Made by a program: the position numbers and the translations under genes. The notes beneath the pieces were generated by a model. It worked only from the letters and a program-made list of their open reading frames with translations. It was not told the DNA's origin and ran no database searches. This document shows positions 1 through 64,000 of a stretch of DNA of 64,000 bases, piece by piece; the first letter of the stretch is position 1, and every line of letters starts with the position of its first letter. The DNA comes from Mangrovimonas sp. ST2L15 (lineage in GTDB: Bacteria; Bacteroidota; Bacteroidia; Flavobacteriales; Flavobacteriaceae): positions 434,001-498,000 of the forward strand of contig NZ_LBIQ01000030.1 in assembly GCF_001280515.1 (NCBI RefSeq). The letters run 5' to 3'.

Positions 1-1105
1 CAAAATACAACCCAGAAACCAATTTGGTCTCTAAGGTATGTTGCAACTGTGTAGGTGGAAAATAATCATATTCTATTGCGTATCCAGGTCTAAAGAATTT
101 GACATTCTCAAATCCTGGCACCGAACTCAATGCTTTAAATTGTACGTCCTCTGGCAGCGATGTTGAAAATCCATTCACATAAACCTCTACCGTATTCCAA
201 CCCTCTGGTTCCACAAAAAGTTGGTGTCGATCCTTGTCAGCAAAACGATTAATTTTATCTTCAATTGAAGGACAATATCTAGGACCTAAACTTTTAATGC
301 GACCATTGAACATTGGAGATCTATCAAAACCTTCACGTAATAAATCGTGAACTTCTGGACTTGTATAAGTCATATGACAAGACCGCTGATGTGTTAGAGG
401 TTTGGTGATATCTAGATATGAAAACTTTTCAGGATTGTCATCTCCTGGCTGGTCAATCATTTTAGAATAATCTAAAGATCTTCCATCAACTCTTGGTGGT
501 GTTCCCGTTTTCATTCTTCCAGAATCAAAACCTAATTGTACCAATTGTTCGGTAATTCCAGTAGCAGCATTTTCCCCAGCTCTTCCTCCCCCAAAATTCT
601 TTTCACCAATATGAATTAAACCATTCAAAAAGGTACCGTTAGTTAAAACAACTGTTTTGGATTTTATTTCAATACCCAAAGAAGTTTTTACTCCAACAAC
701 CCCATCACCTTCCAATAATATACCAGACACCATTTCTTGGTAAAAATCCAAATTAGGTGTTTGCTCCAAAAGCATTCTCCAATCCTCAGCAAAACGCATT
801 CGATCACTTTGCACTCTTGGACTCCACATTGCTGGCCCTTTAGATTTGTTTAGCATCTTAAATTGAATAGCAGAAGTATCACTCACAATCCCACTGTATC
901 CACCTAAGGCATCAATCTCCCGAACAATTTGACCTTTAGCAATACCACCCATAGCAGGGTTGCACGACATTTGTGCAATATTTTGAAGATTCATTGTAAT
1001 TAGCAGGGTTTTACTACCCATATTAGCAGCAGCAGCAGCAGCTTCACTACCAGCATGACCAGCACCAACTACAATAACATCATATGTATCTCGAAATAAA
1101 CTCAT
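1..1105 (-). CDS. mnmG: MnmG (GidA), tRNA U34 carboxymethylaminomethyl-modification enzyme, 3' part missing
   Basis: FAD/NADH-dependent subunit of the MnmEG complex, which installs the cmnm5 group on wobble uridine 34 of several tRNAs in the cytoplasm. The first 368 codons are present out of about 620 in the family; the rest lies beyond the left edge. An FAD-binding GAGHAG motif lies at residues 14-19, the family-typical SCNPAMGG segment near residue 46, and the FNGRIKSLGPRYCPSIEDK region is also visible. The start ATG at 1103-1105 begins MSLFRDTYDV, normal for this family. A TATATTTG -7 box on the minus strand (1154-1161) would give a leader of about 40 nt that contains a parS site. Identification is secure. 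Confidence 0.97.
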   Translation of the reverse strand, partial: MSLFRDTYDVIVVGAGHAGSEAAAAAANMGSKTLLITMNLQNIAQMSCNPAMGGIAKGQIVREIDALGGYSGIVSDTSAIQFKMLNKSKGPAMWSPRVQSDRMRFAEDWRMLLEQTPNLDFYQEMVSGILLEGDGVVGVKTSLGIEIKSKTVVLTNGTFLNGLIHIGEKNFGGGRAGENAATGITEQLVQLGFDSGRMKTGTPPRVDGRSLDYSKMIDQPGDDNPEKFSYLDITKPLTHQRSCHMTYTSPEVHDLLREGFDRSPMFNGRIKSLGPRYCPSIEDKINRFADKDRHQLFVEPEGWNTVEVYVNGFSTSLPEDVQFKALSSVPGFENVKFFRPGYAIEYDYFPPTQLQHTLETKLVSGLYF

Positions 1106-1110
1106 ATTAG

Positions 1111-1126
1111 TGTTCCACGTGAAACA
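1111..1126. promoter_or_regulatory. parS: parS site (ParB/Spo0J binding) in the mnmG leader
   Basis: TGTTCCACGTGAAACA matches the general bacterial parS consensus TGTTNCACGTGAAACA at all 16 positions. It lies 6 bp upstream of the mnmG start codon and downstream of its likely -7 box, so inside the 5' leader. parS sites normally cluster around the replication origin, and mnmG/gidA is a common neighbour of oriC in other phyla. I found no second CACGTG-centred parS match in the window. That ParB binds here is inference from the sequence match. Confidence 0.85.
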
Positions 1127-1153
1127 ATCATGTTTCAATTTTGATTAAGCGTG

Positions 1154-1161
1154 CAAATATA
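1154..1161 (-). promoter_or_regulatory. Predicted -7 box of mnmG
   Basis: On the minus strand this reads TATATTTG, a full match to the Bacteroidota -7 consensus TAnnTTTG. It sits about 50 bp before the mnmG start. A minus-strand TTG lies 21 bp further upstream at 1183-1185, inside the 3' end of ybeY, and may act as the -33 element. The transcript would start near 1147 and carry the parS dyad in its leader. Confidence 0.5.
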
Positions 1162-1168
1162 AGGCGAA

Positions 1169-1588
1169 TTATGAGAACTGTGCAAGCTTCTCTAAACAGT
1201 CATTCTCCTTTTGTCTCATCAAGGCTTTATCACTTTCAGTTTTGTCTTTATATCCACAGTAATGTAAAATACCGTGAATCATAACCCGGGAAAGTTCTTG
1301 ATCAAAACTTACGTCAAAATCAGAGGCATTATCAGCTACTCTTTCAACTGAGATAAAAATATCTCCATGTAATATTTTTCCGACTTTATAATCAAAGCTA
1401 ATGATGTCCGTCAAGGTATCATGATCCAGAAATTCCACGTTTATTTTATGAAGATAATCGTCATCACAAAAAATGTAATTGATATCACCCATAACTAAAC
1501 CCTCACTTTCGATAACACTTTGAATCCATTGAGAGTTCTGTTGTTCATTATCAATTTTAAAATCTGTTTCGTAATTGTAATTAATCAT
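1169..1588 (-). CDS. ybeY: YbeY endoribonuclease / rRNA maturation factor
   Basis: Single-strand-specific metallo-endoribonuclease involved in 16S rRNA 3' maturation and ribosome quality control. The protein is 139 aa, about the family length. The metal-binding motif is visible as HGILHYCGYKD, with His105, His109 and, where many proteobacterial enzymes have a third His, Asp115. This H-H-D variant is, to my knowledge, the usual form in Bacteroidota. The gene overlaps the 3' end of the upstream DUF4175 gene by 8 bp in the same direction, so the two are probably co-transcribed. Confidence 0.93.
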   Translation of the reverse strand: MINYNYETDFKIDNEQQNSQWIQSVIESEGLVMGDINYIFCDDDYLHKINVEFLDHDTLTDIISFDYKVGKILHGDIFISVERVADNASDFDVSFDQELSRVMIHGILHYCGYKDKTESDKALMRQKENDCLEKLAQFS

Positions 1589-4500
1589 TAGTTTGCTTAA
1601 AATATTCTTTTACTTTTTTATTATACACAGGCTGTAATGGTAATGCCTGTCTGTTCAAAATTTCATCAGTATTGAAATACTCCTTAGCTGTAGGGATTTT
1701 ATCCTGACTGGTATTTTGATACTGCTTATCATTGGTTTCAGACTCGCGCTTATTTTCCTTTCCTTGTTTGAAGGTAGCATTCTCCATCTTCAACAATTGA
1801 TGTTCAAAACGCTTCATTTGCTCTACTGTTTGTTCTGTAAGTCCTTTATTTAGCAAATCCATTTCAACGTTTTCCATTTGTTTCAGTAAACTATTGCCGT
1901 TAGGATTAATCCCAGCTTCTTTTAAACGATTCTCAAGTTCTTGTCTAATCTGACTTTGTTGCTGATATATTTGAAACAATAATTCGTTTTGCGATTCAGA
2001 ATCCATTCCATTATTGCTTTGTTTTTGGTCTCCGTTTTGACCATCACCATTCTCTCCACCACTTTGACCATCTTGACCCTCACCCTTTTCGCCTTGACCC
2101 TTTTGCTCACCTGCCTCCTTACCCTTCTGTCCTTGTACTTTTTGAAGACCTTCTTGTGCTTGTTTATTCAATTCTTCCTGACTCATGATAATATCTGGCA
2201 AACCCTCTTCTGGCTTTTGACCTTGTTGGCCCTTACCACTACCCTGCCCCTGACCTTGGGCATTCATTTGCATTTGCATGTTGTTAAGAAGATTACTTAA
2301 AAAATCAGCCAAATTGTTAGCAGAAGTAATGGTATACTGTTGGTTACTCACCCCTTGATAAATACGGTTATCAGAAAAATGATCCATGGATTTATCAATA
2401 TTAAAAAAGACATCATAAATTTGCTGATTGACAAATTCAGAGATTTTAGGTTGTCTTAAAGACAGAGCAAACAAACTATCATCAATGTGAGAAAAATGTT
2501 CTTTTAAAGCGTACTGCCTTTTCAAATAATCAGCATACTTATTGTGGTTTGGTTGGATATCCTTAAACAGATCCATCAAATTTTCTTGATCGAAAGAAAA
2601 CAGTATCAGATTGTCCAAAATCTTTCGTAGCATTTCAATATCCTCTTGCATTTGTTCACCACCGCCGCCCATCATCATCATAGACTGTTGCATTTGCTGG
2701 CTCATCTGTTTCATTTTTTGACCAGCCTGCTTTTGTTTTTTTGAAGCGTTTTGGTTATTCTGTTGGGATTCCTGTTTCTTTCCTTGGTTTGAATTTTCTT
2801 CTTGCTTTTCCAATTCATCTGAAGCCTCTTCTTGATCCTTCTTAATATCATCTTCCATCTTTTCGTTATTAGGCAACTTCATTGGCTCAATAAGTTTTTC
2901 GTTTTCCTTTTCCAAGGCATCCATTTCCTTTTGAAAATCTTCGAACTTTTTATTCAGACTATCTTGATCCGATTTTTTATTTTCCTCTTCGTCCTTATTG
3001 CTTTGTTCCAATTGTTCATCTGCCAATTCATTCAACTCCCCTTGAAGCTTTTCCATTTTCTTATTGATGTAATAGCGTTTGGTCAATTCCAACAATTGCT
3101 CTAAGCTTCGTTTTTGATTTTTGTTTTGTTTGGCTAATTGCTCTAATTTTTCAGATAACTCTTCTTTATTAATTTTGTCTTGCAATTTTTGAAGCTCCTC
3201 TAGCAATTTTTCGTCTTCCTTTAATTGCTTTTCATTATCCTTTAACCGTTCCTTTAAATCCTCCTTAAAATCATCTGATTCTTGATCTTGTTTAAATTTC
3301 TCCAAATTATCCGTGAGCTTCTCATTATAATTCTGCATCATTTCCTCCTGTTGCTTTTGACGCTTCAAGAAATTCTCCAATTGTCTTTTTTCATTAAAAT
3401 TGAGTTCCGACTTCTCCTTTTGCGTTCGTGACAACTCTTCTAATTCCTTTTGACGTTCATCAAACTTTTCCAAAGATTTATCAAGATCTTGAATGGTTTC
3501 ATTCTGTTGATTGAGCTGTTCAGCCTCTTCTTCTAATTTTGTTGATTTTCTATAGGTATAAACCTTGCTTTTAGTTCCTTTAAAATGATTAATAGCATCA
3601 TTATCAAATACTTGAAAATAAAGTTCGTAATTCACGCCCTCCTCCAATTCTAGTTGATTAGGAAACACACTAATAAAATCTGTAATGTTGGTTGACTCTA
3701 TTGGAATGGCAACCACCTGTTTATCAAACTCATTGCTAACTGGATAATAAACTAATTGCAACTTACTAAGTCCATAATCATCACTGGCTTGACCTTTAAA
3801 ATATAATGTTTTTTGGTCCGTAGAATCTAAAGCCATTTGCAGCTTCAATTCTGGGAATTCATCCTTTATCACATTGATATTAAAGGATAAATGCTCATAG
3901 TCTTTCAAGGAAGCATTACTCGTACTGATATCATACGGAAATTTGTCAAACACCTGCTTTGTTCCTTCAAAATAGCCAGATCCAGTTCGTTCTAAACTTA
4001 AAGTATCGGTTCCATAAATAGAAACCGCATCGGTTGTTTTTGTTTTTAACTTCCATGTAATTTGGGTCCCTTGAGGCACATTGGCATTACCAGTACTTTT
4101 TAAAATCTCATCGGTTCTTTTGGTATAGGACGGATAATCCAAAACCATTTCAAAATCCAAAATACTAGGAACACTTGTAACCGTGAGTTCATAAGGTTTG
4201 GAAGTAACAGCTCCCGATGTAAAATGAAACTGAACATCCTTCTTGGGTTGTTTAAAGACAAATTCAAAATCCCCAAGTCCGTTGTGGTTTAAAAAATAGG
4301 ATTCCCCATTAAAATTAATTTTGGCATTCTCGGGGAACACGTCACCTGCCGTCTTTACCTGAAGTTTAAAATCCTTATTTTCTATAGCTTGCAAATCTTC
4401 ATTGACCACAAAAAATTGAAACGGTGCTGGTGGCTCATAAGCCGTTTTAAAGTTAACCACCCTCGTATAGCTATCACTAAACCAATTAATTTTTCCAGTA

Positions 4501-5003
4501 ATAACAGATATTAAAATGATAGCGATAGGAATAGCTGCATACTTTAAATACTTGGCGTTTTTATTAAAATTGATTGCCAACTTAAATGGTACCGGCGATA
4601 ATTCGGTTGATTTTTGTTCGATGCTCGCTAACAACAATTCAGATTGCTGAGCGTCACTTCTCAATTGTAGAACATTAAGCAATTTATCATTGACCTCAGG
4701 AAAATGATTTCCAATGATTGTAGCCGCATCTTTATAATCAATACCCTTTTGAAGCTTAAAAAGGCGCATCAAGGGAATGACAATGAACTTCACAAAAAGG
4801 GCAAGTTCCACCAATATAAACACCCAGAACAAGACGGTCCTAGCTGTGGTATTTAGCCATAATACATATTCAATAAAAAGAGTGAACAAGAAATAAAGCA
4901 AGCCAATGGAAAAAAACAAAATAGCACCCTTAAGCAATTCATTGGTATAATAACGCCTTATAAACTGCTCTAATTTGTTCTGAATGGTAGTAAAATGGCT
5001 CAA
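1581..5003 (-). CDS. DUF4175 family large membrane-anchored coiled-coil protein
   Basis: A 1140-aa protein of the Bacteroidota-specific DUF4175 type; its function is not known. Hydrophobic segments lie near residues 23-45, 55-75 and 150-167. A large, probably extracytoplasmic region of beta character follows, then a long charged coiled coil (about 490-740) rich in Glu, Lys and Gln. Next comes a Gln/Met-rich stretch with a GGGG run, and a Gly/Gln/Lys low-complexity segment (about 920-1010). It overlaps ybeY by 8 bp. The low-complexity parts create long spurious open frames on the other strand. Family call is good, function unknown. Confidence 0.85.
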   Translation of the reverse strand: MSHFTTIQNKLEQFIRRYYTNELLKGAILFFSIGLLYFLFTLFIEYVLWLNTTARTVLFWVFILVELALFVKFIVIPLMRLFKLQKGIDYKDAATIIGNHFPEVNDKLLNVLQLRSDAQQSELLLASIEQKSTELSPVPFKLAINFNKNAKYLKYAAIPIAIILISVITGKINWFSDSYTRVVNFKTAYEPPAPFQFFVVNEDLQAIENKDFKLQVKTAGDVFPENAKINFNGESYFLNHNGLGDFEFVFKQPKKDVQFHFTSGAVTSKPYELTVTSVPSILDFEMVLDYPSYTKRTDEILKSTGNANVPQGTQITWKLKTKTTDAVSIYGTDTLSLERTGSGYFEGTKQVFDKFPYDISTSNASLKDYEHLSFNINVIKDEFPELKLQMALDSTDQKTLYFKGQASDDYGLSKLQLVYYPVSNEFDKQVVAIPIESTNITDFISVFPNQLELEEGVNYELYFQVFDNDAINHFKGTKSKVYTYRKSTKLEEEAEQLNQQNETIQDLDKSLEKFDERQKELEELSRTQKEKSELNFNEKRQLENFLKRQKQQEEMMQNYNEKLTDNLEKFKQDQESDDFKEDLKERLKDNEKQLKEDEKLLEELQKLQDKINKEELSEKLEQLAKQNKNQKRSLEQLLELTKRYYINKKMEKLQGELNELADEQLEQSNKDEEENKKSDQDSLNKKFEDFQKEMDALEKENEKLIEPMKLPNNEKMEDDIKKDQEEASDELEKQEENSNQGKKQESQQNNQNASKKQKQAGQKMKQMSQQMQQSMMMMGGGGEQMQEDIEMLRKILDNLILFSFDQENLMDLFKDIQPNHNKYADYLKRQYALKEHFSHIDDSLFALSLRQPKISEFVNQQIYDVFFNIDKSMDHFSDNRIYQGVSNQQYTITSANNLADFLSNLLNNMQMQMNAQGQGQGSGKGQQGQKPEEGLPDIIMSQEELNKQAQEGLQKVQGQKGKEAGEQKGQGEKGEGQDGQSGGENGDGQNGDQKQSNNGMDSESQNELLFQIYQQQSQIRQELENRLKEAGINPNGNSLLKQMENVEMDLLNKGLTEQTVEQMKRFEHQLLKMENATFKQGKENKRESETNDKQYQNTSQDKIPTAKEYFNTDEILNRQALPLQPVYNKKVKEYFKQTND

Positions 5004-5056
5004 TTTCCTTACTTTCTGTATTAACTTACTAATCTACAATTTTATTTTTCAAACCC

Positions 5057-5085
5057 TTGATAATAATGTGTTAATTGTATCTTTG
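5057..5085 (+). promoter_or_regulatory. Promoter of gltX
   Basis: TTG at 5057-5059 and TATCTTTG at 5078-5085, separated by 18 bp, match the Bacteroidota -33 (TTG) / -7 (TAnnTTTG) promoter. The -7 box ends 16 bp before the ATG at 5102. It overlaps the in-frame upstream ATG at 5075, which argues that 5102 is the true start. Confidence 0.75.
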
Positions 5086-5101
5086 CACAAAATTACAAAA
5101 G

Positions 5102-6616
5102 ATGAGTAAAAACGTTCGCGTTAGATTCGCTCCTAGTCCTACAGGACCTTTACATATTGGAGGTGTACGTACTGCCCTATTCAATTATTTATTTGCCAAG
5201 AAACACGGTGGTACTTTTGTACTTCGTATCGAAGACACAGACCAAAACCGCTATGTTGAAGGAGCTGAAAACTACATTGTAGAATCTTTAAAATGGTGTG
5301 GAATTCCATTTGAAGAAGGACCGGGTACCAATGAAAAATTTGGACCCTACCGTCAAAGTGAACGTAAACATCTTTACAAAGCCTATGCAGACCAGTTGAT
5401 TGCTGAAGGAAAAGCTTATTATGCTTTTGATACAGCAGAAGAGTTGGATGCTCATAGAAAAGACCATGAAGAAAAAGGGAAAACCTTTATTTACAATTGG
5501 CACAACCGACTTAAACTTCAAAATTCATTATCTCTTTCTGCTGAAGAAGTTCAAGAAAAACTAAATGAAGAAGAAGATTATGTGATTCGTTTTAAATCGC
5601 CCCAAGATGAAACGCTTCACTTAAAGGATATCATTAGAGGTGATATAAAAATTGACACCAACACACTTGATGACAAGGTTCTGTTTAAAGCAGATGGCAT
5701 GCCTACTTACCACTTGGCCAACATTGTGGATGACCACCTTATGGAAATCACCCATGTGATACGTGGTGAAGAATGGTTACCATCATTAGCTTTACACGTG
5801 ATGCTTTATGACGCTTTTGGTTGGGAAGCACCAGAATTTGCTCATTTACCATTGATTTTGAAACCTACTGGAAAAGGTAAGTTAAGCAAACGTGACGGAG
5901 ATAAATTAGGGTTTCCTGTATTCCCTTTAGCTTGGAAAGATGAGCAAACAGGAGATATTTCAAGAGGTTACAGGGAAGATGGTTATTTCCCTGAAGCTGT
6001 AGTTAATTTTTTGGCGTTTTTAGGTTGGAACCCAGGAACCGAACAGGAAATTTTCAGTTTAGATGAACTTATTGAAGCATTTGATCTTGAAAAAGTTCAT
6101 AAAGCAGGTGCGCGCTTTGACCCAGATAAAACCAAATGGTTCAATCATCATTACATGCAAGAACAACACAATGATGACTTGGCCGAACAATTTAAAATCG
6201 TCTATCCTGAGGAGCTGAACGACATAGATATCAATTATATTTCTATGGTTATTGGCCTGATCAAAGAACGAGCAACTTTTGTTTATGATTTTTGGAATCT
6301 TGGACATTTCTTTTTTCAAACTCCAGTAGAATTGGATGAGAAATCAGTAAAAAAAGCTTGGAAAGAGGATACACCAGAATTGATGAAAGAACTCATTATA
6401 GTAGTTGATTCCATTCAAGATTATTCACAAGAAGTGATTCAAAATACAATTAAAGGATGGATCACGTCCAAAGAAATTGGATTTGGAAAGGTGATGATGC
6501 CTTTAAGACTTTCGCTGGTAGGATCGTTGCAAGGTCCCGATGTTTTTGATATCATGTATATGATAGGAAAAAATGAAAGCATCAGAAGAATTGACAATTT
6601 ACTAAATACCCTATAA
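5102..6616 (+). CDS. gltX: Glutamyl-tRNA synthetase
   Basis: Class I aminoacyl-tRNA synthetase charging tRNA-Glu in the cytoplasm. The protein is 504 aa. The ATP-binding HIGH-type motif is PLHIGG at residues 16-21 and the KMSKS-type loop is KLSKR near residues 260-264. An in-frame ATG at 5075 would add nine residues but lies inside the promoter, so the start MSKNVRVRFAPSPTGP at 5102 is preferred. Because a separate GlnRS gene is present at 10823-12856, this enzyme is probably the discriminating, tRNA-Glu-specific type. A strong terminator follows the stop codon. Confidence 0.97.
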   Translation: MSKNVRVRFAPSPTGPLHIGGVRTALFNYLFAKKHGGTFVLRIEDTDQNRYVEGAENYIVESLKWCGIPFEEGPGTNEKFGPYRQSERKHLYKAYADQLIAEGKAYYAFDTAEELDAHRKDHEEKGKTFIYNWHNRLKLQNSLSLSAEEVQEKLNEEEDYVIRFKSPQDETLHLKDIIRGDIKIDTNTLDDKVLFKADGMPTYHLANIVDDHLMEITHVIRGEEWLPSLALHVMLYDAFGWEAPEFAHLPLILKPTGKGKLSKRDGDKLGFPVFPLAWKDEQTGDISRGYREDGYFPEAVVNFLAFLGWNPGTEQEIFSLDELIEAFDLEKVHKAGARFDPDKTKWFNHHYMQEQHNDDLAEQFKIVYPEELNDIDINYISMVIGLIKERATFVYDFWNLGHFFFQTPVELDEKSVKKAWKEDTPELMKELIIVVDSIQDYSQEVIQNTIKGWITSKEIGFGKVMMPLRLSLVGSLQGPDVFDIMYMIGKNESIRRIDNLLNTL

Positions 6617-6620
6617 AAGA

Positions 6621-6650
6621 AAAAGCGGACCTTCTAAGTCCGCTTTTTTA
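6621..6650. terminator. Terminator between gltX and the convergent outer-membrane gene
   Basis: A ten-base-pair stem (AAAAGCGGAC pairing with GTCCGCTTTT) with a seven-base loop, followed by a T run on the plus strand. The A run on the 5' side gives a T run on the minus strand too, so it can serve both convergent genes. Confidence 0.88.
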
Positions 6651-6669
6651 TTTTCTAGTTTCTTACTTT

Positions 6670-7353
6670 TTAAAATGTAATCATCGCTGTAAAGGCAAGC
6701 ATGGATTGATTTCCTTTTACTTTACCATCATTTCCAGTAAGATCCAAACTGTCTTTGTTTAATCTGTTCAACATGTTTGTGAATCCGTAGATGTATTGTG
6801 CTTTAATTCGGAAATGGCTAAAGCCTGCTGAAAGTCCGACTGCTCCATCTACATTAAAATTGTTGATATCGGTAATATCTTCCGCCAAAAGATTCTCATA
6901 GTTCTTAATAAAAAACCCTTCTTTACTGTCATCCTTCATTTCCATGTCGCTGTTATATTGAATCATAGGACCTAAATCCAAAGTCAAAAAACTCTGAACA
7001 ATTTTAACATGCATCAACAAGGCAATTTGAGCTGTAAACACTTTATATTTTAGGTATTCCTCATCCATCCCAAATTGTAATGGCGTAGCCGCAATACCAA
7101 CGTTATTTTCAGCCAATTGAATGGTGTAACTCATATTGTACCACTTATGTGGTAGGTCAACAGTAGCAGAAGCTCCTACCATCCAACCATCTTCTTTTTG
7201 GGTTTCAAAATTATCGGTTAAAATGTCATATTGTGTGATACCTCCATAAATTCCAAAACCATTTTTAATGGCATAAGTTTTATGTTGGGCCGTTGAAATT
7301 GTAACAAATCCTACTATAAATGCTACTAATAAGGTAAGTTGTCTTTTTTGCAT
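6670..7353 (-). CDS. Outer-membrane beta-barrel protein (PorT-like fold)
   Basis: A 227-aa secreted protein of no precisely known role. The start MQKRQLTLLVAFIVG gives a clean signal peptide ending around ISTAQ. The longer frame starting at 7377 would overlap the -7 box CAAATATA (plus-strand 7375-7382, TATATTTG on the minus strand), so it is rejected. The mature part alternates polar and hydrophobic residues with Gly/aromatic-rich strands (GFGIYGGITQYDIL, FRIKAQYIYGFTNML), as in small 8-stranded outer-membrane barrels common in Bacteroidota. It could be a PorT/OmpW-like protein; the exact family is uncertain. Confidence 0.7.
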   Translation of the reverse strand: MQKRQLTLLVAFIVGFVTISTAQHKTYAIKNGFGIYGGITQYDILTDNFETQKEDGWMVGASATVDLPHKWYNMSYTIQLAENNVGIAATPLQFGMDEEYLKYKVFTAQIALLMHVKIVQSFLTLDLGPMIQYNSDMEMKDDSKEGFFIKNYENLLAEDITDINNFNVDGAVGLSAGFSHFRIKAQYIYGFTNMLNRLNKDSLDLTGNDGKVKGNQSMLAFTAMITF

Positions 7354-7425
7354 TGTTCTTACATGAGATTTAGACAAATATAAACTAATTTAGATTTTAT
7401 TGTTAAAAATGTTAAAACCACCGCC

Positions 7426-8355
7426 ATGTCCATTCTTTTAGTTCCATTTTTTGTTTTAGGATTATTAATTGTTCTGCTATCTTTTTTTACTGTCAAACAG
7501 CAATCTGCAGCCATTGTTGAACGCTTTGGGAAGTTTCAAGCCATTGCACAATCGGGATTGCGATTCAAGATTCCTTTAATTGACCGTGTTGCTGGCAGAT
7601 TGAGTTTAAAAATTCAACAATTGGACGTTATTGTTGAAACCAAAACACTTGATGATGTATTTGTAAGATTAAAAGTATCGGTACAATTTGTAGTTATCAA
7701 AGACAAAGTATATGATGCTTTTTACAAATTGGATTACCCACACGACCAAATAACCAGTTATGTGTTTGATGTGGTACGTGCCGAGGTACCTAAAATGAAA
7801 CTCGATGATGTTTTTGTTAAAAAAGATGATATCGCTATAGCCGTTAAAGCTGAATTGAACGATGCCATGTTGGATTACGGATTTGATATTATTAAAACCT
7901 TGGTTACAGATATCGATCCTGATGCACAGGTTAAATCGGCAATGAACCGAATTAATGCCGCTGAACGCGAAAAAATAGCCGCCCAATATGAAGGTGATGC
8001 CCAAAGAATTTTAATCGTTGAAAAAGCTAAAGCTGAAGCCGAAAGTAAGCGTTTGCAAGGTCAAGGTATCGCCGACCAAAGACGTGAAATTGCACGCGGA
8101 CTGGAAGAGTCTGTAGAGGTTTTAAATCGTGTCGGTATCAATTCTCAAGAGGCCTCTGCTCTTATCGTTGTAACCCAACATTATGACACCTTACAATCTA
8201 TAGGTGAAGAAACCAATAGCAACTTGATTCTTCTACCAAACTCTCCTCAAGCAGGAAGTGATATGCTAAACAATATGGTCGCTAGCTTTGCTGCCAGCAA
8301 TCAAATTGGTGAGGCAATGAAACGCCAAAGAGAAGAAAAAGAAGGTAAAGAATAA
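7426..8355 (+). CDS. SPFH / band-7 (stomatin-like) membrane protein
   Basis: A 309-aa SPFH-domain protein of the slipin/QmcA type, anchored by one N-terminal membrane segment (about residues 3-24) and forming membrane-associated oligomers. The SPFH core runs from about 25 to 200 (VKQQSAAIVERFGKF at its start). It is followed by an Ala/Glu/Lys-rich coiled coil containing RINAAEREKIAAQYEGDAQR and a hydrophobic, Asn/Gly-rich tail. The stop codon overlaps the start of the next gene by one base (TAATG), pointing to translational coupling. The physiological role is not clear from the sequence. Confidence 0.92.
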   Translation: MSILLVPFFVLGLLIVLLSFFTVKQQSAAIVERFGKFQAIAQSGLRFKIPLIDRVAGRLSLKIQQLDVIVETKTLDDVFVRLKVSVQFVVIKDKVYDAFYKLDYPHDQITSYVFDVVRAEVPKMKLDDVFVKKDDIAIAVKAELNDAMLDYGFDIIKTLVTDIDPDAQVKSAMNRINAAEREKIAAQYEGDAQRILIVEKAKAEAESKRLQGQGIADQRREIARGLEESVEVLNRVGINSQEASALIVVTQHYDTLQSIGEETNSNLILLPNSPQAGSDMLNNMVASFAASNQIGEAMKRQREEKEGKE

Positions 8356-8744
8356 TGCTCATAAAGTACAAGAAATCCTGGGTTATAGGCCATTTTATCT
8401 TTGGCAGTATTTGGTTGGTATTTGGAATTATATTTGCGCTTGATACCATCAACTGGATTCCTTCCTTTTATGCCATCATGGCTATCTATTACATAGCAAT
8501 GGGTTTCTACCTTTGGTATTATAACTATCTAACCTTAAATAAGGATGCCATTCAAATCAATGGCTTTTTAGGTAAAAAGATGAAATGGGAAGACATCAAA
8601 AACATCTCCCATTTTGCAGGTGAAATAAAGGTTAAAACCGAATCCAAGAAAATGGTTATATCTAAACAATTTGTTGATTCTGCCACTTTTAAAACCATAA
8701 AAAACTATCTTAAAACAACCTATAAAGGAGAACTCTCTATCTAG
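8355..8744 (+). CDS. Small membrane protein with a PH-like C-terminal domain
   Basis: A 129-aa protein, not recognised as a named family. Two hydrophobic segments (about residues 9-30 and 36-57) are followed by a soluble part with alternating strands (LNKDAIQINGFLGKKMKWEDIKNIS). This resembles the bacterial PH-like domains attached to membrane helices. It shares the TAATG stop-start with the SPFH gene, so the two products probably act together. Its stop codon overlaps that of the convergent small gene through a shared CTAG. Confidence 0.6.
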   Translation: MLIKYKKSWVIGHFIFGSIWLVFGIIFALDTINWIPSFYAIMAIYYIAMGFYLWYYNYLTLNKDAIQINGFLGKKMKWEDIKNISHFAGEIKVKTESKKMVISKQFVDSATFKTIKNYLKTTYKGELSI

Positions 8745-8944
8745 TGTTCTTCTTTATAGGTTTCTAATTGGGCTTTTAAGCTATTCAAATACTCTTGAAG
8801 TTCCTTGTTGCCAACTTTTGGATGGTCTATGCTGGGTATGGTGTCTGGATTTTCATCCAAATATTGATATAATTCGGGATAGTGCTCTTCTATTTCCCTA
8901 GTTAAATTAGAAATTTCTGTTAATAAATCTTGTGTGTTTTTCAT
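8741..8944 (-). CDS. Small acidic helical protein, conserved-hypothetical type
   Basis: A 67-aa acidic protein predicted to be mostly helical, with a central Pro/Asn segment (ENPDTIPSIDHPKVGNKEL) between two amphipathic helices. No known domain is recognised. Its coherent composition, ATG start and position at the end of a minus-strand gene favour a real gene. Its stop shares the palindrome CTAG with the stop of the convergent gene. A 7-bp inverted repeat (8977-8991) lies upstream. Confidence 0.6.
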   Translation of the reverse strand: MKNTQDLLTEISNLTREIEEHYPELYQYLDENPDTIPSIDHPKVGNKELQEYLNSLKAQLETYKEEH

Positions 8945-9017
8945 GATACAGACATTTTTGAATGTAAAATCTTAAGTTAGGAAATTCCTAAGGAACCTTG
9001 AAACATTTATGTTTTAT

Positions 9018-10172
9018 TTAATGTTTAAAAGGATGCCTTTCCTCCCATTTTTTTGTTGGGTTCATTAGTTTGAAAATCTGTCGAAACAAGGCATTCAGAA
9101 GCAAATTGGTATGCTTCATAAAAACAACCATAGGTAAAGCCTCAGCACCCACAGAGCTTTTTATTTCCATAGCTGTTCTGGCATACACCACGTTTTGAAA
9201 TCCTTGGTTGATTCCATAGGCAGCCATATCATAGAGCATGTTTAAATACAGTTGATAGGTATATTGATAATTAGGATGGTAACCTAAAAAGTAGGTTTCC
9301 AGCTGGCTTTTGTTAATTAATAGCGTGTAAAACCCTATTAATTCATTGTCCAGAAAATATCCATAAACTTTAAAGGCATCCTTTAATTCCGATTTGAGGG
9401 ATATAAAGTGATTTTTAGGAAGTATAAACGTATTAAAAGAGGCATTGTCTGAAACCGTTTTGTAATATTGATATATGGTATCACTTAATGTCCTTACCTG
9501 TTCTATATCCAATTCCTCTTTACGGATGTTTTTAGCCTTTTTCAGAGCTGTTCGGTATCGTCTTAGGTATTTCTTGTTTAAGTCGGTTAAATAGTCATCA
9601 AACGTCTTCCAATGATCCTTTACTTTCAAAATCATATTAGGTTGAACTTCTACCCTGTTTAATTGTTCTTTTGTATACACCCTGGAGTTACCAAAAGGTA
9701 CTTGATCTGAAAAGTAATCCTTCCAAAGGATGACACGAATCTTCTTATGATTTTCCATTTTTATTTTTAACCTCAAATCGTTTAAGGCTCGTATGATGGC
9801 GTCACAAAAATCATCCTTGGAAATTTCTTTGGTATGATAAAGGCTATGTTGTCCAGTGTGAGTCATATTACCAACAACCAACATATTTCCCCTTAAAACA
9901 ATTGATAAAATATTTTTTAGAGAACGTAGAAAAAAGCCGTCTGTACGCTCTCTAAACATATCTCTCAAATACAATTCGATTCTCTGAATAATGGCAATTC
10001 CAACTAATCTTTGCTCCTTAAAAACGCCTACATAATACCAAGAAATATTATTGGGACTGGCCAACTCCATGGCTTTTAGATAACTCTCCTGTAAGAATAA
10101 ATCATTCTTGGATAAAACCGACCACGCTTCTGGAAGATCTTTAAATGAGTTGTATAATTTGTAAGTTGTCAA
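9018..10172 (-). CDS. GNAT-fold acetyltransferase / FemAB-like protein
   Basis: A 384-aa cytoplasmic protein with a C-terminal acyltransferase-like domain (about residues 200-370). The segments ELIGFYTLLINKSQLETYFLGYHPNYQ and YLNMLYDMAAYGINQGFQNVVYAR resemble BioF2/FemAB-like GNAT proteins. The N-terminal half (KLYNSFKDLPEAWSVL to FLQESYLKAME) has the layout of the first lobe of such double-GNAT proteins. Substrate is not predictable. The gene appears to stand alone between a small gene and the DUF1761 gene. Confidence 0.6.
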   Translation of the reverse strand: MTTYKLYNSFKDLPEAWSVLSKNDLFLQESYLKAMELASPNNISWYYVGVFKEQRLVGIAIIQRIELYLRDMFRERTDGFFLRSLKNILSIVLRGNMLVVGNMTHTGQHSLYHTKEISKDDFCDAIIRALNDLRLKIKMENHKKIRVILWKDYFSDQVPFGNSRVYTKEQLNRVEVQPNMILKVKDHWKTFDDYLTDLNKKYLRRYRTALKKAKNIRKEELDIEQVRTLSDTIYQYYKTVSDNASFNTFILPKNHFISLKSELKDAFKVYGYFLDNELIGFYTLLINKSQLETYFLGYHPNYQYTYQLYLNMLYDMAAYGINQGFQNVVYARTAMEIKSSVGAEALPMVVFMKHTNLLLNALFRQIFKLMNPTKKWEERHPFKH

Positions 10173-10225
10173 AAAATCAGAAACGTCTATAAGGTATCTT
10201 TATCATGGAAATGAATTTTCTTTTC

Positions 10226-10708
10226 TTATTTCCATCCACAAACTAAGGCACCAATAAGGGTCAAGCAAATTACCCAATATCCACTATTAATAAGAATGTA
10301 TTTCCAACTTTTTCTTTCAAACAAAGCAATGGTGGCAATCATGGGAAATGCAAAGAACAAACTGGCCAAGAAACCATGTAAAGCTCCATGTTTAAACGTT
10401 CTGTAAACGTTTCCATAATCATCCATAAAAGCTTGAAATGAAGGTAATGCATTACTTGGATCACCACCAACCATACTTATAGCCCCAGTTTGATGAATGG
10501 TTAAAAATTGCATTTCCATAGAAATCATAAATGCAAACAAAAAGGACAAACCAAAAATAAGTGCCATATTACCAGCCTTTACTTTCTCTTCTGTAAGACC
10601 TGCAGCTGTCATCCATGCAGATCCAAATACTTTAGGATTATAATAGATAAAGCCTACTACAAAGGTGGATGCCGCAGCGACAACCAATGCTAAAAAATTA
10701 ATTTCCAT
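10226..10708 (-). CDS. DUF1761 family integral membrane protein
   Basis: A 160-aa membrane protein with four hydrophobic segments (about residues 5-25, 50-68, 108-128 and 137-157) and the family-typical N-terminus with GFIYYNPKVFGSAWM. DUF1761 proteins have no established function. It is separated from the upstream minus-strand glnS gene by a terminator, so it is transcribed on its own. Confidence 0.85.
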   Translation of the reverse strand: MEINFLALVVAAASTFVVGFIYYNPKVFGSAWMTAAGLTEEKVKAGNMALIFGLSFLFAFMISMEMQFLTIHQTGAISMVGGDPSNALPSFQAFMDDYGNVYRTFKHGALHGFLASLFFAFPMIATIALFERKSWKYILINSGYWVICLTLIGALVCGWK

Positions 10709-10773
10709 ATCGCTATTATTTAGTTAGTTACATTTAAAGATATGAAATTTCATCATTCAAAAGCCTCCAATAA

Positions 10774-10799
10774 AAAAACCCGGAAAATAATTCCGGGTT
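10774..10799 (-). terminator. Terminator of glnS
   Basis: On the minus strand the nine-base arm AACCCGGAA pairs with TTCCGGGTT around a five-base loop and is followed by a run of T. It lies 24 bp after the glnS stop codon. Confidence 0.88.
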
Positions 10800-10822
10800 C
10801 ATAATGCTATAAAATCTTAAAT

Positions 10823-12856
10823 TTAAAGGTTAGCCGTTTCTGCTACCAAAATATCATTGGTATCTTCCTGAGCCTTTTCAATAAATTCTAAAATATCATC
10901 ATGCTTTTCTAGGCCTTGTTCCAAAAGCACTCCCAACGCAATAGCAGTAGCTATTCTGGTTCCAACTTTCTTAGCTGCTGTTCCAAATAACGGTTGCAAA
11001 TCTTCATAAGAAACTTCCTTGGCGAGCATCTTAATTTCTTCTTTTACCTTTTCTTGTTTATCCGCTGGATAATTCGTGTATTTCTTTCCTAATTGTTTAA
11101 TAACCTCTATTGCTGGTCTTTTGTTTTGCTGAGGCTTTTGTTGTGTTTGAGGTTTAGGTTCTGCAGGTTTGGTTTGTTTGGCCCAATTATCTCTTAACCC
11201 AACTGTTTTATTAAATACCAAGCTATCCGCGGTAGAATCATCATCTACATTAAAATAACCCAATCTTTGAAATTGGAACCTATCTCCTGTTTGCGCCTCC
11301 GTTAAACTTGGTTCCACAAAGGCTTCAATCACCTTTAAGGAATCTGGATTTAAGAACTCCATAAAATCCTTTTCTTCATCCGTATCTGGAGCTTCATGCA
11401 TAAATAATCTATCATATTCACGTACTTCCGCCTTTACAGCATGCTTGATAGACACCCAATGTAACGTTCCTTTTACTTTTCTCAAACTAGCCTCAGTGCC
11501 ACTACCACTCAAACTTTCAGGATCATAAGAACATCTAATTTCTGTAATATTTCCATTGGCATCCTTTACAACACTTTCCCCTTTGATGATGTAAGCATTT
11601 TTAAGTCGCACCTCTTTTCCTAAGGTAAGTCTAAAATATTTACTGTTGGCTTCTTCTTTGAAATCGTCTTTTTCAATATATAATTCTTTTGAAAAAGGTA
11701 CTTTCCTGAAACCAGCACTTTCATCTTCCTGATTGTTTTCTGCTTCCAACCATTCAACTTGATCCGAAGGATAATTTTCAATAACCAATTTAATCGGATC
11801 CAAAACAGCCATTACCCTAGGTGCCGTTTTATTTAAATCTTCACGAATACAAAATTCCAATAAGGAAACATCAATAACATTATCTCTTTTGGCTACTCCT
11901 ACCCTTTCGATAAAATCTCTAATGGCAGCAGGGGTATATCCTCTTCTACGTAAACCAGAAATGGTAGGCATCCTCGGGTCATCCCAACCTTTCACTATAC
12001 CCTCTTGAACCAATTTGAGTAATTTTCTTTTACTCATTACGGTATAACTCAAGTTCAATCGTGCAAATTCACGTTGTTTTGGCAATAATGGTAATTCTTC
12101 TTGAGAATATGGATAAACACTTTCCTTAAACCAGTTGTATAATTCTCTATGTGGTTTAAACTCCAAAGAACAAAGTGAATGGGAAATTTGTTCAATGTAA
12201 TCGCTTTCTCCATGGGTCCAGTCATACATTGGATAAATGCACCAAGTATCTCCTGTCCTATGGTGATGTTTCTTTAAAATACGGTACATGATGGGATCCC
12301 TCATCAACATATTGGTATGCGCCATGTCAATTTTTGCTCTTAAAACATGTGCCCCTTCATTGAATTCGCCATTTTTCATTCTTTGAAACAAATCCAAATT
12401 TTCTTCAATCGATCTATTTCTATATGGTCCATCCACCCCAGGAACTGTTGGAGTTCCCTTTTGTTCGGCCATAGCCTCACTCGATTGGGAATCTACATAA
12501 GCTTTTCCCTCTTTGATAAGTAAAACAGCCCAATCATAAAGTTGTTGAAAATAATCTGAAGAATACAATTCATTGGCCCAAGTATAACCTAACCAAGATA
12601 CATCCCTCTTAATAGCATCTACATATTCCTGTTCTTCTTTAGCGGGATTGGTATCATCAAATCTTAGATTAACAGGAGCATTATACTTTTCTCCCAAACC
12701 AAAACTAATACCAATGGCTTTAGTGTGTCCAATATGCAAATACCCATTAGGTTCTGGTGGAAACCTAAACCGTAAATCATTTTTTGGCAATCCATTTGCC
12801 AAATCCTCTTCTATGATGTGCTCTAAAAAATTTAGAGATTTCTTTTCTTCAGACAT
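10823..12856 (-). CDS. glnS: Glutaminyl-tRNA synthetase with C-terminal extension
   Basis: Class I synthetase that charges tRNA-Gln directly. The protein is 677 aa against about 550 in E. coli. The catalytic core carries HIGH at residues 41-44 (PEPNGYLHIGHTKA) and the MSKRK loop near residue 273, followed by the beta-barrel anticodon-binding domains. After about residue 575 comes a Pro/Gln/Lys linker (AEPKPQTQQKPQQNKRP) and a helical domain of about 90 residues resembling the YqeY/GatB-tail domain found fused to GlnRS in some bacteria. That extension probably helps tRNA binding. The gene is monocistronic with its own terminator. Confidence 0.95.
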   Translation of the reverse strand: MSEEKKSLNFLEHIIEEDLANGLPKNDLRFRFPPEPNGYLHIGHTKAIGISFGLGEKYNAPVNLRFDDTNPAKEEQEYVDAIKRDVSWLGYTWANELYSSDYFQQLYDWAVLLIKEGKAYVDSQSSEAMAEQKGTPTVPGVDGPYRNRSIEENLDLFQRMKNGEFNEGAHVLRAKIDMAHTNMLMRDPIMYRILKKHHHRTGDTWCIYPMYDWTHGESDYIEQISHSLCSLEFKPHRELYNWFKESVYPYSQEELPLLPKQREFARLNLSYTVMSKRKLLKLVQEGIVKGWDDPRMPTISGLRRRGYTPAAIRDFIERVGVAKRDNVIDVSLLEFCIREDLNKTAPRVMAVLDPIKLVIENYPSDQVEWLEAENNQEDESAGFRKVPFSKELYIEKDDFKEEANSKYFRLTLGKEVRLKNAYIIKGESVVKDANGNITEIRCSYDPESLSGSGTEASLRKVKGTLHWVSIKHAVKAEVREYDRLFMHEAPDTDEEKDFMEFLNPDSLKVIEAFVEPSLTEAQTGDRFQFQRLGYFNVDDDSTADSLVFNKTVGLRDNWAKQTKPAEPKPQTQQKPQQNKRPAIEVIKQLGKKYTNYPADKQEKVKEEIKMLAKEVSYEDLQPLFGTAAKKVGTRIATAIALGVLLEQGLEKHDDILEFIEKAQEDTNDILVAETANL

Positions 12857-12960
12857 AAATGCTTAACTTATTCAAACTGCCCAAAATTAAGCAAAATATA
12901 AACTTAAGCGAGGGTTTTTGTTAAATACAGAATGATTATTTTTATAAAAAATTAAAAGCC

Positions 12961-13170
12961 ATGTCTCATATCAGTTATACCTGTCCTAAATGTTCAAACA
13001 AAACATATCAACTTGGGCAATTGAGAGCTACAGGAGGTACACTCTCCAAAATTTTTGATGTTCAAAATCAAAAATATACTTCCATAACTTGCAAAAGATG
13101 TAGTTATACCGAATTTTACAAAGCCAAAACCAGTGCTTTAAGTAATATTTTTGATTTATTTACAAACTAA
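12961..13170 (+). CDS. Small zinc-ribbon protein
   Basis: A 69-aa protein with two CxxC knuckles (CPKC near residues 8-11 and CKRC near 44-47) forming a zinc ribbon, as in the short nucleic-acid-binding zinc_ribbon_13 type. Precise role unknown. Its stop overlaps the folB start by one base (TAATG), so the two are translationally coupled. Confidence 0.8.
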   Translation: MSHISYTCPKCSNKTYQLGQLRATGGTLSKIFDVQNQKYTSITCKRCSYTEFYKAKTSALSNIFDLFTN

Positions 13171-13532
13171 TGGGAGTCATAACATTACAAAATATCAGGG
13201 TCTTTGCGCATCATGGATGCTTGAAGGAAGAAACCAAAATTGGTAGTGATTATCGTGTGGATTTGGAAATTGAAGCTGATTTAAAAAAATCTTCTAAAAC
13301 AGATCAACTATCTGATACAGTGGACTATGTTTTTTTAAATAAGGTCGTTAGAGAAGAGATGAAAATACCATCCCACTTACTTGAAACGGTAGCCAAACGT
13401 ATCTTACAGCGCATCCTTAAAGAAGATAAACTTGTTAAAAAAGCAACGGTTTGGGTCAGTAAATTAAATCCGCCTATTGGAGGTGATGTTGAAATGGTTA
13501 CAATAAAAATGACCGAAAAGAAGAAAAAATAA
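13170..13532 (+). CDS. folB: Dihydroneopterin aldolase
   Basis: Folate-pathway enzyme converting 7,8-dihydroneopterin to 6-hydroxymethyl-dihydropterin and glycolaldehyde. The protein is 120 aa, the normal length. The signatures are the N-terminal ITLQNIRVFAHHGCLKEE, the YVFLNKVVREEM region, and VWVSKLNPPIGGDVE with the conserved Lys near residue 98. It is coupled to the upstream zinc-ribbon gene and lies just before tRNA-Cys. Confidence 0.94.
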   Translation: MGVITLQNIRVFAHHGCLKEETKIGSDYRVDLEIEADLKKSSKTDQLSDTVDYVFLNKVVREEMKIPSHLLETVAKRILQRILKEDKLVKKATVWVSKLNPPIGGDVEMVTIKMTEKKKK

Positions 13533-13563
13533 ATGGTAAATGGGGTAAAAACGTAATTTTTGT

Positions 13564-13571
13564 TACATTTG
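13564..13571 (+). promoter_or_regulatory. -7 box of the tRNA-Cys promoter
   Basis: TACATTTG matches the TAnnTTTG consensus and ends 14 bp before the mature tRNA 5' end. No clear TTG is seen at -33. Confidence 0.6.
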
Positions 13572-13585
13572 CAATCCATTTTAAT

Positions 13586-13656
13586 GGCGTCTTGGCCGAG
13601 TGGCTAGGCAGTGGTCTGCAAAACCATCTACAGCGGTTCGAATCCGCTAGACGCCT
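13586..13656 (+). tRNA. tRNA-Cys (GCA)
   Basis: A 71-nt cloverleaf. The acceptor stem GGCGTCT pairs with AGACGCC, the anticodon loop is CTGCAAA with anticodon GCA, the T arm contains GGTTCGAATCC, and the discriminator base is T as expected for cysteine tRNAs. The 3' CCA is not encoded. A terminator hairpin follows within a few bases. Confidence 0.97.
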
Positions 13657-13660
13657 CAAG

Positions 13661-13690
13661 AAAGCTTCTAATATTAGGAGCTTTTTTCTT
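13661..13690 (+). terminator. Terminator after tRNA-Cys
   Basis: AAAGCTTCTAA pairs with TTAGGAGCTTT around one unpaired base pair and is followed by T6. It also separates the tRNA from the convergent LysE-type gene ending at 13696. Confidence 0.85.
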
Positions 13691-13695
13691 TTTTA

Positions 13696-14376
13696 TCAGT
13701 CAAGTGGGTTGATTTGTTCGAATTTCTCTTTGATCATCTCCTTTTCTTTCGGGAAAAAACCTTGTGCCAATAACAGAAGGCCAAATCCCATAATAACCAA
13801 AGCGACTATTTTTTTGGTTTTAAAAATAGCTCGAGGATTCAATCTGTTTTTTAAAGTTTTAGCAATAGAAATCTTGACTAGATCTACTAAAAAATAGGTA
13901 GCTAAAATAGTAGCTAAAAAGACAAATAAATCCTGATTGGTTTCAGTCAATGAATTTCCTATGACAATAAAACCCAACCATCCTAAAAGTACTCCAATGT
14001 TTATAAAATTAAGTAAGAACCCTTTAAGGAATAGCTTTTTAAAGTTCTTTTTAATCTCTACCCTATGATATTCTCTCACTATTTCCCTAAAAGATTTGGA
14101 AGTTTTTATAAAAGAAATAAAGCCATAAACAGCCAATAGAACGCCTCCAAAAACAAGAAAATTAGGGTCATCCTTTATTTTATCAAGGAGTTTGGTTGTA
14201 CTATAAAAGGCAACTAAAATGAATAAAACATCGGCCAGTAATACTCCAAAATCAAAAATAACCGCACTTTTAAATCCTTTGGTAGCACTGGTTTCCAACA
14301 GAACAAAAAAGACCGGACCAATGGTAAATGATAAGAGAATACCAAATGGAATGGCCGCTAAAATGTCATCTAACAT
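13696..14376 (-). CDS. LysE-family transporter
   Basis: A 226-aa inner-membrane protein with about six hydrophobic segments and the LysE/RhtB N-terminal signature (PFGILLSFTIGPVFFVLLETS). The family exports amino acids and related metabolites by secondary transport; the substrate here cannot be told. It lies 58 bp after ybjQ on the same strand and may be the last gene of the rnr-ybjQ unit. Confidence 0.85.
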   Translation of the reverse strand: MLDDILAAIPFGILLSFTIGPVFFVLLETSATKGFKSAVIFDFGVLLADVLFILVAFYSTTKLLDKIKDDPNFLVFGGVLLAVYGFISFIKTSKSFREIVREYHRVEIKKNFKKLFLKGFLLNFINIGVLLGWLGFIVIGNSLTETNQDLFVFLATILATYFLVDLVKISIAKTLKNRLNPRAIFKTKKIVALVIMGFGLLLLAQGFFPKEKEMIKEKFEQINPLD

Positions 14377-14434
14377 AAAACCCTGAAAAACTTTCTAACA
14401 AAGTTAGAAAAAATATATGGTACCCTAAGAAGAG

Positions 14435-14734
14435 TTATTGAACCTTTACAGCAGTACCCGTAATAGAAACCAATAAAAAGGTACTTTGAGGAAACGTTTC
14501 TATATCTATTTTTATTCCTACAACAGCATTAGCAGACAGTTTGGAGGCATTTTCCTTTAATTTTTGAAAGGCTTCTTCCTTTGCTTCATTTATACTTTCT
14601 TCCAAGGAAGCAAAATAGGTTTCCTTTTTAAAGGTGAATGTCGTCTTTTGGGCATTTACCGATACCCCTGTAACAATACCTAAATAATCAATAATTTGAT
14701 GGCTTTCAATGCTATTGGTTGTGCTTAATATCAT
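14435..14734 (-). CDS. YbjQ-family (UPF0145) protein
   Basis: A 99-aa protein of the YbjQ/UPF0145 family (sometimes called heavy-metal-binding domain), with no firm function. It shows the family pattern: an N-terminal strand, a GIVTGVSV segment, a helical part with Glu/Ala repeats (SLEESINEAKEEAFQKL), NAVVGIKID and a final GTAVKV strand. The start codon directly abuts the rnr stop, so it is co-transcribed with RNase R. Confidence 0.83.
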   Translation of the reverse strand: MILSTTNSIESHQIIDYLGIVTGVSVNAQKTTFTFKKETYFASLEESINEAKEEAFQKLKENASKLSANAVVGIKIDIETFPQSTFLLVSITGTAVKVQ

Positions 14735-16930
14735 TTATTGATCTTCTAATTTACCCAACAAAATAAAATCCAAGTGCTTTTTAACCAAATCGGTATTTTT
14801 CACTTTAACCACTACTTCATCACCCAATTGATACATGTTTTTGGTTTCCCTTCCGATGATTGCAAATTGGCTTTCATCAAATTCATAATAATCGTCACTG
14901 ATATCACGAATTCGAACCATACCTTCGCATTTATTTGAAATTATTTCTACATAAACACCCCAATCGGTAACCCCAGAAATTACACCTGCAAACTCTTCAT
15001 CTTTATGATCCTGCATAAATTTAATTTGCATGTATTTGATGGAATCCCGTTCTGCCTGGGTTGCTAAATATTCCATACTGCTGCAGTGGCTACACTTATC
15101 TTCATACACCTCTTCACTTACTGATTTACCACCATCTAAATAGTGTTGCAATAAGCGATGTGCCATGACATCTGGATACCTCCTAATAGGAGATGTAAAA
15201 TGGCTGTAATATTCAAAAGCCAATCCGTAATGACCAATATTGAACACTGAATATTCTGCCTTACTCATACTTCTTATGGTAAGTGTATCTACTAGGTTCT
15301 GTTCTTTCTTACCAACCACATCTTTTAATAAGTTATTTAAAGAGGCTGTGGTACTCTTTCTATCCTTGAAGTTAAGTTTGTACCCAAACTTACCAACTAC
15401 GTTTTGTAGAGCCGCTAATTTGGAATCATCTGGTTCGTCATGGATACGATAAACAAACGTTTTTTTAGGTGATTTTTTACCTACAAACTCTGCAACCTTT
15501 TTATTGGCTAAAAGCATGAATTCCTCAATCAATTTATTGGCATCCTTACTGCTCTTAAAGAAAACACCAACTGGATTATTCTCTTCATCCAAATTGAACT
15601 TCACCTCCACTTTATCAAATGAAATAGCTCCTTGACTCATGCGTTTACTTCGCATAATTTTAGCCAAATCATCCAATTTCAAAATGGCATCTGCAATAGA
15701 TTGATCTGCTGTATAGGCTTTTCCAGTAAGAGAGACCTCTTCAGGAATGTTATTAGATTTCGTTTCTATAATAGCTTGAGCTTCTTCATAAGCAAACCGA
15801 GCATCGCTATAAGTTACAGTTCTTCCAAACCACTGGTTCTTAACTTCAGCCTTATCGTTTAATTGAAATACTGCTGAAAAGGTAAATTTCTCTTCATGTG
15901 GCCTTAGGGAACAAGCAAAATTAGACAACACTTCAGGAAGCATTGGTACTACCCTATCTACCAAATAAATACTGGTACCACGTTCATAAGCTTCTTCATC
16001 TAAAACGGTATCAGGCTGGACATAATGGGATACATCGGCAATATGAATACCAATTTCATAGAGCCCATTATCCAATACTTGGAATGAAAGCGCGTCATCA
16101 AAATCCTTAGCATCCTTGGGATCAATTGTAAACGTAAGGGTTTTACGCATATCCCTTCTTTTTGCAATTTCTTCAGCTGAAATGGACGTATCAATTTTAC
16201 TTGCAAATTCCTCAACCTCATGAGGAAATTCATAAGGCAACCCATATTCAGCTAAAATGGAATGGATCTCCGTCTGATGGTCTCCTGGTTTACCTAAAAC
16301 TTTTAGAATTTTTCCATAAGGAGAATCTGCTTTTTCTGGCCAATCTTCAAGAGAAACCAATACTTTATCCCCATCTTCAGCCTTATTGGTTTTATTGATA
16401 GGTACAAAGATGTCCTTGTACATTTTGTTGCTATCAGGTATGACAAAGGCATAATTACTATGTAATTGAACGACTCCAACATATTCACTTTTCTTACGTT
16501 TAATTATGTTGGTAATCTCCCCTTCTAGCTTCCCTCTTTTTCTTCTTTTGTATAGATAAAACTCAACTTCATCACCATCCAATGCTTTGTTTACATTATT
16601 AGATGCAACGTAAACATCATCCTCAAAGTCATCACAAATGATATAACCAGATCCTTTTGCTGTAATATCTAGAATTCCCGAGTAGTATTGTGTGGTAATA
16701 ACAGCTTTAAACTTGCCTCTTTCTACTTCTTCAATCTCTTGCTTCGCTTTAAGTTGCGCTAGTTTCTTTATAATTTGATTCCGGCTACTGGCATCATTAA
16801 CTCCAAGTTTAGCCGCAATTTGTTTATAATTGAAGGTTTTATTTCGTTCTTTTTTCAGAATACTCAAAATAGTTTGGGCCAAATTACCTATACCACCTGA
16901 GCTATTTCTTTTCCTTTTCTTTCTAGCCAT
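14735..16930 (-). CDS. rnr: Ribonuclease R
   Basis: Processive 3'-5' exoribonuclease degrading structured RNA. The order is a Lys/Arg-rich N-terminus, a winged-helix segment (KTFNYKQIAAKLGVNDASSRNQIIKKL), cold-shock domains, the RNB catalytic domain with DPKDAKDFDDAL (the Asp cluster binding Mg, near residues 270-285), and a C-terminal S1 domain (GVISGVTDWGVYVEI). The ATG at 16930 gives MARKKRKRN and is preferred; an in-frame ATG at 16945 adds five residues. An unusual AT-rich intergenic region lies upstream, shared with the divergent rpiB. Confidence 0.95.
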   Translation of the reverse strand: MARKKRKRNSSGGIGNLAQTILSILKKERNKTFNYKQIAAKLGVNDASSRNQIIKKLAQLKAKQEIEEVERGKFKAVITTQYYSGILDITAKGSGYIICDDFEDDVYVASNNVNKALDGDEVEFYLYKRRKRGKLEGEITNIIKRKKSEYVGVVQLHSNYAFVIPDSNKMYKDIFVPINKTNKAEDGDKVLVSLEDWPEKADSPYGKILKVLGKPGDHQTEIHSILAEYGLPYEFPHEVEEFASKIDTSISAEEIAKRRDMRKTLTFTIDPKDAKDFDDALSFQVLDNGLYEIGIHIADVSHYVQPDTVLDEEAYERGTSIYLVDRVVPMLPEVLSNFACSLRPHEEKFTFSAVFQLNDKAEVKNQWFGRTVTYSDARFAYEEAQAIIETKSNNIPEEVSLTGKAYTADQSIADAILKLDDLAKIMRSKRMSQGAISFDKVEVKFNLDEENNPVGVFFKSSKDANKLIEEFMLLANKKVAEFVGKKSPKKTFVYRIHDEPDDSKLAALQNVVGKFGYKLNFKDRKSTTASLNNLLKDVVGKKEQNLVDTLTIRSMSKAEYSVFNIGHYGLAFEYYSHFTSPIRRYPDVMAHRLLQHYLDGGKSVSEEVYEDKCSHCSSMEYLATQAERDSIKYMQIKFMQDHKDEEFAGVISGVTDWGVYVEIISNKCEGMVRIRDISDDYYEFDESQFAIIGRETKNMYQLGDEVVVKVKNTDLVKKHLDFILLGKLEDQ

Positions 16931-16945
16931 AAAAAACTGATTCAA

Positions 16946-17509
16946 ACAAATCTACTGTTTAATATATTAAGAAAAGAGCTTTCGTTAAAAGTTTATCCAC
17001 ATTTAATATCATATTTATTTTTCTTATTTAAATTTTTTAAAAGAATAATGATAATGATTATTGCTTGTTAATAGTTAGAATAACTTTTTTAAAAAATATT
17101 TTGAAAACACATAGTTTACGTTCTATTAATAATTAATTAACAAAGGTTATTGATTTAAATAGTTCATTATTAGCTTAATGTTAAATACTATTAACAACTG
17201 TTGAGAACGCATGTTAATAGTTTCATCTTAATAAATTGTTAAAGAAATGGATGTTGATATTAAAAATTTAGCTGCTGATAACTTAGCTAAAAATTGTAGA
17301 GTTATTTTTTTGATATCAGGATTTAAATTCTGTTTGGAAATTTAATTGACTTTTGAAAATTTTTCTTTTAGAAAGAAATTAACAGTTATTAACAAGTTAT
17401 GAATACTAATAACAACAGTAACTAACAACCTATAAAATTTGTAAACAGTTTTGAAGGGGCGTTTTACCACATTTTGTACCTTTACAGCCTTAATTTATTT
17501 GCCAAAACT
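16946..17509. other. AT-rich gene-free region with DnaA box; possible origin-related region
   Basis: About 560 bp without a coding frame, very AT-rich, between divergent rnr and rpiB. It contains a perfect DnaA box TTATCCACA (16993-17001), a near-match TTATTAACA (17386-17394), two copies of TGTTAATAG (17066-17074 and 17212-17220), and many other TTAACA/GTTAAT-like units, densest at 17380-17430. It must also hold both divergent promoters. The origin reading is inference; the region could instead be only a long promoter region. Confidence 0.4.
16993..17001 (+). promoter_or_regulatory. Consensus DnaA box
   Basis: TTATCCACA is identical to the canonical high-affinity DnaA box. It lies 62 bp upstream of the rnr start, inside the AT-rich gap. 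A single perfect 9-mer can occur by chance; the setting adds weight. Confidence 0.5.
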
Positions 17510-17944
17510 ATGAAAATCTCTATTGGAAACGATCACGCTGGAACCGATTATAAATTTGCTGTTATTGAGCACCTTAAAAGTAAAGGTATAGAAGTTACTA
17601 ACTATGGAACCGATTCCAATAGTAGTGTTGATTACCCTGATTTTATACACCCTGTTGCTAATGATGTTGAAAAGGGACAAGTTGATTTTGGTATCATTAT
17701 ATGTGGTAGTGGAAATGGGGCTAATATGACAGCTAATAAACATCAGGGTGTTCGCTCTGCCTTATGTTGGAATAAGGAGATTGTTCAATTAGCAAGAGAA
17801 CATAATAATGCTAATATTTTAAGTATTCCAGCAAGATTTACGGCTTTGCCTCAGGTGTTGGAAATGGTCGATGTCTTTTTGGAAACAGCCTTTGAAGGTG
17901 GAAGACACCAAAATAGGATAGACAAAATTCCTGTTTCCTGTTAA
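17510..17944 (+). CDS. rpiB: Ribose-5-phosphate isomerase B (RpiB/LacAB family)
   Basis: Interconverts ribose 5-phosphate and ribulose 5-phosphate in the pentose phosphate pathway. With the start at 17510 (MKISIGNDHAGTDYK) the protein is 144 aa, the family norm; the upstream ATG at 17474 adds a non-homologous 12 residues. Visible motifs are GNDHAG at the N-terminus, the YPDFIHPVA loop and the catalytic-Cys segment GIIICGSGNGANMTANK. The stop overlaps the start of the CDF gene (TAATG). Confidence 0.94.
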   Translation: MKISIGNDHAGTDYKFAVIEHLKSKGIEVTNYGTDSNSSVDYPDFIHPVANDVEKGQVDFGIIICGSGNGANMTANKHQGVRSALCWNKEIVQLAREHNNANILSIPARFTALPQVLEMVDVFLETAFEGGRHQNRIDKIPVSC

Positions 17945-18855
17945 TGGGGCACCAACATTCACATAACCATTTAACTAAAGATACTAAGGACAGGAATCTG
18001 ATGATTTCTATTGTTCTTAATATTTTGATTACTGCTGCTCAAGTAGTGGGAGGTCTGGTTTCTGGAAGTTTATCTTTATTAAGTGATGCGCTTCATAATT
18101 TTAGTGATGTCATTTCACTTATTGTGAGTTATATAGCTTCAAAACTAAGTAAACAAAAAGCTTCGTTTAATAGAACTTTTGGTTATAAAAGAGCCGAAAT
18201 TTTGGCAGCTTTTGTAAATGCATCAACCCTTATCATTGTTGCTTTTATATTAATTAAAGAAGCTATTAATAGGTTTCAAGATCCGCAAACCATAGATTCT
18301 GGTTTGGTTATTTGGCTAGCAATCTTGGCAATTGCCTTTAATGGGTTTAGTGTCTTGCTTTTAAAAAAGGATTCCAATCACAATCTCAATCTCAAATCCG
18401 CCTATCTACATTTATTAACTGATATGTTGGCTAGCGTAGCGGTTTTGGTAGGTGGTCTTTTAATGAAGTACTATGAGTTATTTTGGGTGGATAGTTTGTT
18501 AACTTTGTTAATAGCTCTTTACCTTATTTGGGTGGGATTTGATTTGCTTAAATCCTCTACTAGAATGCTTATGTTGTTTACCCCAGATTATATTGATATC
18601 AAAGAAGTGGTGCGTACTGTGAATAAACTGCCTAAAGTAAAAAAACTACATCATGTGCATATCTGGAATTTGAGCGATCATGAACTTCATTTGGAAGCAC
18701 ATTTAGATTTAGAAGAAAATATGTCGATCACCGAATTTGATGAACTTCTTCACAGAATAGAGATGGAGCTGCATGAGAAATTTGATATCAATCATGTTAC
18801 AATTCAACCAGAATTTGATAAAAACGACCCTAAAGAAGTCATAGTACAAGACTAA
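17944..18855 (+). CDS. Cation diffusion facilitator (CzcD/ZitB-like)
   Basis: A 303-aa inner-membrane metal/proton antiporter, most likely for zinc or similar divalent cations. It has an N-terminal His motif (GHQHSHNH), six hydrophobic segments, the metal-site pattern SLLSDALHNFSDV in TM2 and HLLTDMLASV in TM5, and a cytoplasmic ferredoxin-like tail containing HHVHIWNLSDHELHLEAHL. It is coupled to rpiB upstream and to the acetyltransferase gene downstream by one-base TAATG overlaps, giving a three-gene operon. Confidence 0.93.
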   Translation: MGHQHSHNHLTKDTKDRNLMISIVLNILITAAQVVGGLVSGSLSLLSDALHNFSDVISLIVSYIASKLSKQKASFNRTFGYKRAEILAAFVNASTLIIVAFILIKEAINRFQDPQTIDSGLVIWLAILAIAFNGFSVLLLKKDSNHNLNLKSAYLHLLTDMLASVAVLVGGLLMKYYELFWVDSLLTLLIALYLIWVGFDLLKSSTRMLMLFTPDYIDIKEVVRTVNKLPKVKKLHHVHIWNLSDHELHLEAHLDLEENMSITEFDELLHRIEMELHEKFDINHVTIQPEFDKNDPKEVIVQD

Positions 18856-19307
18856 TGTTAGAGATTCAAATAAAGACTTTTGATGAGTTGCAAACCAAAG
18901 AGCTATATGATTTGCTTCAATTAAGAAGTGAAGTCTTTGTGGTGGAGCAGGATTGCGTATATCAAGATATTGATGGAAAGGATCAAAAAGCACTTCATGT
19001 TTTGGGTTATTATCAGAACCAATTGGTAGCTTATACCAGACTCTTTAAACCTGGTGATTATTTCGAATATTCTAGTATTGGTAGGGTGGTAGTTAAAGAG
19101 TCTTTCAGACAATTTGGTTTTGGGAAAGACATTATGAAGGCTTCCATCAAGGTGATTGAAGAGGATTTTAAAGGAAAAGTAATAAAAATATCTGCCCAAT
19201 GTTACCTTAAAAAATTCTATAATGAATTAGGGTTTATTGAGGAAGGTGACACCTACTTGGAAGATGGTATTCCTCATATGGCAATGTATAGAAAGCTTGA
19301 AGCTTAA
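18855..19307 (+). CDS. ElaA-type GNAT acetyltransferase
   Basis: A 150-aa N-acetyltransferase of the ElaA family. The family signature is the N-terminal LYDLLQLRSEVFVVEQDCVYQDIDGKD. The acetyl-CoA-binding region is IGRVVVKESFRQFGFGKDIM, with the R/QxxGxG/A-like loop altered to RQFGFG, and a C-terminal FYNELGF segment follows. Substrate unknown. It overlaps the CDF gene by one base. Confidence 0.9.
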   Translation: MLEIQIKTFDELQTKELYDLLQLRSEVFVVEQDCVYQDIDGKDQKALHVLGYYQNQLVAYTRLFKPGDYFEYSSIGRVVVKESFRQFGFGKDIMKASIKVIEEDFKGKVIKISAQCYLKKFYNELGFIEEGDTYLEDGIPHMAMYRKLEA

Positions 19308-19428
19308 TACATTTTTGAATTATCTAATTATTTTTTTCCTAATTTCAACATTGTAAATAAATCAATATTTACAACCTATCTTCAATATTAAACTAATACA
19401 TAAGATATATAAAATTGAACTTATATCT

Positions 19429-20109
19429 ATGAAAATCAAAATTTCAGCAATATTATTTTTTACCTTTTATATGTTTGGATTTGCTCAAAGAGACAGATCC
19501 AATTGTCCCAATTTTATAGGAGAGAATTTAAATGGAATTGAGAAACATCCAGATTGGAAAATTTTAGCGCAATCAACAGGAGACTTAAATAAGGATGGTT
19601 TAGATGATGTAGCTATCATTCTAGAATCAAAGGATAGTATTCAGGTTAAAAAATGTTCTAATTGTAAATTAATTAAAAGCAAACCTAGAGTTATTCTGGT
19701 CTTATTCAATCAAGACAGTAAACAAACGGTTGTCATTCAAAATAATGAGTTCATAGCGAGAGGGGATGAGGGTGGCATGGTTAATTATCTTGAACCTGAA
19801 TTATCAATCAAAAATGGATGGCTGAATATTTTTTATCAATATACACGATCACATCAGTCTTATACCTTTGAATTTAGAAATAACCAAATGGAACTTATTT
19901 TAGCTGAATCGGTTGGTGTACATTCAGCTAGTGGTGATTTTGAAAGTGATAAGTTTGACTTTATAAAAGGAATATTAACCTCGGAAACTGGAAATATATC
20001 CCAAGAGAAGAGTAAGAAAGAAATCTTCAGATTGGATATCCAACCTAAATCACTTAACGAATTTGGAGAAATGTATGAATGGGAAGTATTTGAAAATAAA
20101 TACTTGTAA
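19429..20109 (+). CDS. Secreted protein with an FG-GAP/EF-hand-like segment
   Basis: A 226-aa protein with a signal peptide (residues 1-19, ending GFAQ). Close to the N-terminus of the mature part is GDLNKDGLDDVAIIL, which looks like the calcium-loop segment of FG-GAP/VCBS repeats. A CSNCKL pair of cysteines follows. No named family is recognised and the role is unknown. The 120 bp upstream are AT-rich and probably contain its promoter. Confidence 0.65.
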   Translation: MKIKISAILFFTFYMFGFAQRDRSNCPNFIGENLNGIEKHPDWKILAQSTGDLNKDGLDDVAIILESKDSIQVKKCSNCKLIKSKPRVILVLFNQDSKQTVVIQNNEFIARGDEGGMVNYLEPELSIKNGWLNIFYQYTRSHQSYTFEFRNNQMELILAESVGVHSASGDFESDKFDFIKGILTSETGNISQEKSKKEIFRLDIQPKSLNEFGEMYEWEVFENKYL

Positions 20110-20183
20110 AGTATTGTAGTTTAATCTTTTAACTAACTTTATACTGACCTGATAAAAGGGATCATTTACTAAAAACATAAATC

Positions 20184-20642
20184 ATGAAAAAGTTGCAATA
20201 CTCTTTAGATATTAATGCCCCAGCAGAGAAAGTGTATAACACCATGCTTGGTCTAGAAAACATCGAAACTTATAACCTATGGACAGCTGAATTTAATCCC
20301 ACTTCCACTTATGAGGGAAGTTGGGAAAAGGGATCAAAAATTTATTTTGTTGGGACCGATGAGAATGGCAAAAAAGGAGGTATGGTCTCAGAAATTGCAG
20401 ACAATATCCCACACAAATTTATTTCCATTCGTCATTACGGAATTTTGGATGGCGACAAAGAAATCACTGAAGGCCCAGACGTTGAGAAATGGGCTGGCGG
20501 ATTGGAAAATTATTCCTTTCAAGAGGAAAATGGAGTGACAACAATAACGGTTGAATGTGATATGACTGAAGATTATCAGGATTATTTTGATACCACTTGG
20601 CCAAAGGCTTTAAAAAAACTCAAAGAACTTTCCGAAAACTAG
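20184..20642 (+). CDS. SRPBCC (START-like) domain protein
   Basis: A 152-aa single-domain protein of the SRPBCC/polyketide-cyclase-like superfamily. It has an N-terminal strand-helix (LDINAPAEKVYNTMLGLENIETYNLWTAEFNPTS), a run of beta strands and the long C-terminal helix (YFDTTWPKALKKLKEL). Members bind hydrophobic ligands; no ligand can be assigned. Confidence 0.85.
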   Translation: MKKLQYSLDINAPAEKVYNTMLGLENIETYNLWTAEFNPTSTYEGSWEKGSKIYFVGTDENGKKGGMVSEIADNIPHKFISIRHYGILDGDKEITEGPDVEKWAGGLENYSFQEENGVTTITVECDMTEDYQDYFDTTWPKALKKLKELSEN

Positions 20643-20694
20643 AATTTTTGTGGAATTTAATGAATGGAGAATAAATTATTTAACCTCGGAATTC

Positions 20695-20713
20695 AAAAAG
20701 GGATATCCTTTTT
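20695..20713. terminator. Short palindromic hairpin between convergent genes
   Basis: AAAAAGG and CCTTTTT flank GATAT, giving an A-rich/T-rich hairpin that could end transcription in either direction between the SRPBCC gene and the small membrane protein gene ending at 20712. Confidence 0.5.
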
Positions 20714-21107
20714 ATAATAGGATGGAGCATAAAGATCCTACAAGTAAATGCTTGATAATAAAACTTCGGTATAAAGCTTTGGATTGATCTAATTTTGAAG
20801 ACTTAAAGGCGAAATAAACAAGAAATGCAAAGTTAAGAATGGTAATAATACTTAAGATGGTTCTGTTGTGATAAAATAGAAACAGGGCACAGACCAAAAT
20901 ACATAAACAAATAACTACATACGATTGTAAAACCAACCTATCAATAGATTGGTCCAGTGCTTTGTTTGCAAAAAACATGGTACTTAAACCATATAGAATC
21001 AACATGGCTTGTTCGTTCAAAGTACCTTTAGTATATAGAAAAGTAAGAAATATGGTAAGTAGAATGACCAATATTTCGGTCAAGTAGTGATTTAAAAATT
21101 TATTCAT
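20712..21107 (-). CDS. Small integral membrane protein, unknown
   Basis: A 131-aa protein with four evenly spaced hydrophobic segments (about residues 6-24, 31-48, 58-79 and 83-101). It does not match a family I recognise. Its start lies 8 bp after the stop of the OmpA-like gene on the same strand, so the two are likely co-transcribed. Confidence 0.6.
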   Translation of the reverse strand: MNKFLNHYLTEILVILLTIFLTFLYTKGTLNEQAMLILYGLSTMFFANKALDQSIDRLVLQSYVVICLCILVCALFLFYHNRTILSIITILNFAFLVYFAFKSSKLDQSKALYRSFIIKHLLVGSLCSILL

Positions 21108-21115
21108 TGAGAAAA

Positions 21116-21961
21116 TTAATTGTTGTCGCCAACATAGGTAATTAAAATTTCGACTCTTCTGTCAAATTTAGCTTCGCCACCAAGTGGAAATTTGCGACGA
21201 AGTCCCACATATTTCATACGTTTTTTATCAACACCACTTTTGGCTAGATAATCATAAATATACTTGGCACGAGCTAGGGATAAATTGCGTTTTTTTGTTT
21301 TTCTATCTACCGCATCCCTACTGTATTTGGTACAGCAAACATGGCCTTGAATGGTAAAGTAAATATCATCACGTTCTATTAAAACCTTAGCGATATCATC
21401 CAGTACGGGCTTGGATTCTGGTAACAGTGTCGTATAACCTGTTTTAAACAAAATATTGTTTAAAGTTACTTTATCGCCAGTTTTTAAATCACCATTGATA
21501 ATTTCCCGAAACTCTTGGGCCTCTTCCGGTGTCGTTTTCTTTTCTTTTCGAGGGGGGTCATAGGGATGCACGATAATTTCAACCTTTCGGTTCAAACCAC
21601 GGATTTTCTCAACATTTTCTTCTTGAACAACTTTAAGTAGAATTTCACCTTTACCATCAACGTTGCTTATTTTGGAATCGTCCAATTCGTTGTTTGAAAA
21701 TATGGTTTTTATGGAATTGGCACGTTTCTGAGACAGATCCAGATTGTAGTTGGTACTTCCACGATCATCACAAAAACCATAAATAGAAACACGCTCTATA
21801 TCTACGGTGTCTAAAGTTGAAATAAAAAGTAATAACCTGCTTCTTTCAGTTTCAGGAACATCAAATTGATCAGTTTCAAAATAGACCACATGGTTAAATT
21901 CCTTTTGGGCTAAGGCATTGAAACTACAAACAAAAATCCATATAAAGAGTAGGTTTTTCAT
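21116..21961 (-). CDS. OmpA-family protein with two OmpA-like domains
   Basis: A 281-aa exported protein with a signal peptide (residues 1-18). Two OmpA-C-like units are visible. The first is at about 25-130, with VSIYGFCDDRGSTNYNLDLSQKRAN as its peptidoglycan-binding helix-loop. The second is at about 165-278, with IQGHVCCTKYSRD and NLSLARAKYIYDYL. Such domains tether outer-membrane or periplasmic proteins to peptidoglycan. There is no transmembrane barrel, so the protein is probably periplasmic. The second domain has an unusual CC pair. Confidence 0.82.
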   Translation of the reverse strand: MKNLLFIWIFVCSFNALAQKEFNHVVYFETDQFDVPETERSRLLLFISTLDTVDIERVSIYGFCDDRGSTNYNLDLSQKRANSIKTIFSNNELDDSKISNVDGKGEILLKVVQEENVEKIRGLNRKVEIIVHPYDPPRKEKKTTPEEAQEFREIINGDLKTGDKVTLNNILFKTGYTTLLPESKPVLDDIAKVLIERDDIYFTIQGHVCCTKYSRDAVDRKTKKRNLSLARAKYIYDYLAKSGVDKKRMKYVGLRRKFPLGGEAKFDRRVEILITYVGDNN

Positions 21962-22007
21962 TGTATGCTACGGATAATAGCAATTAAATATAGTAAATTA
22001 TTAAAAA

Positions 22008-23657
22008 TTAACCCTTCTTCAATCTCAAATAATCATAATACGTCTCCAAATTTGAAAGAATCTCAGTAGATTTCTTTATTTCGGGGTTATGATTTTTATA
22101 ATAATCATACAAACCTTCTCTGTAAACGTAGCGTTTTACTATTTCGTCGGTTAATAGCGATAGTATTTGATCCTTATTTTGATTGATAGCAAGCTCCTTA
22201 GAGTTATTTAAGGTTTGCAACAATTGGTTGTATTCATTTTTGATATTATCCTCTAAATCTTCTTTTATGGCTTTTTTATGAACCTCACTTAGTGCTTTTT
22301 CTGTTTCTGTTACGAAGGAAAAGTCATTTGATTTAAGATATTTTTTGAAATCCTCAAAATCAGAGTTGCCTAATTTAAATTGACCGATGTTTTCTAGATT
22401 GGGATGTTTGTAATAATAGTTGGTTGCATAATCAAAAATCAGGAAATCATTTAAAATGGCGTCTGTGACCGCAGAATTCTTACTAATTTCCATAGCTTCA
22501 TCTGGTTGTACACCACCTCCATCATATACCTTTCTACCTCCTTTGGTTTTAAATTCGTTGTAGTTCTTTTTGTCAATTCTTACGGCATTTCCTTGTTCGT
22601 CCCTATGCCAATAATCTAATGCTTGAATACAGCGACCAGAAGGCGTATAATAGCGTGAAATGGTTATTTTTAATTGGGTACCATAAGTTAAAGGTTTGGG
22701 ACGTTGTACCAATCCTTTTCCAAAACTTCTAGAACCTACAATGACAGCACGGTCTAAATCCTGAAGGGAACCAGATACAATTTCACTTGCCGAGGCACTA
22801 CTGCCGTTGATTAAAACAACCAATGGGATTTCAGTATCAACTGGATCTTTAGAAGTATAATAGGTTCTATTGAATTTTTCCACTTTGGATTTGGTCGTAA
22901 CTACCAATTGACCTTTTGGCACAAATAAGTTCACAATGTTAACAGCTTCATGCAAAAGTCCTCCTGGATTTCCTCTTAAATCCAAAATCATTTTTTTGGC
23001 TCCTTGAGCCTTTAAATCCCTAAGTGCATAAGAGGTTTGTGCAGAAGCTTTGGTATTAAAAGCATTCAAAACAATATAGCCTGTTTTATCGTTGATCATA
23101 GAAAAATAGGGTACTGCATCAATTTCAATTTCAGAATGTTTGATTTCGGTGGTGTATTGTTTTCCTTGTCTCACATAGGTCACATTGGCCGAACTATTAG
23201 CCGCCCCTTTTAAAAGCTCCCCAGCATCGTCCTTAAAGTCGGCCACAACGGTGTTGTTTACCTTGATAATTTCATCTCCTGCCTTTAAACCTGCTTTATC
23301 GGCAGGATATCCTTGGTAGGGTTCCACAATCAAAAGTTTATCCTTCAAAACCCTTACTTTGGCACCAATTCCTGTGTAATCTCCAGTGCGTCTTATCTTT
23401 TCAGCCTCTACATCCTGTTCGTTATAGAATTGGGTATAGGGGTCCAAATCTTCCAACATGCTTTTAATGGCTTTGTCCATCAAATCAGCTGGATTGGTCT
23501 CATCTACATAACTCATGTTTATTTCCTTAAACAAGGTGGTGAAGATTTCCAATTGTTTAGCTACTTCAAAGAAGTCATTTTTAAAGGAGGAGGCAGTAAC
23601 CAAAATAGCTAATGCCAGTATGGGGATTATGATACGGGTCTTTAATAATCGTTTCAT
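22008..23657 (-). CDS. S41 family carboxy-terminal processing protease (CtpA-like)
   Basis: A 549-aa periplasmic serine protease with an N-terminal signal anchor (residues 1-24). A PDZ domain (GYPADKAGLKAGDEIIKVNN) lies near residues 118-190. The catalytic domain has the serine in GSSASASEIVSG near residue 287 and the lysine in GSRSFGKGLVQ near residue 312. These enzymes trim C-termini of periplasmic proteins. It lies directly downstream of rnpA (7 bp) on the same strand. Confidence 0.93.
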   Translation of the reverse strand: MKRLLKTRIIIPILALAILVTASSFKNDFFEVAKQLEIFTTLFKEINMSYVDETNPADLMDKAIKSMLEDLDPYTQFYNEQDVEAEKIRRTGDYTGIGAKVRVLKDKLLIVEPYQGYPADKAGLKAGDEIIKVNNTVVADFKDDAGELLKGAANSSANVTYVRQGKQYTTEIKHSEIEIDAVPYFSMINDKTGYIVLNAFNTKASAQTSYALRDLKAQGAKKMILDLRGNPGGLLHEAVNIVNLFVPKGQLVVTTKSKVEKFNRTYYTSKDPVDTEIPLVVLINGSSASASEIVSGSLQDLDRAVIVGSRSFGKGLVQRPKPLTYGTQLKITISRYYTPSGRCIQALDYWHRDEQGNAVRIDKKNYNEFKTKGGRKVYDGGGVQPDEAMEISKNSAVTDAILNDFLIFDYATNYYYKHPNLENIGQFKLGNSDFEDFKKYLKSNDFSFVTETEKALSEVHKKAIKEDLEDNIKNEYNQLLQTLNNSKELAINQNKDQILSLLTDEIVKRYVYREGLYDYYKNHNPEIKKSTEILSNLETYYDYLRLKKG

Positions 23658-23664
23658 AGCAGTA

Positions 23665-24042
23665 CTAATCTTTATGGATGTGTTTTAAAAATTTGGAAAA
23701 CAACTTTTTAGAAAGGTCATTTATTTCATGAAAAGTTAGTTTGTCTTTCCCAATGTACAAAATCATAAACGCATATTGCTCGTCAATGTTGTTAAATATA
23801 TCCCATTTATTTAATCGATAAGCTTCCCTTAACAAGCGTTTTATGTGGTTTCTGTCTACGGCTTTTTTAAATCTTTTTTTGGATACAGAAACACCTACTT
23901 TACAAGGAATGTCATCTTCAAAATGGGTTTTTATGTAAACCATCCGAAGGGGATAGGCAGAAACACTTTTTCCTTCAGAAAAAAGGGCTTCAATCAATTT
24001 TTTGCTTTTTAGTTTTTCAGCCTTGTGATAGGTATGATTCAT
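23665..24042 (-). CDS. rnpA: Ribonuclease P protein component
   Basis: A 125-aa basic protein assisting the RNase P RNA in tRNA 5' processing. The RNR-box is visible in the central helix as KKRFKKAVDRNHIKRLLREAYR, and the N-terminal KAEKLKSKKLIEALFSEGKS is typical. It is not next to rpmH or dnaA as in many other phyla, but is followed by the CtpA-like protease gene. Confidence 0.94.
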   Translation of the reverse strand: MNHTYHKAEKLKSKKLIEALFSEGKSVSAYPLRMVYIKTHFEDDIPCKVGVSVSKKRFKKAVDRNHIKRLLREAYRLNKWDIFNNIDEQYAFMILYIGKDKLTFHEINDLSKKLFSKFLKHIHKD

Positions 24043-24087
24043 GAGGCAAAGGTAGGCATGTCTGATTTATAAATAAGATAAAAGAGT

Positions 24088-24693
24088 TTAAAGGTCTTTG
24101 GTACTTATTATTTTTACTTGATGCTGTTTTAAATCCTTAAGTGCAAAATCTAAAGTTTCTTGAGCAATAGCCTTGGTAGCATCGCTAATGAAATAGGTTT
24201 CAAACCCTTCACTCTGCGCATCTTTGGCGGTGTAGTAAACGCAATAGTCTGCCGCTAATCCGCAAACATAAACCTGTTTGATGCCTTTTGATTTTAAATA
24301 GGCTGAAAGTCCTGTATGATGGCGTCTACCATTATCAAAAAAACCGCTGTAACTATCTGTTTTTGGATCCATACCTTTTCTGAAAATAGCAGAAACAGCA
24401 TTCATATCAAGAGTTTCTGAAAACTGCGATCCTTTACTTCCTTGAATACAGTGGTCTGGCCATAATACTTGTTTAATTCCAAAAAGATCAATCATATCAA
24501 ACGGTTTTAAACCATCATGATTGGAGGCAAAACTCAAGTGGTTTGGAGGATGCCAATCTTGAGTGGCTACCACCAGGTCAAATTGGTTTTGCAATTGATT
24601 TACAGTGGGAACGATGGTGTCTCCTTCTGGAACGGCCAAAGAACCACCAGGTAAAAAATCATTCTGTATGTCAACAAGTATTAACGCTTTCAT
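24088..24693 (-). CDS. pncA: Nicotinamidase
   Basis: Hydrolyses nicotinamide to nicotinate in the NAD salvage pathway. The protein is 201 aa. The catalytic triad is visible: Asp in LVDIQNDFLPGGSLAV (D8), Lys in FRKGMDPKTDSYSGF, and Cys in VYVCGLAADYCV. The metal-site DWHPPNH is also present. Its start overlaps the pncB stop by 4 bp, forming a two-gene NAD salvage operon. Confidence 0.95.
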   Translation of the reverse strand: MKALILVDIQNDFLPGGSLAVPEGDTIVPTVNQLQNQFDLVVATQDWHPPNHLSFASNHDGLKPFDMIDLFGIKQVLWPDHCIQGSKGSQFSETLDMNAVSAIFRKGMDPKTDSYSGFFDNGRRHHTGLSAYLKSKGIKQVYVCGLAADYCVYYTAKDAQSEGFETYFISDATKAIAQETLDFALKDLKQHQVKIISTKDL

Positions 24694-26090
24694 TTCTTTT
24701 GATTCTTTAGGTCATCTCTTAGTACTTCTACGGCTCTACTTATACCCACTTTATAAACATGCGGATTATCAAAACGTTTGTGTTCACGAGGAAGTAACTG
24801 TAAGTTTTGTTTAGCCATTTCTGCGATTTCCTGAGTGCTTTTTTTGGCTATGGATCTCTTACCTTGATTCATAACTTCGCGCAACATGGGTTTCCCTTGT
24901 TCTGATGCAATAGCCATAGCTTTATGGGGTTCAAATGGATGTACCATTTCATTGGGTGTTTGTTCTGTTTCCATGGCAATAGCATCTCCCATATAAAGCC
25001 CATTAGGATTCAAATAACGATATACCTGCTTTGATCCAGGAAGATTCATTTTTTTAAGGTTTTCTGAAATTTTGATTCGTGGAATCCCATCAAAACTACA
25101 CAGTTTATAAACCCCGTCAAGTGCACCGTTAGAGCGACCAACTACCAAATTTGTTCCCACGCCATAAATGTCTATAGCGGCTTCCTGTTCCTTCAAACTT
25201 CTTATCACATGCTCGTCCAATTGGTTTGAGGCTGCGATTTTCACCTCAGGAAAACCTGCAGAATCCAGCATGTTTCTGCAAGTTCGCGATAGGTACGCCA
25301 AATCACCACTATCCAATCTTATGGCAGCCAATTGATGTCCTTTTGATTTTAAATGTTTAGCTACTTCAATTGCATGAGGCATGCCACTTTTTAAGGTATT
25401 GTAAGTATCTACTAATAAGGTGCAATTATCAGGAAAGGTCTCGGCATAGGCCATAAAGGCGGTTAATTCCTCATCGTAAGACTGTATAAACGCGTGGGAC
25501 ATGGTACCAGAAATGGGAATTTCAAATTCCTTTCCTGCCAATACATTAGAGGTACTATCAAACCCGCCAATATAGGCAGCTCTTGAAGCCAATAATCCAG
25601 CATAACCTTGGGAACGGCGCAAGCCAAACTCTGAAAGGATGGCTTGTTTTCCTGCCACATAACGAACCCGACTCGCCTTGGTAGCAATCAGTGATTGAAA
25701 GTTAAGAATATTGAGCAAATATGTTTCAATAATTTGGCACTCTACCACAGAGGACGTAACAGATAGAATAGGGGCAAAGGGAAAAACCACTTGGCCTTCT
25801 TCCATGCTTTTTATATGTCCTCCAAAGGAGAACCTACCCAAGTATTCCAAAAAGTCTTCCCTAAAACCTTGATCCTTGAGGTAGGCCAGATCATCTTTGG
25901 TAAAAGAGACTTTCTCAAGCCAATCTAAAACCTGCTCCAAACCGCAGAATAGAACATAACCACTTTCAAATGGATTTTTTCTAAAGAAATAATCAAAAGT
26001 GGCCACGGTGTTATGCTTTCCATGGAGAAAGTAAGATTGCGCCATGGTAAGCTGATATAAATCTGTATAAAGACCAGAGGATAAATTCAT
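24690..26090 (-). CDS. pncB: Nicotinate phosphoribosyltransferase
   Basis: Converts nicotinate and PRPP to nicotinate mononucleotide, the step after PncA. The protein is 466 aa. The signatures are the N-terminal YTDLYQLTMAQ, the segment SEFGLRRSQGY, the autophosphorylation-type His in SGTMSHAFIQ near residue 198, and the phosphate-binding region AIRLDSGDL. It is upstream of pncA with a 4-bp overlap, which matches the order of the pathway steps being controlled together. Confidence 0.94.
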   Translation of the reverse strand: MNLSSGLYTDLYQLTMAQSYFLHGKHNTVATFDYFFRKNPFESGYVLFCGLEQVLDWLEKVSFTKDDLAYLKDQGFREDFLEYLGRFSFGGHIKSMEEGQVVFPFAPILSVTSSVVECQIIETYLLNILNFQSLIATKASRVRYVAGKQAILSEFGLRRSQGYAGLLASRAAYIGGFDSTSNVLAGKEFEIPISGTMSHAFIQSYDEELTAFMAYAETFPDNCTLLVDTYNTLKSGMPHAIEVAKHLKSKGHQLAAIRLDSGDLAYLSRTCRNMLDSAGFPEVKIAASNQLDEHVIRSLKEQEAAIDIYGVGTNLVVGRSNGALDGVYKLCSFDGIPRIKISENLKKMNLPGSKQVYRYLNPNGLYMGDAIAMETEQTPNEMVHPFEPHKAMAIASEQGKPMLREVMNQGKRSIAKKSTQEIAEMAKQNLQLLPREHKRFDNPHVYKVGISRAVEVLRDDLKNQKK

Positions 26091-26111
26091 GTGGATTTAA
26101 TTAAAAACTAA

Positions 26112-26144
26112 AAGCGGATACTATGATTATCATAATATCCGCTT
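26112..26144 (-). terminator. Terminator of the M1 peptidase gene
   Basis: A long hairpin: AAGCGGATA and TATCCGCTT form the base and TATGAT/ATCATA the upper stem. On the minus strand it is followed by TTTTAGTTTTT. It sits between the M1 peptidase stop and the pncB promoter region. Confidence 0.75.
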
Positions 26145-26167
26145 AAAGATAAGGATTACTCTGTAAA

Positions 26168-27982
26168 TTATTCTTTTTCCTTGGAGTTGTTACTTGGATT
26201 CACATCTGCCATCCTTCCTTTAGGGTCTATGGCAACTGACTGAACCTCTTTTTTAGCAGTAAAGGTATATGTAGGGTAGGCCCAAGCCCAATCTGACATA
26301 ATAGTTGCGTCTGTTGGTTTTTCACCGCGCATAATGCGTAAAGGAATGTATATATCTTCGGTTGAACCATCGGTGTAGGTTACTGTAAGATCCATAGGCA
26401 TAGGCATTAACCCAATACGCTCCAAAGTAACTTCTTTGCCAGCAATTTCTTTTACTCCATAATCAATGGTGTTGGTTGTTTGTCCAAAATCAACCAAATA
26501 CCAATCCAGTTCTAAACCTGATACTTTCTCTGCCACACGAATAAAATCCATAGGTTTTGGATGCTTGAATGACCAATCATCGAAATACTGTTTAATGGTT
26601 TTGTTGAGGTTTTCTTCACCCATGACATAACCTAATTGCGCCATGAAAACCTCTCCTTTAACATATGCGGCCAAACTATAAATTTGGTTGAATGCATATC
26701 GGTCTGCGTGGGTGGTAAGAGGTTGCTCTCTTCCAGAGGTTGCCAAATAAGCGTAGTATTTATAGGAATTTGAGAAAGGATTCTCTTTGCCTTCATCCAT
26801 CACTTCATTCATGGCGACATCACTGATATAACTTGTAAAACCTTCATCCATCCATTCGTGACGCACTTCATTGGTAGCCAACAAAAACTGAAACCAAGTA
26901 TGAGCCATTTCGTGGGCAGTGGTACCAATAAGACCACCAAGTTTACTGCCTCCTGTAATTAAAGTACACATGGCATACTCCATACCGCCGTCACCACCTT
27001 GAATTACAGAATATTGTTTGTATGGGTATTTCCCCACATGATTACTATAAAAAGTGATAAGATCAGCAGCTTTGGGCTGAAGTTTTTTCCAGTTTTCTTG
27101 AATGGAATCTGCTCCTTTGTAGAAGAAATGGAGCATAGGACCATTTTCTACTTGAAGTTTATCATGAACATATTCAGGGTCTGCCGCCCAAGTAAAGTCA
27201 TGTACATTAGGTGCTACAAAATGCCAAGTCAAGGTTTTACCTTTTACTTTTTTAGCTTTTCCAGATTGGTAACCATGACCAACTTCTTCTGGATTCTGAA
27301 GATATCCTGTTCCGCCAACAACATAATCTTTGTCAATCGTCAAGGATATATCAAAGTCACCCCAAACACCGTAAAATTCACGTCCAATGTAAGGGTCTGC
27401 GTGCCATCCTTCATCATCATATTCGGCCATTTTAGGATACCATTGGGTCATGGAAAGAGCAACGCCATCTTTGTTGTTTCTACCAGAACGACGAATTTGT
27501 ACAGGAACTTGTGCATTGAAAACCATATCAAAGGTTACTTTTTCCCCAGGTTGGATAGGCTTTGCTAAATCAACCTCTAAAACAGTTCCAACTACATTGT
27601 AGGTAAGGTCTGTGCCATTTTGTTTTAAAGAAGATACTTTTATAAAACCGATTTCGTCTTCCTTTAATTTACTAATACGATCTCCAACTCTAGAATCTGG
27701 ATCAGCAATCGTACGTGAACGTAAATCCATTTCACTTCCGGGTTGGAAGGCATTAAAATAAAGATGATAGAATACTTTATTCAACACATCTGGAGAATTA
27801 TTGGTGTACACCAAGGTTTGTGTACCATCGTATTGATAGTTGTCCACATGCATGTCGATATTCATTTTGTAATCCACGTGTTGTTGCCAATACCCAGCCT
27901 TAGGCTGTTCGACAGGTGGGTCTATTTTTGCAAATGAACTTAGAGAAAAACTAAGCAAGATGAGAAAAAGTGTCTGTTTCAT
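26168..27982 (-). CDS. M1 family aminopeptidase-like metalloprotease, exported
   Basis: A 604-aa zinc metallopeptidase of family M1 with a signal peptide (MKQTLFLILLSFSLSSFA). Zinc and catalytic residues are in TTAHEMAHTWFQF near residue 356 followed by the downstream Glu in WMDEGFTSY. The exopeptidase motif is GGMEY instead of the more common GAMEN. The four-residue longer start at 27994 is less likely since it spoils the signal peptide. It probably acts in the periplasm or at the cell surface on peptides. Confidence 0.92.
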   Translation of the reverse strand: MKQTLFLILLSFSLSSFAKIDPPVEQPKAGYWQQHVDYKMNIDMHVDNYQYDGTQTLVYTNNSPDVLNKVFYHLYFNAFQPGSEMDLRSRTIADPDSRVGDRISKLKEDEIGFIKVSSLKQNGTDLTYNVVGTVLEVDLAKPIQPGEKVTFDMVFNAQVPVQIRRSGRNNKDGVALSMTQWYPKMAEYDDEGWHADPYIGREFYGVWGDFDISLTIDKDYVVGGTGYLQNPEEVGHGYQSGKAKKVKGKTLTWHFVAPNVHDFTWAADPEYVHDKLQVENGPMLHFFYKGADSIQENWKKLQPKAADLITFYSNHVGKYPYKQYSVIQGGDGGMEYAMCTLITGGSKLGGLIGTTAHEMAHTWFQFLLATNEVRHEWMDEGFTSYISDVAMNEVMDEGKENPFSNSYKYYAYLATSGREQPLTTHADRYAFNQIYSLAAYVKGEVFMAQLGYVMGEENLNKTIKQYFDDWSFKHPKPMDFIRVAEKVSGLELDWYLVDFGQTTNTIDYGVKEIAGKEVTLERIGLMPMPMDLTVTYTDGSTEDIYIPLRIMRGEKPTDATIMSDWAWAYPTYTFTAKKEVQSVAIDPKGRMADVNPSNNSKEKE

Positions 27983-28154
27983 AAAAAATATCAAATGTTA
28001 AAAAATAATCGGGAGGCAATTTATAGGTTTTTTGTAAAATGCCACTTCTATAAAAAGTTAATTTATTTAAAATTCAATGTCCCTCAGACTTTATTAGAGG
28101 CATCCACGAGATAAAGTATGAAGGAAAATGAATGCTATTTTTGATTAAAGATAA

Positions 28155-28183
28155 AAAAAGCCCATCCAAACGGATGGGCTTTT
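28155..28183 (-). terminator. Terminator of the S8 peptidase gene
   Basis: AAAAGCCCATCC and GGATGGGCTTTT pair around AAAC, and a T run follows on the minus strand. It lies 20 bp past the S8 peptidase stop codon. Confidence 0.92.
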
Positions 28184-28202
28184 AGTATAAGTTAAAATAA
28201 GA

Positions 28203-29813
28203 TTATTTTATCTTAGAAGCTACGATTAAAGCGTTGTAGGCATTAGCCATTTTTTCGCTTTTTGATAGATCTCCAAAAGGTCTAACATCATTTGCATCAC
28301 CTCCTACTACAACTTTAGTGTTGATAGGTAAACCAGAGCTCAAGATGACATCTTTAACTTGTGCTGCGGTCAAATTAGGGAAATAAGAACGAACCAAAGC
28401 AACAACTCCTGCTACAGCTGGAGCAGCCATTGAAGTTCCTCCTTTTGTATCGTATTGATCTTTAAATGGTACTGTTGAATACACACTTGCCCCTGGTGCA
28501 AAAACATCTACATTGATTTTTCCGTAGTTTGAGAAACTAGCAACCATATTAGATCCATATTTAGGAGCCAAAGCACCAACTGTAATGAAATTGTTTGAAA
28601 CTTCTGGACCGTTATCGACTTGATCGTTTGGATAACATGCTTTTTTATCTAAGTCAATACCTTCATTACCTGCAGCATTTACAAAAACCACATCGTGTTC
28701 TCCTGCATATGCAATAGCATCTCTCACCCAATCACTATGTGTTGCGTAGTATTTTCCAAAACTTCCGTTGATTACTTTAGCACCATTATCAACTGCATAT
28801 CTGATAGCCAAAGCGATATCCTTGTCATACTCATCTCCGTTAGGAACCGCTCTGATGCTCATAATTTTCACATTGTTTGCAACACCGTTAGCTCCTAAAC
28901 CATTGTTACGTTCTGCAGCAATGATACCAGCTACGTGAGTTCCGTGGCTTTCACCTTCTTCACTAGGAGTTACATTTCCATTTCCATACCCTACATCAGT
29001 CAGGTCATCCACGTTATCTCCTGTTTTTCTACCATTGAAATCCTTGTTAAGGTTGTAATCCAATTTATCAGAGAAGTAATCCAAACCTCCTTGCAATTCT
29101 TCTAATGCTGCCTCAGCAGAATCCAAACCATTGCTGTACATGTATTTCATCATGCTTACATAGCGGTTTAATTCTTCATCGGTAGAAGTAATGCCATTTA
29201 CATCTTCTGGTGTGTAATCTTTTTTACCCAAATGAGCTGCAATGGCTTTGTCTGCTGCTTCTACTTGTTTGAATATTTGTTCGTATTGTGTTTTTTGAGC
29301 AACAGTTTTTTGATATTCTTTTTCATATTCCTCTTTGGCTCTTTCAAAATCTGGGTGAGACGTATCTCCTTTAGCCAAGATTCTTACATATTCCAATTGC
29401 TCATCGTAACCATCACCTAGGAAATTCCAACCGTGTACATCATCAACATACCCGTTTTTATCATCATCGATACCGTTTCCAGGAATTTCTTTTTCATTGG
29501 TCCAAACCACACCATCCAAATCTTCGTGGTTGATATCAATACCACTGTCTATAACAGCAACAATTACGGTTTGTCCTTTATTATCCTTAATAATTTCTGA
29601 ATATGCTTTATCCACACTCATACCAGGAATGGTGTCTTTCACCAAATCCAAATGGCCCCAATTGTGTTTTTCACTTTCGGTAAGTTCTGAGACTTTTAGA
29701 GGGGTTGTGTCAACGTTTTCAATTGGTGTAGAAACAATATCAATACCAGAACCGCAACTAGAAAGAATTGCGGCAGCAACTGCTGAAAACAATACAGGTT
29801 TTAATACTCTCAT
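28203..29813 (-). CDS. Subtilisin-like S8 serine protease, lipoprotein
   Basis: A 536-aa exported protease. The signal peptide ends in a lipobox (AAILSSC, Cys20), so it is likely a lipoprotein. The catalytic triad is clear: Asp in VIDSGIDINHEDLDG near residue 90, His in GESHGTHVAGI near residue 290, and Ser in GGTSMAAPAVAG near residue 458. Between Asp and His lies an insert of about 170 residues with a charged helical segment (FERAKEEYEKEYQKT) and a DDDKNGYVDD loop that could bind calcium. Long Asp-His inserts occur in Bacteroidota S8 enzymes. Substrates unknown. Confidence 0.92.
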   Translation of the reverse strand: MRVLKPVLFSAVAAAILSSCGSGIDIVSTPIENVDTTPLKVSELTESEKHNWGHLDLVKDTIPGMSVDKAYSEIIKDNKGQTVIVAVIDSGIDINHEDLDGVVWTNEKEIPGNGIDDDKNGYVDDVHGWNFLGDGYDEQLEYVRILAKGDTSHPDFERAKEEYEKEYQKTVAQKTQYEQIFKQVEAADKAIAAHLGKKDYTPEDVNGITSTDEELNRYVSMMKYMYSNGLDSAEAALEELQGGLDYFSDKLDYNLNKDFNGRKTGDNVDDLTDVGYGNGNVTPSEEGESHGTHVAGIIAAERNNGLGANGVANNVKIMSIRAVPNGDEYDKDIALAIRYAVDNGAKVINGSFGKYYATHSDWVRDAIAYAGEHDVVFVNAAGNEGIDLDKKACYPNDQVDNGPEVSNNFITVGALAPKYGSNMVASFSNYGKINVDVFAPGASVYSTVPFKDQYDTKGGTSMAAPAVAGVVALVRSYFPNLTAAQVKDVILSSGLPINTKVVVGGDANDVRPFGDLSKSEKMANAYNALIVASKIK

Positions 29814-29833
29814 TTTTTTGAATAATTTTTTAA

Positions 29834-30694
29834 TTAGTTAAATATGTCATCACAACTAAATACTTCATTGACTCTTACACCTTTATCCGTGTTTTGAACT
29901 GTAATGATTTCATTGTGTGCATCGTGCTCCAAAAATAAGTAATAATTGTTACTTGCTGCCAAATTGAGAAACTTTTCTTTCTCGTCTAAAGTCAAGAGCG
30001 GCCTAGTATCATACCCCATGACAAAAGGAAGAGGTAGATGACCTACAGTAGGTAACAAATCGGCCATAAAACAAATGGTTTTGTCTTGATAGTGAATCAT
30101 AGGAATCATTTGCTTGTCTGTATGACCATTTGCAAAGAAAATGTCAAATCCCAATTCTGACGATTTTAAGATATCCTGCTCAGGAAGTGAGACATGTTTC
30201 AAATGTCCGCTTTCCTGCATAGGAAGAATATTTTCAGTCAAGAAAGAAGCTTTTTCTCTTCTATTAGGTTCTGTGGCCCATTTCCAATGATCTTGGTTGC
30301 TCCAAAAAGTAGCATTCTTAAAGGCTGGTTCGTAACCTGTTCGGTCTTTATTCCATTGAATACTCCCACCACAATGGTCAAAATGTAAGTGTGTCATAAA
30401 AACATCGGTAATATCGTTTCGGTGAAATCCATGTTCTTTAAGAGCCTTATCAATAGAATCGTCTCCCCATAGGTAGTAGTAACCAAAAAATTTGTCTGAT
30501 TGTTTGTCTCCCATTCCGGTATCAATCAAAATCAAGCGGTTTCCATCTTCAATAAGAAGGCATCGCGCTGCTATATCAATCATATTATTGCTATCTGAAG
30601 GATTGGTTCTGCTCCAAATGGATTTTGGAACAACCCCAAACATGGCACCGCCGTCTAATTTGAAGTTCCCGGCGTTAATTGGGTATAAATTCAT
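29834..30694 (-). CDS. MBL-fold metallo-hydrolase
   Basis: A 286-aa metallo-beta-lactamase-fold hydrolase. The binuclear metal motif is THLHFDHCGG near residues 100-109. Further ligands are likely in ANGHTDKQ and in the C-terminal LEHDAHNE. The overall layout resembles lactonase/quorum-quenching type MBL proteins, but the substrate cannot be assigned. It lies just upstream of the S8 protease gene (20 bp), so the two may share a transcript. Confidence 0.86.
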   Translation of the reverse strand: MNLYPINAGNFKLDGGAMFGVVPKSIWSRTNPSDSNNMIDIAARCLLIEDGNRLILIDTGMGDKQSDKFFGYYYLWGDDSIDKALKEHGFHRNDITDVFMTHLHFDHCGGSIQWNKDRTGYEPAFKNATFWSNQDHWKWATEPNRREKASFLTENILPMQESGHLKHVSLPEQDILKSSELGFDIFFANGHTDKQMIPMIHYQDKTICFMADLLPTVGHLPLPFVMGYDTRPLLTLDEKEKFLNLAASNNYYLFLEHDAHNEIITVQNTDKGVRVNEVFSCDDIFN

Positions 30695-30855
30695 AATTAT
30701 GTAAATTAATTCATCTGCAAAATACTAAAACATCCCCTATTTTTTAGTTTGAACAATAAGATATTAGCCCTATTTTAACATTACAAAACAGTCATTACAG
30801 GGTGATGGTTTTTAAGGGAAGAAAAAAACATTTATTTTTATAGAAAAGGATTCTT

Positions 30856-31215
30856 ATGAAACCATCAGTTAAAAACCCGTTGAAGATAAAAGAGATGAAA
30901 CTGCTTAGGTTTGGAAGGGATTTTAAACCGGATGAGCAGATTATCCTGAGAGATTATTTGGCCATTGAGCGCACTAGATTGGCAAACGAACGCACCTTGC
31001 TTTCCTACATAAGGTCCTCACTTTATCTTTTACTTGCTGCTATGGCATTCTTTCAACTTAAAAATTATGCCGATTTTAAATATGTGGCATTCATTTCCCT
31101 AGGGTTTAGTTTTATATTTTTTGTGATTGGAATTTATCGGTTTATACTCCTAAAAAAAAGTTTAAAGCGGTTGTATTACTTATCTCAAAGCAAACAAGAA
31201 CAACATGATTCCTAA
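30856..31215 (+). CDS. DUF202 family membrane protein
   Basis: A 119-aa protein with the DUF202 signature RDYLAIERTRLANERTLLSYIRSSLYLLL, followed by two hydrophobic segments (about residues 55-73 and 79-98). DUF202 domains occur alone or in vacuolar-transporter-chaperone proteins; the function of this one is not established. It lies 23 bp upstream of the SLC13 permease gene, in the same direction. Confidence 0.87.
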   Translation: MKPSVKNPLKIKEMKLLRFGRDFKPDEQIILRDYLAIERTRLANERTLLSYIRSSLYLLLAAMAFFQLKNYADFKYVAFISLGFSFIFFVIGIYRFILLKKSLKRLYYLSQSKQEQHDS

Positions 31216-31238
31216 TTGAGGTTTAATTCTTATCACCT

Positions 31239-33020
31239 ATGAACATAGATCTGATCATAACGTTTGCAATTATTATTGTTGGTGTTTTTTTGTTTGTTCG
31301 GGATTACTTTACCATAGACACCACGTCAATCCTTATTATGGCCATGTTTATTGTAGCGGGTGTTTTGACCCCTGAAGAAGGTTTTTCAGGATTTAATCAT
31401 CCTGCAACTTTAACTTTGGGATGTATTTTTGTGTTAAGTGCCGGAATCTTTAAATCGGGAATCTTAGATAATTTAAGTTACAGTATTATCCGAATTGCCA
31501 AGGTAAATTACGTCATGGCGCTTATCATTTTCTGTTTGATATCAGGAGTGTTTTCTGCTTTTATAAATGATACGGCGGTGGTTGCTCTGTTATTGCCCAT
31601 TGCCCTTACTGTTTGTAAAGAAGCAAATATCAAACCTAGCCGATTGCTTATGCCTATTTCCTTTGCAGCTTTGTTTGGAGGCACTTGTACACTGATAGGC
31701 ACATCTACTAATATTTTGGTGAGCAGTTATTCAAAAAAATATGGAGTTGAAGCTTTTGGAATGTTTGAGTTCAGTCTGGCAGCATTGTGCTTAATGGCCA
31801 TTGGCTTTACTTATTTGATTGTTTTCAGTCCACTTTTACTTCCGAAGAAAAGAGAAGTGGAAGAAGATTTTACCATCAATGCCGAAAATTATATCACGGA
31901 ATTGATTATAAGCGACGAATGTAAAGATGTTGGGAGGTCCATTGCTAATTCAGACTTGGTTAAAGAATACAATATCAATATTCTATCTATTTTGAGAGAC
32001 GGCATTTTAATTCATGAGTTTTCGTCAGAGACCAAAATATTTAAAGGTGATACACTAAAAGTTATTGCGATTCCAAAAACCTTAAACCGGTTATTGGATG
32101 TTGATGGTATCAAGATAAGTGGCGCTCAATTGGTTACCAGTGGAAATGAAGATTCTCAAGGCTATCATATTTATGAGGTAATTATACCTTTTGGTTCTGA
32201 CTTAATGGGCAACTCCCTAAAAGAACTTCATTTTAGAAGACGTTTTAATTGCTCGGTAATTGCTATTAGGCAAAGGGGAGAGGTAATGTATGATAAACTA
32301 TCTTTAGTTAATCTTAAAGAGGGGGATATGCTTTTGATTATAGGAAAGGAAGAGGATATTAAACAACTAGAGGTTAAGAACAGAATTGTTAGACTTACAG
32401 AACATGAAAAAAAACGAGTAGACTTAAAGAAGGCCATTCCAGCGATTATTATTGGTGTTTTGGTAGTCTTGACAGCCGCATTGAATATAACGACCATTTT
32501 AATAAGTGGAATGGTTGGTGCCTTATTGATGATTCTTTTGGGTATTTTAAAACCTAAAGAGGCCTATCAAGCAGTGGAGTGGAAGGTCATATTTATGGTT
32601 GCAGGTGTGCTTTCTATGGGAACAGCTTTGGAGAAAACAGGTGGTGCCCAATTGATTGCTGATGGCATTCAAGCCAGTTTGGGACAATATAATGCCCATG
32701 TCACATTGAGCGTTTTGTATTTGGTCACTTTTTTATCAACCAATTTAATTTCCAGTAAGGCCACTGCTGCTTTAATGACTCCTGTTGTGATAAGTTTGGC
32801 TGCCTTAATGGGTGTTAGTGAACGCCCCTTTTTGGTTGCAGTTATGTTTGCCTGTTCTTTGACATTTATGACGCCTATGAGTTATCCTACCAATACCATG
32901 GTGTATGCTCCGGGAAATTATAAGTTCTCAGATTTTTTAAAGGTTGGAACGCCTTTAAACATCATTATTTGGTTAGCAGCCTCCTTTATAATTCCGTATT
33001 TCTTTCCGTTTGCGAAGTAG
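31239..33020 (+). CDS. SLC13/DASS-type permease with RCK_C domains
   Basis: A 593-aa inner-membrane secondary transporter of the divalent-anion:sodium family. Two membrane halves carry the symmetrical FINDTAVVALLLPIAL (N half) and NLISSKATAALMTPVVISL (C half) substrate/Na loops. Between them sit two TrkA-C (RCK_C) domains (about residues 210-385). Substrates in the family include sulfate and dicarboxylates. Its 3' end overlaps the convergent SulP gene by 35 bp, which is unusual. Confidence 0.88.
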   Translation: MNIDLIITFAIIIVGVFLFVRDYFTIDTTSILIMAMFIVAGVLTPEEGFSGFNHPATLTLGCIFVLSAGIFKSGILDNLSYSIIRIAKVNYVMALIIFCLISGVFSAFINDTAVVALLLPIALTVCKEANIKPSRLLMPISFAALFGGTCTLIGTSTNILVSSYSKKYGVEAFGMFEFSLAALCLMAIGFTYLIVFSPLLLPKKREVEEDFTINAENYITELIISDECKDVGRSIANSDLVKEYNINILSILRDGILIHEFSSETKIFKGDTLKVIAIPKTLNRLLDVDGIKISGAQLVTSGNEDSQGYHIYEVIIPFGSDLMGNSLKELHFRRRFNCSVIAIRQRGEVMYDKLSLVNLKEGDMLLIIGKEEDIKQLEVKNRIVRLTEHEKKRVDLKKAIPAIIIGVLVVLTAALNITTILISGMVGALLMILLGILKPKEAYQAVEWKVIFMVAGVLSMGTALEKTGGAQLIADGIQASLGQYNAHVTLSVLYLVTFLSTNLISSKATAALMTPVVISLAALMGVSERPFLVAVMFACSLTFMTPMSYPTNTMVYAPGNYKFSDFLKVGTPLNIIIWLAASFIIPYFFPFAK

Positions 33021-35226
33021 TATGAGTTTTGGTTTCAATGACTTCTTTAAGTCGTTTTCCAAAATCCAAAAGGATTTTCATTTCCTTAATTGTCGCTAGT
33101 CGTTCCTTATTGAAGATTAAAAGGTGAGCTCCGTCTGCCTGCACATGATAATAATTATTGCTTTCAAAGAACTGAATAAGGTCCTTACCAAAGAAGTTCG
33201 TAATTCCTTCTTCATCGTCGCCTTTTAAATAAAACCTCTTTGAAAAATCTGGATAATCTTTGAGGTCAATATCCTTGAGACCCGCTAAGGAATAAACCCG
33301 CTCCAAGAATCCTTCCTTGTCAAGTGTAAATGAAGGTATTTCATCATTTAAGCTAATATGCAGCATGGTGCTTCTAATCACTTCCTTGGCAATTAGTTCG
33401 CCTTCAAAATATTCTACATCAAATAAATTCAGTGAATTATTATCGTTGGATAATCTATTGTAGATATAATTAACTTGTTTGGTATTGAAATAATGAAAGT
33501 CATATAAAAAGGAAATTTCTCTGTTTTTTTCAGCATGGTATTCCAAACCAAATCGATCAGAGGTTTGAATAAGGTCTCTTTGCCTTTTAGTAAGATTGCT
33601 ACCAATGAGTCCGGAATCGGTCAATAGACGTCTTAATGCAAAAGGATGCTTGGATTCGGCATCATGCATATCCAGACCAATAATTTCAAAATTACCTCCT
33701 TTTTTTGCGAAAAGCTCTTGATAACTACTGATGTTGTCCATTACAGTATGATCTACAAATTCACACATAGAAAAGTCCAATACCACATCACGGTCCTCTG
33801 GAATGGCATCTAATTTGTCTTTAAGCTTGTAATAATTTAAAAAGCTACAGAAGTGTTTAACGCTAACAAAAAAACTACCATTTCCTGATTCCTCTTTGTA
33901 CATTAAAACATTAGGTTTAATAAGGTTTCTTGTAAAAAGACTGAGGTTTTTATTAATTACAATATGAATGATCAGGGTCATGGCCACCCCGCTTAAAATT
34001 CCAGATATAAGACCAACCTTTAAGGTGATGATCAAAGTCACAAAAAAAATGATGAATTGTTCTTTACCTATTGAAAATACTTTTTTAATAGTGTCTGGAG
34101 AGGCCAACTTATAGCCTGTAAACACCAAAATAGCCATTAAGGCTGGTAGTGGAATTCGTGCCATTTCAGAACTAAAAAGAACAATAAACAATAGCATAAA
34201 CAAGGCATGGAAGAAGTTGGAAGATCTATTTGAACCTCCGTTATTTACATTTACTGAACTTCTAGCAATAACAGTCACTACATTCAAGCCTCCCAGAAAA
34301 CCACTCCCTACGGTAGCCAATCCCAATGCTTTTAAGTCTTTGTTGACATTGGATCGTCTTTTCTTAGGATCTAATTTATCCACAGCCTTAATGCTCAATA
34401 AAGATTCGATGCTGGCAATTAGAGTTAAGGATACCACACTATCCCAAAAGTCGAGGGTAGCCCATTGTGAAAAATCTATTTTTGGAATCTTAGTGATAAT
34501 CTCATCGATATGTGGGATTCCCGAAATCATATAGTTTTTATCAATAGGATTATTTTCATGAAGAACTAATTCAAAATAGTAACTCAATCCTATGGATAGT
34601 AATACAATCCACATGGGAGCGGGTACCAATTGAAAGTATTTGTTTCTAATCTTAGGATAAAAGAACATGATAAACAAACTAACTGTTCCAACAATGGCCG
34701 CAAAAATGAGACCTTTACTGTCATAATGAATGGCGTCATTGATAGTAAATGGAATTTCAATCAAATAATCCATGGTGTCTTCACGCTTAATTTTGTGGGC
34801 TAACATGATATGAAATTGTTTGCCTAAAATGATAAGACCAATGGCCGCCAACATGCCTTGTATGGCGGACGAAGGGAAAAAATTAGCTAATTTTCCTAAC
34901 CTTAAAAAACCTAAGATCATCAATAACACCCCTGAAAAAATGATTGCCGCATAAGCACCTTCAATACCTAGGGTTGTTATGGCAACCAAAAGGACGCCTA
35001 CCAACCCATTCCCAGGACCAGTAATCGTAATGTGACTTCCCCCAAAAAATGAAACTAGTAAACCACCTACTATAGCTGTTATAACCCCTGCTATTGGAGG
35101 GGCTTCACTAGCCATTGCCAATCCCAGACCAAGAGGCAACGCAATAAGACTTACCACAAACCCAGAGAAAATATTTTTGGGTAGGTCACCAATGAATTCC
35201 TTTATAAGTACTTTTCTGGGTGTCAT
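32986..35226 (-). CDS. SulP family anion permease with STAS and an extra C-terminal region
   Basis: A 746-aa transporter. The N-terminal membrane part (to about residue 420) has the SulP signatures GLAMASEAPPIAGVI and HITITGPGNGLVG. A STAS domain follows (DVVLDFSMCEFVDHTVMDNI, about 470-560). The last roughly 180 residues are soluble and not part of the standard SulP layout (GDDEEGITNFFGKDLIQFF). Possible substrates are sulfate or bicarbonate. It overlaps the upstream UspA gene by 4 bp, and its 3' end overlaps the convergent SLC13 gene by 35 bp. Confidence 0.9.
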   Translation of the reverse strand: MTPRKVLIKEFIGDLPKNIFSGFVVSLIALPLGLGLAMASEAPPIAGVITAIVGGLLVSFFGGSHITITGPGNGLVGVLLVAITTLGIEGAYAAIIFSGVLLMILGFLRLGKLANFFPSSAIQGMLAAIGLIILGKQFHIMLAHKIKREDTMDYLIEIPFTINDAIHYDSKGLIFAAIVGTVSLFIMFFYPKIRNKYFQLVPAPMWIVLLSIGLSYYFELVLHENNPIDKNYMISGIPHIDEIITKIPKIDFSQWATLDFWDSVVSLTLIASIESLLSIKAVDKLDPKKRRSNVNKDLKALGLATVGSGFLGGLNVVTVIARSSVNVNNGGSNRSSNFFHALFMLLFIVLFSSEMARIPLPALMAILVFTGYKLASPDTIKKVFSIGKEQFIIFFVTLIITLKVGLISGILSGVAMTLIIHIVINKNLSLFTRNLIKPNVLMYKEESGNGSFFVSVKHFCSFLNYYKLKDKLDAIPEDRDVVLDFSMCEFVDHTVMDNISSYQELFAKKGGNFEIIGLDMHDAESKHPFALRRLLTDSGLIGSNLTKRQRDLIQTSDRFGLEYHAEKNREISFLYDFHYFNTKQVNYIYNRLSNDNNSLNLFDVEYFEGELIAKEVIRSTMLHISLNDEIPSFTLDKEGFLERVYSLAGLKDIDLKDYPDFSKRFYLKGDDEEGITNFFGKDLIQFFESNNYYHVQADGAHLLIFNKERLATIKEMKILLDFGKRLKEVIETKTHTTSQTERNTEL

Positions 35227-36065
35227 CTTATTATCAAAACATCTGTTGGTAGCTCAGTTAGGATATGCTCAATATCATGGGGGAATAAACGATCCAAAAA
35301 TGTAAGTTTGTCTGGGGCGTTAGTAACCAATAGATCGGCTCTAACGACTTCTGCAAAATGCCCAATAGAATAACCTCGCCTTCCAAAAATGGGTTGAGTT
35401 TTAATTTTTATGTTCTTTTTGAACTCTTCAGGAGTTTCTTCTAGTATTTTTATGACTCTAGATTTTTCGCGGATACTGATGCGTTCTTTGACAATATTGG
35501 CTCTTCGAAGGGAGCGATCGTCATTAACATTGACGGCAACTTCCTGTTGGGTGATTTCCTCAACAACGGTAACCTTTGAAGCTCCTAATTTAGAGCCAAC
35601 AAAAAATCCATAAGAGATGGTTTTGGTAGCTTTTTCATCTTTAAGGCCATTGATGACTACATGTTGACACGGTACGCGTTCAACAGAAGGTTTGATTAAC
35701 AATAATACCGAACAACTGGCATTTCTTGTAATTTTTCTTGCGATGGATCCCACATAGTATTTCAAAATGTTTTCACGCTTTAAAGCTCCTAGAATAATTA
35801 GGTCTAAGCGTTTTTCTTGAATAACGTTTAGAATCACTTCGGCGGGATCACCTACTTTAAAAACGATTTCAAAGTCCAGATTCTTTTCAATGAAAGGAGA
35901 CAGTATTTTTTGAATATCCTTTTCCTTTCGGTGTGAATGGATACCTACATGAATAAGCACCAATTTTGATTTAAAGAACAAAGCTAATCGGCTAGCCTCA
36001 TAAAGGTTAGCTTTCAGGGTGGGTGAAAATGCAATACCAATACCTATGGTATTAAAGTAATTCAA
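35223..36065 (-). CDS. Universal stress protein with two UspA domains
   Basis: A 280-aa cytoplasmic protein with two tandem UspA-like domains (about 1-130 and 145-280). The first has DLIILGALKRENILKYYVGSIARKITRNASCSVLLL, close to the ATP-binding G-2x-G-9x-G(S/T) region but with a replaced second Gly. The second has DLLVTNAPDKLTFLDRLFPHDIEHIL. It overlaps the SulP gene by 4 bp, so it may regulate that transporter. Confidence 0.88.
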   Translation of the reverse strand: MNYFNTIGIGIAFSPTLKANLYEASRLALFFKSKLVLIHVGIHSHRKEKDIQKILSPFIEKNLDFEIVFKVGDPAEVILNVIQEKRLDLIILGALKRENILKYYVGSIARKITRNASCSVLLLIKPSVERVPCQHVVINGLKDEKATKTISYGFFVGSKLGASKVTVVEEITQQEVAVNVNDDRSLRRANIVKERISIREKSRVIKILEETPEEFKKNIKIKTQPIFGRRGYSIGHFAEVVRADLLVTNAPDKLTFLDRLFPHDIEHILTELPTDVLIIR

Positions 36066-36179
36066 GGTTGTAAGGTTGTTAATGTTGCGTTAGAAAGATA
36101 CTATTTTTAGAGGATTTACCCTAGTTTTCCTTCCGAGATATCCATTTTTGTGGTATAATTACAATATCAAAATTAAAGT

Positions 36180-38015
36180 ATGTTAGAATTAGCAGGAATC
36201 ATTATTTTGGGTATACTGGCACAATGGGTTGCTTGGAGATTTAAAATTCCAGCAATCCTTCCTTTGATTTTAATAGGATTGTTTGTGGGTCCTATCGCAT
36301 CTGAGTTCATAACTTCTGATGGCCGTAAATGGATAGAACCTGTTTGGAATGGGAAAAATGGACTTTTCCCAGGGGAAGGACTTTATTACTTTCTTTCTCT
36401 TGCTATTAGCATTATTCTTTTTGAAGGTGGTCTCACCTTAAAGCGAAGTGAGATTAGAAATGTTGGGCCAGTCATCACAAAACTGATTACTGTTGGAGCA
36501 TTCATAACCTTTATCGGTTCAGGTATAACGGCTCATTATCTTTTTGGGCTAGACTGGCGTTTGGCTTTTTTGTTTGCTGCTTTGATTATAGTAACGGGTC
36601 CTACTGTGATTACGCCAATTTTACGAAATATTCCTTTAAAAAAGGATGTCTCTACGGTCCTAAAATGGGAAGGAATTCTTATTGATCCTCTGGGGGCATT
36701 GGCTGCGGTTTTGGTTTTTGAATTTATAAGTGTTGAAGGAGATTCTGGATTTACCAAAACGGCCTTAATTGAGTTTTTCAAAATCATTTTATTTGGAGTC
36801 ACGTTCGGTTTCACCTTTGCTCATGCATTGGCATTTGCCATTAATAAGAAGTTGATTCCTCATTACTTATTAAATGTAGTTTCCCTTTCCGTAGTGCTTT
36901 TGGTTTATGTGGAATCTGAAATTTTCGCTCACGAATCAGGTTTATTGGCGGTAGTGGTTATGGGACTAGTTTTAGGGAACAGCAAATTGGAAAATATAAA
37001 GGAGTTATTGTACTTTAAGGAGTCCTTAAGTGTCTTGCTGATTTCCATTCTTTTTATTCTACTGGCGGCGAATATTAACATGGAAGATTTGTACCTGATT
37101 TATAATTGGAATACGGTCTTTTTATTCTTGATTGTCGTTTTGATTATTAGGCCTTTATCTGTTTTTGCAAGTACATTTGGTTCCCCACTCAAGACCAAAG
37201 AAAAGGTTTTTATAAGTTGGGTTGGACCAAGAGGTATTGTTGCTGCTGGTATTGCCTCTTTATTTGGAAGTAAATTATTAAAACAAGGGGTAGCAGGAGC
37301 CGAATACATCACCCCGCTTGTGTTTACCATTGTATTGGGCACGGTTTTACTCAACGCAACAACCGCTCGTTATTTTGCAAAATGGGTGGGTGTATTTTTG
37401 AAAAAGTCTGAAGGAATATTGATTGTGGGAGCCTCTAGGGTGGCTAGATTAATAGGTCATTATTTGGTTAACAATGGTCGTCATGTGGTGTTGATTGATA
37501 GCAATATGAACAACATTGCGAAGGCAAAGGAACTTGGGTTGGAAGCCATTCATACCAATATTTATTCGGATACACTTTCTGATAACATCGAGTTGAATGA
37601 TGTAGGATATTTAATGGCATTGACAGCCAACTCAGAAATCAACAAATATGCAATTAATAAGTACGGCGCCCAGTTTGGTGAAAACGGTTCCTTTAGATTG
37701 ATTTCACAAAAGGAAATGGCTGATGATAAAAACAACCCAAGAGAGGGCTTATTTTCACATACCGATGATTATGTGAGCTTAAGTAATGTGACCAGTAATT
37801 ATCCTTCTGTCAATGAAATTGATTTAGAAAATTTTGAGCATTTTAAACGGTTAATAGATATTTCAATTTCCAACAAAAATATCATCCCGCTTTTTATCAA
37901 AGATCCTAATGGGGAATATGAAATTATACCATCCCATAGTAATGAGATAGAAGCGATAGAAAGTGGCTCCCAATTGGTATATTTGGGAAAACCATTTGAT
38001 GTTGAAAAAGTCTAG
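36180..38015 (+). CDS. CPA1-type cation:proton antiporter with TrkA-N domain
   Basis: A 611-aa membrane transporter. About twelve hydrophobic segments fill residues 1-400, including the ion-binding-type segments [12 protein letters not shown] and [18 protein letters not shown] and the [15 protein letters not shown] motif. A cytoplasmic Rossmann TrkA-N domain follows ([19 protein letters not shown], near residue 410), likely a nucleotide sensor. This layout is known for NhaP/RosB-like antiporters. Its stop codon shares the palindrome CTAG with the stop of convergent lepA. Confidence 0.9.
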
Positions 38016-39808
38016 TCGTTAAGCTTTAAAACGGCCATGAAGGCTTGTTGAGGTATTTCTACATTCCCAACTTGACGCATACGTTTTTTACCTTTTTTCT
38101 GTTTTTCCAATAGTTTACGCTTTCTAGAAATATCCCCTCCATAACACTTGGCAGTAACATCTTTTCTTAAGGCCTTAATGGTTTCCCTAGAAATAATCTT
38201 AGCACCGATTGCTGCTTGAATTGGAATGTCAAACTGTTGGCGAGGAATCAATTCCTTTAGCTTTTCACACATCCTTTTACCAATGTTATAAGCATTATCC
38301 GCGTGAATTAAAGCTGAAAGGGCATCTACCTGTTGCGCATTCAATAAAATATCTACACGCACCAATTTGGAAGCTCTCATACCAATAGGAGCATAATCAA
38401 AAGAGGCGTAACCTTTGGAAACCGTTTTTAAGCGATCATAAAAATCAAATACAATCTCTGCCAAAGGCATATCGAAAGAAAGCTCGACACGCTCTGGTGT
38501 TAAATAAGTTTGATTTTTAATCTGTCCACGTTTCTCAATACACAAGCTCATTACAGGGCCAACAAAATCAGCTTTAGTAATGATGGTTGCTTTGATAAAA
38601 GGTTCTTCAACACGATTTAAAGTAGATGGTTCAGGTAAATCGGTTGGGTTGTTAACGATGATGACATCGTCTGGGTTTTTATTTGTAAACGCATGATAAC
38701 TAACGTTTGGTACCGTAGTGATCACAGTCATGTCAAATTCACGTTCTAAACGTTCTTGGATGATTTCCAAGTGGAGCATTCCTAAGAATCCACAACGGAA
38801 ACCAAATCCTAAGGCAGCTGAACTTTCTGGTTGAAACACCAAAGAAGCATCATTCAGCTGGAGTTTTTCCATAGATGCTCTTAAGTCTTCATAATCTTCG
38901 GTATCTACAGGATAGATTCCCGCAAAAACCATCGGCTTGACATCCTCAAAACCACTAATAGCATTTTTAGTTGGCTCTTTTGAGTCTGTAATGGTATCAC
39001 CTACCTTGACTTCCTTTGCCTCTTTTATTCCAGTGATTAAATATCCCACATCACCAGCTTTAATCTCATTTTTTGGATGTTGGGTAAGCTTTAAAGTCCC
39101 TACTTCATCCGCATAATAAGATTTGCCGGTTGCAATAAATTTAATCTGTTGATTCTTTTTAATAGAACCATTAATGACTCTAAAATAGGTTTCAACTCCT
39201 CTAAAAGGATTATAAACCGAATCAAAAATTAAAGCTTGTAAAGGTTCATCTGGATTTCCTTTAGGTGCTGGAATCCTATCAATGATTGCCGTTAAAATTT
39301 CTTGAATCCCAATACCTGTTTTGGCACTGGCAGGAATTACTTCGCTAGGATCACAGCCCAATAAATCAACGATATCATCAGTAACTTCTTCAGGATTGGC
39401 GCTGGGTAAGTCCACTTTATTTAGGACAGGAATGATTTCCAAGTCGTTTTCTAAAGCCAAATACAAATTAGAAATAGTTTGTGCTTGTATACTCTGTGCG
39501 GCATCTACCACCAACAGAGCGCCTTCACAGGCGGCAATGGAACGGGAGACTTCATAACTGAAATCAACGTGACCCGGAGTGTCAATTAAATTGAGAACAT
39601 AATGCTCCCCTTCGTGGACGTAGTCCATTTGGATGGCATGGGACTTAATGGTTATTCCTCTTTCGCGTTCCAAATCCATACTATCCAACAATTGATCTTG
39701 TTTTTCTCTTTCTGTCACAGACCCGGTAAAATCCAATAATCGGTCGGCCAGGGTACTTTTCCCATGATCAATATGTGCGATAATACAAAAGTTTCTTATG
39801 TTCTTCAT
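38012..39808 (-). CDS. lepA: Elongation factor 4 (LepA)
   Basis: Ribosome-associated translational GTPase involved in initiation/back-translocation and stress. The protein is 598 aa, the family norm. The G1 motif is AHIDHGKST (residues 10-18), G3 is DTPGH and G4 is NKVD. The diagnostic LepA C-terminal domain ends in [24 protein letters not shown]. It appears monocistronic. Its stop codon overlaps that of the antiporter gene (CTAG). Confidence 0.97.
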
Positions 39809-39869
39809 GTATAACCTTAGGCTTAAATATTTTGCAAATATAGTTGTTTTCTTATGTTTTGAGTTTCAA

Positions 39870-39886
39870 TTACGGAAAATCCGTAA
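39870..39886. promoter_or_regulatory. Inverted repeat in the lepA / TonB-receptor promoter region
   Basis: TTACGGA and TCCGTAA flank AAA, a perfect seven-base inverted repeat about 45 bp upstream of the TonB-dependent receptor start and 62 bp upstream of lepA. A following T6 run makes a terminator possible, but no gene ends here, so an operator is the likelier reading. Confidence 0.4.
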
Positions 39887-39931
39887 ACAATTTTTTAAAA
39901 GAATTTATATATTGCAGGTCTAATCGATTAT

Positions 39932-42355
39932 ATGAAAATTAACGTTTTCGCCTTTTTTTTAATAGCAATTCTGTCGCCCCTGCAACATTTTTCTCAAGAA
40001 TTAACAATTTCAGGAGTCGTTAACGATGCAAACTTTGAGCCGTTTTCATACGCCAATGTCATCTTGTATACGGTTGATCAGCCAAAGATTATTGCGGGTA
40101 CTTCAACAGATGACTTTGGAGGGTTTACCCTAGGAAACGTTCCAGCGGGTAATTATTTGCTGGAGATAACCTTTGTGGGTTATAAAGATTACACCAAAGA
40201 AATCCAGGTGGTACAAGATATGGATTTGGGCATTATTACTTTGGAAGAAAGTGCCGAAGCTTTAAATGAAGTCAGTATCATTGTAAATAAACCCACTATA
40301 AAAAAAGAAGCTGACAGATTGGTTTTCAATATTGAAAATACAGCAATTTCTGAAGGAAATATGATGCAGGCTGTGAAAAGTACTCCCGGTGTTTTAGTGA
40401 TGGATGGAACCATTCAAGTTAAAAGTTCTCAGCCCACGGTTTATATCAACAATAGAAAGGTAGAATTAACTTCGGATGAGTTGATGCAACTTCTTGAGGG
40501 AACCCCTGCAGACGCTATAAAATCTATTGAGGTTATTACCAACCCGCCGGCCAGTTATGATGCTTCTAGTGGCGTAGTCTTAAATATCATAATGACCAAA
40601 AACTTGGCTACTGGTTTTAATGGTTCTGTTTACGGGAATTATACACAAGGGGTTTATCCCAGATATCAAGGTGGAGCTAATGCCTATTTTAAAACCGCTA
40701 AGGTCAATTTTTTTGCTAATTATAGTTATAATCATGTCAAAATAAATAGACGAAATGATGATGGTGTTAATTATTTAAATGACAACAATGAGGTTTATGA
40801 AACTTGGAAATCTGATGTTGATCGAAATATTTTAACCAAAGCGCACAATGCCAGTTTTAATTTTGATTATTATATCGATGATTACAACACATTGAGTTTA
40901 TCATCCAATTTATTGATGACACCTTCAATAAACACCAAAATCACAAATAATACTCAGGTGTTTGATGCCAATGAAGTTTTTCAATCTAGGTTTTTAACAG
41001 AAAACCAAACCAATGATGACAAATATAATGTAGGGGTAGATTTGGGTTTTGTGCATTCGTTTAAAGAGAATGGTGGTAAATTAGCTTTCAATAGCCATGT
41101 TACCTTTTATGACTTCCAGAGAAATCAAGATACTGATAACTTTTATTTTGATTCAGATAACAACTTTGTTGCTCCTACGGCCTTTGAAACAGAATCCAAT
41201 CAACAGACCAATATTATCACTTCACAACTGGATTATAAAAAACCTTTGGGCGCCACTGCCGAATTTGAAATTGGAGTTAAATTCTCTAAGGTGAAAACAG
41301 AGAGTGACATAACCAGATTTGATTTTGATTTTACAAATGAAGAGCCCATTTTTAATGAAAATTATTCCAATGCTTTTGATTATGACGAACTTGTTTATGC
41401 GGCTTATTCCAATTTCAATAAGGAATGGGAAAAGTTCAGCATTAATGCAGGTTTACGTATGGAGCAAACCAATATAGAAGGGTTGTCTGTAACTGCAAAT
41501 CAAACCAATACCCAGGATTACCTAGAGTGGTTTCCGTCCTTAAGTTTAAAATATCAATCGGAAGGCAATTTTAATTTATATGCTAATTATAAAAGAAGCA
41601 TTCAGCGTCCTGACTTTAAGGATTTAAATCCTTTTACCTTGTTTTTAAATGATTATATATTGGTAGTAGGGAATCCGTCGCTACAGCCTATTTTTACAGA
41701 TCATATAGTTTTAGGCACTACCTTAACCTCCTTTTTTATGGTTGAGGCTTACTACAAGAATATGGATGGGAACTTCTATGAAATACCCATTCAAGACAAC
41801 ATTAATAATACAATTACCTATACGCCTGTAAATTTTGATAACACCACCGAGTATGGATTGGATCTCATCTCTTATTTTAATGTAACTGATAACTGGTTTA
41901 TCTATGCGGTCACTTCTTTCTACAGAATTGAAGATAATGTAAGCTTTTCCATGGGCTTTCAAACATTAAATCAGTGGTCTAATTATAGTATTTTAAGCAA
42001 TAGTTGGTCATTTTTGAGCGATAGGAGTTTAAAAGCTGACTTAGCTCTTACCTATGGGTCTAAAAACTTACAAGGTTTAATGCTTTCCGAAAGCAGGTTG
42101 ATGTCTGACTTGACCATTTCAAAAACTTTCTTGAATAAAAAGTTAGTGGTTACATTAACAGCCAGTGATCTCTTTAATATGTCAGATTTTGAAACTTCTA
42201 CGAGATATGCTAACCAATATAGTTATTACAATACCAATTTGGATAACCGTTGGGTAAAATTAGGGTTGCGTTATAAATTTGGAAATACCAAATTAGAAAC
42301 CAATCAAAGGCAATCTGAAGTCAAGGAGACCGAGCGTATTAGCGAACGTGATTAA
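39932..42355 (+). CDS. TonB-dependent receptor, OMP_b-brl_3 type
   Basis: An 807-aa outer-membrane receptor of unknown ligand. Order: signal peptide (about 1-22), a carboxypeptidase-regulatory-like domain (LTISGVVNDANFEPFSYANVILY to GYKDYTKEIQ), a plug-like domain (about 115-215, with KSIEVITNPPASYDASSGVVLNI), then a 22-strand-type barrel ending in WVKLGLRYKFGN. This layout is that of the Bacteroidota outer_membrane_beta-barrel_3 proteins, some of which carry peptides or siderophores. The last dozen residues are a charged tail. Its stop overlaps that of the convergent gene by TTAA. Confidence 0.88.
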   Translation: MKINVFAFFLIAILSPLQHFSQELTISGVVNDANFEPFSYANVILYTVDQPKIIAGTSTDDFGGFTLGNVPAGNYLLEITFVGYKDYTKEIQVVQDMDLGIITLEESAEALNEVSIIVNKPTIKKEADRLVFNIENTAISEGNMMQAVKSTPGVLVMDGTIQVKSSQPTVYINNRKVELTSDELMQLLEGTPADAIKSIEVITNPPASYDASSGVVLNIIMTKNLATGFNGSVYGNYTQGVYPRYQGGANAYFKTAKVNFFANYSYNHVKINRRNDDGVNYLNDNNEVYETWKSDVDRNILTKAHNASFNFDYYIDDYNTLSLSSNLLMTPSINTKITNNTQVFDANEVFQSRFLTENQTNDDKYNVGVDLGFVHSFKENGGKLAFNSHVTFYDFQRNQDTDNFYFDSDNNFVAPTAFETESNQQTNIITSQLDYKKPLGATAEFEIGVKFSKVKTESDITRFDFDFTNEEPIFNENYSNAFDYDELVYAAYSNFNKEWEKFSINAGLRMEQTNIEGLSVTANQTNTQDYLEWFPSLSLKYQSEGNFNLYANYKRSIQRPDFKDLNPFTLFLNDYILVVGNPSLQPIFTDHIVLGTTLTSFFMVEAYYKNMDGNFYEIPIQDNINNTITYTPVNFDNTTEYGLDLISYFNVTDNWFIYAVTSFYRIEDNVSFSMGFQTLNQWSNYSILSNSWSFLSDRSLKADLALTYGSKNLQGLMLSESRLMSDLTISKTFLNKKLVVTLTASDLFNMSDFETSTRYANQYSYYNTNLDNRWVKLGLRYKFGNTKLETNQRQSEVKETERISERD

Positions 42356-43455
42356 TCCACCCAGTCAGCTATAAATAAATTGGTGTCATGACCACCACCG
42401 TTGTTACGGTTGGATGAAAAGATCAACTTTTTACCATCATTTGAAAAAACAGGGAAGGCATCAAATGTAGTGCTATGTGTCACACGCTCTAAATTTTTGC
42501 CATCGAGATCAATCATATATAAATTGAAGGGGAATCCTTTTTCTGCTTCAAAATTGGAAGAAAACAAAATTTTCTTTCCTGATGGATGAAAAAACGGACT
42601 CCAGTTGGCATTACCTAAATTGGTCAATTGTCTTAGTTCGCTTCCATCAGCATTGCAAATATACAGTTCCATTTCTGTTGGCTGCACAAGACCTTCAGCT
42701 AGTAGGCTCTTATATTCTTGAATCTCTTCTTCTGTTTTTGGTCGTGATGAACGGAAAATGATCTTGGTTCCGTCAGGAGAGAAAAAGGCGCCTCCATCAT
42801 AACCCAACTGATCAGTTATTTGGGTAACTTCAGAACCATCGATATTCATGGTGTATAGTTCCAAATCTCCACTTCTTGTTGAAGTGAATACAATTTTATC
42901 ACCCTTAGGCGAAACCGTAGCTTCTGCATCATATCCTTTTTCATTGGTCAATTGGTTTACGATGTTGCCTTCTAAGTCAGCTACAAAAATGTCATACGTA
43001 TCATAAATTGGCCAAACATATCTACCGTTCAAGCGTAATGGAGTTTCTGGGCATTCTTCGCCTCCTAAATGGGTGGAGGCATATACAATATGTTTATTGT
43101 CTGGGAGAAAATAGGCACAAGTGGTTCTCCCTTTTCCTGTACTAATCATAGGAGGAATATTATCCTTAAAAGTATCTCCCGCATTCATTAAAAACATTTG
43201 ATCACAATTGACGCCCCAGTTTTTGTTGTTGGATTGAAAAATGATTTGTTTATCATCAAAACTCCAATAGGCCTCTGCATTATCACCTCCAAAAGTGATC
43301 TGTTTTAATGATTTAAAATGAGTTTCTTCTGGGTAAATAAGAGTGTCAACCCATTTGGTTGCTCCACTTGTAACATCTTCAGATTGTTTTTTGTCTGATT
43401 TACATGAAAGAACAACTGTAAAAAGTATCGATAGAAGGGTTAGCTTTGATTTCAT
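42352..43455 (-). CDS. TolB-like PD40 beta-propeller lipoprotein
   Basis: A 367-aa exported protein. The start at 43455 (MKSKLTLLSILFTVVLSC) gives a lipoprotein signal with Cys18. The longer frame to 43578 would run through the promoter and into the 5' end of the divergent M28 gene and is rejected. Several PD40 repeats are visible (WSFDDKQIIFQS, SPKGDKIVFTSTRSGDLELYTMN, SPDGTKIIFRSS, FSNDGKKLIFSSNRN). These form a propeller as in TolB, probably for protein or peptide binding. Divergent to the M28 peptidase gene, so they may be co-regulated. Confidence 0.88.
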   Translation of the reverse strand: MKSKLTLLSILFTVVLSCKSDKKQSEDVTSGATKWVDTLIYPEETHFKSLKQITFGGDNAEAYWSFDDKQIIFQSNNKNWGVNCDQMFLMNAGDTFKDNIPPMISTGKGRTTCAYFLPDNKHIVYASTHLGGEECPETPLRLNGRYVWPIYDTYDIFVADLEGNIVNQLTNEKGYDAEATVSPKGDKIVFTSTRSGDLELYTMNIDGSEVTQITDQLGYDGGAFFSPDGTKIIFRSSRPKTEEEIQEYKSLLAEGLVQPTEMELYICNADGSELRQLTNLGNANWSPFFHPSGKKILFSSNFEAEKGFPFNLYMIDLDGKNLERVTHSTTFDAFPVFSNDGKKLIFSSNRNNGGGHDTNLFIADWVD

Positions 43456-43488
43456 ATAGTTAGGCTTACAAATGTGGTGATTATTACC

Positions 43489-43496
43489 TATTTTTG
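43489..43496 (+). promoter_or_regulatory. -7 box of the M28 peptidase gene
   Basis: TATTTTTG matches TAnnTTTG and lies 20 bp before the M28 start codon. No TTG occurs at the -33 position. Confidence 0.5.
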
Positions 43497-43516
43497 CGCA
43501 AAAATATAAATTTAGT

Positions 43517-44743
43517 ATGAAACATATAACGCTACTGGTTCTTTTTGTAACGCTATGGGGTTGCAAAAAGGAATACACCTATAAAAATGAGATTAAGGAA
43601 GATGTGGTTTTTCTTTCTGATGACAAATTGGAAGGACGTGAAACAGGGACGCAAGGTGAGCAGGAAGCGGCCAATTATATTGTAAAGAGGTTTAAAGAAA
43701 TGGGATTGGCGCCCAAAGGAACTGAAAACTATTTTCAACCCTTTAATTTTAAGCCAAAGACCAATCCACATGATGAAGTTAAATTTGTAACGATGGAGGC
43801 TGATGGGACTATTACAGGGACAAATGTGTTGGGATATATAGATAATCAAGTAGAACAAACAGTTATTATTGGTGCTCACTATGACCATTTAGGGTTTGGT
43901 AGTGAAGGCTCTTTATATCGTGGTGAAGAGAAGCAAATTCACAATGGGGCCGATGATAATGCTAGCGGAGTAGCAGTGATGTTGGATTTAGCAGGGAAAC
44001 TGCAAAAGGCCAACACCTCAAACAACTATTTATTCATGGCTTTTTCTGGAGAAGAAATGGGTTTGTTAGGGTCTAATTATTTTGCTAAAAATTCTACCAT
44101 AGATTTAGAACATGTAAATTACATGATTAATATGGATATGGTAGGAAGATTAAAGCAAGATAGTACTTTGGCTGTTTATGGAGTAGGGACCTCGCCAAGA
44201 TTTAAGCAGGTTCTTTCGGCTACCAATAAGAGCTTTAAAATCATAGAGAACGAATCTGGGATTGGACCTTCAGACCATACTTCTTTTTATCTTCAAGATA
44301 TTCCGGTTTTACATTTTTTTACTGGGCAACATGAAGATTATCACAAACCAAGTGATGATTTTGATAAATTGAATTATGACGGAATGAATTTGGTTTCCAA
44401 CTATATTTTTGATGTAATTTCTGAATTGGACGGTCAAGGAAAAATGGCATTTAGAAAAACCAAAAATGAGAGTGAGGAAACACCAAGATTTAAAGTAGGA
44501 ATGGGTGTTATTCCAGATTACTTGTTTGATGGTAAAGGCATGCGAATAGACGGTGTAAGTGAAGGAAAACCTGCTAAAAGGGCCGGTTTAGAAAAGGGAG
44601 ATATCGTCATTAAAATGGGTGATAGTTCTATTGTAGATATGATGAGTTATATGAGGGCATTGGCCACCTTCAAGCAAGGAGATACCACTAAGGTAGTTGT
44701 GACAAGAAATGGCACGGAAGTAGAAAAGGAATTGATATTTTAA
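43517..44743 (+). CDS. M28 family metallopeptidase with C-terminal PDZ domain, lipoprotein
   Basis: A 408-aa exported zinc aminopeptidase-like protein. The lipobox is LWGC (Cys16). Zinc-binding motifs of the M28 family are clear: GAHYDHLG (about residue 118), GADDNASG, and FSGEEMGLLGS, with a later DHTSFY. A PDZ domain follows at about 325-405 (GKPAKRAGLEKGDIVIKMG). Its stop overlaps the dusB start by one base (TAATG). It probably digests peptides at the cell envelope. Confidence 0.93.
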   Translation: MKHITLLVLFVTLWGCKKEYTYKNEIKEDVVFLSDDKLEGRETGTQGEQEAANYIVKRFKEMGLAPKGTENYFQPFNFKPKTNPHDEVKFVTMEADGTITGTNVLGYIDNQVEQTVIIGAHYDHLGFGSEGSLYRGEEKQIHNGADDNASGVAVMLDLAGKLQKANTSNNYLFMAFSGEEMGLLGSNYFAKNSTIDLEHVNYMINMDMVGRLKQDSTLAVYGVGTSPRFKQVLSATNKSFKIIENESGIGPSDHTSFYLQDIPVLHFFTGQHEDYHKPSDDFDKLNYDGMNLVSNYIFDVISELDGQGKMAFRKTKNESEETPRFKVGMGVIPDYLFDGKGMRIDGVSEGKPAKRAGLEKGDIVIKMGDSSIVDMMSYMRALATFKQGDTTKVVVTRNGTEVEKELIF

Positions 44744-45738
44744 TGGCAAAGATTGGAGACAAAGATTTAGGAGCCTTCCCTTTATTGTTGGCACCTATGG
44801 AGGATGTGAGTGATCCACCATTCCGCGCGTTGTGTAAGGAGCAAGGTGCCGATGTAGTGTACACTGAGTTTATTTCAAGTGAGGGCTTGATTCGAGATGC
44901 TGCTAAAAGTGTCATGAAATTAGATATTTATGAAAAAGAGCGTCCTGTGGGGATTCAAATATTTGGAGCCAACTTGGATAGCATGTTGCAAACCGTAGAC
45001 ATAGTTGAAAAATCTAAACCGGATTTTATTGACATCAATTTTGGTTGTCCCGTTAAAAAGGTGGTTAGCAAAGGAGCAGGGGCAGGCATATTAAAAGATG
45101 TTTGTCTTATGGAATCTTTAACTGCTGAGATGGTTAAACGCACCAATCTTCCTATAACTGTAAAAACGAGATTGGGTTGGGATCATGACTCCATTAAAAT
45201 TGTTGAGGTTGCCGAACGTCTTCAAGATGTGGGTATTCAAGCCATCGCTATTCATGGTAGGACGAGAGCTCAAATGTATAAAGGAAATGCAGATTGGAAA
45301 CCCATTGCTGCAGTAAAGAACAATCCAAGAATGCATATTCCAGTTTTTGGTAATGGCGATGTGGATACTCCCGAGAGAGCCGTGGAGATGCGAGATTCTT
45401 ATGGTTTGGATGGTGCCATGATAGGTCGCGCCACTATAGGGAATCCTTGGTTTTTTAAACAAGTCAAACACTATTTCAATACAGGTGAATATTTGCCTGC
45501 GATTTCTTTGGAAGATCGGGTCCACGCGGCCAAAAGGCATTTACAGATGGCTATCGATTGGAAAGGTGAAAAGCTAGGTGTTTTTGAGACCCGAAGACAT
45601 TATACCAATTATTTTAAGGGGATTCCCAACTTTAAGGATTATCGAACTCGAATGGTTACTAGTGATGAATCTAAAGATGTCTTTGAGACATTAGATGAGG
45701 TGCTTGAAAAATTTAAGCATTTTGATTTTGCTACTTAA
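44743..45738 (+). CDS. dusB: tRNA-dihydrouridine synthase (DusB-like)
   Basis: FMN-dependent reductase producing dihydrouridine in tRNA. The protein is 331 aa. The signatures are LLAPMEDVSDPPFRALCKEQGADVVYTEF, the catalytic Cys in DINFGCPVKKVVSKGAGAGIL and IHGRTRAQMYKGNADW, with GNGDV and IGRATIGNPWFF binding FMN phosphate. It is translationally coupled to the M28 gene. The stop codon shares TTAA with the convergent permease stop. Confidence 0.94.
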   Translation: MAKIGDKDLGAFPLLLAPMEDVSDPPFRALCKEQGADVVYTEFISSEGLIRDAAKSVMKLDIYEKERPVGIQIFGANLDSMLQTVDIVEKSKPDFIDINFGCPVKKVVSKGAGAGILKDVCLMESLTAEMVKRTNLPITVKTRLGWDHDSIKIVEVAERLQDVGIQAIAIHGRTRAQMYKGNADWKPIAAVKNNPRMHIPVFGNGDVDTPERAVEMRDSYGLDGAMIGRATIGNPWFFKQVKHYFNTGEYLPAISLEDRVHAAKRHLQMAIDWKGEKLGVFETRRHYTNYFKGIPNFKDYRTRMVTSDESKDVFETLDEVLEKFKHFDFAT

Positions 45739-46946
45739 GAAGCAGCTTCAATAAGTGATTTTGAAATTCTTCCAGAGGCTATTTTGGAGGCAATAATACC
45801 TAAAATAGAAATGGTAATTAGAACCACCAGTACATTTATACTTTTTAATGTTACAGGGTAGGCTAGATTGTTGGTTAACATGACCAGAGAAAAGGCTTTT
45901 TGCAGGATTACCAAAATGACACCCAGTATCAAGCCGATAACTCCTCCCACAATAGACATTAGACTGCCTTGAAAGAAAAACACTCTTCGAATATCTTTTA
46001 CTTGTGCACCTAAGTTGAAAAGAGTTTTTAAATTTTTCTTTTTGTCAAGAATCATCATAGTAATAGATCCAATAACATTGAAAAGGGCAATGATAAGCAC
46101 CAAGGTGAAAATAAGGTAAACTACAAGATTTTCGGTGTTCAACATTTTATATAGGGCGTCATTTAGTTGGGCTTTATTTTTTACGACTACTTTATTACCC
46201 AAAATTTCCTTTAGTTCATTCCTAACATCATCTTCAGAAGTGTTGGGTTTTAGTTTAAATTCTATAGCCGAAATTTGAAGATTTTCATATCCCAAAAGAG
46301 CTTGAGCCATATCTATGGGGGCAAAAATATATTTATTGTTAAGCTCTTCACTAACGTCAAAAATACCCACATTGACAGCATCAAAACTGTTATAGGCTTG
46401 TTTTAGAGAGGTGATTTGTCCTTTCCCTGGCTTTGGGACATATAAATTGACTTGTTTGCCATAATCGACAATTCCAAAGGACAAGGAACTTGAAATGCCT
46501 AATCCCGAAACAATTTGGTTGGATTTTTGGGCAAGCCAACTACCATAAAATATCACAGAATCTATTTTGTTGACCTGGTCATAATTCCCATCAACACCCT
46601 TAATAAAGGCATTAGGGTAGCTTTTTCCATCGAAAGTTACAAAAACACGTTCCTCTATGACTTTTGAAAATTGGGCAATGCTTTTAGAGTTTTCCAATTG
46701 CATTATTTCTTTTTGTGAAAGCGTAAAGGACTTTCCTGAAGTTGCTTCAGCCTTTAGGTCAGGATCAATGATGGAGGTGAATTCCAATGTAAAATCTTTG
46801 AGTCCTGAAAATCCAGACAATACTATAAACAAAGCTGCTGACCCTAAAATAACACCAATGGCAGCAATTATAGTGATAAAGTTAATCGCATTATTGGAGC
46901 TTTTAGAAATTAGGTACCGCTTGGCAATGTATAGGGAAAAATTCAA
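45735..46946 (-). CDS. ABC transporter permease, LolC/LolE-like
   Basis: A 403-aa permease of the MacB/LolCE type: one N-terminal membrane segment (about residues 22-48), a periplasmic domain of about 220 residues, and three more membrane segments (about 275-300, 320-350 and 370-393). The first segment shows the family pattern NFITIIAAIGVILGSAALFIVLSGFSG. Family members extract lipoproteins from the inner membrane or export lipids; the ATPase is not encoded nearby. The start codon abuts the rbfA stop, so it is in the rbfA operon. Confidence 0.86.
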   Translation of the reverse strand: MNFSLYIAKRYLISKSSNNAINFITIIAAIGVILGSAALFIVLSGFSGLKDFTLEFTSIIDPDLKAEATSGKSFTLSQKEIMQLENSKSIAQFSKVIEERVFVTFDGKSYPNAFIKGVDGNYDQVNKIDSVIFYGSWLAQKSNQIVSGLGISSSLSFGIVDYGKQVNLYVPKPGKGQITSLKQAYNSFDAVNVGIFDVSEELNNKYIFAPIDMAQALLGYENLQISAIEFKLKPNTSEDDVRNELKEILGNKVVVKNKAQLNDALYKMLNTENLVVYLIFTLVLIIALFNVIGSITMMILDKKKNLKTLFNLGAQVKDIRRVFFFQGSLMSIVGGVIGLILGVILVILQKAFSLVMLTNNLAYPVTLKSINVLVVLITISILGIIASKIASGRISKSLIEAAS

Positions 46947-47342
46947 TTAGGATTTTTTTCGTTTGTCTAATAGATTGGGGTCCTTTATTGGGTTTTCTTC
47001 TCCTTTTAAGGAGCTCTCTATTTTATCAATGTATTCCAAAGAATCATCAATGAAGAACTCAAGTTGAGGCATTTTTCTCAATTGATTTTTAGTTCTTTGT
47101 GCCAATTCATGCTTGATTAAGTGGGAATTGGATTTAATGCCTTCCAAAAGTTCTTTTCCCTTGTCATTAGGGAAAATGCTTAAATAGACTTTTGCAATCG
47201 ATAAATCTACAGTTACTTTCACTTGAGTTACCGATATAATGATTCCCTTCATGCCGCCTTGTGTAGCTGACCCTTGTAGTACTTCAACCAAATCTTTTTG
47301 TAGTACTGAGGCTATTTTTTTTTGTCTTTGACTTTCTTCCAT
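46947..47342 (-). CDS. rbfA: Ribosome-binding factor A
   Basis: A 131-aa KH-like protein needed for 30S maturation and cold adaptation. The start at 47342 (MEESQRQKKIASVLQKDLVEVL) is the family-typical N-terminus; the longer frame up to 47471 would reach into the divergent epimerase gene. VDLSIAKVYLSIFPNDKGKELLEGI and LRKMPQLEFFIDDSLEYIDKI are the conserved KH-type strands and C-terminal helix. Confidence 0.93.
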   Translation of the reverse strand: MEESQRQKKIASVLQKDLVEVLQGSATQGGMKGIIISVTQVKVTVDLSIAKVYLSIFPNDKGKELLEGIKSNSHLIKHELAQRTKNQLRKMPQLEFFIDDSLEYIDKIESSLKGEENPIKDPNLLDKRKKS

Positions 47343-47414
47343 ATGGCAAAAATAACGGATATTTGATGATAATCTTATGATCGAGGTAACGATTAACTTC
47401 AATAAGTAAAAATA

Positions 47415-47819
47415 ATGAATAAAATTGAACACATTGGCATTGCTGTAAAAAGCCTTGAAAATTCCAATCAACTTTTCGAAAAATTATTTGGAGAACCACA
47501 TTATAAAATTGAAGAGGTATTAACTGAAGGAGTCAAAACATCATTTTTTAAGGTAGGGTTGAATAAAATTGAATTATTGGAGGCTACAAACCCAAACAGT
47601 CCTATAGCCAAGTTTATAGAGAAGAAAGGAGAAGGGATTCATCACATCGCATTTGATGTAGAAGATATAGTCCAAGAATTGCAGCGGTTAGAGCAGGAAG
47701 GGTTTACAATTTTAAATAAAGAGCCCAAAAAGGGAGCAGATAACAAGTTGGTTGCCTTTTTACACCCAAAGACTACAAACGGAGTTTTGGTGGAATTATG
47801 TCAAGAGATTCGGGACTAA
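47415..47819 (+). CDS. mce: Methylmalonyl-CoA epimerase
   Basis: VOC-fold metalloenzyme interconverting (R)- and (S)-methylmalonyl-CoA in the propionate/succinate route. The protein is 134 aa. The motifs are IEHIGIAVKSLENSNQLFEKLFG (metal-binding His6), GEGIHHIAFDVEDI (second His), and LHPKTTNGVLVELCQ (Glu at the end). It is divergent from rbfA across a 72-bp promoter region. A small inverted repeat at 47858-47878 lies after its stop without a T run. Confidence 0.93.
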   Translation: MNKIEHIGIAVKSLENSNQLFEKLFGEPHYKIEEVLTEGVKTSFFKVGLNKIELLEATNPNSPIAKFIEKKGEGIHHIAFDVEDIVQELQRLEQEGFTILNKEPKKGADNKLVAFLHPKTTNGVLVELCQEIRD

Positions 47820-47886
47820 AAAATGTTGTGAGGTTTTAAAATATGTAGTAATATTGCACACTCTTTTATATAGAGTGTTTAAAGTG

Positions 47887-47894
47887 TACTTTTG
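47887..47894 (+). promoter_or_regulatory. -7 box of the tRNA promoter
   Basis: TACTTTTG matches TAnnTTTG and ends 6 bp upstream of the mature tRNA 5' end, so the transcript would start close to the tRNA. Confidence 0.55.
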
Positions 47895-47900
47895 TACAGC

Positions 47901-47974
47901 GGTCCCATAGCTCAGTTGGTTAGAGCATCTGACTCATAATCAGAGGGTCACTGGTTCGAGCCCAGTTGGGACCA
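47901..47974 (+). tRNA. tRNA with CAU anticodon, probably tRNA-Ile2
   Basis: A 74-nt cloverleaf. The acceptor stem GGTCCCA pairs with TGGGACC, the anticodon stem is TCTGA/TCAGA, the loop is CTCATAA (anticodon CAT), the T arm is ACTGG-TTCGAGC-CCAGT and the discriminator is A. The 3' CCA is not encoded. It is not the initiator type (paired position 1-72, no GGG/CCC anticodon stem). C4-G69 and C5-G68 in the acceptor stem are the elements read by the lysidine synthase TilS in E. coli, which favours tRNA-Ile2 over elongator tRNA-Met. The exact isotype is inference. Confidence 0.92.
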
Positions 47975-47979
47975 CGAGT

Positions 47980-48026
47980 AATCCTCGTAAAGCCTTTTAA
48001 AACAAGGAGTTACGAGGATTTTTATT
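47980..48026 (+). terminator. Terminator after the CAU tRNA
   Basis: AATCCTCGTAA pairs with TTACGAGGATT. An inner CCTT/AAGG stem closes the loop, and T5 with further T-rich sequence follows. Confidence 0.8.
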
Positions 48027-48097
48027 TTTAAGGGGACAACAAAAGAGACAACATTGTTTCAGGAAATTCGAGTTAAATTGTCCAGGTGTTCAATAAA

Positions 48098-49141
48098 TTA
48101 ATCTAAACTGTTTCCAATCCCAACAAGTGCTATTGAACCTAATAAACAGATAATTCCCAAATAAAGAAATTTTAAAGTAGATTTTTTTACACCTCTCCAT
48201 TCCTTTAGCACTATGCCCCATAAATTGCCTACAAGGATAATAGATGCCATATGAAGTATCCAACTACTTGCGCCGTTTCCTAATTTACTTTCTCCCATAC
48301 CATAAAAAAAGAATTGTAAAAACCAAATAGTACCTGCTAAAGCAGCAAAAAGATAGTTTTTTCTTAAGGGTTTACTTTTGTCTAAATACTGATTAAAACT
48401 TCTATTTTTAAAGTTTAATGCCATACACCAAATAAAATTTGTGGCAAAACCACCCCAAAGTAAAACAGCAAATGTGATGTTGTTTTGAAATAACGGGTTG
48501 ACTCCACGAGCCATAGATGCTTCTGCTAAAGGCTTTCCGGCTTCAATACCATAGTTAAAACAAGCACTCAAAATTCCAGAAAATATGGCAACGAAAATTC
48601 CTAATTTGATGTTGTATTCAGAATTGTTTTTGTCAGACTTTAAATCTTTATCTTTTAAGAACCCTGCTCTGCCTAAAAGTACAATAGAGATAACACATAA
48701 TAGAATACCTAAAAGCACCACTTGTCCACCTGTTTTAGATGCCATCATTGAGATAGTTTCCTTACCTTCTGTATTTGTAAAGTCATAATAGATAGCCGGT
48801 AAAAGCGATCCAAAAACAGATGTAAACCCTAAAATAACGGAATTACCTAGTGACATTCCTAAATATCTTATTCCTAAACCATATGTTAGACCTCCTATGC
48901 CCCATAGAACTCCAAATAGGATCACGTAAAAAATGGGGTAGTTACCACTAAACACAACACTTAGGAAGTCCGGAAAGAAAACCCATGCAGCTAAAAATGG
49001 AACTATCATCCAAGAGAAAAACCCTCCAACAATCCAGTAGTTTTCCCAATTCCATTCCTTAACTTTTTTAAACGGCATATAAAAACTTCCGGCAGCAACC
49101 CCTCCTGTAATATGAAATAGAAAACCTAATAAAATATTCAT
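48098..49141 (-). CDS. rhaT: L-rhamnose/proton symporter RhaT
   Basis: A 347-aa inner-membrane transporter of the RhaT/drug-metabolite superfamily with about ten hydrophobic segments. Signatures are the N-terminal GFLFHITGGVAAGSFYMPFKK, FGVLWGIGGLTYGLGIRYLGMSLG in TM3-4, and LAGTIWFLQFFFYGMGESKLG near the C-terminus. It imports L-rhamnose released by the rhamnosidase. The promoter at 49215-49257 carries the operator motif shared with the other rhamnose genes. Confidence 0.95.
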   Translation of the reverse strand: MNILLGFLFHITGGVAAGSFYMPFKKVKEWNWENYWIVGGFFSWMIVPFLAAWVFFPDFLSVVFSGNYPIFYVILFGVLWGIGGLTYGLGIRYLGMSLGNSVILGFTSVFGSLLPAIYYDFTNTEGKETISMMASKTGGQVVLLGILLCVISIVLLGRAGFLKDKDLKSDKNNSEYNIKLGIFVAIFSGILSACFNYGIEAGKPLAEASMARGVNPLFQNNITFAVLLWGGFATNFIWCMALNFKNRSFNQYLDKSKPLRKNYLFAALAGTIWFLQFFFYGMGESKLGNGASSWILHMASIILVGNLWGIVLKEWRGVKKSTLKFLYLGIICLLGSIALVGIGNSLD

Positions 49142-49214
49142 AAGTAAATTTTAAATTTAGAACTAACTAAGATTAATTACTTAGTATAGTTTGAAGTCAA
49201 ATTTTGAAACATTT

Positions 49215-49257
49215 GCAAAGTAAAAATGATGCAATAAGGTTGCATCCTGTGGTATCC
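49215..49257 (-). promoter_or_regulatory. rhaT operator (49242-49257) and -7-like box (49215-49222)
   Basis: On the minus strand the operator reads GGATACCACAGGATGC, 12 of 16 matches to the regulon consensus. After exactly 19 bp comes TACTTTGC, a -7-like sequence that matches TAnnTTTG only after dropping one base (TACTTTG). A further half-copy, CACAGGATAC on the minus strand, lies at 49252-49261, so the site is a tandem arrangement. It is about 75-100 bp upstream of the rhaT start. Confidence 0.7.
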
Positions 49258-49281
49258 TGTGAAAAGATTTTTAAAGGCAGC

Positions 49282-50328
49282 TTATAAAGAATTTCTCTCT
49301 ATATATTTAAACACATTTTTCACTTTTTCCTTTTTATTTTTCAAAACCATATAGGCCGCAGTTTCACCCATAGCAATAAAATCGGTGCTTATAACTGTTA
49401 TTCCTAAAAGGTCTTTTAAAGGTGTTTCATTATACGAAATGACACCAATATCATCACCAAGATTTAAGTTTAAAGCCCTAATTTGTCTAATAAGATTTAC
49501 TAAATCCCTTTCCTGTATAGTGATAAAAAGGTCTTTTTCTTTAAATTCCATATCTTCATATACTTCACTTAAAATTTCAAAATCGAGATTATTTTCTGAG
49601 CAAAACTTGGTGAAACCATGTAGGATTCTTCTAGGATATGGGTGAACAGACTTATTAGGATAAACCAAAATAACCTTCTTGTAATTTTTTATCTTATGTA
49701 GTCCTTCATTCAAGGCATTATAGATGTCAAGTTTAAAATCTTGGTAGATGGAACCGTAATTTCCTTTAATATTAGGTTTGGTGTTATCTAACATGATTAA
49801 TTTATCCTTTGGGATTTTTTCAACTACTTCGAGAACCTTTTCTGTAGCACTAACATGGTTCTGATTTTCATCCCTAAAATGGGGCATTATAATATAATAA
49901 TCATGACCACCTAGATTTTTTTCCAAAGAACGAATAAACAATGTTTCATCACAATGGTATATGGATAAATGAACATGAGCATTGGGACCAATCTCATTTA
50001 CAAAACTGTTATAAATCATCATCTTGTAGGTGCTGGGTTTATTTACAAGAAAGAAGATATTTAGTTTTGAAATCAAGTCAGTTTTAGCGGTATAAAAGCC
50101 TTTCCCTTTAACAGATACAATAACCTGCTGTTTTTTTAACTGTTTATATGCTTTTTCAACTGTATCTCTAGAAAGTAGTAACTCCTCACTAAGTTCATTA
50201 ATGGAAGGAATCTTTTCACCTATTTTCAGCTTTCCCTTAGATATGTCATTAATAATTGAATCAATAATTTGTTTGTACTTTGGTACACGTGAGTTATTAT
50301 CTATTTGAATATTGATGTTATCAGACAT
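49282..50328 (-). CDS. GntR-family regulator with LacI-type sensor domain, likely rhamnose regulator
   Basis: A 348-aa transcription factor. The N-terminal winged helix-turn-helix is of GntR type (about residues 15-82; KLKIGEKIPSINELSEELLLSRDTVEKAYKQLK). The C-terminal part (about 90-345) resembles the periplasmic-binding-protein fold of LacI regulators (DDIGVISYNETPLKDLLGITVISTDFIAMGETAAYMVL), which binds a sugar. This pairing is common in Bacteroidota sugar regulators. It sits between rhaT and the divergent rhaEW and probably binds the operators at five promoters here. Effector (rhamnose or a catabolite) is inferred. Confidence 0.9.
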   Translation of the reverse strand: MSDNINIQIDNNSRVPKYKQIIDSIINDISKGKLKIGEKIPSINELSEELLLSRDTVEKAYKQLKKQQVIVSVKGKGFYTAKTDLISKLNIFFLVNKPSTYKMMIYNSFVNEIGPNAHVHLSIYHCDETLFIRSLEKNLGGHDYYIIMPHFRDENQNHVSATEKVLEVVEKIPKDKLIMLDNTKPNIKGNYGSIYQDFKLDIYNALNEGLHKIKNYKKVILVYPNKSVHPYPRRILHGFTKFCSENNLDFEILSEVYEDMEFKEKDLFITIQERDLVNLIRQIRALNLNLGDDIGVISYNETPLKDLLGITVISTDFIAMGETAAYMVLKNKKEKVKNVFKYIERNSL

Positions 50329-50428
50329 ATATAGGGATAATAATTTGGAAGAATTTTTATTTTCTAAAAATAAGACTTAATGCTTTATAAAATTTAATAA
50401 TTACAAAAAAAGTAAAATTGATTTAGCA

Positions 50429-50471
50429 GTATAGTACAGGATGCTACCTAAATCAATATCCAATATTTTTG
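50429..50471 (+). promoter_or_regulatory. rhaEW operator (50429-50444) and -7 box (50464-50471)
   Basis: Operator GTATAGTACAGGATGC is followed after exactly 19 bp by TATTTTTG, a full TAnnTTTG match, 29 bp before the rhaEW start. No TTG is present at the -33 position, which the operator covers. The same dyad is also about 100 bp upstream of the divergent regulator gene, so autoregulation is possible. Confidence 0.78.
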
Positions 50472-50499
50472 AGCTAAATCTTACTTATATTAAACACAA

Positions 50500-52596
50500 A
50501 TGGAAAAAACTTTTCAATATGTAGATTATTTATGGGATGAAGCTAAGGCAGCATCGCTTGGAGATGACCAAATCGCATTATTTCTCTATCGTTCAAACAT
50601 CCTGGGATCAGATTTAAGAATTACCAATTACGGTGGTGGAAATACAAGTTGTAAAACCATTGAAAAAGATCCTTTAACTAATGAAGATGTAGAGGTAATG
50701 TGGGTAAAGGGTTCCGGGGGAGATATTGGAACATTAACCAGCAAAGGGATTGCAGGACTCTATACAGAAAGACTAAGAAATCTTAAAAATGTATATAAAG
50801 GATTAGCAGATGAGGATAGAATGGTAGGGCTATTTAATCATTGTATTTATGATTTGGACAGTAAAGCACCTTCTATTGATACGCCTTTGCATGGATTGTT
50901 GCCATTCAAACATATAGATCATCTACACCCGGATGCCCTTATTGCTGTGGCTGCAGCTAAAGATAGTGAGAAGATTACCAAAGAAATTTGGGGAGACACT
51001 ATGGGCTGGGTTCCTTGGCAAAGACCTGGTTTTGATTTGGGTTTACAGTTAGAAAAATGTCTTAATGATAGTCCAGGTATTCGAGGTATTGTTCTAGGTA
51101 GCCATGGTCTTTTTACTTGGGGAGATACATCTTATGAATGTTATGTAAACAGCCTTGAAGTTATTGAAAAGGCATCATCTTATATTGAAAATAAGATTAA
51201 TGAAAATGGAAGTGTTTTTGGAGGACAAAAAATACAGTCTTTGCCTTCTGAGCTTAGAAAAGAAAAGGCTGCAGAGTTGATGCCTTTGTTACGAGGATTA
51301 GCATCTTCAGAGAACCAAATGATAGGTCATTTTACAGATACTGATGTTGTTTTAGAGTTTATTAATAGCCATGATTTAGAGAGATTAGCCCCTATGGGAA
51401 CCTCTTGTCCAGATCATTTCTTAAGAACCAAAATTCAACCGTTAATATTAAATCTTGAGACTTCTGAAGACATCACTGATACAAAAGCAATTCTAGAAAA
51501 ATTAGAACCTTCTTTTGAAACTTACAGACAGGAATATAAAGACTATTATAATACTTGTAAGCATGATAATAGTCCTGCAATGCGAGACCCTAATCCTGTA
51601 ATTATTATATATCCAGGAGTGGGTATGTTTAGCTTTGCTAAAAATAAACAAACATCAAGAGTTGCTAGTGAGTTTTATATTAATGCTATTAATGTTATGA
51701 GAGGTGCTGAAGCTATTTCAGAGTATACATCTCTTCCTAGACAAGAGGCATTTGATATTGAGTATTGGTTGTTAGAAGAGGCTAAATTACAACGTATGCC
51801 GGCAGAAAAACCATTGTCTCGAAAGGTGGCAATTGTTACAGGAGCTGCAGGAGGAATAGGTAAAGCCATAGCAGATAAATTAGTAGCTGAAGGAGCAAAT
51901 GTAGTTTTAACCGATATAAGTCAGGAAAATTTAAATAGTGCTTTAAAGACTTATAAAAGAGATGAAGCTTCTGTTGTACTTTGCGATGTAACGAAAGAAA
52001 CGTCTATTAATTATGCTTTTAAAGAAGCTTCTCTCGCCTTTGGAGGTGTAGATATTGTAGTTCATTCTGCTGGTTTAGCCATTTCAAAATCTTTAGAAGA
52101 CACAACGATTGATGATTGGGAACTTTTACAGAATGTATTAGTAAAAGGTCAATTTTTAATGGCGCAGAAAGGTGTTGAAATCATGAGAAAGCAAGGTTTT
52201 GGGGGAGATATTGTTAATATTGCAAGTAAGAATGGGTTAGTTTCTGGTCCAAACAATGTAGGGTATGGAACAGCTAAAGCAGCACAACAGCATATGACTA
52301 GATTATTGGCCGCAGAGTTAGGTAAAGACCACATTAAAGTCAATACTGTAAATCCTGATGGAGTTATTGTTGGAAGTAAAATTTGGGAAGGAGAGTGGGC
52401 AGAAGGAAGAGCTAAAGCCTATGGTATAAAAGTAGAAGATTTACCAGCTCATTACGCTAAAAGAAACCTTTTAAACGAAATCATACTCCCTGAAGATATA
52501 GCTAATGGCGTTTTTGCGTGTATTGGAGTTCTAGAAAAGAGTACAGGAAACACAATTAATGTAGATGGCGGTATGCCAAATGCATTTGTTAGATAG
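50500..52596 (+). CDS. rhaEW: Bifunctional rhamnulose-1-phosphate aldolase / lactaldehyde dehydrogenase
   Basis: A 698-aa fusion. The N-terminal part (to about 420) is a class II aldolase (adducin fold) with zinc-type His segments HIDHLHPDALIAV (about 138-150) and LGSHGLFTWGD (about 199). It splits L-rhamnulose 1-phosphate into DHAP and L-lactaldehyde. The C-terminal part (about 438-698) is a short-chain dehydrogenase with NAD motif TGAAGGIGK and catalytic YGTAK (Tyr588), which oxidises lactaldehyde to L-lactate. The fusion is the known RhaEW-type enzyme of several phyla. It is the first gene of the catabolic operon. Confidence 0.95.
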   Translation: MEKTFQYVDYLWDEAKAASLGDDQIALFLYRSNILGSDLRITNYGGGNTSCKTIEKDPLTNEDVEVMWVKGSGGDIGTLTSKGIAGLYTERLRNLKNVYKGLADEDRMVGLFNHCIYDLDSKAPSIDTPLHGLLPFKHIDHLHPDALIAVAAAKDSEKITKEIWGDTMGWVPWQRPGFDLGLQLEKCLNDSPGIRGIVLGSHGLFTWGDTSYECYVNSLEVIEKASSYIENKINENGSVFGGQKIQSLPSELRKEKAAELMPLLRGLASSENQMIGHFTDTDVVLEFINSHDLERLAPMGTSCPDHFLRTKIQPLILNLETSEDITDTKAILEKLEPSFETYRQEYKDYYNTCKHDNSPAMRDPNPVIIIYPGVGMFSFAKNKQTSRVASEFYINAINVMRGAEAISEYTSLPRQEAFDIEYWLLEEAKLQRMPAEKPLSRKVAIVTGAAGGIGKAIADKLVAEGANVVLTDISQENLNSALKTYKRDEASVVLCDVTKETSINYAFKEASLAFGGVDIVVHSAGLAISKSLEDTTIDDWELLQNVLVKGQFLMAQKGVEIMRKQGFGGDIVNIASKNGLVSGPNNVGYGTAKAAQQHMTRLLAAELGKDHIKVNTVNPDGVIVGSKIWEGEWAEGRAKAYGIKVEDLPAHYAKRNLLNEIILPEDIANGVFACIGVLEKSTGNTINVDGGMPNAFVR

Positions 52597-52626
52597 ATAC
52601 TAGACCCTATTATTATCGTTAAGCTG

Positions 52627-52660
52627 GACCACTTCTCATTATAAGTAGTCTGAATTTTTT
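52627..52660 (+). terminator. Weak hairpin plus T run in the rhaEW-rhaI gap
   Basis: GACCACTT and AAGTAGTC pair with one mismatch and are followed by GAA and T6. It could be a leaky terminator or processing site that lowers or separates expression of rhaI from rhaEW. It is not strong. Confidence 0.4.
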
Positions 52661-52675
52661 GAAATAGTTTATAAG

Positions 52676-52707
52676 TTGTTCAGCTCTAACGTTAATATTT
52701 AATATTG
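52676..52707 (+). promoter_or_regulatory. Possible separate promoter of rhaI without operator
   Basis: TTG at 52676-52678 and TAATATTG at 52700-52707 (7 of 8 to TAnnTTTG), 21 bp apart, end 11 bp before the isomerase start. In contrast to the other promoters in the locus, no copy of the 16-bp operator is present. Confidence 0.35.
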
Positions 52708-52718
52708 ATAACAAAAGA

Positions 52719-53996
52719 ATGAGAATTGATCTTAATCAAATTGCCGATTTAAATAAAAATCAATCAACTTTCGAGGTTGAATTAGAACTTTTAAGAAAGA
52801 AATATTCAAAGAAAAATATTTCAATAAACTCCATTATTGAAAAGCTAATCGAATTTCAAGTGGCCATCCCTAGTTGGGCTTTAGGTGCGGGAGGGACACG
52901 ATTTGGAAGGTTTTCTTATGGAGGTGAACCGGCTTCTTTAGAACAAAAATTAGATGATATAGGTGTTTTACATGCACTAACAAAATCAGCTGGAGCTGTC
53001 TCTCTTCACATACCATGGGATATACCTAAAGATGTACAAGCGTTAAAAGAAGTAGCCCAAAACCATGGGATTGTTTTTGATGCAATGAACTCTAATACAT
53101 TTCAAGATCAACCAAATGCTAACGAAAGCTATAAATTTGGATCTTTAAACAGTGTTCATGAAGCCTCTAGAAATTATGCAATAGAGCACAATTTAGAAGT
53201 TATTAAATTAGGAGAGCAATTAGGCTCAAAAAGTCTAACTGTTTGGTTAGCAGATGGGGCTAGTTTTCCAGGTCAATTAAACTTTCAAACAGCGTTAAAA
53301 AACACTGAAAGCAGTTTAAAGAATATTTATGAAGGCATGCCAAATGATTGGAAGTTGTTTATAGAGTATAAACCCTATGAACCTAATTTCTACAGTACCA
53401 CTATTCAAGATTGGGGTACTTCATTTATGTTAGCAAATGCCTGTGGAGAAAGAGCTTATACTCTGGTTGATCTAGGACATCACCTACCAAACACAAATAT
53501 CGAGCAAATAGTTGCTACTTTAATGCTAAGAGGTAAGTTAGGAGGGTTTCACTTCAATGATAGTAAGTATGGTGATGACGATCTTACCGTTGGTTCAATT
53601 AAACCTTATTCACTATTCTTAATTTTTAATGAGCTCGTTTATGGAATGGAAAATAACTCCAAAAACCCATATCCTGCTTGGATGATTGATGCTAGTCACA
53701 ACATAAAAGACCCTTTAGAAGATCTATTACAATCTTTGGATGCTATTTTATTGGCTTATGCTCAAGCATTATTAGTGGATCAAAAGGCACTAAGAGAAGC
53801 TCAAGCTGAAAGTGATGTAGTAGCTTGTCAAGAGATTTTACAAGATGCCTATAGAACTGATGTGAGGCCATTATTAATGGCAGCCAGAAGTAGGAGTGGT
53901 GCAGCTGTAAATCCTTTACAGGTTTATAGAGATTTAAAAGTTAGGGATGCTTTAATAAAAGAGCGAGGTATGAACAATAGGGCGACAGGACTTTAA
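52719..53996 (+). CDS. rhaI: L-rhamnose isomerase (RhaI type)
   Basis: A 425-aa TIM-barrel aldose-ketose isomerase converting L-rhamnose to L-rhamnulose. It resembles the Pseudomonas stutzeri-type enzyme: SWALGAGGTRFGRFSYGGEP near residue 52, FIEYKPYEPNFY with a metal-binding Glu, TLVDLGHHLPNTN with Asp and His ligands, and GGFHFNDSKYGDDDLTVGSI with the second metal site. It differs from the E. coli RhaA type in sequence. The gene is 122 bp after rhaEW and 15 bp before the kinase. Confidence 0.92.
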   Translation: MRIDLNQIADLNKNQSTFEVELELLRKKYSKKNISINSIIEKLIEFQVAIPSWALGAGGTRFGRFSYGGEPASLEQKLDDIGVLHALTKSAGAVSLHIPWDIPKDVQALKEVAQNHGIVFDAMNSNTFQDQPNANESYKFGSLNSVHEASRNYAIEHNLEVIKLGEQLGSKSLTVWLADGASFPGQLNFQTALKNTESSLKNIYEGMPNDWKLFIEYKPYEPNFYSTTIQDWGTSFMLANACGERAYTLVDLGHHLPNTNIEQIVATLMLRGKLGGFHFNDSKYGDDDLTVGSIKPYSLFLIFNELVYGMENNSKNPYPAWMIDASHNIKDPLEDLLQSLDAILLAYAQALLVDQKALREAQAESDVVACQEILQDAYRTDVRPLLMAARSRSGAAVNPLQVYRDLKVRDALIKERGMNNRATGL

Positions 53997-54011
53997 GGTA
54001 AAATTCAATCT

Positions 54012-55391
54012 ATGAGTAAGAAGAAAGTCACTGCTATTTTTGATATTGGAAAAACAAATAAAAAGTTTTTTCTCTTTGATAAGAATTATCAAGAAGTTTA
54101 TAGATCCTATACCCAGCTTCCAAATACGGAAGATGAAGATGGCTATCCTACCGAAGATATTATCAAGCTACAGCAATGGATAAAAGATTCCTTTCATTTT
54201 ATATTAGATAGTGAAGAATATCAAGTTAAAAGCATCAATTTTTCAACTTATGGGGCTAGTCTAGTACATTTAGACCACCGTGGCAATGTATTAACTCCCC
54301 TTTATAACTATACAAAGCCAATAGAAAAAGAAATCACTGATGAGTTTTATAATTTATATGGGGATGAAATAAAAATAGCTACAGAAACTGCTTCGCCACA
54401 AGCAGGTATGTTAAACTCGGGTCTTCAACTATTTTGGTTAAAAAGAAAAGATCCTGATACTTATAAAAAAATAAAATATTCTTTACATCTCCCGCAGTAT
54501 CTATCTTTTTTATTTACAGGAATACCTGTAAGTGAGTACACGTCTATAGGATGCCATACTAATTTATGGGATTATAGAAAAAATGATTACCACCATTGGG
54601 TATATGAAGAAGGATTTGATAAATTACTAGCACCTATTGTTCCAACATCTGCAAGCATTAATACGTCTTATAAAGACAAAAAAATAAAAATAGGAGTTGG
54701 TATTCATGATAGCTCTTCAGCCTTGTTGCCATACATTTTAAGTAAGAAAAAGCCTTTTTTATTATTGTCTACCGGTACCTGGAGTATATCTTTAAACCCT
54801 TTTAATGAGCAAGATTTATCTGAAGATGATATAAAAAATAACTGTCTTAACTATTTAAGGATTGATGGGAAACGGGTAAAAGCTTCTCGCTTTTTTATGG
54901 GCAATGAATACCGTATTCAAGTTGAAAAACTGGGTAACCATTATGGCAAGGAATATGGGTATCATAGAAATGTAAAGTTTGATAAGGAACTCTATCTAGA
55001 GCTTATAGAAAAGCCTTCTATCTATTTTAAATTTGAAGGAATTTCGTTACAGCGAAAGAAACTTCACAAAACAGATCTTAAACCATTTAATACATTTGAA
55101 GAGGCTTTTCATCAATTAATGATTGAGCTTATGGAGTTACAAATACATACCATTAAAAACGCCATAGGAAATTCTGATATCAATACCATTTATATTGATG
55201 GAGGATTTACAGATAATGATGTGTTTATGAAATTAATGTCACTTCATTTTAGTGAGTTTCGGGTACTTGCAACAAAGTCACCTTTAGGGTCTGCTTTAGG
55301 TGCTGCTATGGTAACTTCAAAAAAGGAAATAGATTCTAGGTTTTTAAAAGAAAACTATCAAATGAAAAAACTAATCCCAACGTTATTATAA
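54012..55391 (+). CDS. rhaB: Rhamnulokinase-type FGGY carbohydrate kinase
   Basis: A 459-aa FGGY-family sugar kinase. The N-terminal phosphate-1 motif is FDIGKTNKKFFLFDKN, the central ATPase-fold segment is LLSTGTWSISLNP, and the C-terminal adenosine region is IYIDGGFTDNDVFMKLMS. Neighbours predict L-rhamnulose as substrate, giving L-rhamnulose 1-phosphate; by sequence alone, fuculose or xylulose kinase cannot be excluded. It is 15 bp after rhaI and 4 bp before the lactate dehydrogenase. Confidence 0.85.
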   Translation: MSKKKVTAIFDIGKTNKKFFLFDKNYQEVYRSYTQLPNTEDEDGYPTEDIIKLQQWIKDSFHFILDSEEYQVKSINFSTYGASLVHLDHRGNVLTPLYNYTKPIEKEITDEFYNLYGDEIKIATETASPQAGMLNSGLQLFWLKRKDPDTYKKIKYSLHLPQYLSFLFTGIPVSEYTSIGCHTNLWDYRKNDYHHWVYEEGFDKLLAPIVPTSASINTSYKDKKIKIGVGIHDSSSALLPYILSKKKPFLLLSTGTWSISLNPFNEQDLSEDDIKNNCLNYLRIDGKRVKASRFFMGNEYRIQVEKLGNHYGKEYGYHRNVKFDKELYLELIEKPSIYFKFEGISLQRKKLHKTDLKPFNTFEEAFHQLMIELMELQIHTIKNAIGNSDINTIYIDGGFTDNDVFMKLMSLHFSEFRVLATKSPLGSALGAAMVTSKKEIDSRFLKENYQMKKLIPTLL

Positions 55392-55395
55392 TCTT

Positions 55396-56544
55396 ATGGC
55401 TTTTCCATTTAACACTGAATATCCGTCTATAGAGTCTTTAAGAGAGAGGGCTCAAAAGCGCATGCCCAAATTTGCTTTCGAGTATTTAGATGGTGGATGT
55501 AATGAAAACATCAATATTAAAAGGAATACGAGTGAAATAAGGGATATTCAATTAAAGCCTTGGTATTTAAAAAACTATAAGGATTCACATTTAAAAACTA
55601 AACTATTCGGGATAGAATATGATGCTCCCTTTGGAATATCCCCAGTGGGATTACAAGGATTGATGTGGCCCAATGCCACTGAAATTTTAGCTAAGGCTTC
55701 TTTAAAGCATAACATTCCATTTATATTAAGTACAGTTACAACAAGTAGTATTGAAAGAGTGAGCGAATTAACTGAAGGGCGAGCTTGGTTTCAACTTTAT
55801 AATCCTAAAGAAGATTGGTTGCGAAATGACATTATCCAAAGAGCAGAAGATGCGGGCTGTCCTGTATTAGTATTACTTTGTGATGTGCCCACATTCGGCT
55901 ATCGTCCAAAAGAAATCAGGAATGGTTTAGCAATGCCTCCACAAGTCAACTTTAGGAATGTTTTACAAGTCTTAAATAGGCCTCATTGGGCATTACAAAC
56001 ATTGAAGCATGGAGCTCCAAAATTTGCCACTATGGAAAAGTATATGGAGAATGGGATGAGCATAAAACAATTAGGTAAATGGATGAATGCAACCTTTTCA
56101 GGTAGATTAAATGCAGAAAAGATTAAACCTATTCGTGATTTATGGAAAGGGAAATTGGTCTTAAAAGGAGTGGCATCAGAAGAGGATACGCAAGAAGCTA
56201 TAAAATTAGGATTTGACGGGATTATAGTGTCAAATCATGGAGGAAGACAGTTAGACGCGGGAGAATCAACTATAAAACCATTGTCTAGAATTGCTGAAAA
56301 ATATAAAGATCAAATCACAGTTATGATGGATAGTGGCATCAGAACAGGTCCAGATATTGCTCGAGTTATGAGTAGTGGTGCAGATTTTTCTTTTATGGGA
56401 AGATCTTTTATGTATGGTGTTGGTGCTTTAGGTGAAGAAGGAGGAGATCACACGATTGCGATGTTGAAAATGCAATTACAACAAGTTTTGGAACAATTGT
56501 GTTGTGAAAAAGTGTCTGACTTGCCCAACTTTAAAATAAGTTAA
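55396..56544 (+). CDS. lldD: FMN-dependent L-lactate dehydrogenase (LldD-like alpha-hydroxy-acid oxidase)
   Basis: A 382-aa flavoenzyme oxidising L-lactate to pyruvate, linked to the respiratory chain. The FMN-dependent alpha-hydroxyacid dehydrogenase signatures are present: FEYLDGGCNENI near the N-terminus, FGISPVGLQGLMWPNAT, LVLKGVAS (FMN-binding Lys near residue 257), the active-site SNHGGRQLDAG near residue 281 (catalytic His), and MDSGIRTGPDIARVM. The fused aldolase-dehydrogenase upstream makes L-lactate, so this enzyme finishes rhamnose breakdown to pyruvate. A terminator follows. Confidence 0.9.
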   Translation: MAFPFNTEYPSIESLRERAQKRMPKFAFEYLDGGCNENINIKRNTSEIRDIQLKPWYLKNYKDSHLKTKLFGIEYDAPFGISPVGLQGLMWPNATEILAKASLKHNIPFILSTVTTSSIERVSELTEGRAWFQLYNPKEDWLRNDIIQRAEDAGCPVLVLLCDVPTFGYRPKEIRNGLAMPPQVNFRNVLQVLNRPHWALQTLKHGAPKFATMEKYMENGMSIKQLGKWMNATFSGRLNAEKIKPIRDLWKGKLVLKGVASEEDTQEAIKLGFDGIIVSNHGGRQLDAGESTIKPLSRIAEKYKDQITVMMDSGIRTGPDIARVMSSGADFSFMGRSFMYGVGALGEEGGDHTIAMLKMQLQQVLEQLCCEKVSDLPNFKIS

Positions 56545-56589
56545 TAACTCTAAATATTTCATTTATCATTTTAAAAGAATTGGTCAATA

Positions 56590-56616
56590 AAAAAGAGGCT
56601 TTTTAAGCCTCTTTAT
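56590..56616. terminator. Terminator between lldD and the GH78-like gene
   Basis: AAAGAGGCTT and AAGCCTCTTT form a symmetric hairpin with A and T runs on both sides. It can serve both convergent genes. Confidence 0.88.
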
Positions 56617-56633
56617 TTATTACCTGTTTAAAT

Positions 56634-58295
56634 TTAATTCTGAAATATCTCTGGATATTTTCTAATGAAATATACGGGAGTACAACTCCATGCATGACAG
56701 TAACTATTTACTGGGTAAAATTGATAGGGTGAAAGTTCTTCATTGTTTGGGTCATAAACTTCCCAGAATGTGTCTGCGCCTTTTTTCACCATACCGCCCC
56801 AATAATTTTCAATCAATTCTCTAGCATCTTCTTTTAAGTCACTATCTATTAAAGCTTGTACGTAATAATGATACAAATAGGGGCCTCCAGGTTTTATAGC
56901 ATTCTTATAGTCTTGTAAATTGTGCAAAATGTTTCTGGCTTTTTTAGGCTTAACAACATCTGCTAAAATCATCCAAGATTGTGAAGCATAGGATACTTGC
57001 CTGTCCTTACCGCTAATAAAAAGACCTAAATCTTTATCGTATAGATGTTTTAACGCCCCAGATGACATGCTTTCGATCCATTTAGGTAGTTGTTTTACCT
57101 CACTCTTTTTATTTAATTTTTCTGCTAAATCCAAGGTGCCTTTCATGCTGTAAATCATAATACCTTGTAGAGCAGTTTGTCTATCTAATTGATCATTCCA
57201 ATCTACAAACAACCACCATTTGTTTTTTACTGCTTTGTCGGCATTAAACACACCATCTTCTCCTAAATAAGTAGTTATATGATCCATTTGTCTTTTAGCA
57301 ACTGGCCAAAGGTCATTGGCAGTTTCAGTATCCCCAGTGGCATCCAAATAATCTCTGAGAATGACATTGTATAGAATGGCATAATCAAACAAAAAAGGTG
57401 AGCCCTCTTGGGCGTGTGGGCTTGGATATTCAAATACATTAGAATATAAAAAGCCATCTTCTTGTGCGAGGGCAGCAATAAGATATAAACAACGTTTAGT
57501 GAGCATATGGTTTTCGTATGAATACATATTAGCTAACGCTTGAAGATAAAGGTCTCCTATCCAAAGTCTTCGATCTCTTTTTGGGCCGTCCTCAAAAACG
57601 GTCTGCATACATTCACTTAGTGTATTTAATCCAACTTGGTCAATTTTTTTAATTAATTCAGATGAGGTTGCACTTAAGTCTGTAATTTCACTTGTGGCCG
57701 AAGTTGTTGCTTTTACAGAGGCTTTAGTCAAAGAAAAATCAAAATAAGGAGAGCTCCCTAAGACTTCAACTTTCACATATCTAAAGGATAATCTCCTTTC
57801 TAGGGTTATTGTTGAAGGAATACTCATTACTGTTACTATTTCGTCTTGTAACCAAGCACGACTTAATCCTCCTGGGTATGGGTCAAAAGGGACAGATACT
57901 TCTGAAGGCACCTCCCCAAACGTAAATTTTAATCTAACTGGAGCATCAGTGACCCCAAATAACGTATTTAATGAAAAAGTAAACTGCCCTGTAATGTGTT
58001 CTCCAAAATCCAGTATGATTCCAGATTGGGTTTTTAGAGATGTCTTATAAAAGTCATCTAGTCCTCCAATAGATTCTGTTTTATAGACTTGAAAAGCGTT
58101 AGTATCTTTAATAGTTTTTACTAAGTCTATAGGGTGTTTTATAGTCTCTTTTAAAGAAGGGATATTGTTTTCTGCTATATCCAACCATTTGCGCCTTTCA
58201 TCTGGACCATAATAATCTTGAGAAAACCCCAAGAAATTAGATAACAAAATGGATAAAATTAAAAACCATTTAAAGTTTGAAAAAGAGTGTTTCAT
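56634..58295 (-). CDS. Exported GH78-like alpha-L-rhamnosidase
   Basis: A 553-aa exported glycoside hydrolase with a signal peptide (residues 1-25). It has an N-terminal beta domain (IILDFGEHITGQFTFSLNT), then an (alpha/alpha)6-barrel. The characteristic EDGPKRDRRLWIGDL segment lies near residues 234-248, as in GH78 rhamnosidases, and contains the acidic catalytic region. WLFVDWNDQLDRQTALQGIMIYSM is the second conserved part. The protein is shorter than typical bacterial GH78 enzymes (often 700-1000 aa). Rhamnosidase activity is supported by the neighbouring rhamnose genes and shared operator but not proved. Confidence 0.83.
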   Translation of the reverse strand: MKHSFSNFKWFLILSILLSNFLGFSQDYYGPDERRKWLDIAENNIPSLKETIKHPIDLVKTIKDTNAFQVYKTESIGGLDDFYKTSLKTQSGIILDFGEHITGQFTFSLNTLFGVTDAPVRLKFTFGEVPSEVSVPFDPYPGGLSRAWLQDEIVTVMSIPSTITLERRLSFRYVKVEVLGSSPYFDFSLTKASVKATTSATSEITDLSATSSELIKKIDQVGLNTLSECMQTVFEDGPKRDRRLWIGDLYLQALANMYSYENHMLTKRCLYLIAALAQEDGFLYSNVFEYPSPHAQEGSPFLFDYAILYNVILRDYLDATGDTETANDLWPVAKRQMDHITTYLGEDGVFNADKAVKNKWWLFVDWNDQLDRQTALQGIMIYSMKGTLDLAEKLNKKSEVKQLPKWIESMSSGALKHLYDKDLGLFISGKDRQVSYASQSWMILADVVKPKKARNILHNLQDYKNAIKPGGPYLYHYYVQALIDSDLKEDARELIENYWGGMVKKGADTFWEVYDPNNEELSPYQFYPVNSYCHAWSCTPVYFIRKYPEIFQN

Positions 58296-58326
58296 TTCTT
58301 AATTATTAAAAGAATTGTTTAAGCGT

Positions 58327-58369
58327 TAAAGATACTTCAATACAGAAAAATTGGTGTCCTGTACTATGC
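58327..58369 (-). promoter_or_regulatory. GH78-like gene operator (58354-58369) and -7 box (58327-58334)
   Basis: On the minus strand GCATAGTACAGGACAC is followed after exactly 19 bp by TATCTTTA, seven of eight to TAnnTTTG. It is 32-74 bp upstream of the start codon. The divergent GH3 gene has its own copy 33 bp away. Confidence 0.75.
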
Positions 58370-58401
58370 TGAATGACTTATTTCATTAATTAATTATCAC
58401 A

Positions 58402-58444
58402 GTATAGTACAGGATACTTTTAGCGTGATAGAAAATTAAGTTTG
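58402..58444 (+). promoter_or_regulatory. GH3 gene operator (58402-58417) and -7 box (58437-58444)
   Basis: GTATAGTACAGGATAC, the best copy, with outer AGTAT/ATACT arms. After exactly 19 bp comes TAAGTTTG, a full TAnnTTTG match, 24 bp before the GH3 start codon. Confidence 0.78.
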
Positions 58445-58467
58445 CATTATACAAATAACACTTCATA

Positions 58468-60777
58468 ATGAAATATAAAAGTTTACTAAATATCCTATCT
58501 GCGATATTTGTTTTAGGTGCTATTTCTTGCAAAGCACAAAATGTACCACAACTTGGCAAGAATCCAATAAGTGAGGTCATTAAGGCCATGACCAATGAAG
58601 AAAAAGCGCATATGCTTCTTGGTTCAGAAATGTTTGGCGACTCTATTCATGGGGAGCCTAGAATGAAAGCGCCTGGTTCTGCAGGAACAACTTATACCAT
58701 TCCAAGATTGAATATTCCTGCTTTATTATTAGCAGACGGGCCTGCAGGTGTAAGAATTGCTCCAACTAGACCAAATGACTCTCATACATATTATGGTACG
58801 GCATTTCCTGTAGGGACTGCATTGGCCTCATCTTGGAATACAGAATTGGTAGAGCATGTGGGTGTCGCCATAGGAGAAGAAGTAAGAGATTATGGCATAG
58901 ATGTTTTGTTAGCGCCAGCACTAAATATACATAGAAACCCTCTTTGCGGGAGGAATTTTGAATATTATTCAGAAGATCCATTGGTTTCAGGAGAAATCGC
59001 AGCAGCATATATTAATGGGGTTCAATCAAATGGTGTGGGAACATCTGTCAAACATTTTGTAGCCAATAACCAAGAAACAAATCGCTTTTCGATTGATGCT
59101 CAAATTAGTGAAAGGGCAATGCGAGAAATTTATTTAAAGGGGTTTGAAATGGCCATTAAAAAGGCGGAACCTTGGACCGTGATGTCTTCCTATAATAAGG
59201 TAAATGGGAAATATACATCAGAAAGTCATGATATTCTGCAAGATATTTTGAGAAATGAATGGGGTTTTAAAGGTTTTGTGATGTCCGACTGGTTTGGAGG
59301 CTACGAGAGTTTAGAAACCATAGGAAATGGAAATAGTAATGTTGTAGCACAAATGAATGCCGGAAATGATGTATTAATGCCAGGAACTCAAAATCAATAC
59401 AATTTACTCCTTGAAGCAATAAATAGTGGTGAGCTTTCGGAAGAGGTTGTCAACAGAAATATTGAAGCCATTTTAAAAGTGGTTCTTCAATCACCTGTTT
59501 TTAAAAATCAAAAATTTTCCAACACTCCAGATTTAAAGGGGCATGCAAAGATTGCAAGAGAATCTGCCGCAGAAAGTATGGTTTTATTAAAAAATAATGA
59601 TGGCATTCTTCCATTTTCAACAAAATCTAAATCTGTGGCTCTTTTTGGGACAACCTCATACAATTTTATTTCAGGAGGTACTGGAAGTGGAGATGTTAAT
59701 GAAGCCTATACAGTTTCTTTATTAGAAGGCTTAAATAATTCAAGTGTTAAAACAAGTAATTTTATTGAAGAAGCCTATGTGGGTTATGTGAAAGAAGAAG
59801 CCGAAAAAGAAAGAAAAAGGAGGGAGGCAAACGGAGCTATATTTACTCCGCCTAAAAGAATGGTGGAATTGGATGTGCCAAACAATTTAATAGATCAATC
59901 TGCTAAACAAGATGCTATGGCTATTATTACCATTGGTAGAAATTCTGGAGAGTTTGGGGATCGAGACATTAATGAGGATTTTTATTTAGCACAAGATGAG
60001 ATTAAATTGATTGAGAATGTTTCCAAGGCATTCCATGAGCAAAACAAAAAGGTAGTGGTCATTTTAAATATTGGAGGAGTTATAGAAACATTTACATGGA
60101 AGGATAAAGTAGATGCCATTCTATTAACTTGGCAATTAGGACAAGAAGGGGGGAATGCCGTTGCAGATGTACTTTTAGGAAAGGTTAACCCATCAGGAAA
60201 ATTACCTATGACTTTTCCTGTAGATTATAACAACCATCTTTCATCCGTAGGGTGGCCAGGAATGCCGGTAAGTGACCCCAAAGAAATCGATTACAGTGAA
60301 GACATCTATGTAGGGTACCGCTACTTTGACACCTTTAACATTGAACCCTCTTATGAGTTTGGATTTGGTAAATCTTATACATCGTTTACCCTTTCGGACC
60401 TTTACATAAGTGATAGGATAATCCAAAAGGAGGTGAAAATAAAAGTAAAGGTTACTAATAATGGTTCTGTTTCTGGAAAAGAAGTTGTGCAGTTATATGT
60501 ATCTGCCCCTGGAATAAGCTTAAAAAAGCCTAATATGGAATTAAAAGGGTTTGAAAAGACAAAAATATTAAAACCAGGACAAAGTCAAATCCTTGAATTT
60601 ATAATTACATTAGATGATTTGGTTTCTTTTGATGATAATTTAAATGCTTGGGTTGCAGAAAATGGGAACTATAAAGTTTACCTAGGTAATTCTTCTAAGA
60701 ACTTAATCTTAACTGAAACTTTTGATCTTAAAAAGGAAACAATCGTGGAAGAAGTTCATGATTTATTTAAGAATTAA
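58468..60777 (+). CDS. Glycoside hydrolase family 3 lipoprotein
   Basis: A 769-aa exported enzyme with lipobox LGAISC (Cys21). The GH3 N-terminal barrel includes KHFVANNQETNRFSIDAQISERAMREIYLKGF and the nucleophile Asp274 in GFVMSDWFGG. The second domain (about 370-590) and a fibronectin-III-like C-terminal domain (SGKEVVQLYVSAP) follow. GH3 members are beta-glucosidases or beta-xylosidases; the true substrate is uncertain. Sharing the operator with rhamnose genes suggests it acts on the non-rhamnose sugar of a rhamnoside or of a rhamnose-containing polysaccharide. Confidence 0.9.
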   Translation: MKYKSLLNILSAIFVLGAISCKAQNVPQLGKNPISEVIKAMTNEEKAHMLLGSEMFGDSIHGEPRMKAPGSAGTTYTIPRLNIPALLLADGPAGVRIAPTRPNDSHTYYGTAFPVGTALASSWNTELVEHVGVAIGEEVRDYGIDVLLAPALNIHRNPLCGRNFEYYSEDPLVSGEIAAAYINGVQSNGVGTSVKHFVANNQETNRFSIDAQISERAMREIYLKGFEMAIKKAEPWTVMSSYNKVNGKYTSESHDILQDILRNEWGFKGFVMSDWFGGYESLETIGNGNSNVVAQMNAGNDVLMPGTQNQYNLLLEAINSGELSEEVVNRNIEAILKVVLQSPVFKNQKFSNTPDLKGHAKIARESAAESMVLLKNNDGILPFSTKSKSVALFGTTSYNFISGGTGSGDVNEAYTVSLLEGLNNSSVKTSNFIEEAYVGYVKEEAEKERKRREANGAIFTPPKRMVELDVPNNLIDQSAKQDAMAIITIGRNSGEFGDRDINEDFYLAQDEIKLIENVSKAFHEQNKKVVVILNIGGVIETFTWKDKVDAILLTWQLGQEGGNAVADVLLGKVNPSGKLPMTFPVDYNNHLSSVGWPGMPVSDPKEIDYSEDIYVGYRYFDTFNIEPSYEFGFGKSYTSFTLSDLYISDRIIQKEVKIKVKVTNNGSVSGKEVVQLYVSAPGISLKKPNMELKGFEKTKILKPGQSQILEFIITLDDLVSFDDNLNAWVAENGNYKVYLGNSSKNLILTETFDLKKETIVEEVHDLFKN

Positions 60778-60797
60778 AAGATTCCAGAGTCAATTTT

Positions 60798-60827
60798 AAA
60801 AATCCTCTAACTATAGAGGATTTTTTT
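60798..60827 (+). terminator. Terminator of the GH3 gene
   Basis: AAAAATCCTCTA pairs with TAGAGGATTTTT around ACTA, followed by T7. Confidence 0.9.
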
Positions 60828-60879
60828 ATTCGAAAAAGCGAAAACGATATAGCATTTCACAAAAAAAGTAAATGAAGCC

Positions 60880-60922
60880 TCATAGTACAGGATAGTTTTA
60901 CCTTAAAATACTGTTAATATTG
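60880..60922 (+). promoter_or_regulatory. susC-like gene operator (60880-60895) and -7 box (60915-60922)
   Basis: TCATAGTACAGGATAG is followed after exactly 19 bp by TAATATTG, seven of eight to TAnnTTTG. The start codon is 48 bp further. Confidence 0.73.
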
Positions 60923-60969
60923 ATCAATTATTCAAAACAACTAATGTTTTACAACTAATTATTTATTTT

Positions 60970-63900
60970 ATGAACAGAAAATTATTAATTCAAAAAAGGC
61001 TCTTTATAGTTACTTTTTTCTTAGGCTGTCTCTTTGGTTTTAGCCAGGAAAGAATAATTACTGGTACTATAGTTGATGAATCAGGGATTACAGTACCAGG
61101 AGCTAATGTCATTTTAAAGAATACTTCAATAGGGACGATGACTGATATGGATGGCCAATATTCTCTTGAAATTCCAGAAGAAGGTAGTGTGCTGGTTATT
61201 TCATTCATGGGTTACAAACCACAAGAGATTGTAATTGGTTCTCGAAGTACCATTGATGTTCAATTGGAGCCAAATTTAGAGATGTTGGATGATGTGGTGA
61301 TAGTAGCTTATGGCTCACAGAGTAAAAGGGATGTCACTGGATCTGTTCAAACAGTTGATAGTGATGAGTTTAAAAATGAGCCTGTGCCACAACTCGCTCA
61401 GAAATTACAAGGAAAAATTACTGGAGTTCAAATTACTCAAAATACCGGTATTCCTGGACAGGGTATGACTGTAAGAGTTAGGGGAGCGGCATCAATCTCT
61501 GCTGGAAGTGATCCACTTTATGTTGTTGATGGCTTTCCTCTTCAAGGAAATATTGCAAATATTAATCCAGATGAGATTGAAAGTATTTCCATTTTGAAAG
61601 ATGCTGCTTCAACATCTTTGTATGGTTCAAGAGCATCTAATGGGGTCGTATTAATTACCACAAAAAAAGGTAAACATGGTAAAAACAAATTTGGATTAAG
61701 TGTTTACACGGGAATACAATCTATTCCAGAAAACGGAAAACCAGATATGATGAATGCCCGCGAGTTTGCTCAGTTTAAAAAAGAAATTGCCATTGAAAGA
61801 GGACAGGATGTACCTGAAATCTATCAAAATCCTGAGCAATATGGAGAAGGAACAAATTGGTTCAATGCAGTAACAAGGCCAGGAATTGTTCAAAATTATA
61901 CAGTATCCTTTTCAAATGCTAATGATAAATCAAGTACCTCAGTTATTGCAGGGTTTCATAAAACGGAAGGGGTTCTTTTAAATTCTGATTATACACGTAT
62001 TTCTCTTCGTGCGAATACAGACTATAAGTTTAATGACAGAATAAAGGTTGGATTCAATATTGCTCCTACATATACAAATAATAATACACCCCAGAGTGAT
62101 GGTATTTGGTATAATTCACCAAGTATAGTGCAATCTGCTATCCTTACCAATCCATTAGCTCCATATAAAAATCCAGATGGGTCCATACCTTTAGCTGTAG
62201 GCTGGGAATATGGAACAGCTGCTTCACCTAACTGGTATAACCAAGTGCAAATAGTTAAAAACCAATCTGAGTCATTAGGGTTGCTATCAAATGCATTTAT
62301 CGAAATAGATGTGTTAAAAGATTTGACTTTCAAGTCAATGGTAGGGGTTGACGCCGGTCATAGTGTTTCAGATTTCTTCTCTCCTTCAACAGCGGGAAGT
62401 ATTTTTAATCCACCTAATGAAAGTGATACATCAAGAATAAGTGGTTCTCATTCCAATAGTTGGGCGTATTCTTGGCTTTGGGAGAATACATTAAGTTACA
62501 AAAAATCTTTTGGAGATCACAATTTTGATATTTTAGGAGGATATACGTTACAAGCTGCACGTTCTGAAAGTGCTTCTATGTCGGGAACTGGATTTCCTGA
62601 CAATAGAGTTGAAACTCTTAATGCTGCCACTGAAATTACTGGAACTAGCGATATCCAAGAGTGGAGTTTGACTTCATTTGTTGCTAGAGTAAATTATAAC
62701 TATAAAAATAAATACCTATTAACAGGGGCTATTAGAAGAGATGGATCCTCAAGGTTTGGCCAAGATAACAAATGGGGTAATTTCCCTTCTGTCTCTGCAG
62801 GTTGGGTGGTTTCTGAAGAATCATTTATCCCTGAAAGCAAAGTTTTATCTTTCTTAAAGTTAAGAGGATCATTTGGTGTTACAGGAAACAATAATATAGG
62901 GAATTACCAGCAATATGCTAATGTCGTTCCGACTAATAATCCATTCAATGATGTGCTTTTAAATGGTAGTAGCTTGGCCGGATTAAATAATACGGAACTT
63001 GGCTGGGAAACCAGTGAGCAACTGGATGCAGGTATCGATATCAACTTTTTTGATAACAGAGTTCAATTCACTTACGATTATTATAATAAAGTGACTGATA
63101 ACCTTCTTTATTCGGTAGAAATCCCAATTTCTTCAGGGTTTTACAACTATGTAACCAATATTGGAAAAATAAAATTCTGGGGACATGAATTTACTTTGAA
63201 TACAATAAACATTGATAAAGAGTTCAAATGGAATACTAACTTTAATATTTCTTTTAATCGAAATGAAGCTCTTGAGTTAGGTACAGCTAATTCTGCAATC
63301 TATGGAGACATGACAATTACAGAAGTAGGTCAACCACTTGGTCAGTTATATGGATTGGTTTGGGATGGTATCTACGAAACTCAAGAAGAATTTGACAATT
63401 CTCCACATCATGAAGGAGCAGAGGTAGGAAGTGTCAAGTATCTTGACATGAATGGAGATGGAGTAGTTACAAATGATGATAGGGACCGAAGACCTATAGG
63501 TAATACAGCACCTAAGTTCAATTATGGATTTACAAATACGTTTTCATATAAGAATATAGATCTATCTATAGTTTGTCAAGGGGCGCATGGGCATAAAATT
63601 GCAAATATGTCTGAAAGATTTACAGGTAATTTAGATGGTGCATTCAACGTGTTAAAAGATCTTGAAAATAGATGGAGGTCTGAAGATAATCCTGGTAATG
63701 GTCGTTGGGGGAAAGCATCTGGAAATACTGGTCCTGAAAGAGACTGGGCTAGTTCGAAATGGGTGTATGACGCAAGTTATTTAACAATTAAAAATATAAC
63801 TCTCGGATATAGCTTTACAGAATCTAAGTATGATTATTTAAAGGGATTGCGAATTTATACGAGTTTGCAACAAGCCTTCGTTTTTACCGATTATCCAGGA

Positions 63901-64000
63901 GGGAACCCAGAAGTATCTGCGGGAGTTGGACTGTTTTCAGGTGTTGATAACACAACCTATCCCGTGCCAAGAACATTAACTTTTGGTGTTAATTACAATT
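60970..64000 (+). CDS. SusC-like TonB-dependent receptor, 3' end beyond the window
   Basis: The outer-membrane half of a SusCD glycan importer; 1010 codons are present and the end is cut. Order: signal peptide (about 1-26, ending GFSQE), carboxypeptidase-regulatory-like domain (about 27-105, with VDESGITVPGANVILKNTS), SusC-type plug start VVIVAYGSQSKRDVTGSV, the plug end YGSRASNGVVLITTKKG near residues 218-234, and then barrel strands. The susD partner is expected immediately beyond the right edge. Its upstream operator ties it to the rhamnose genes. Confidence 0.95.
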   Translation, partial: MNRKLLIQKRLFIVTFFLGCLFGFSQERIITGTIVDESGITVPGANVILKNTSIGTMTDMDGQYSLEIPEEGSVLVISFMGYKPQEIVIGSRSTIDVQLEPNLEMLDDVVIVAYGSQSKRDVTGSVQTVDSDEFKNEPVPQLAQKLQGKITGVQITQNTGIPGQGMTVRVRGAASISAGSDPLYVVDGFPLQGNIANINPDEIESISILKDAASTSLYGSRASNGVVLITTKKGKHGKNKFGLSVYTGIQSIPENGKPDMMNAREFAQFKKEIAIERGQDVPEIYQNPEQYGEGTNWFNAVTRPGIVQNYTVSFSNANDKSSTSVIAGFHKTEGVLLNSDYTRISLRANTDYKFNDRIKVGFNIAPTYTNNNTPQSDGIWYNSPSIVQSAILTNPLAPYKNPDGSIPLAVGWEYGTAASPNWYNQVQIVKNQSESLGLLSNAFIEIDVLKDLTFKSMVGVDAGHSVSDFFSPSTAGSIFNPPNESDTSRISGSHSNSWAYSWLWENTLSYKKSFGDHNFDILGGYTLQAARSESASMSGTGFPDNRVETLNAATEITGTSDIQEWSLTSFVARVNYNYKNKYLLTGAIRRDGSSRFGQDNKWGNFPSVSAGWVVSEESFIPESKVLSFLKLRGSFGVTGNNNIGNYQQYANVVPTNNPFNDVLLNGSSLAGLNNTELGWETSEQLDAGIDINFFDNRVQFTYDYYNKVTDNLLYSVEIPISSGFYNYVTNIGKIKFWGHEFTLNTINIDKEFKWNTNFNISFNRNEALELGTANSAIYGDMTITEVGQPLGQLYGLVWDGIYETQEEFDNSPHHEGAEVGSVKYLDMNGDGVVTNDDRDRRPIGNTAPKFNYGFTNTFSYKNIDLSIVCQGAHGHKIANMSERFTGNLDGAFNVLKDLENRWRSEDNPGNGRWGKASGNTGPERDWASSKWVYDASYLTIKNITLGYSFTESKYDYLKGLRIYTSLQQAFVFTDYPGGNPEVSAGVGLFSGVDNTTYPVPRTLTFGVNYN

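Follow-up and report, generated by a model that had tools for sequence, protein, structure and literature searches.

A tandem-repeat operator at a fixed distance before the -7 box of flavobacterial rhamnose promoters and a GntR/LacI-type candidate activator

The rhamnose locus and its regulator

The stretch of DNA analyzed (the window) comprised 64,000 nt of Mangrovimonas sp. ST2L15, positions 434,001-498,000 of the forward strand of contig NZ_LBIQ01000030.1 (GCF_001280515.1). The genes of its rhamnose locus are listed in Table 1 with five operators (S1 to S5) and their -7 boxes. The bit scores of the operators were obtained with a matrix from 80 other flavobacterial loci, the window being excluded from training.

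Table 1. Genes, operators and -7 boxes of the rhamnose locus (positions within the window)
Feature	Position	Strand	Match or score
rhaT, L-rhamnose/proton symporter	48098..49141	-	PF06379; NF010024 over cut-off
S4 -7 box TACTTTGC, matches TAnnTTGY (SM5 type)	49215..49222	-	
S4 operator CAGGATACCA-CAGGATGC, before rhaT	49242..49259	-	27.6 bits
Regulator gene, GntR winged helix (residues 17-79) and LacI-like sensor	49282..50328	-	PF00392, PF13377 over cut-off
S1 operator, tandem repeat CAGTATAGTA-CAGGATGC, before rhaEW-type operon	50427..50444	+	28.2 bits
S1 -7 box TATTTTTG, 22 bp past the T of operator GGAT	50464..50471	+	
rhaEW-type bifunctional rhamnulose-1-phosphate aldolase/dehydrogenase	50500..52596	+	NF006191, TIGR02632 over cut-off
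L-rhamnose isomerase-like gene	52719..53996	+	Top NCBIfam match TIGR02629, under its cut-off
FGGY kinase, rhamnulokinase-like	54012..55391	+	PF00370; top NCBIfam match TIGR02627, far under cut-off
FMN-dependent L-lactate dehydrogenase-like gene	55396..56544	+	PF01070
GH78 alpha-L-rhamnosidase	56634..58295	-	PF21104, PF17389
S5 -7 box TATCTTTA	58327..58334	-	
S5 operator, before GH78 rhamnosidase gene	58354..58371	-	25.7 bits
S2 operator, before GH3 gene	58400..58417	+	27.7 bits
S2 -7 box TAAGTTTG	58437..58444	+	
GH3 glycosidase	58468..60777	+	PF00933, PF01915
S3 operator, before SusC-like TonB-dependent receptor gene	60878..60895	+	22.1 bits
S3 -7 box TAATATTG	60915..60922	+	
SusC-like TonB-dependent receptor, extends to window end	60970..64000	+	PF07715, PF13715

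The regulator has an N-terminal GntR winged helix-turn-helix (PF00392, 53.9 bits against a cut-off of 27) and a C-terminal LacI/GalR-like sugar-binding domain (PF13377, 33.9 bits against 26.5). Its AlphaFold model had a mean pLDDT of 85.4, and the top Foldseek matches of the model were LacI-family proteins such as CcpA, RbsR, LacI and PurR. The top NCBIfam match was PdxR, covering the DNA-binding part only and far under the cut-off. No Pfam match to an aminotransferase-like C-terminal domain was found in the regulator, the LacI-like domain being present instead.

The operator and its distance to the -7 box

The operator consists of a like half-site given twice in the same direction, 10 bp apart, with the logo C A K N A Y A S Y A / C A G G A Y R S. 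The halves of S4 are CAGGATAC and CAGGATGC. Over 88 non-redundant sites a direct repeat of period 10 scored highest (+6.2) and one of period 5 scored +2.7. A palindromic operator was rejected, every inverted-repeat centre scoring below 0 over the same sites. No T followed GGAT in any of 60 sites, and a TTG can therefore not be part of the site. With the -7 box at -12 to -5, as mapped in the available text on Flavobacterium psychrophilum (PMC9723704), the operator spans about -49 to -32 and is centered at -40.5.

The matrix, trained without the window, recovered exactly S1 to S5 in the 64 kb at 22-28 bits, and the scan found no further operator of at least 10 bits there. The -7 T lies 22 bp past the last base of CAGGAY in all five promoters. 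Two of the boxes are strict TAnnTTTG, two are one base off and that of S4, TACTTTGC, is TAnnTTGY. TTG starting 14-31 bp before the TA was absent from 5/5. The sequence-only reading had claimed this geometry for all five promoters and was borne out, except that it began the S1 operator at 50429, whereas the conserved unit begins 2 bp earlier. Relaxed boxes are found at about 1% of the non-coding positions of the window's rhamnose region (22/2046), so boxes at one common offset are not due to chance. Exact RTAGTACAGGAY has five matches in the genome of ST2L15, four in the window and one elsewhere. A chance-site reading was discarded, the sole match outside the window sitting within a 784-aa reading frame.

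A perfect 10-bp inverted repeat, ATTGATTTAG / CTAAATCAAT (50417-50426 and 50448-50457), flanks the S1 operator, its right arm lying within the spacer. It was rejected as a general feature, as no more than 7 bp of such pairing was seen in any of 27 related promoters.

The relatives comprised 80 loci (L081-L160) with regulators 67-78% identical. In the upstream regions of these loci the 7-mer ACAGGAY alone was followed by a box, defined as TA plus at least three of TTTG, at exactly +22 in 73 of 98 matches, with 6 of 98 at the runner-up offset. Among non-redundant matches the box was at +22 in 60 of 85. A search of nine whole genomes for ACAGGAY, a gap and TANNTTTG gave 146 matches, 23 with a gap of 21 and 13 with a gap of 31 (one repeat unit more), while the other gaps averaged 3.8 matches and none exceeded 8. 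Only these two counts, the 7-mer count and the nine-genome gap count, are free of any choice of training sites.

The operator matrix was built from 60 good sites of the relatives' loci. At 14 bits or more it found 119 intergenic sites (48.7 per 100 kb), whereas coding DNA held 3 (0.22 per 100 kb). Of the intergenic operators 117 faced a gene, and under a lenient test in divergent regions 125 of 127 sites pointed at a gene. In counts that are partly circular, because the training sites had been picked for a box at +22, TA was at +22 in 113 of 117 operators and TANNTT in 109 (at most 7 at any other offset), the box as defined for ACAGGAY (TAnnTTTG, one mismatch being allowed in TTTG) was there in 101, and after removal of sites more than 70% alike the spacing was kept in 58 of 66. 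An operator preceded rhaEW in 58/58 of the loci where the rhaEW start was present, with the box at +22 in 57/57 tallied and in L109 besides. The SusC promoters of the tally had TA at +22 in 2/2 and TANNTT in 0/2.

The 109 distinct spacers between operator and box showed 32% identity where 29% was expected. Inheritance of a single copied promoter cassette was rejected on these values, the spacers being barely more alike than composition predicts. The spacer is thus conserved in length and hardly in sequence.

SM5 boxes, TAnnTTGY, form a class in the start-site map of F. psychrophilum, as given in the available text of PMC9723704. Boxes of this type rather than TAnnTTTG were seen at rhaT (TACTTTGC) and in relatives (TAATTTGT, TAACTTGT and TAGATTGC; L110, L123, L130, L154), and the regulator may thus act at promoters of two classes.

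The operator-plus-box pattern was found in 11 of 13 genomes with a regulator at least 44% identical, a cut picked after the identity values had been seen, and in 0 of 106 others (Fisher p 7e-14; 119 genomes, that of ST2L15 included). It gave 34 matches, against 1 for a backward control. The operator was absent from the regulator's own promoter in 79 of 80 loci, being present in one. By Pfam, ten further target genes among the 117 downstream encode two esterase types, GH2, GH28, GH31, GH106, DUF4861 (three) and a TonB receptor. They are mutually unrelated and would fit a rhamnose/rhamnogalacturonan regulon. The three DUF4861 genes under the operator (L091 8556-9740, L102 16953-18140, L125 12933-14219) suggest a role of this family in the use of rhamnose polymers. 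The regulator gene of Epilithonimonas caeni (L123 10001-11044) has one in-frame stop, which marks a pseudogene or a sequence error, and L123 was omitted from alignment A2 for this reason. As judged from sequence, the pattern extends well beyond the window over flavobacterial loci.

The -33 slot and the paralogous regulators

The available text of PMC7366714 gives TTTG as the -33 motif in Bacteroides fragilis and reports none found in Flavobacterium johnsoniae. In the ST2L15 genome 30 of the 42 tRNAs were used, 16 of those 30 having no strict box. The 14 tRNA promoters with a strict box had TTG 20-24 bp before the TA in 12 cases, with a peak at 21-22, while a control interval 26-30 bp before the TA had it in 0/14. 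None of 110 operator promoters had TTG in the -33 slot; the T-R-S of the operator occupies the same slot as the TTG of the tRNA promoters. The -33 slot is therefore real and is filled by the operator. Besides these, 106 unmapped TAnnTTTG boxes from the window and the 80 loci were considered, and 7.5% of them had TTG. As most of these boxes are also without TTG, its loss is a weak argument when taken alone and was rejected as stand-alone evidence, and the tRNA promoters were taken as the yardstick. TTG had been supposed to be normal in Bacteroidota promoters, which held for the boxed tRNA promoters of the ST2L15 genome and was not apparent in the unmapped boxes.

In a tree of 59 family members a supported clade of 28 holds the rhamnose type, and another, of 16, the galactose type. 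The galactose paralogue (L077 9208-10197; C24:981207 in ST2L15's own genome, G000) heads gntR-galK-galT, is 38% identical to the rhamnose regulator and has the same domains. Of 299 genomes of the family, 64 gave a match to it at E 1e-80. Its operator, CCTACYAGTA-CCTACYAGTT, was found on its own promoter in 47/47 regions, 31 times forward and 16 times reverse. The distance from operator centre to box was 14.5-32.5 bp, with one of 101.5 bp, and the commonest value occurred in 7/47. The 47 regions (27 loci and 20 genome stretches) were drawn from 65 matches, 18 being left out for convenience, and mostly represent one orthologous operon per genome. As a multi-promoter control the galactose operator was rejected because it has almost one site per genome: when up to one mismatch was allowed, 9 matches turned up, in 8 of 10 genomes. 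By its sequence, a layout with both orientations and varied distance is that expected of a repressor.

Xylose-type paralogues, with xylB-like and xylA genes, had CC[AG]GAACAGAACAG in six of eight loci (L238, L239, L241, L242, L243, L066). This operator begins 3-4 bp past the -7 box, a nearly constant distance as judged by eye, and its position fits a repressor. The six promoters appear to be orthologous promoters of one gene. The nearly fixed spacing at a repressor-like place means that fixed spacing alone is not proof of activation. The sequence-only reading had argued that a repressor needs no fixed spacing. The varied distances of the galactose paralogue agree with that argument and the six xylose-type promoters limit it. 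For the distant paralogues L244-L250 no clear operator was seen, partly by eye. Two genomes (G046 and G005) carry four or five regulators of the GntR/LacI-type family each. In G046 two of them lie side by side (L066 13480 and 14827), with like operators near some.

Proposed mechanism, alternatives and known systems

Class II activator sites are centered near -41.5, overlap the -35/-33 region and keep a constant spacing and, where the site is asymmetric, a constant orientation. The rhamnose operators have such a layout in their span, centre, spacing and direction (-49 to -32, -40.5, TA at +22 in 113/117, 125/127 facing the gene). It is likely that the GntR/LacI-type regulator is a class II-like activator which replaces the -33 contact. 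The regulator would bind the 18-bp tandem repeat with one winged-helix head on each CAGGAYAG-like half-site, and both heads would face the same way along the DNA because the half-sites are one helical turn apart. Bound at about -49 to -32 it would abut RNA polymerase, probably at the C-terminal domain of alpha or region 4 of sigma, and would thereby substitute for the absent -33 TTG and allow a promoter with only a -7 box to fire. The LacI-like domain would sense L-rhamnose or a catabolite, which would most likely trigger either binding or the polymerase contact.

Activation is favored by the use of one spacing over unrelated promoters with spacers that are hardly alike. It is also favored by sites that face the gene, are centered near -40.5, fill the TTG slot and are missing from the regulator's own gene in 79/80 loci. 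The galactose paralogue of the same genome and its orthologues, with their variable repressor layout, argue in the same direction. Counting against it are the AraR prototype, described as a repressor, the spacing of the xylose-type operators and the F. johnsoniae promoters, reported to have no -33 motif. The earlier proposal of the GntR protein as a candidate activator therefore gains support from the comparative tests, most of which speak for it and one of which, the xylose type, is neutral to adverse.

A repressor confined to this position is unlikely. It would sit at -49 to -32 and keep sigma off the -33 region until rhamnose is present, and the spacing would be fixed if only that position represses well or if the operator end doubles as a weak -33 element. 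The -33 region does lie under the operator, AraR, the prototype of GntR/LacI regulators, is described as repressing, and the xylose-type paralogues bind, as predicted, at a nearly fixed, repressor-like place. However, a promoter that has no TTG should already be weak, leaving little to gain from occlusion, and the base after GGAT, never T in the 60 sites, leaves no room for a TTG. The upstream and downstream half-sites are alike, and the regulator by itself therefore accounts for the sequence. The repressor-like layout of the galactose relative tolerates varied spacing and both orientations.

Dual action at the same promoter is rather improbable. The ligand-free regulator would hold polymerase closed and inactive, and the same bound dimer would activate with rhamnose. 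A fixed contact geometry would suit either sign of control, and the MocR-type PdxR is described as activating one operon while repressing a divergent gene (PMC5320631), but opposite effects at two genes are not dual action at one promoter. That another, unlinked regulator or an alternative sigma factor uses the site and the GntR gene is a mere neighbor is very improbable: the S4 box and several of the relatives' boxes do resemble SM5 TAnnTTGY rather than the standard box and the link of the GntR protein to the site is a predicted one, but operator and regulator co-occur over 119 genomes and 101/117 boxes match TAnnTTTG when one mismatch in TTTG is allowed.

For the family as a whole, the balance leans moderately towards a reading in which the xylose and galactose relatives repress and the shift of a 10-bp tandem-repeat operator to the -33 slot turned the rhamnose clade into a dedicated activator. 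A same-facing dimer would there take the sigma -33 contact for the whole rhamnose/rhamnogalacturonan regulon in Flavobacteriaceae and Weeksellaceae. If this is true, a family of sugar repressors can switch sign through relocation of the site. To our knowledge little is known of how activators act with the unusual Bacteroidota sigma factor. The rhamnose promoters would offer a clean system, in which many natural promoters share a short asymmetric site at a single distance and the sister regulators have repressor-like layouts. They suggest that, in a phylum with many sugar regulators, the geometry of the operator may tell activators from repressors. The candidate operator before rhaEW (58/58 loci) is also a possible rhamnose-inducible promoter part for flavobacteria.

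Activation had been called unusual for a GntR protein with a LacI-like sensor. This agrees with the AraR precedent, described as a repressor, and no contrary case was among the literature matches listed. Neither a GntR/LacI-type activator nor a GntR rhamnose regulator in Bacteroidota was among the matches listed, which consisted of titles and abstract starts, most subscription papers lying beyond the search. The chief paper on the rhamnose regulon (PMC3870299) nowhere uses the word GntR in its main text.

Rhamnose genes of Bacteroides are described as activated by RhaR (BT3768, AraC family; PMC3870299, PMC3878776), which belongs to the same phylum and also has a tandem-repeat operator. Unlike the GntR regulator, RhaR is of an unrelated protein family and its repeat has a period of 21 bp rather than 10. 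The galactose paralogue resembles the rhamnose regulator in that a 10-bp repeat can likewise be read in its operator. It differs in that its own promoter carries the operator, whose orientation and distance to the box vary within the group. FucR of B. theta (BT1272) is a repressor. It is likened to the rhamnose regulator by description only, as a GntR regulator of a deoxyhexose pathway in the same phylum (PMC3878776, available text).

The usual GntR operator is described as a palindrome, NyGTNxACNy, with FarR, NagQ and NanR as direct-repeat exceptions (PMC4494728). The rhamnose operator departs from the usual form, inverted repeats scoring negative and the period-10 direct repeat positive, and in view of these exceptions a direct repeat does not exclude GntR membership. 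AraR of Bacillus subtilis is described as having the same combination of GntR winged helix and LacI-like sugar sensor and as controlling sugar-use genes, and its DNA-binding domain (4egy) was among the PDB sequence matches of the rhamnose regulator. AraR is a palindrome-binding arabinose repressor according to the available text of PMC4666351 and PMC4218819. The rhamnose operator, unlike that of AraR, is a direct repeat rather than a palindrome and lies before the -7 box at one fixed distance. The rhamnose regulator is therefore classed as sharing the domain architecture of AraR rather than as an AraR orthologue.

The MocR subfamily (GabR, PdxR, TauR) has the GntR winged helix, often direct-repeat operators, and known activators, as described in PMC5320631. 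Its sensors are aminotransferase-like, whereas that of the rhamnose regulator is LacI-like. By analogy the rhamnose regulator may share the mode of action of a MocR activator while lying outside that subfamily. On the sources available, the closest precedent in mechanism is the MocR branch and the closest in domains is AraR.
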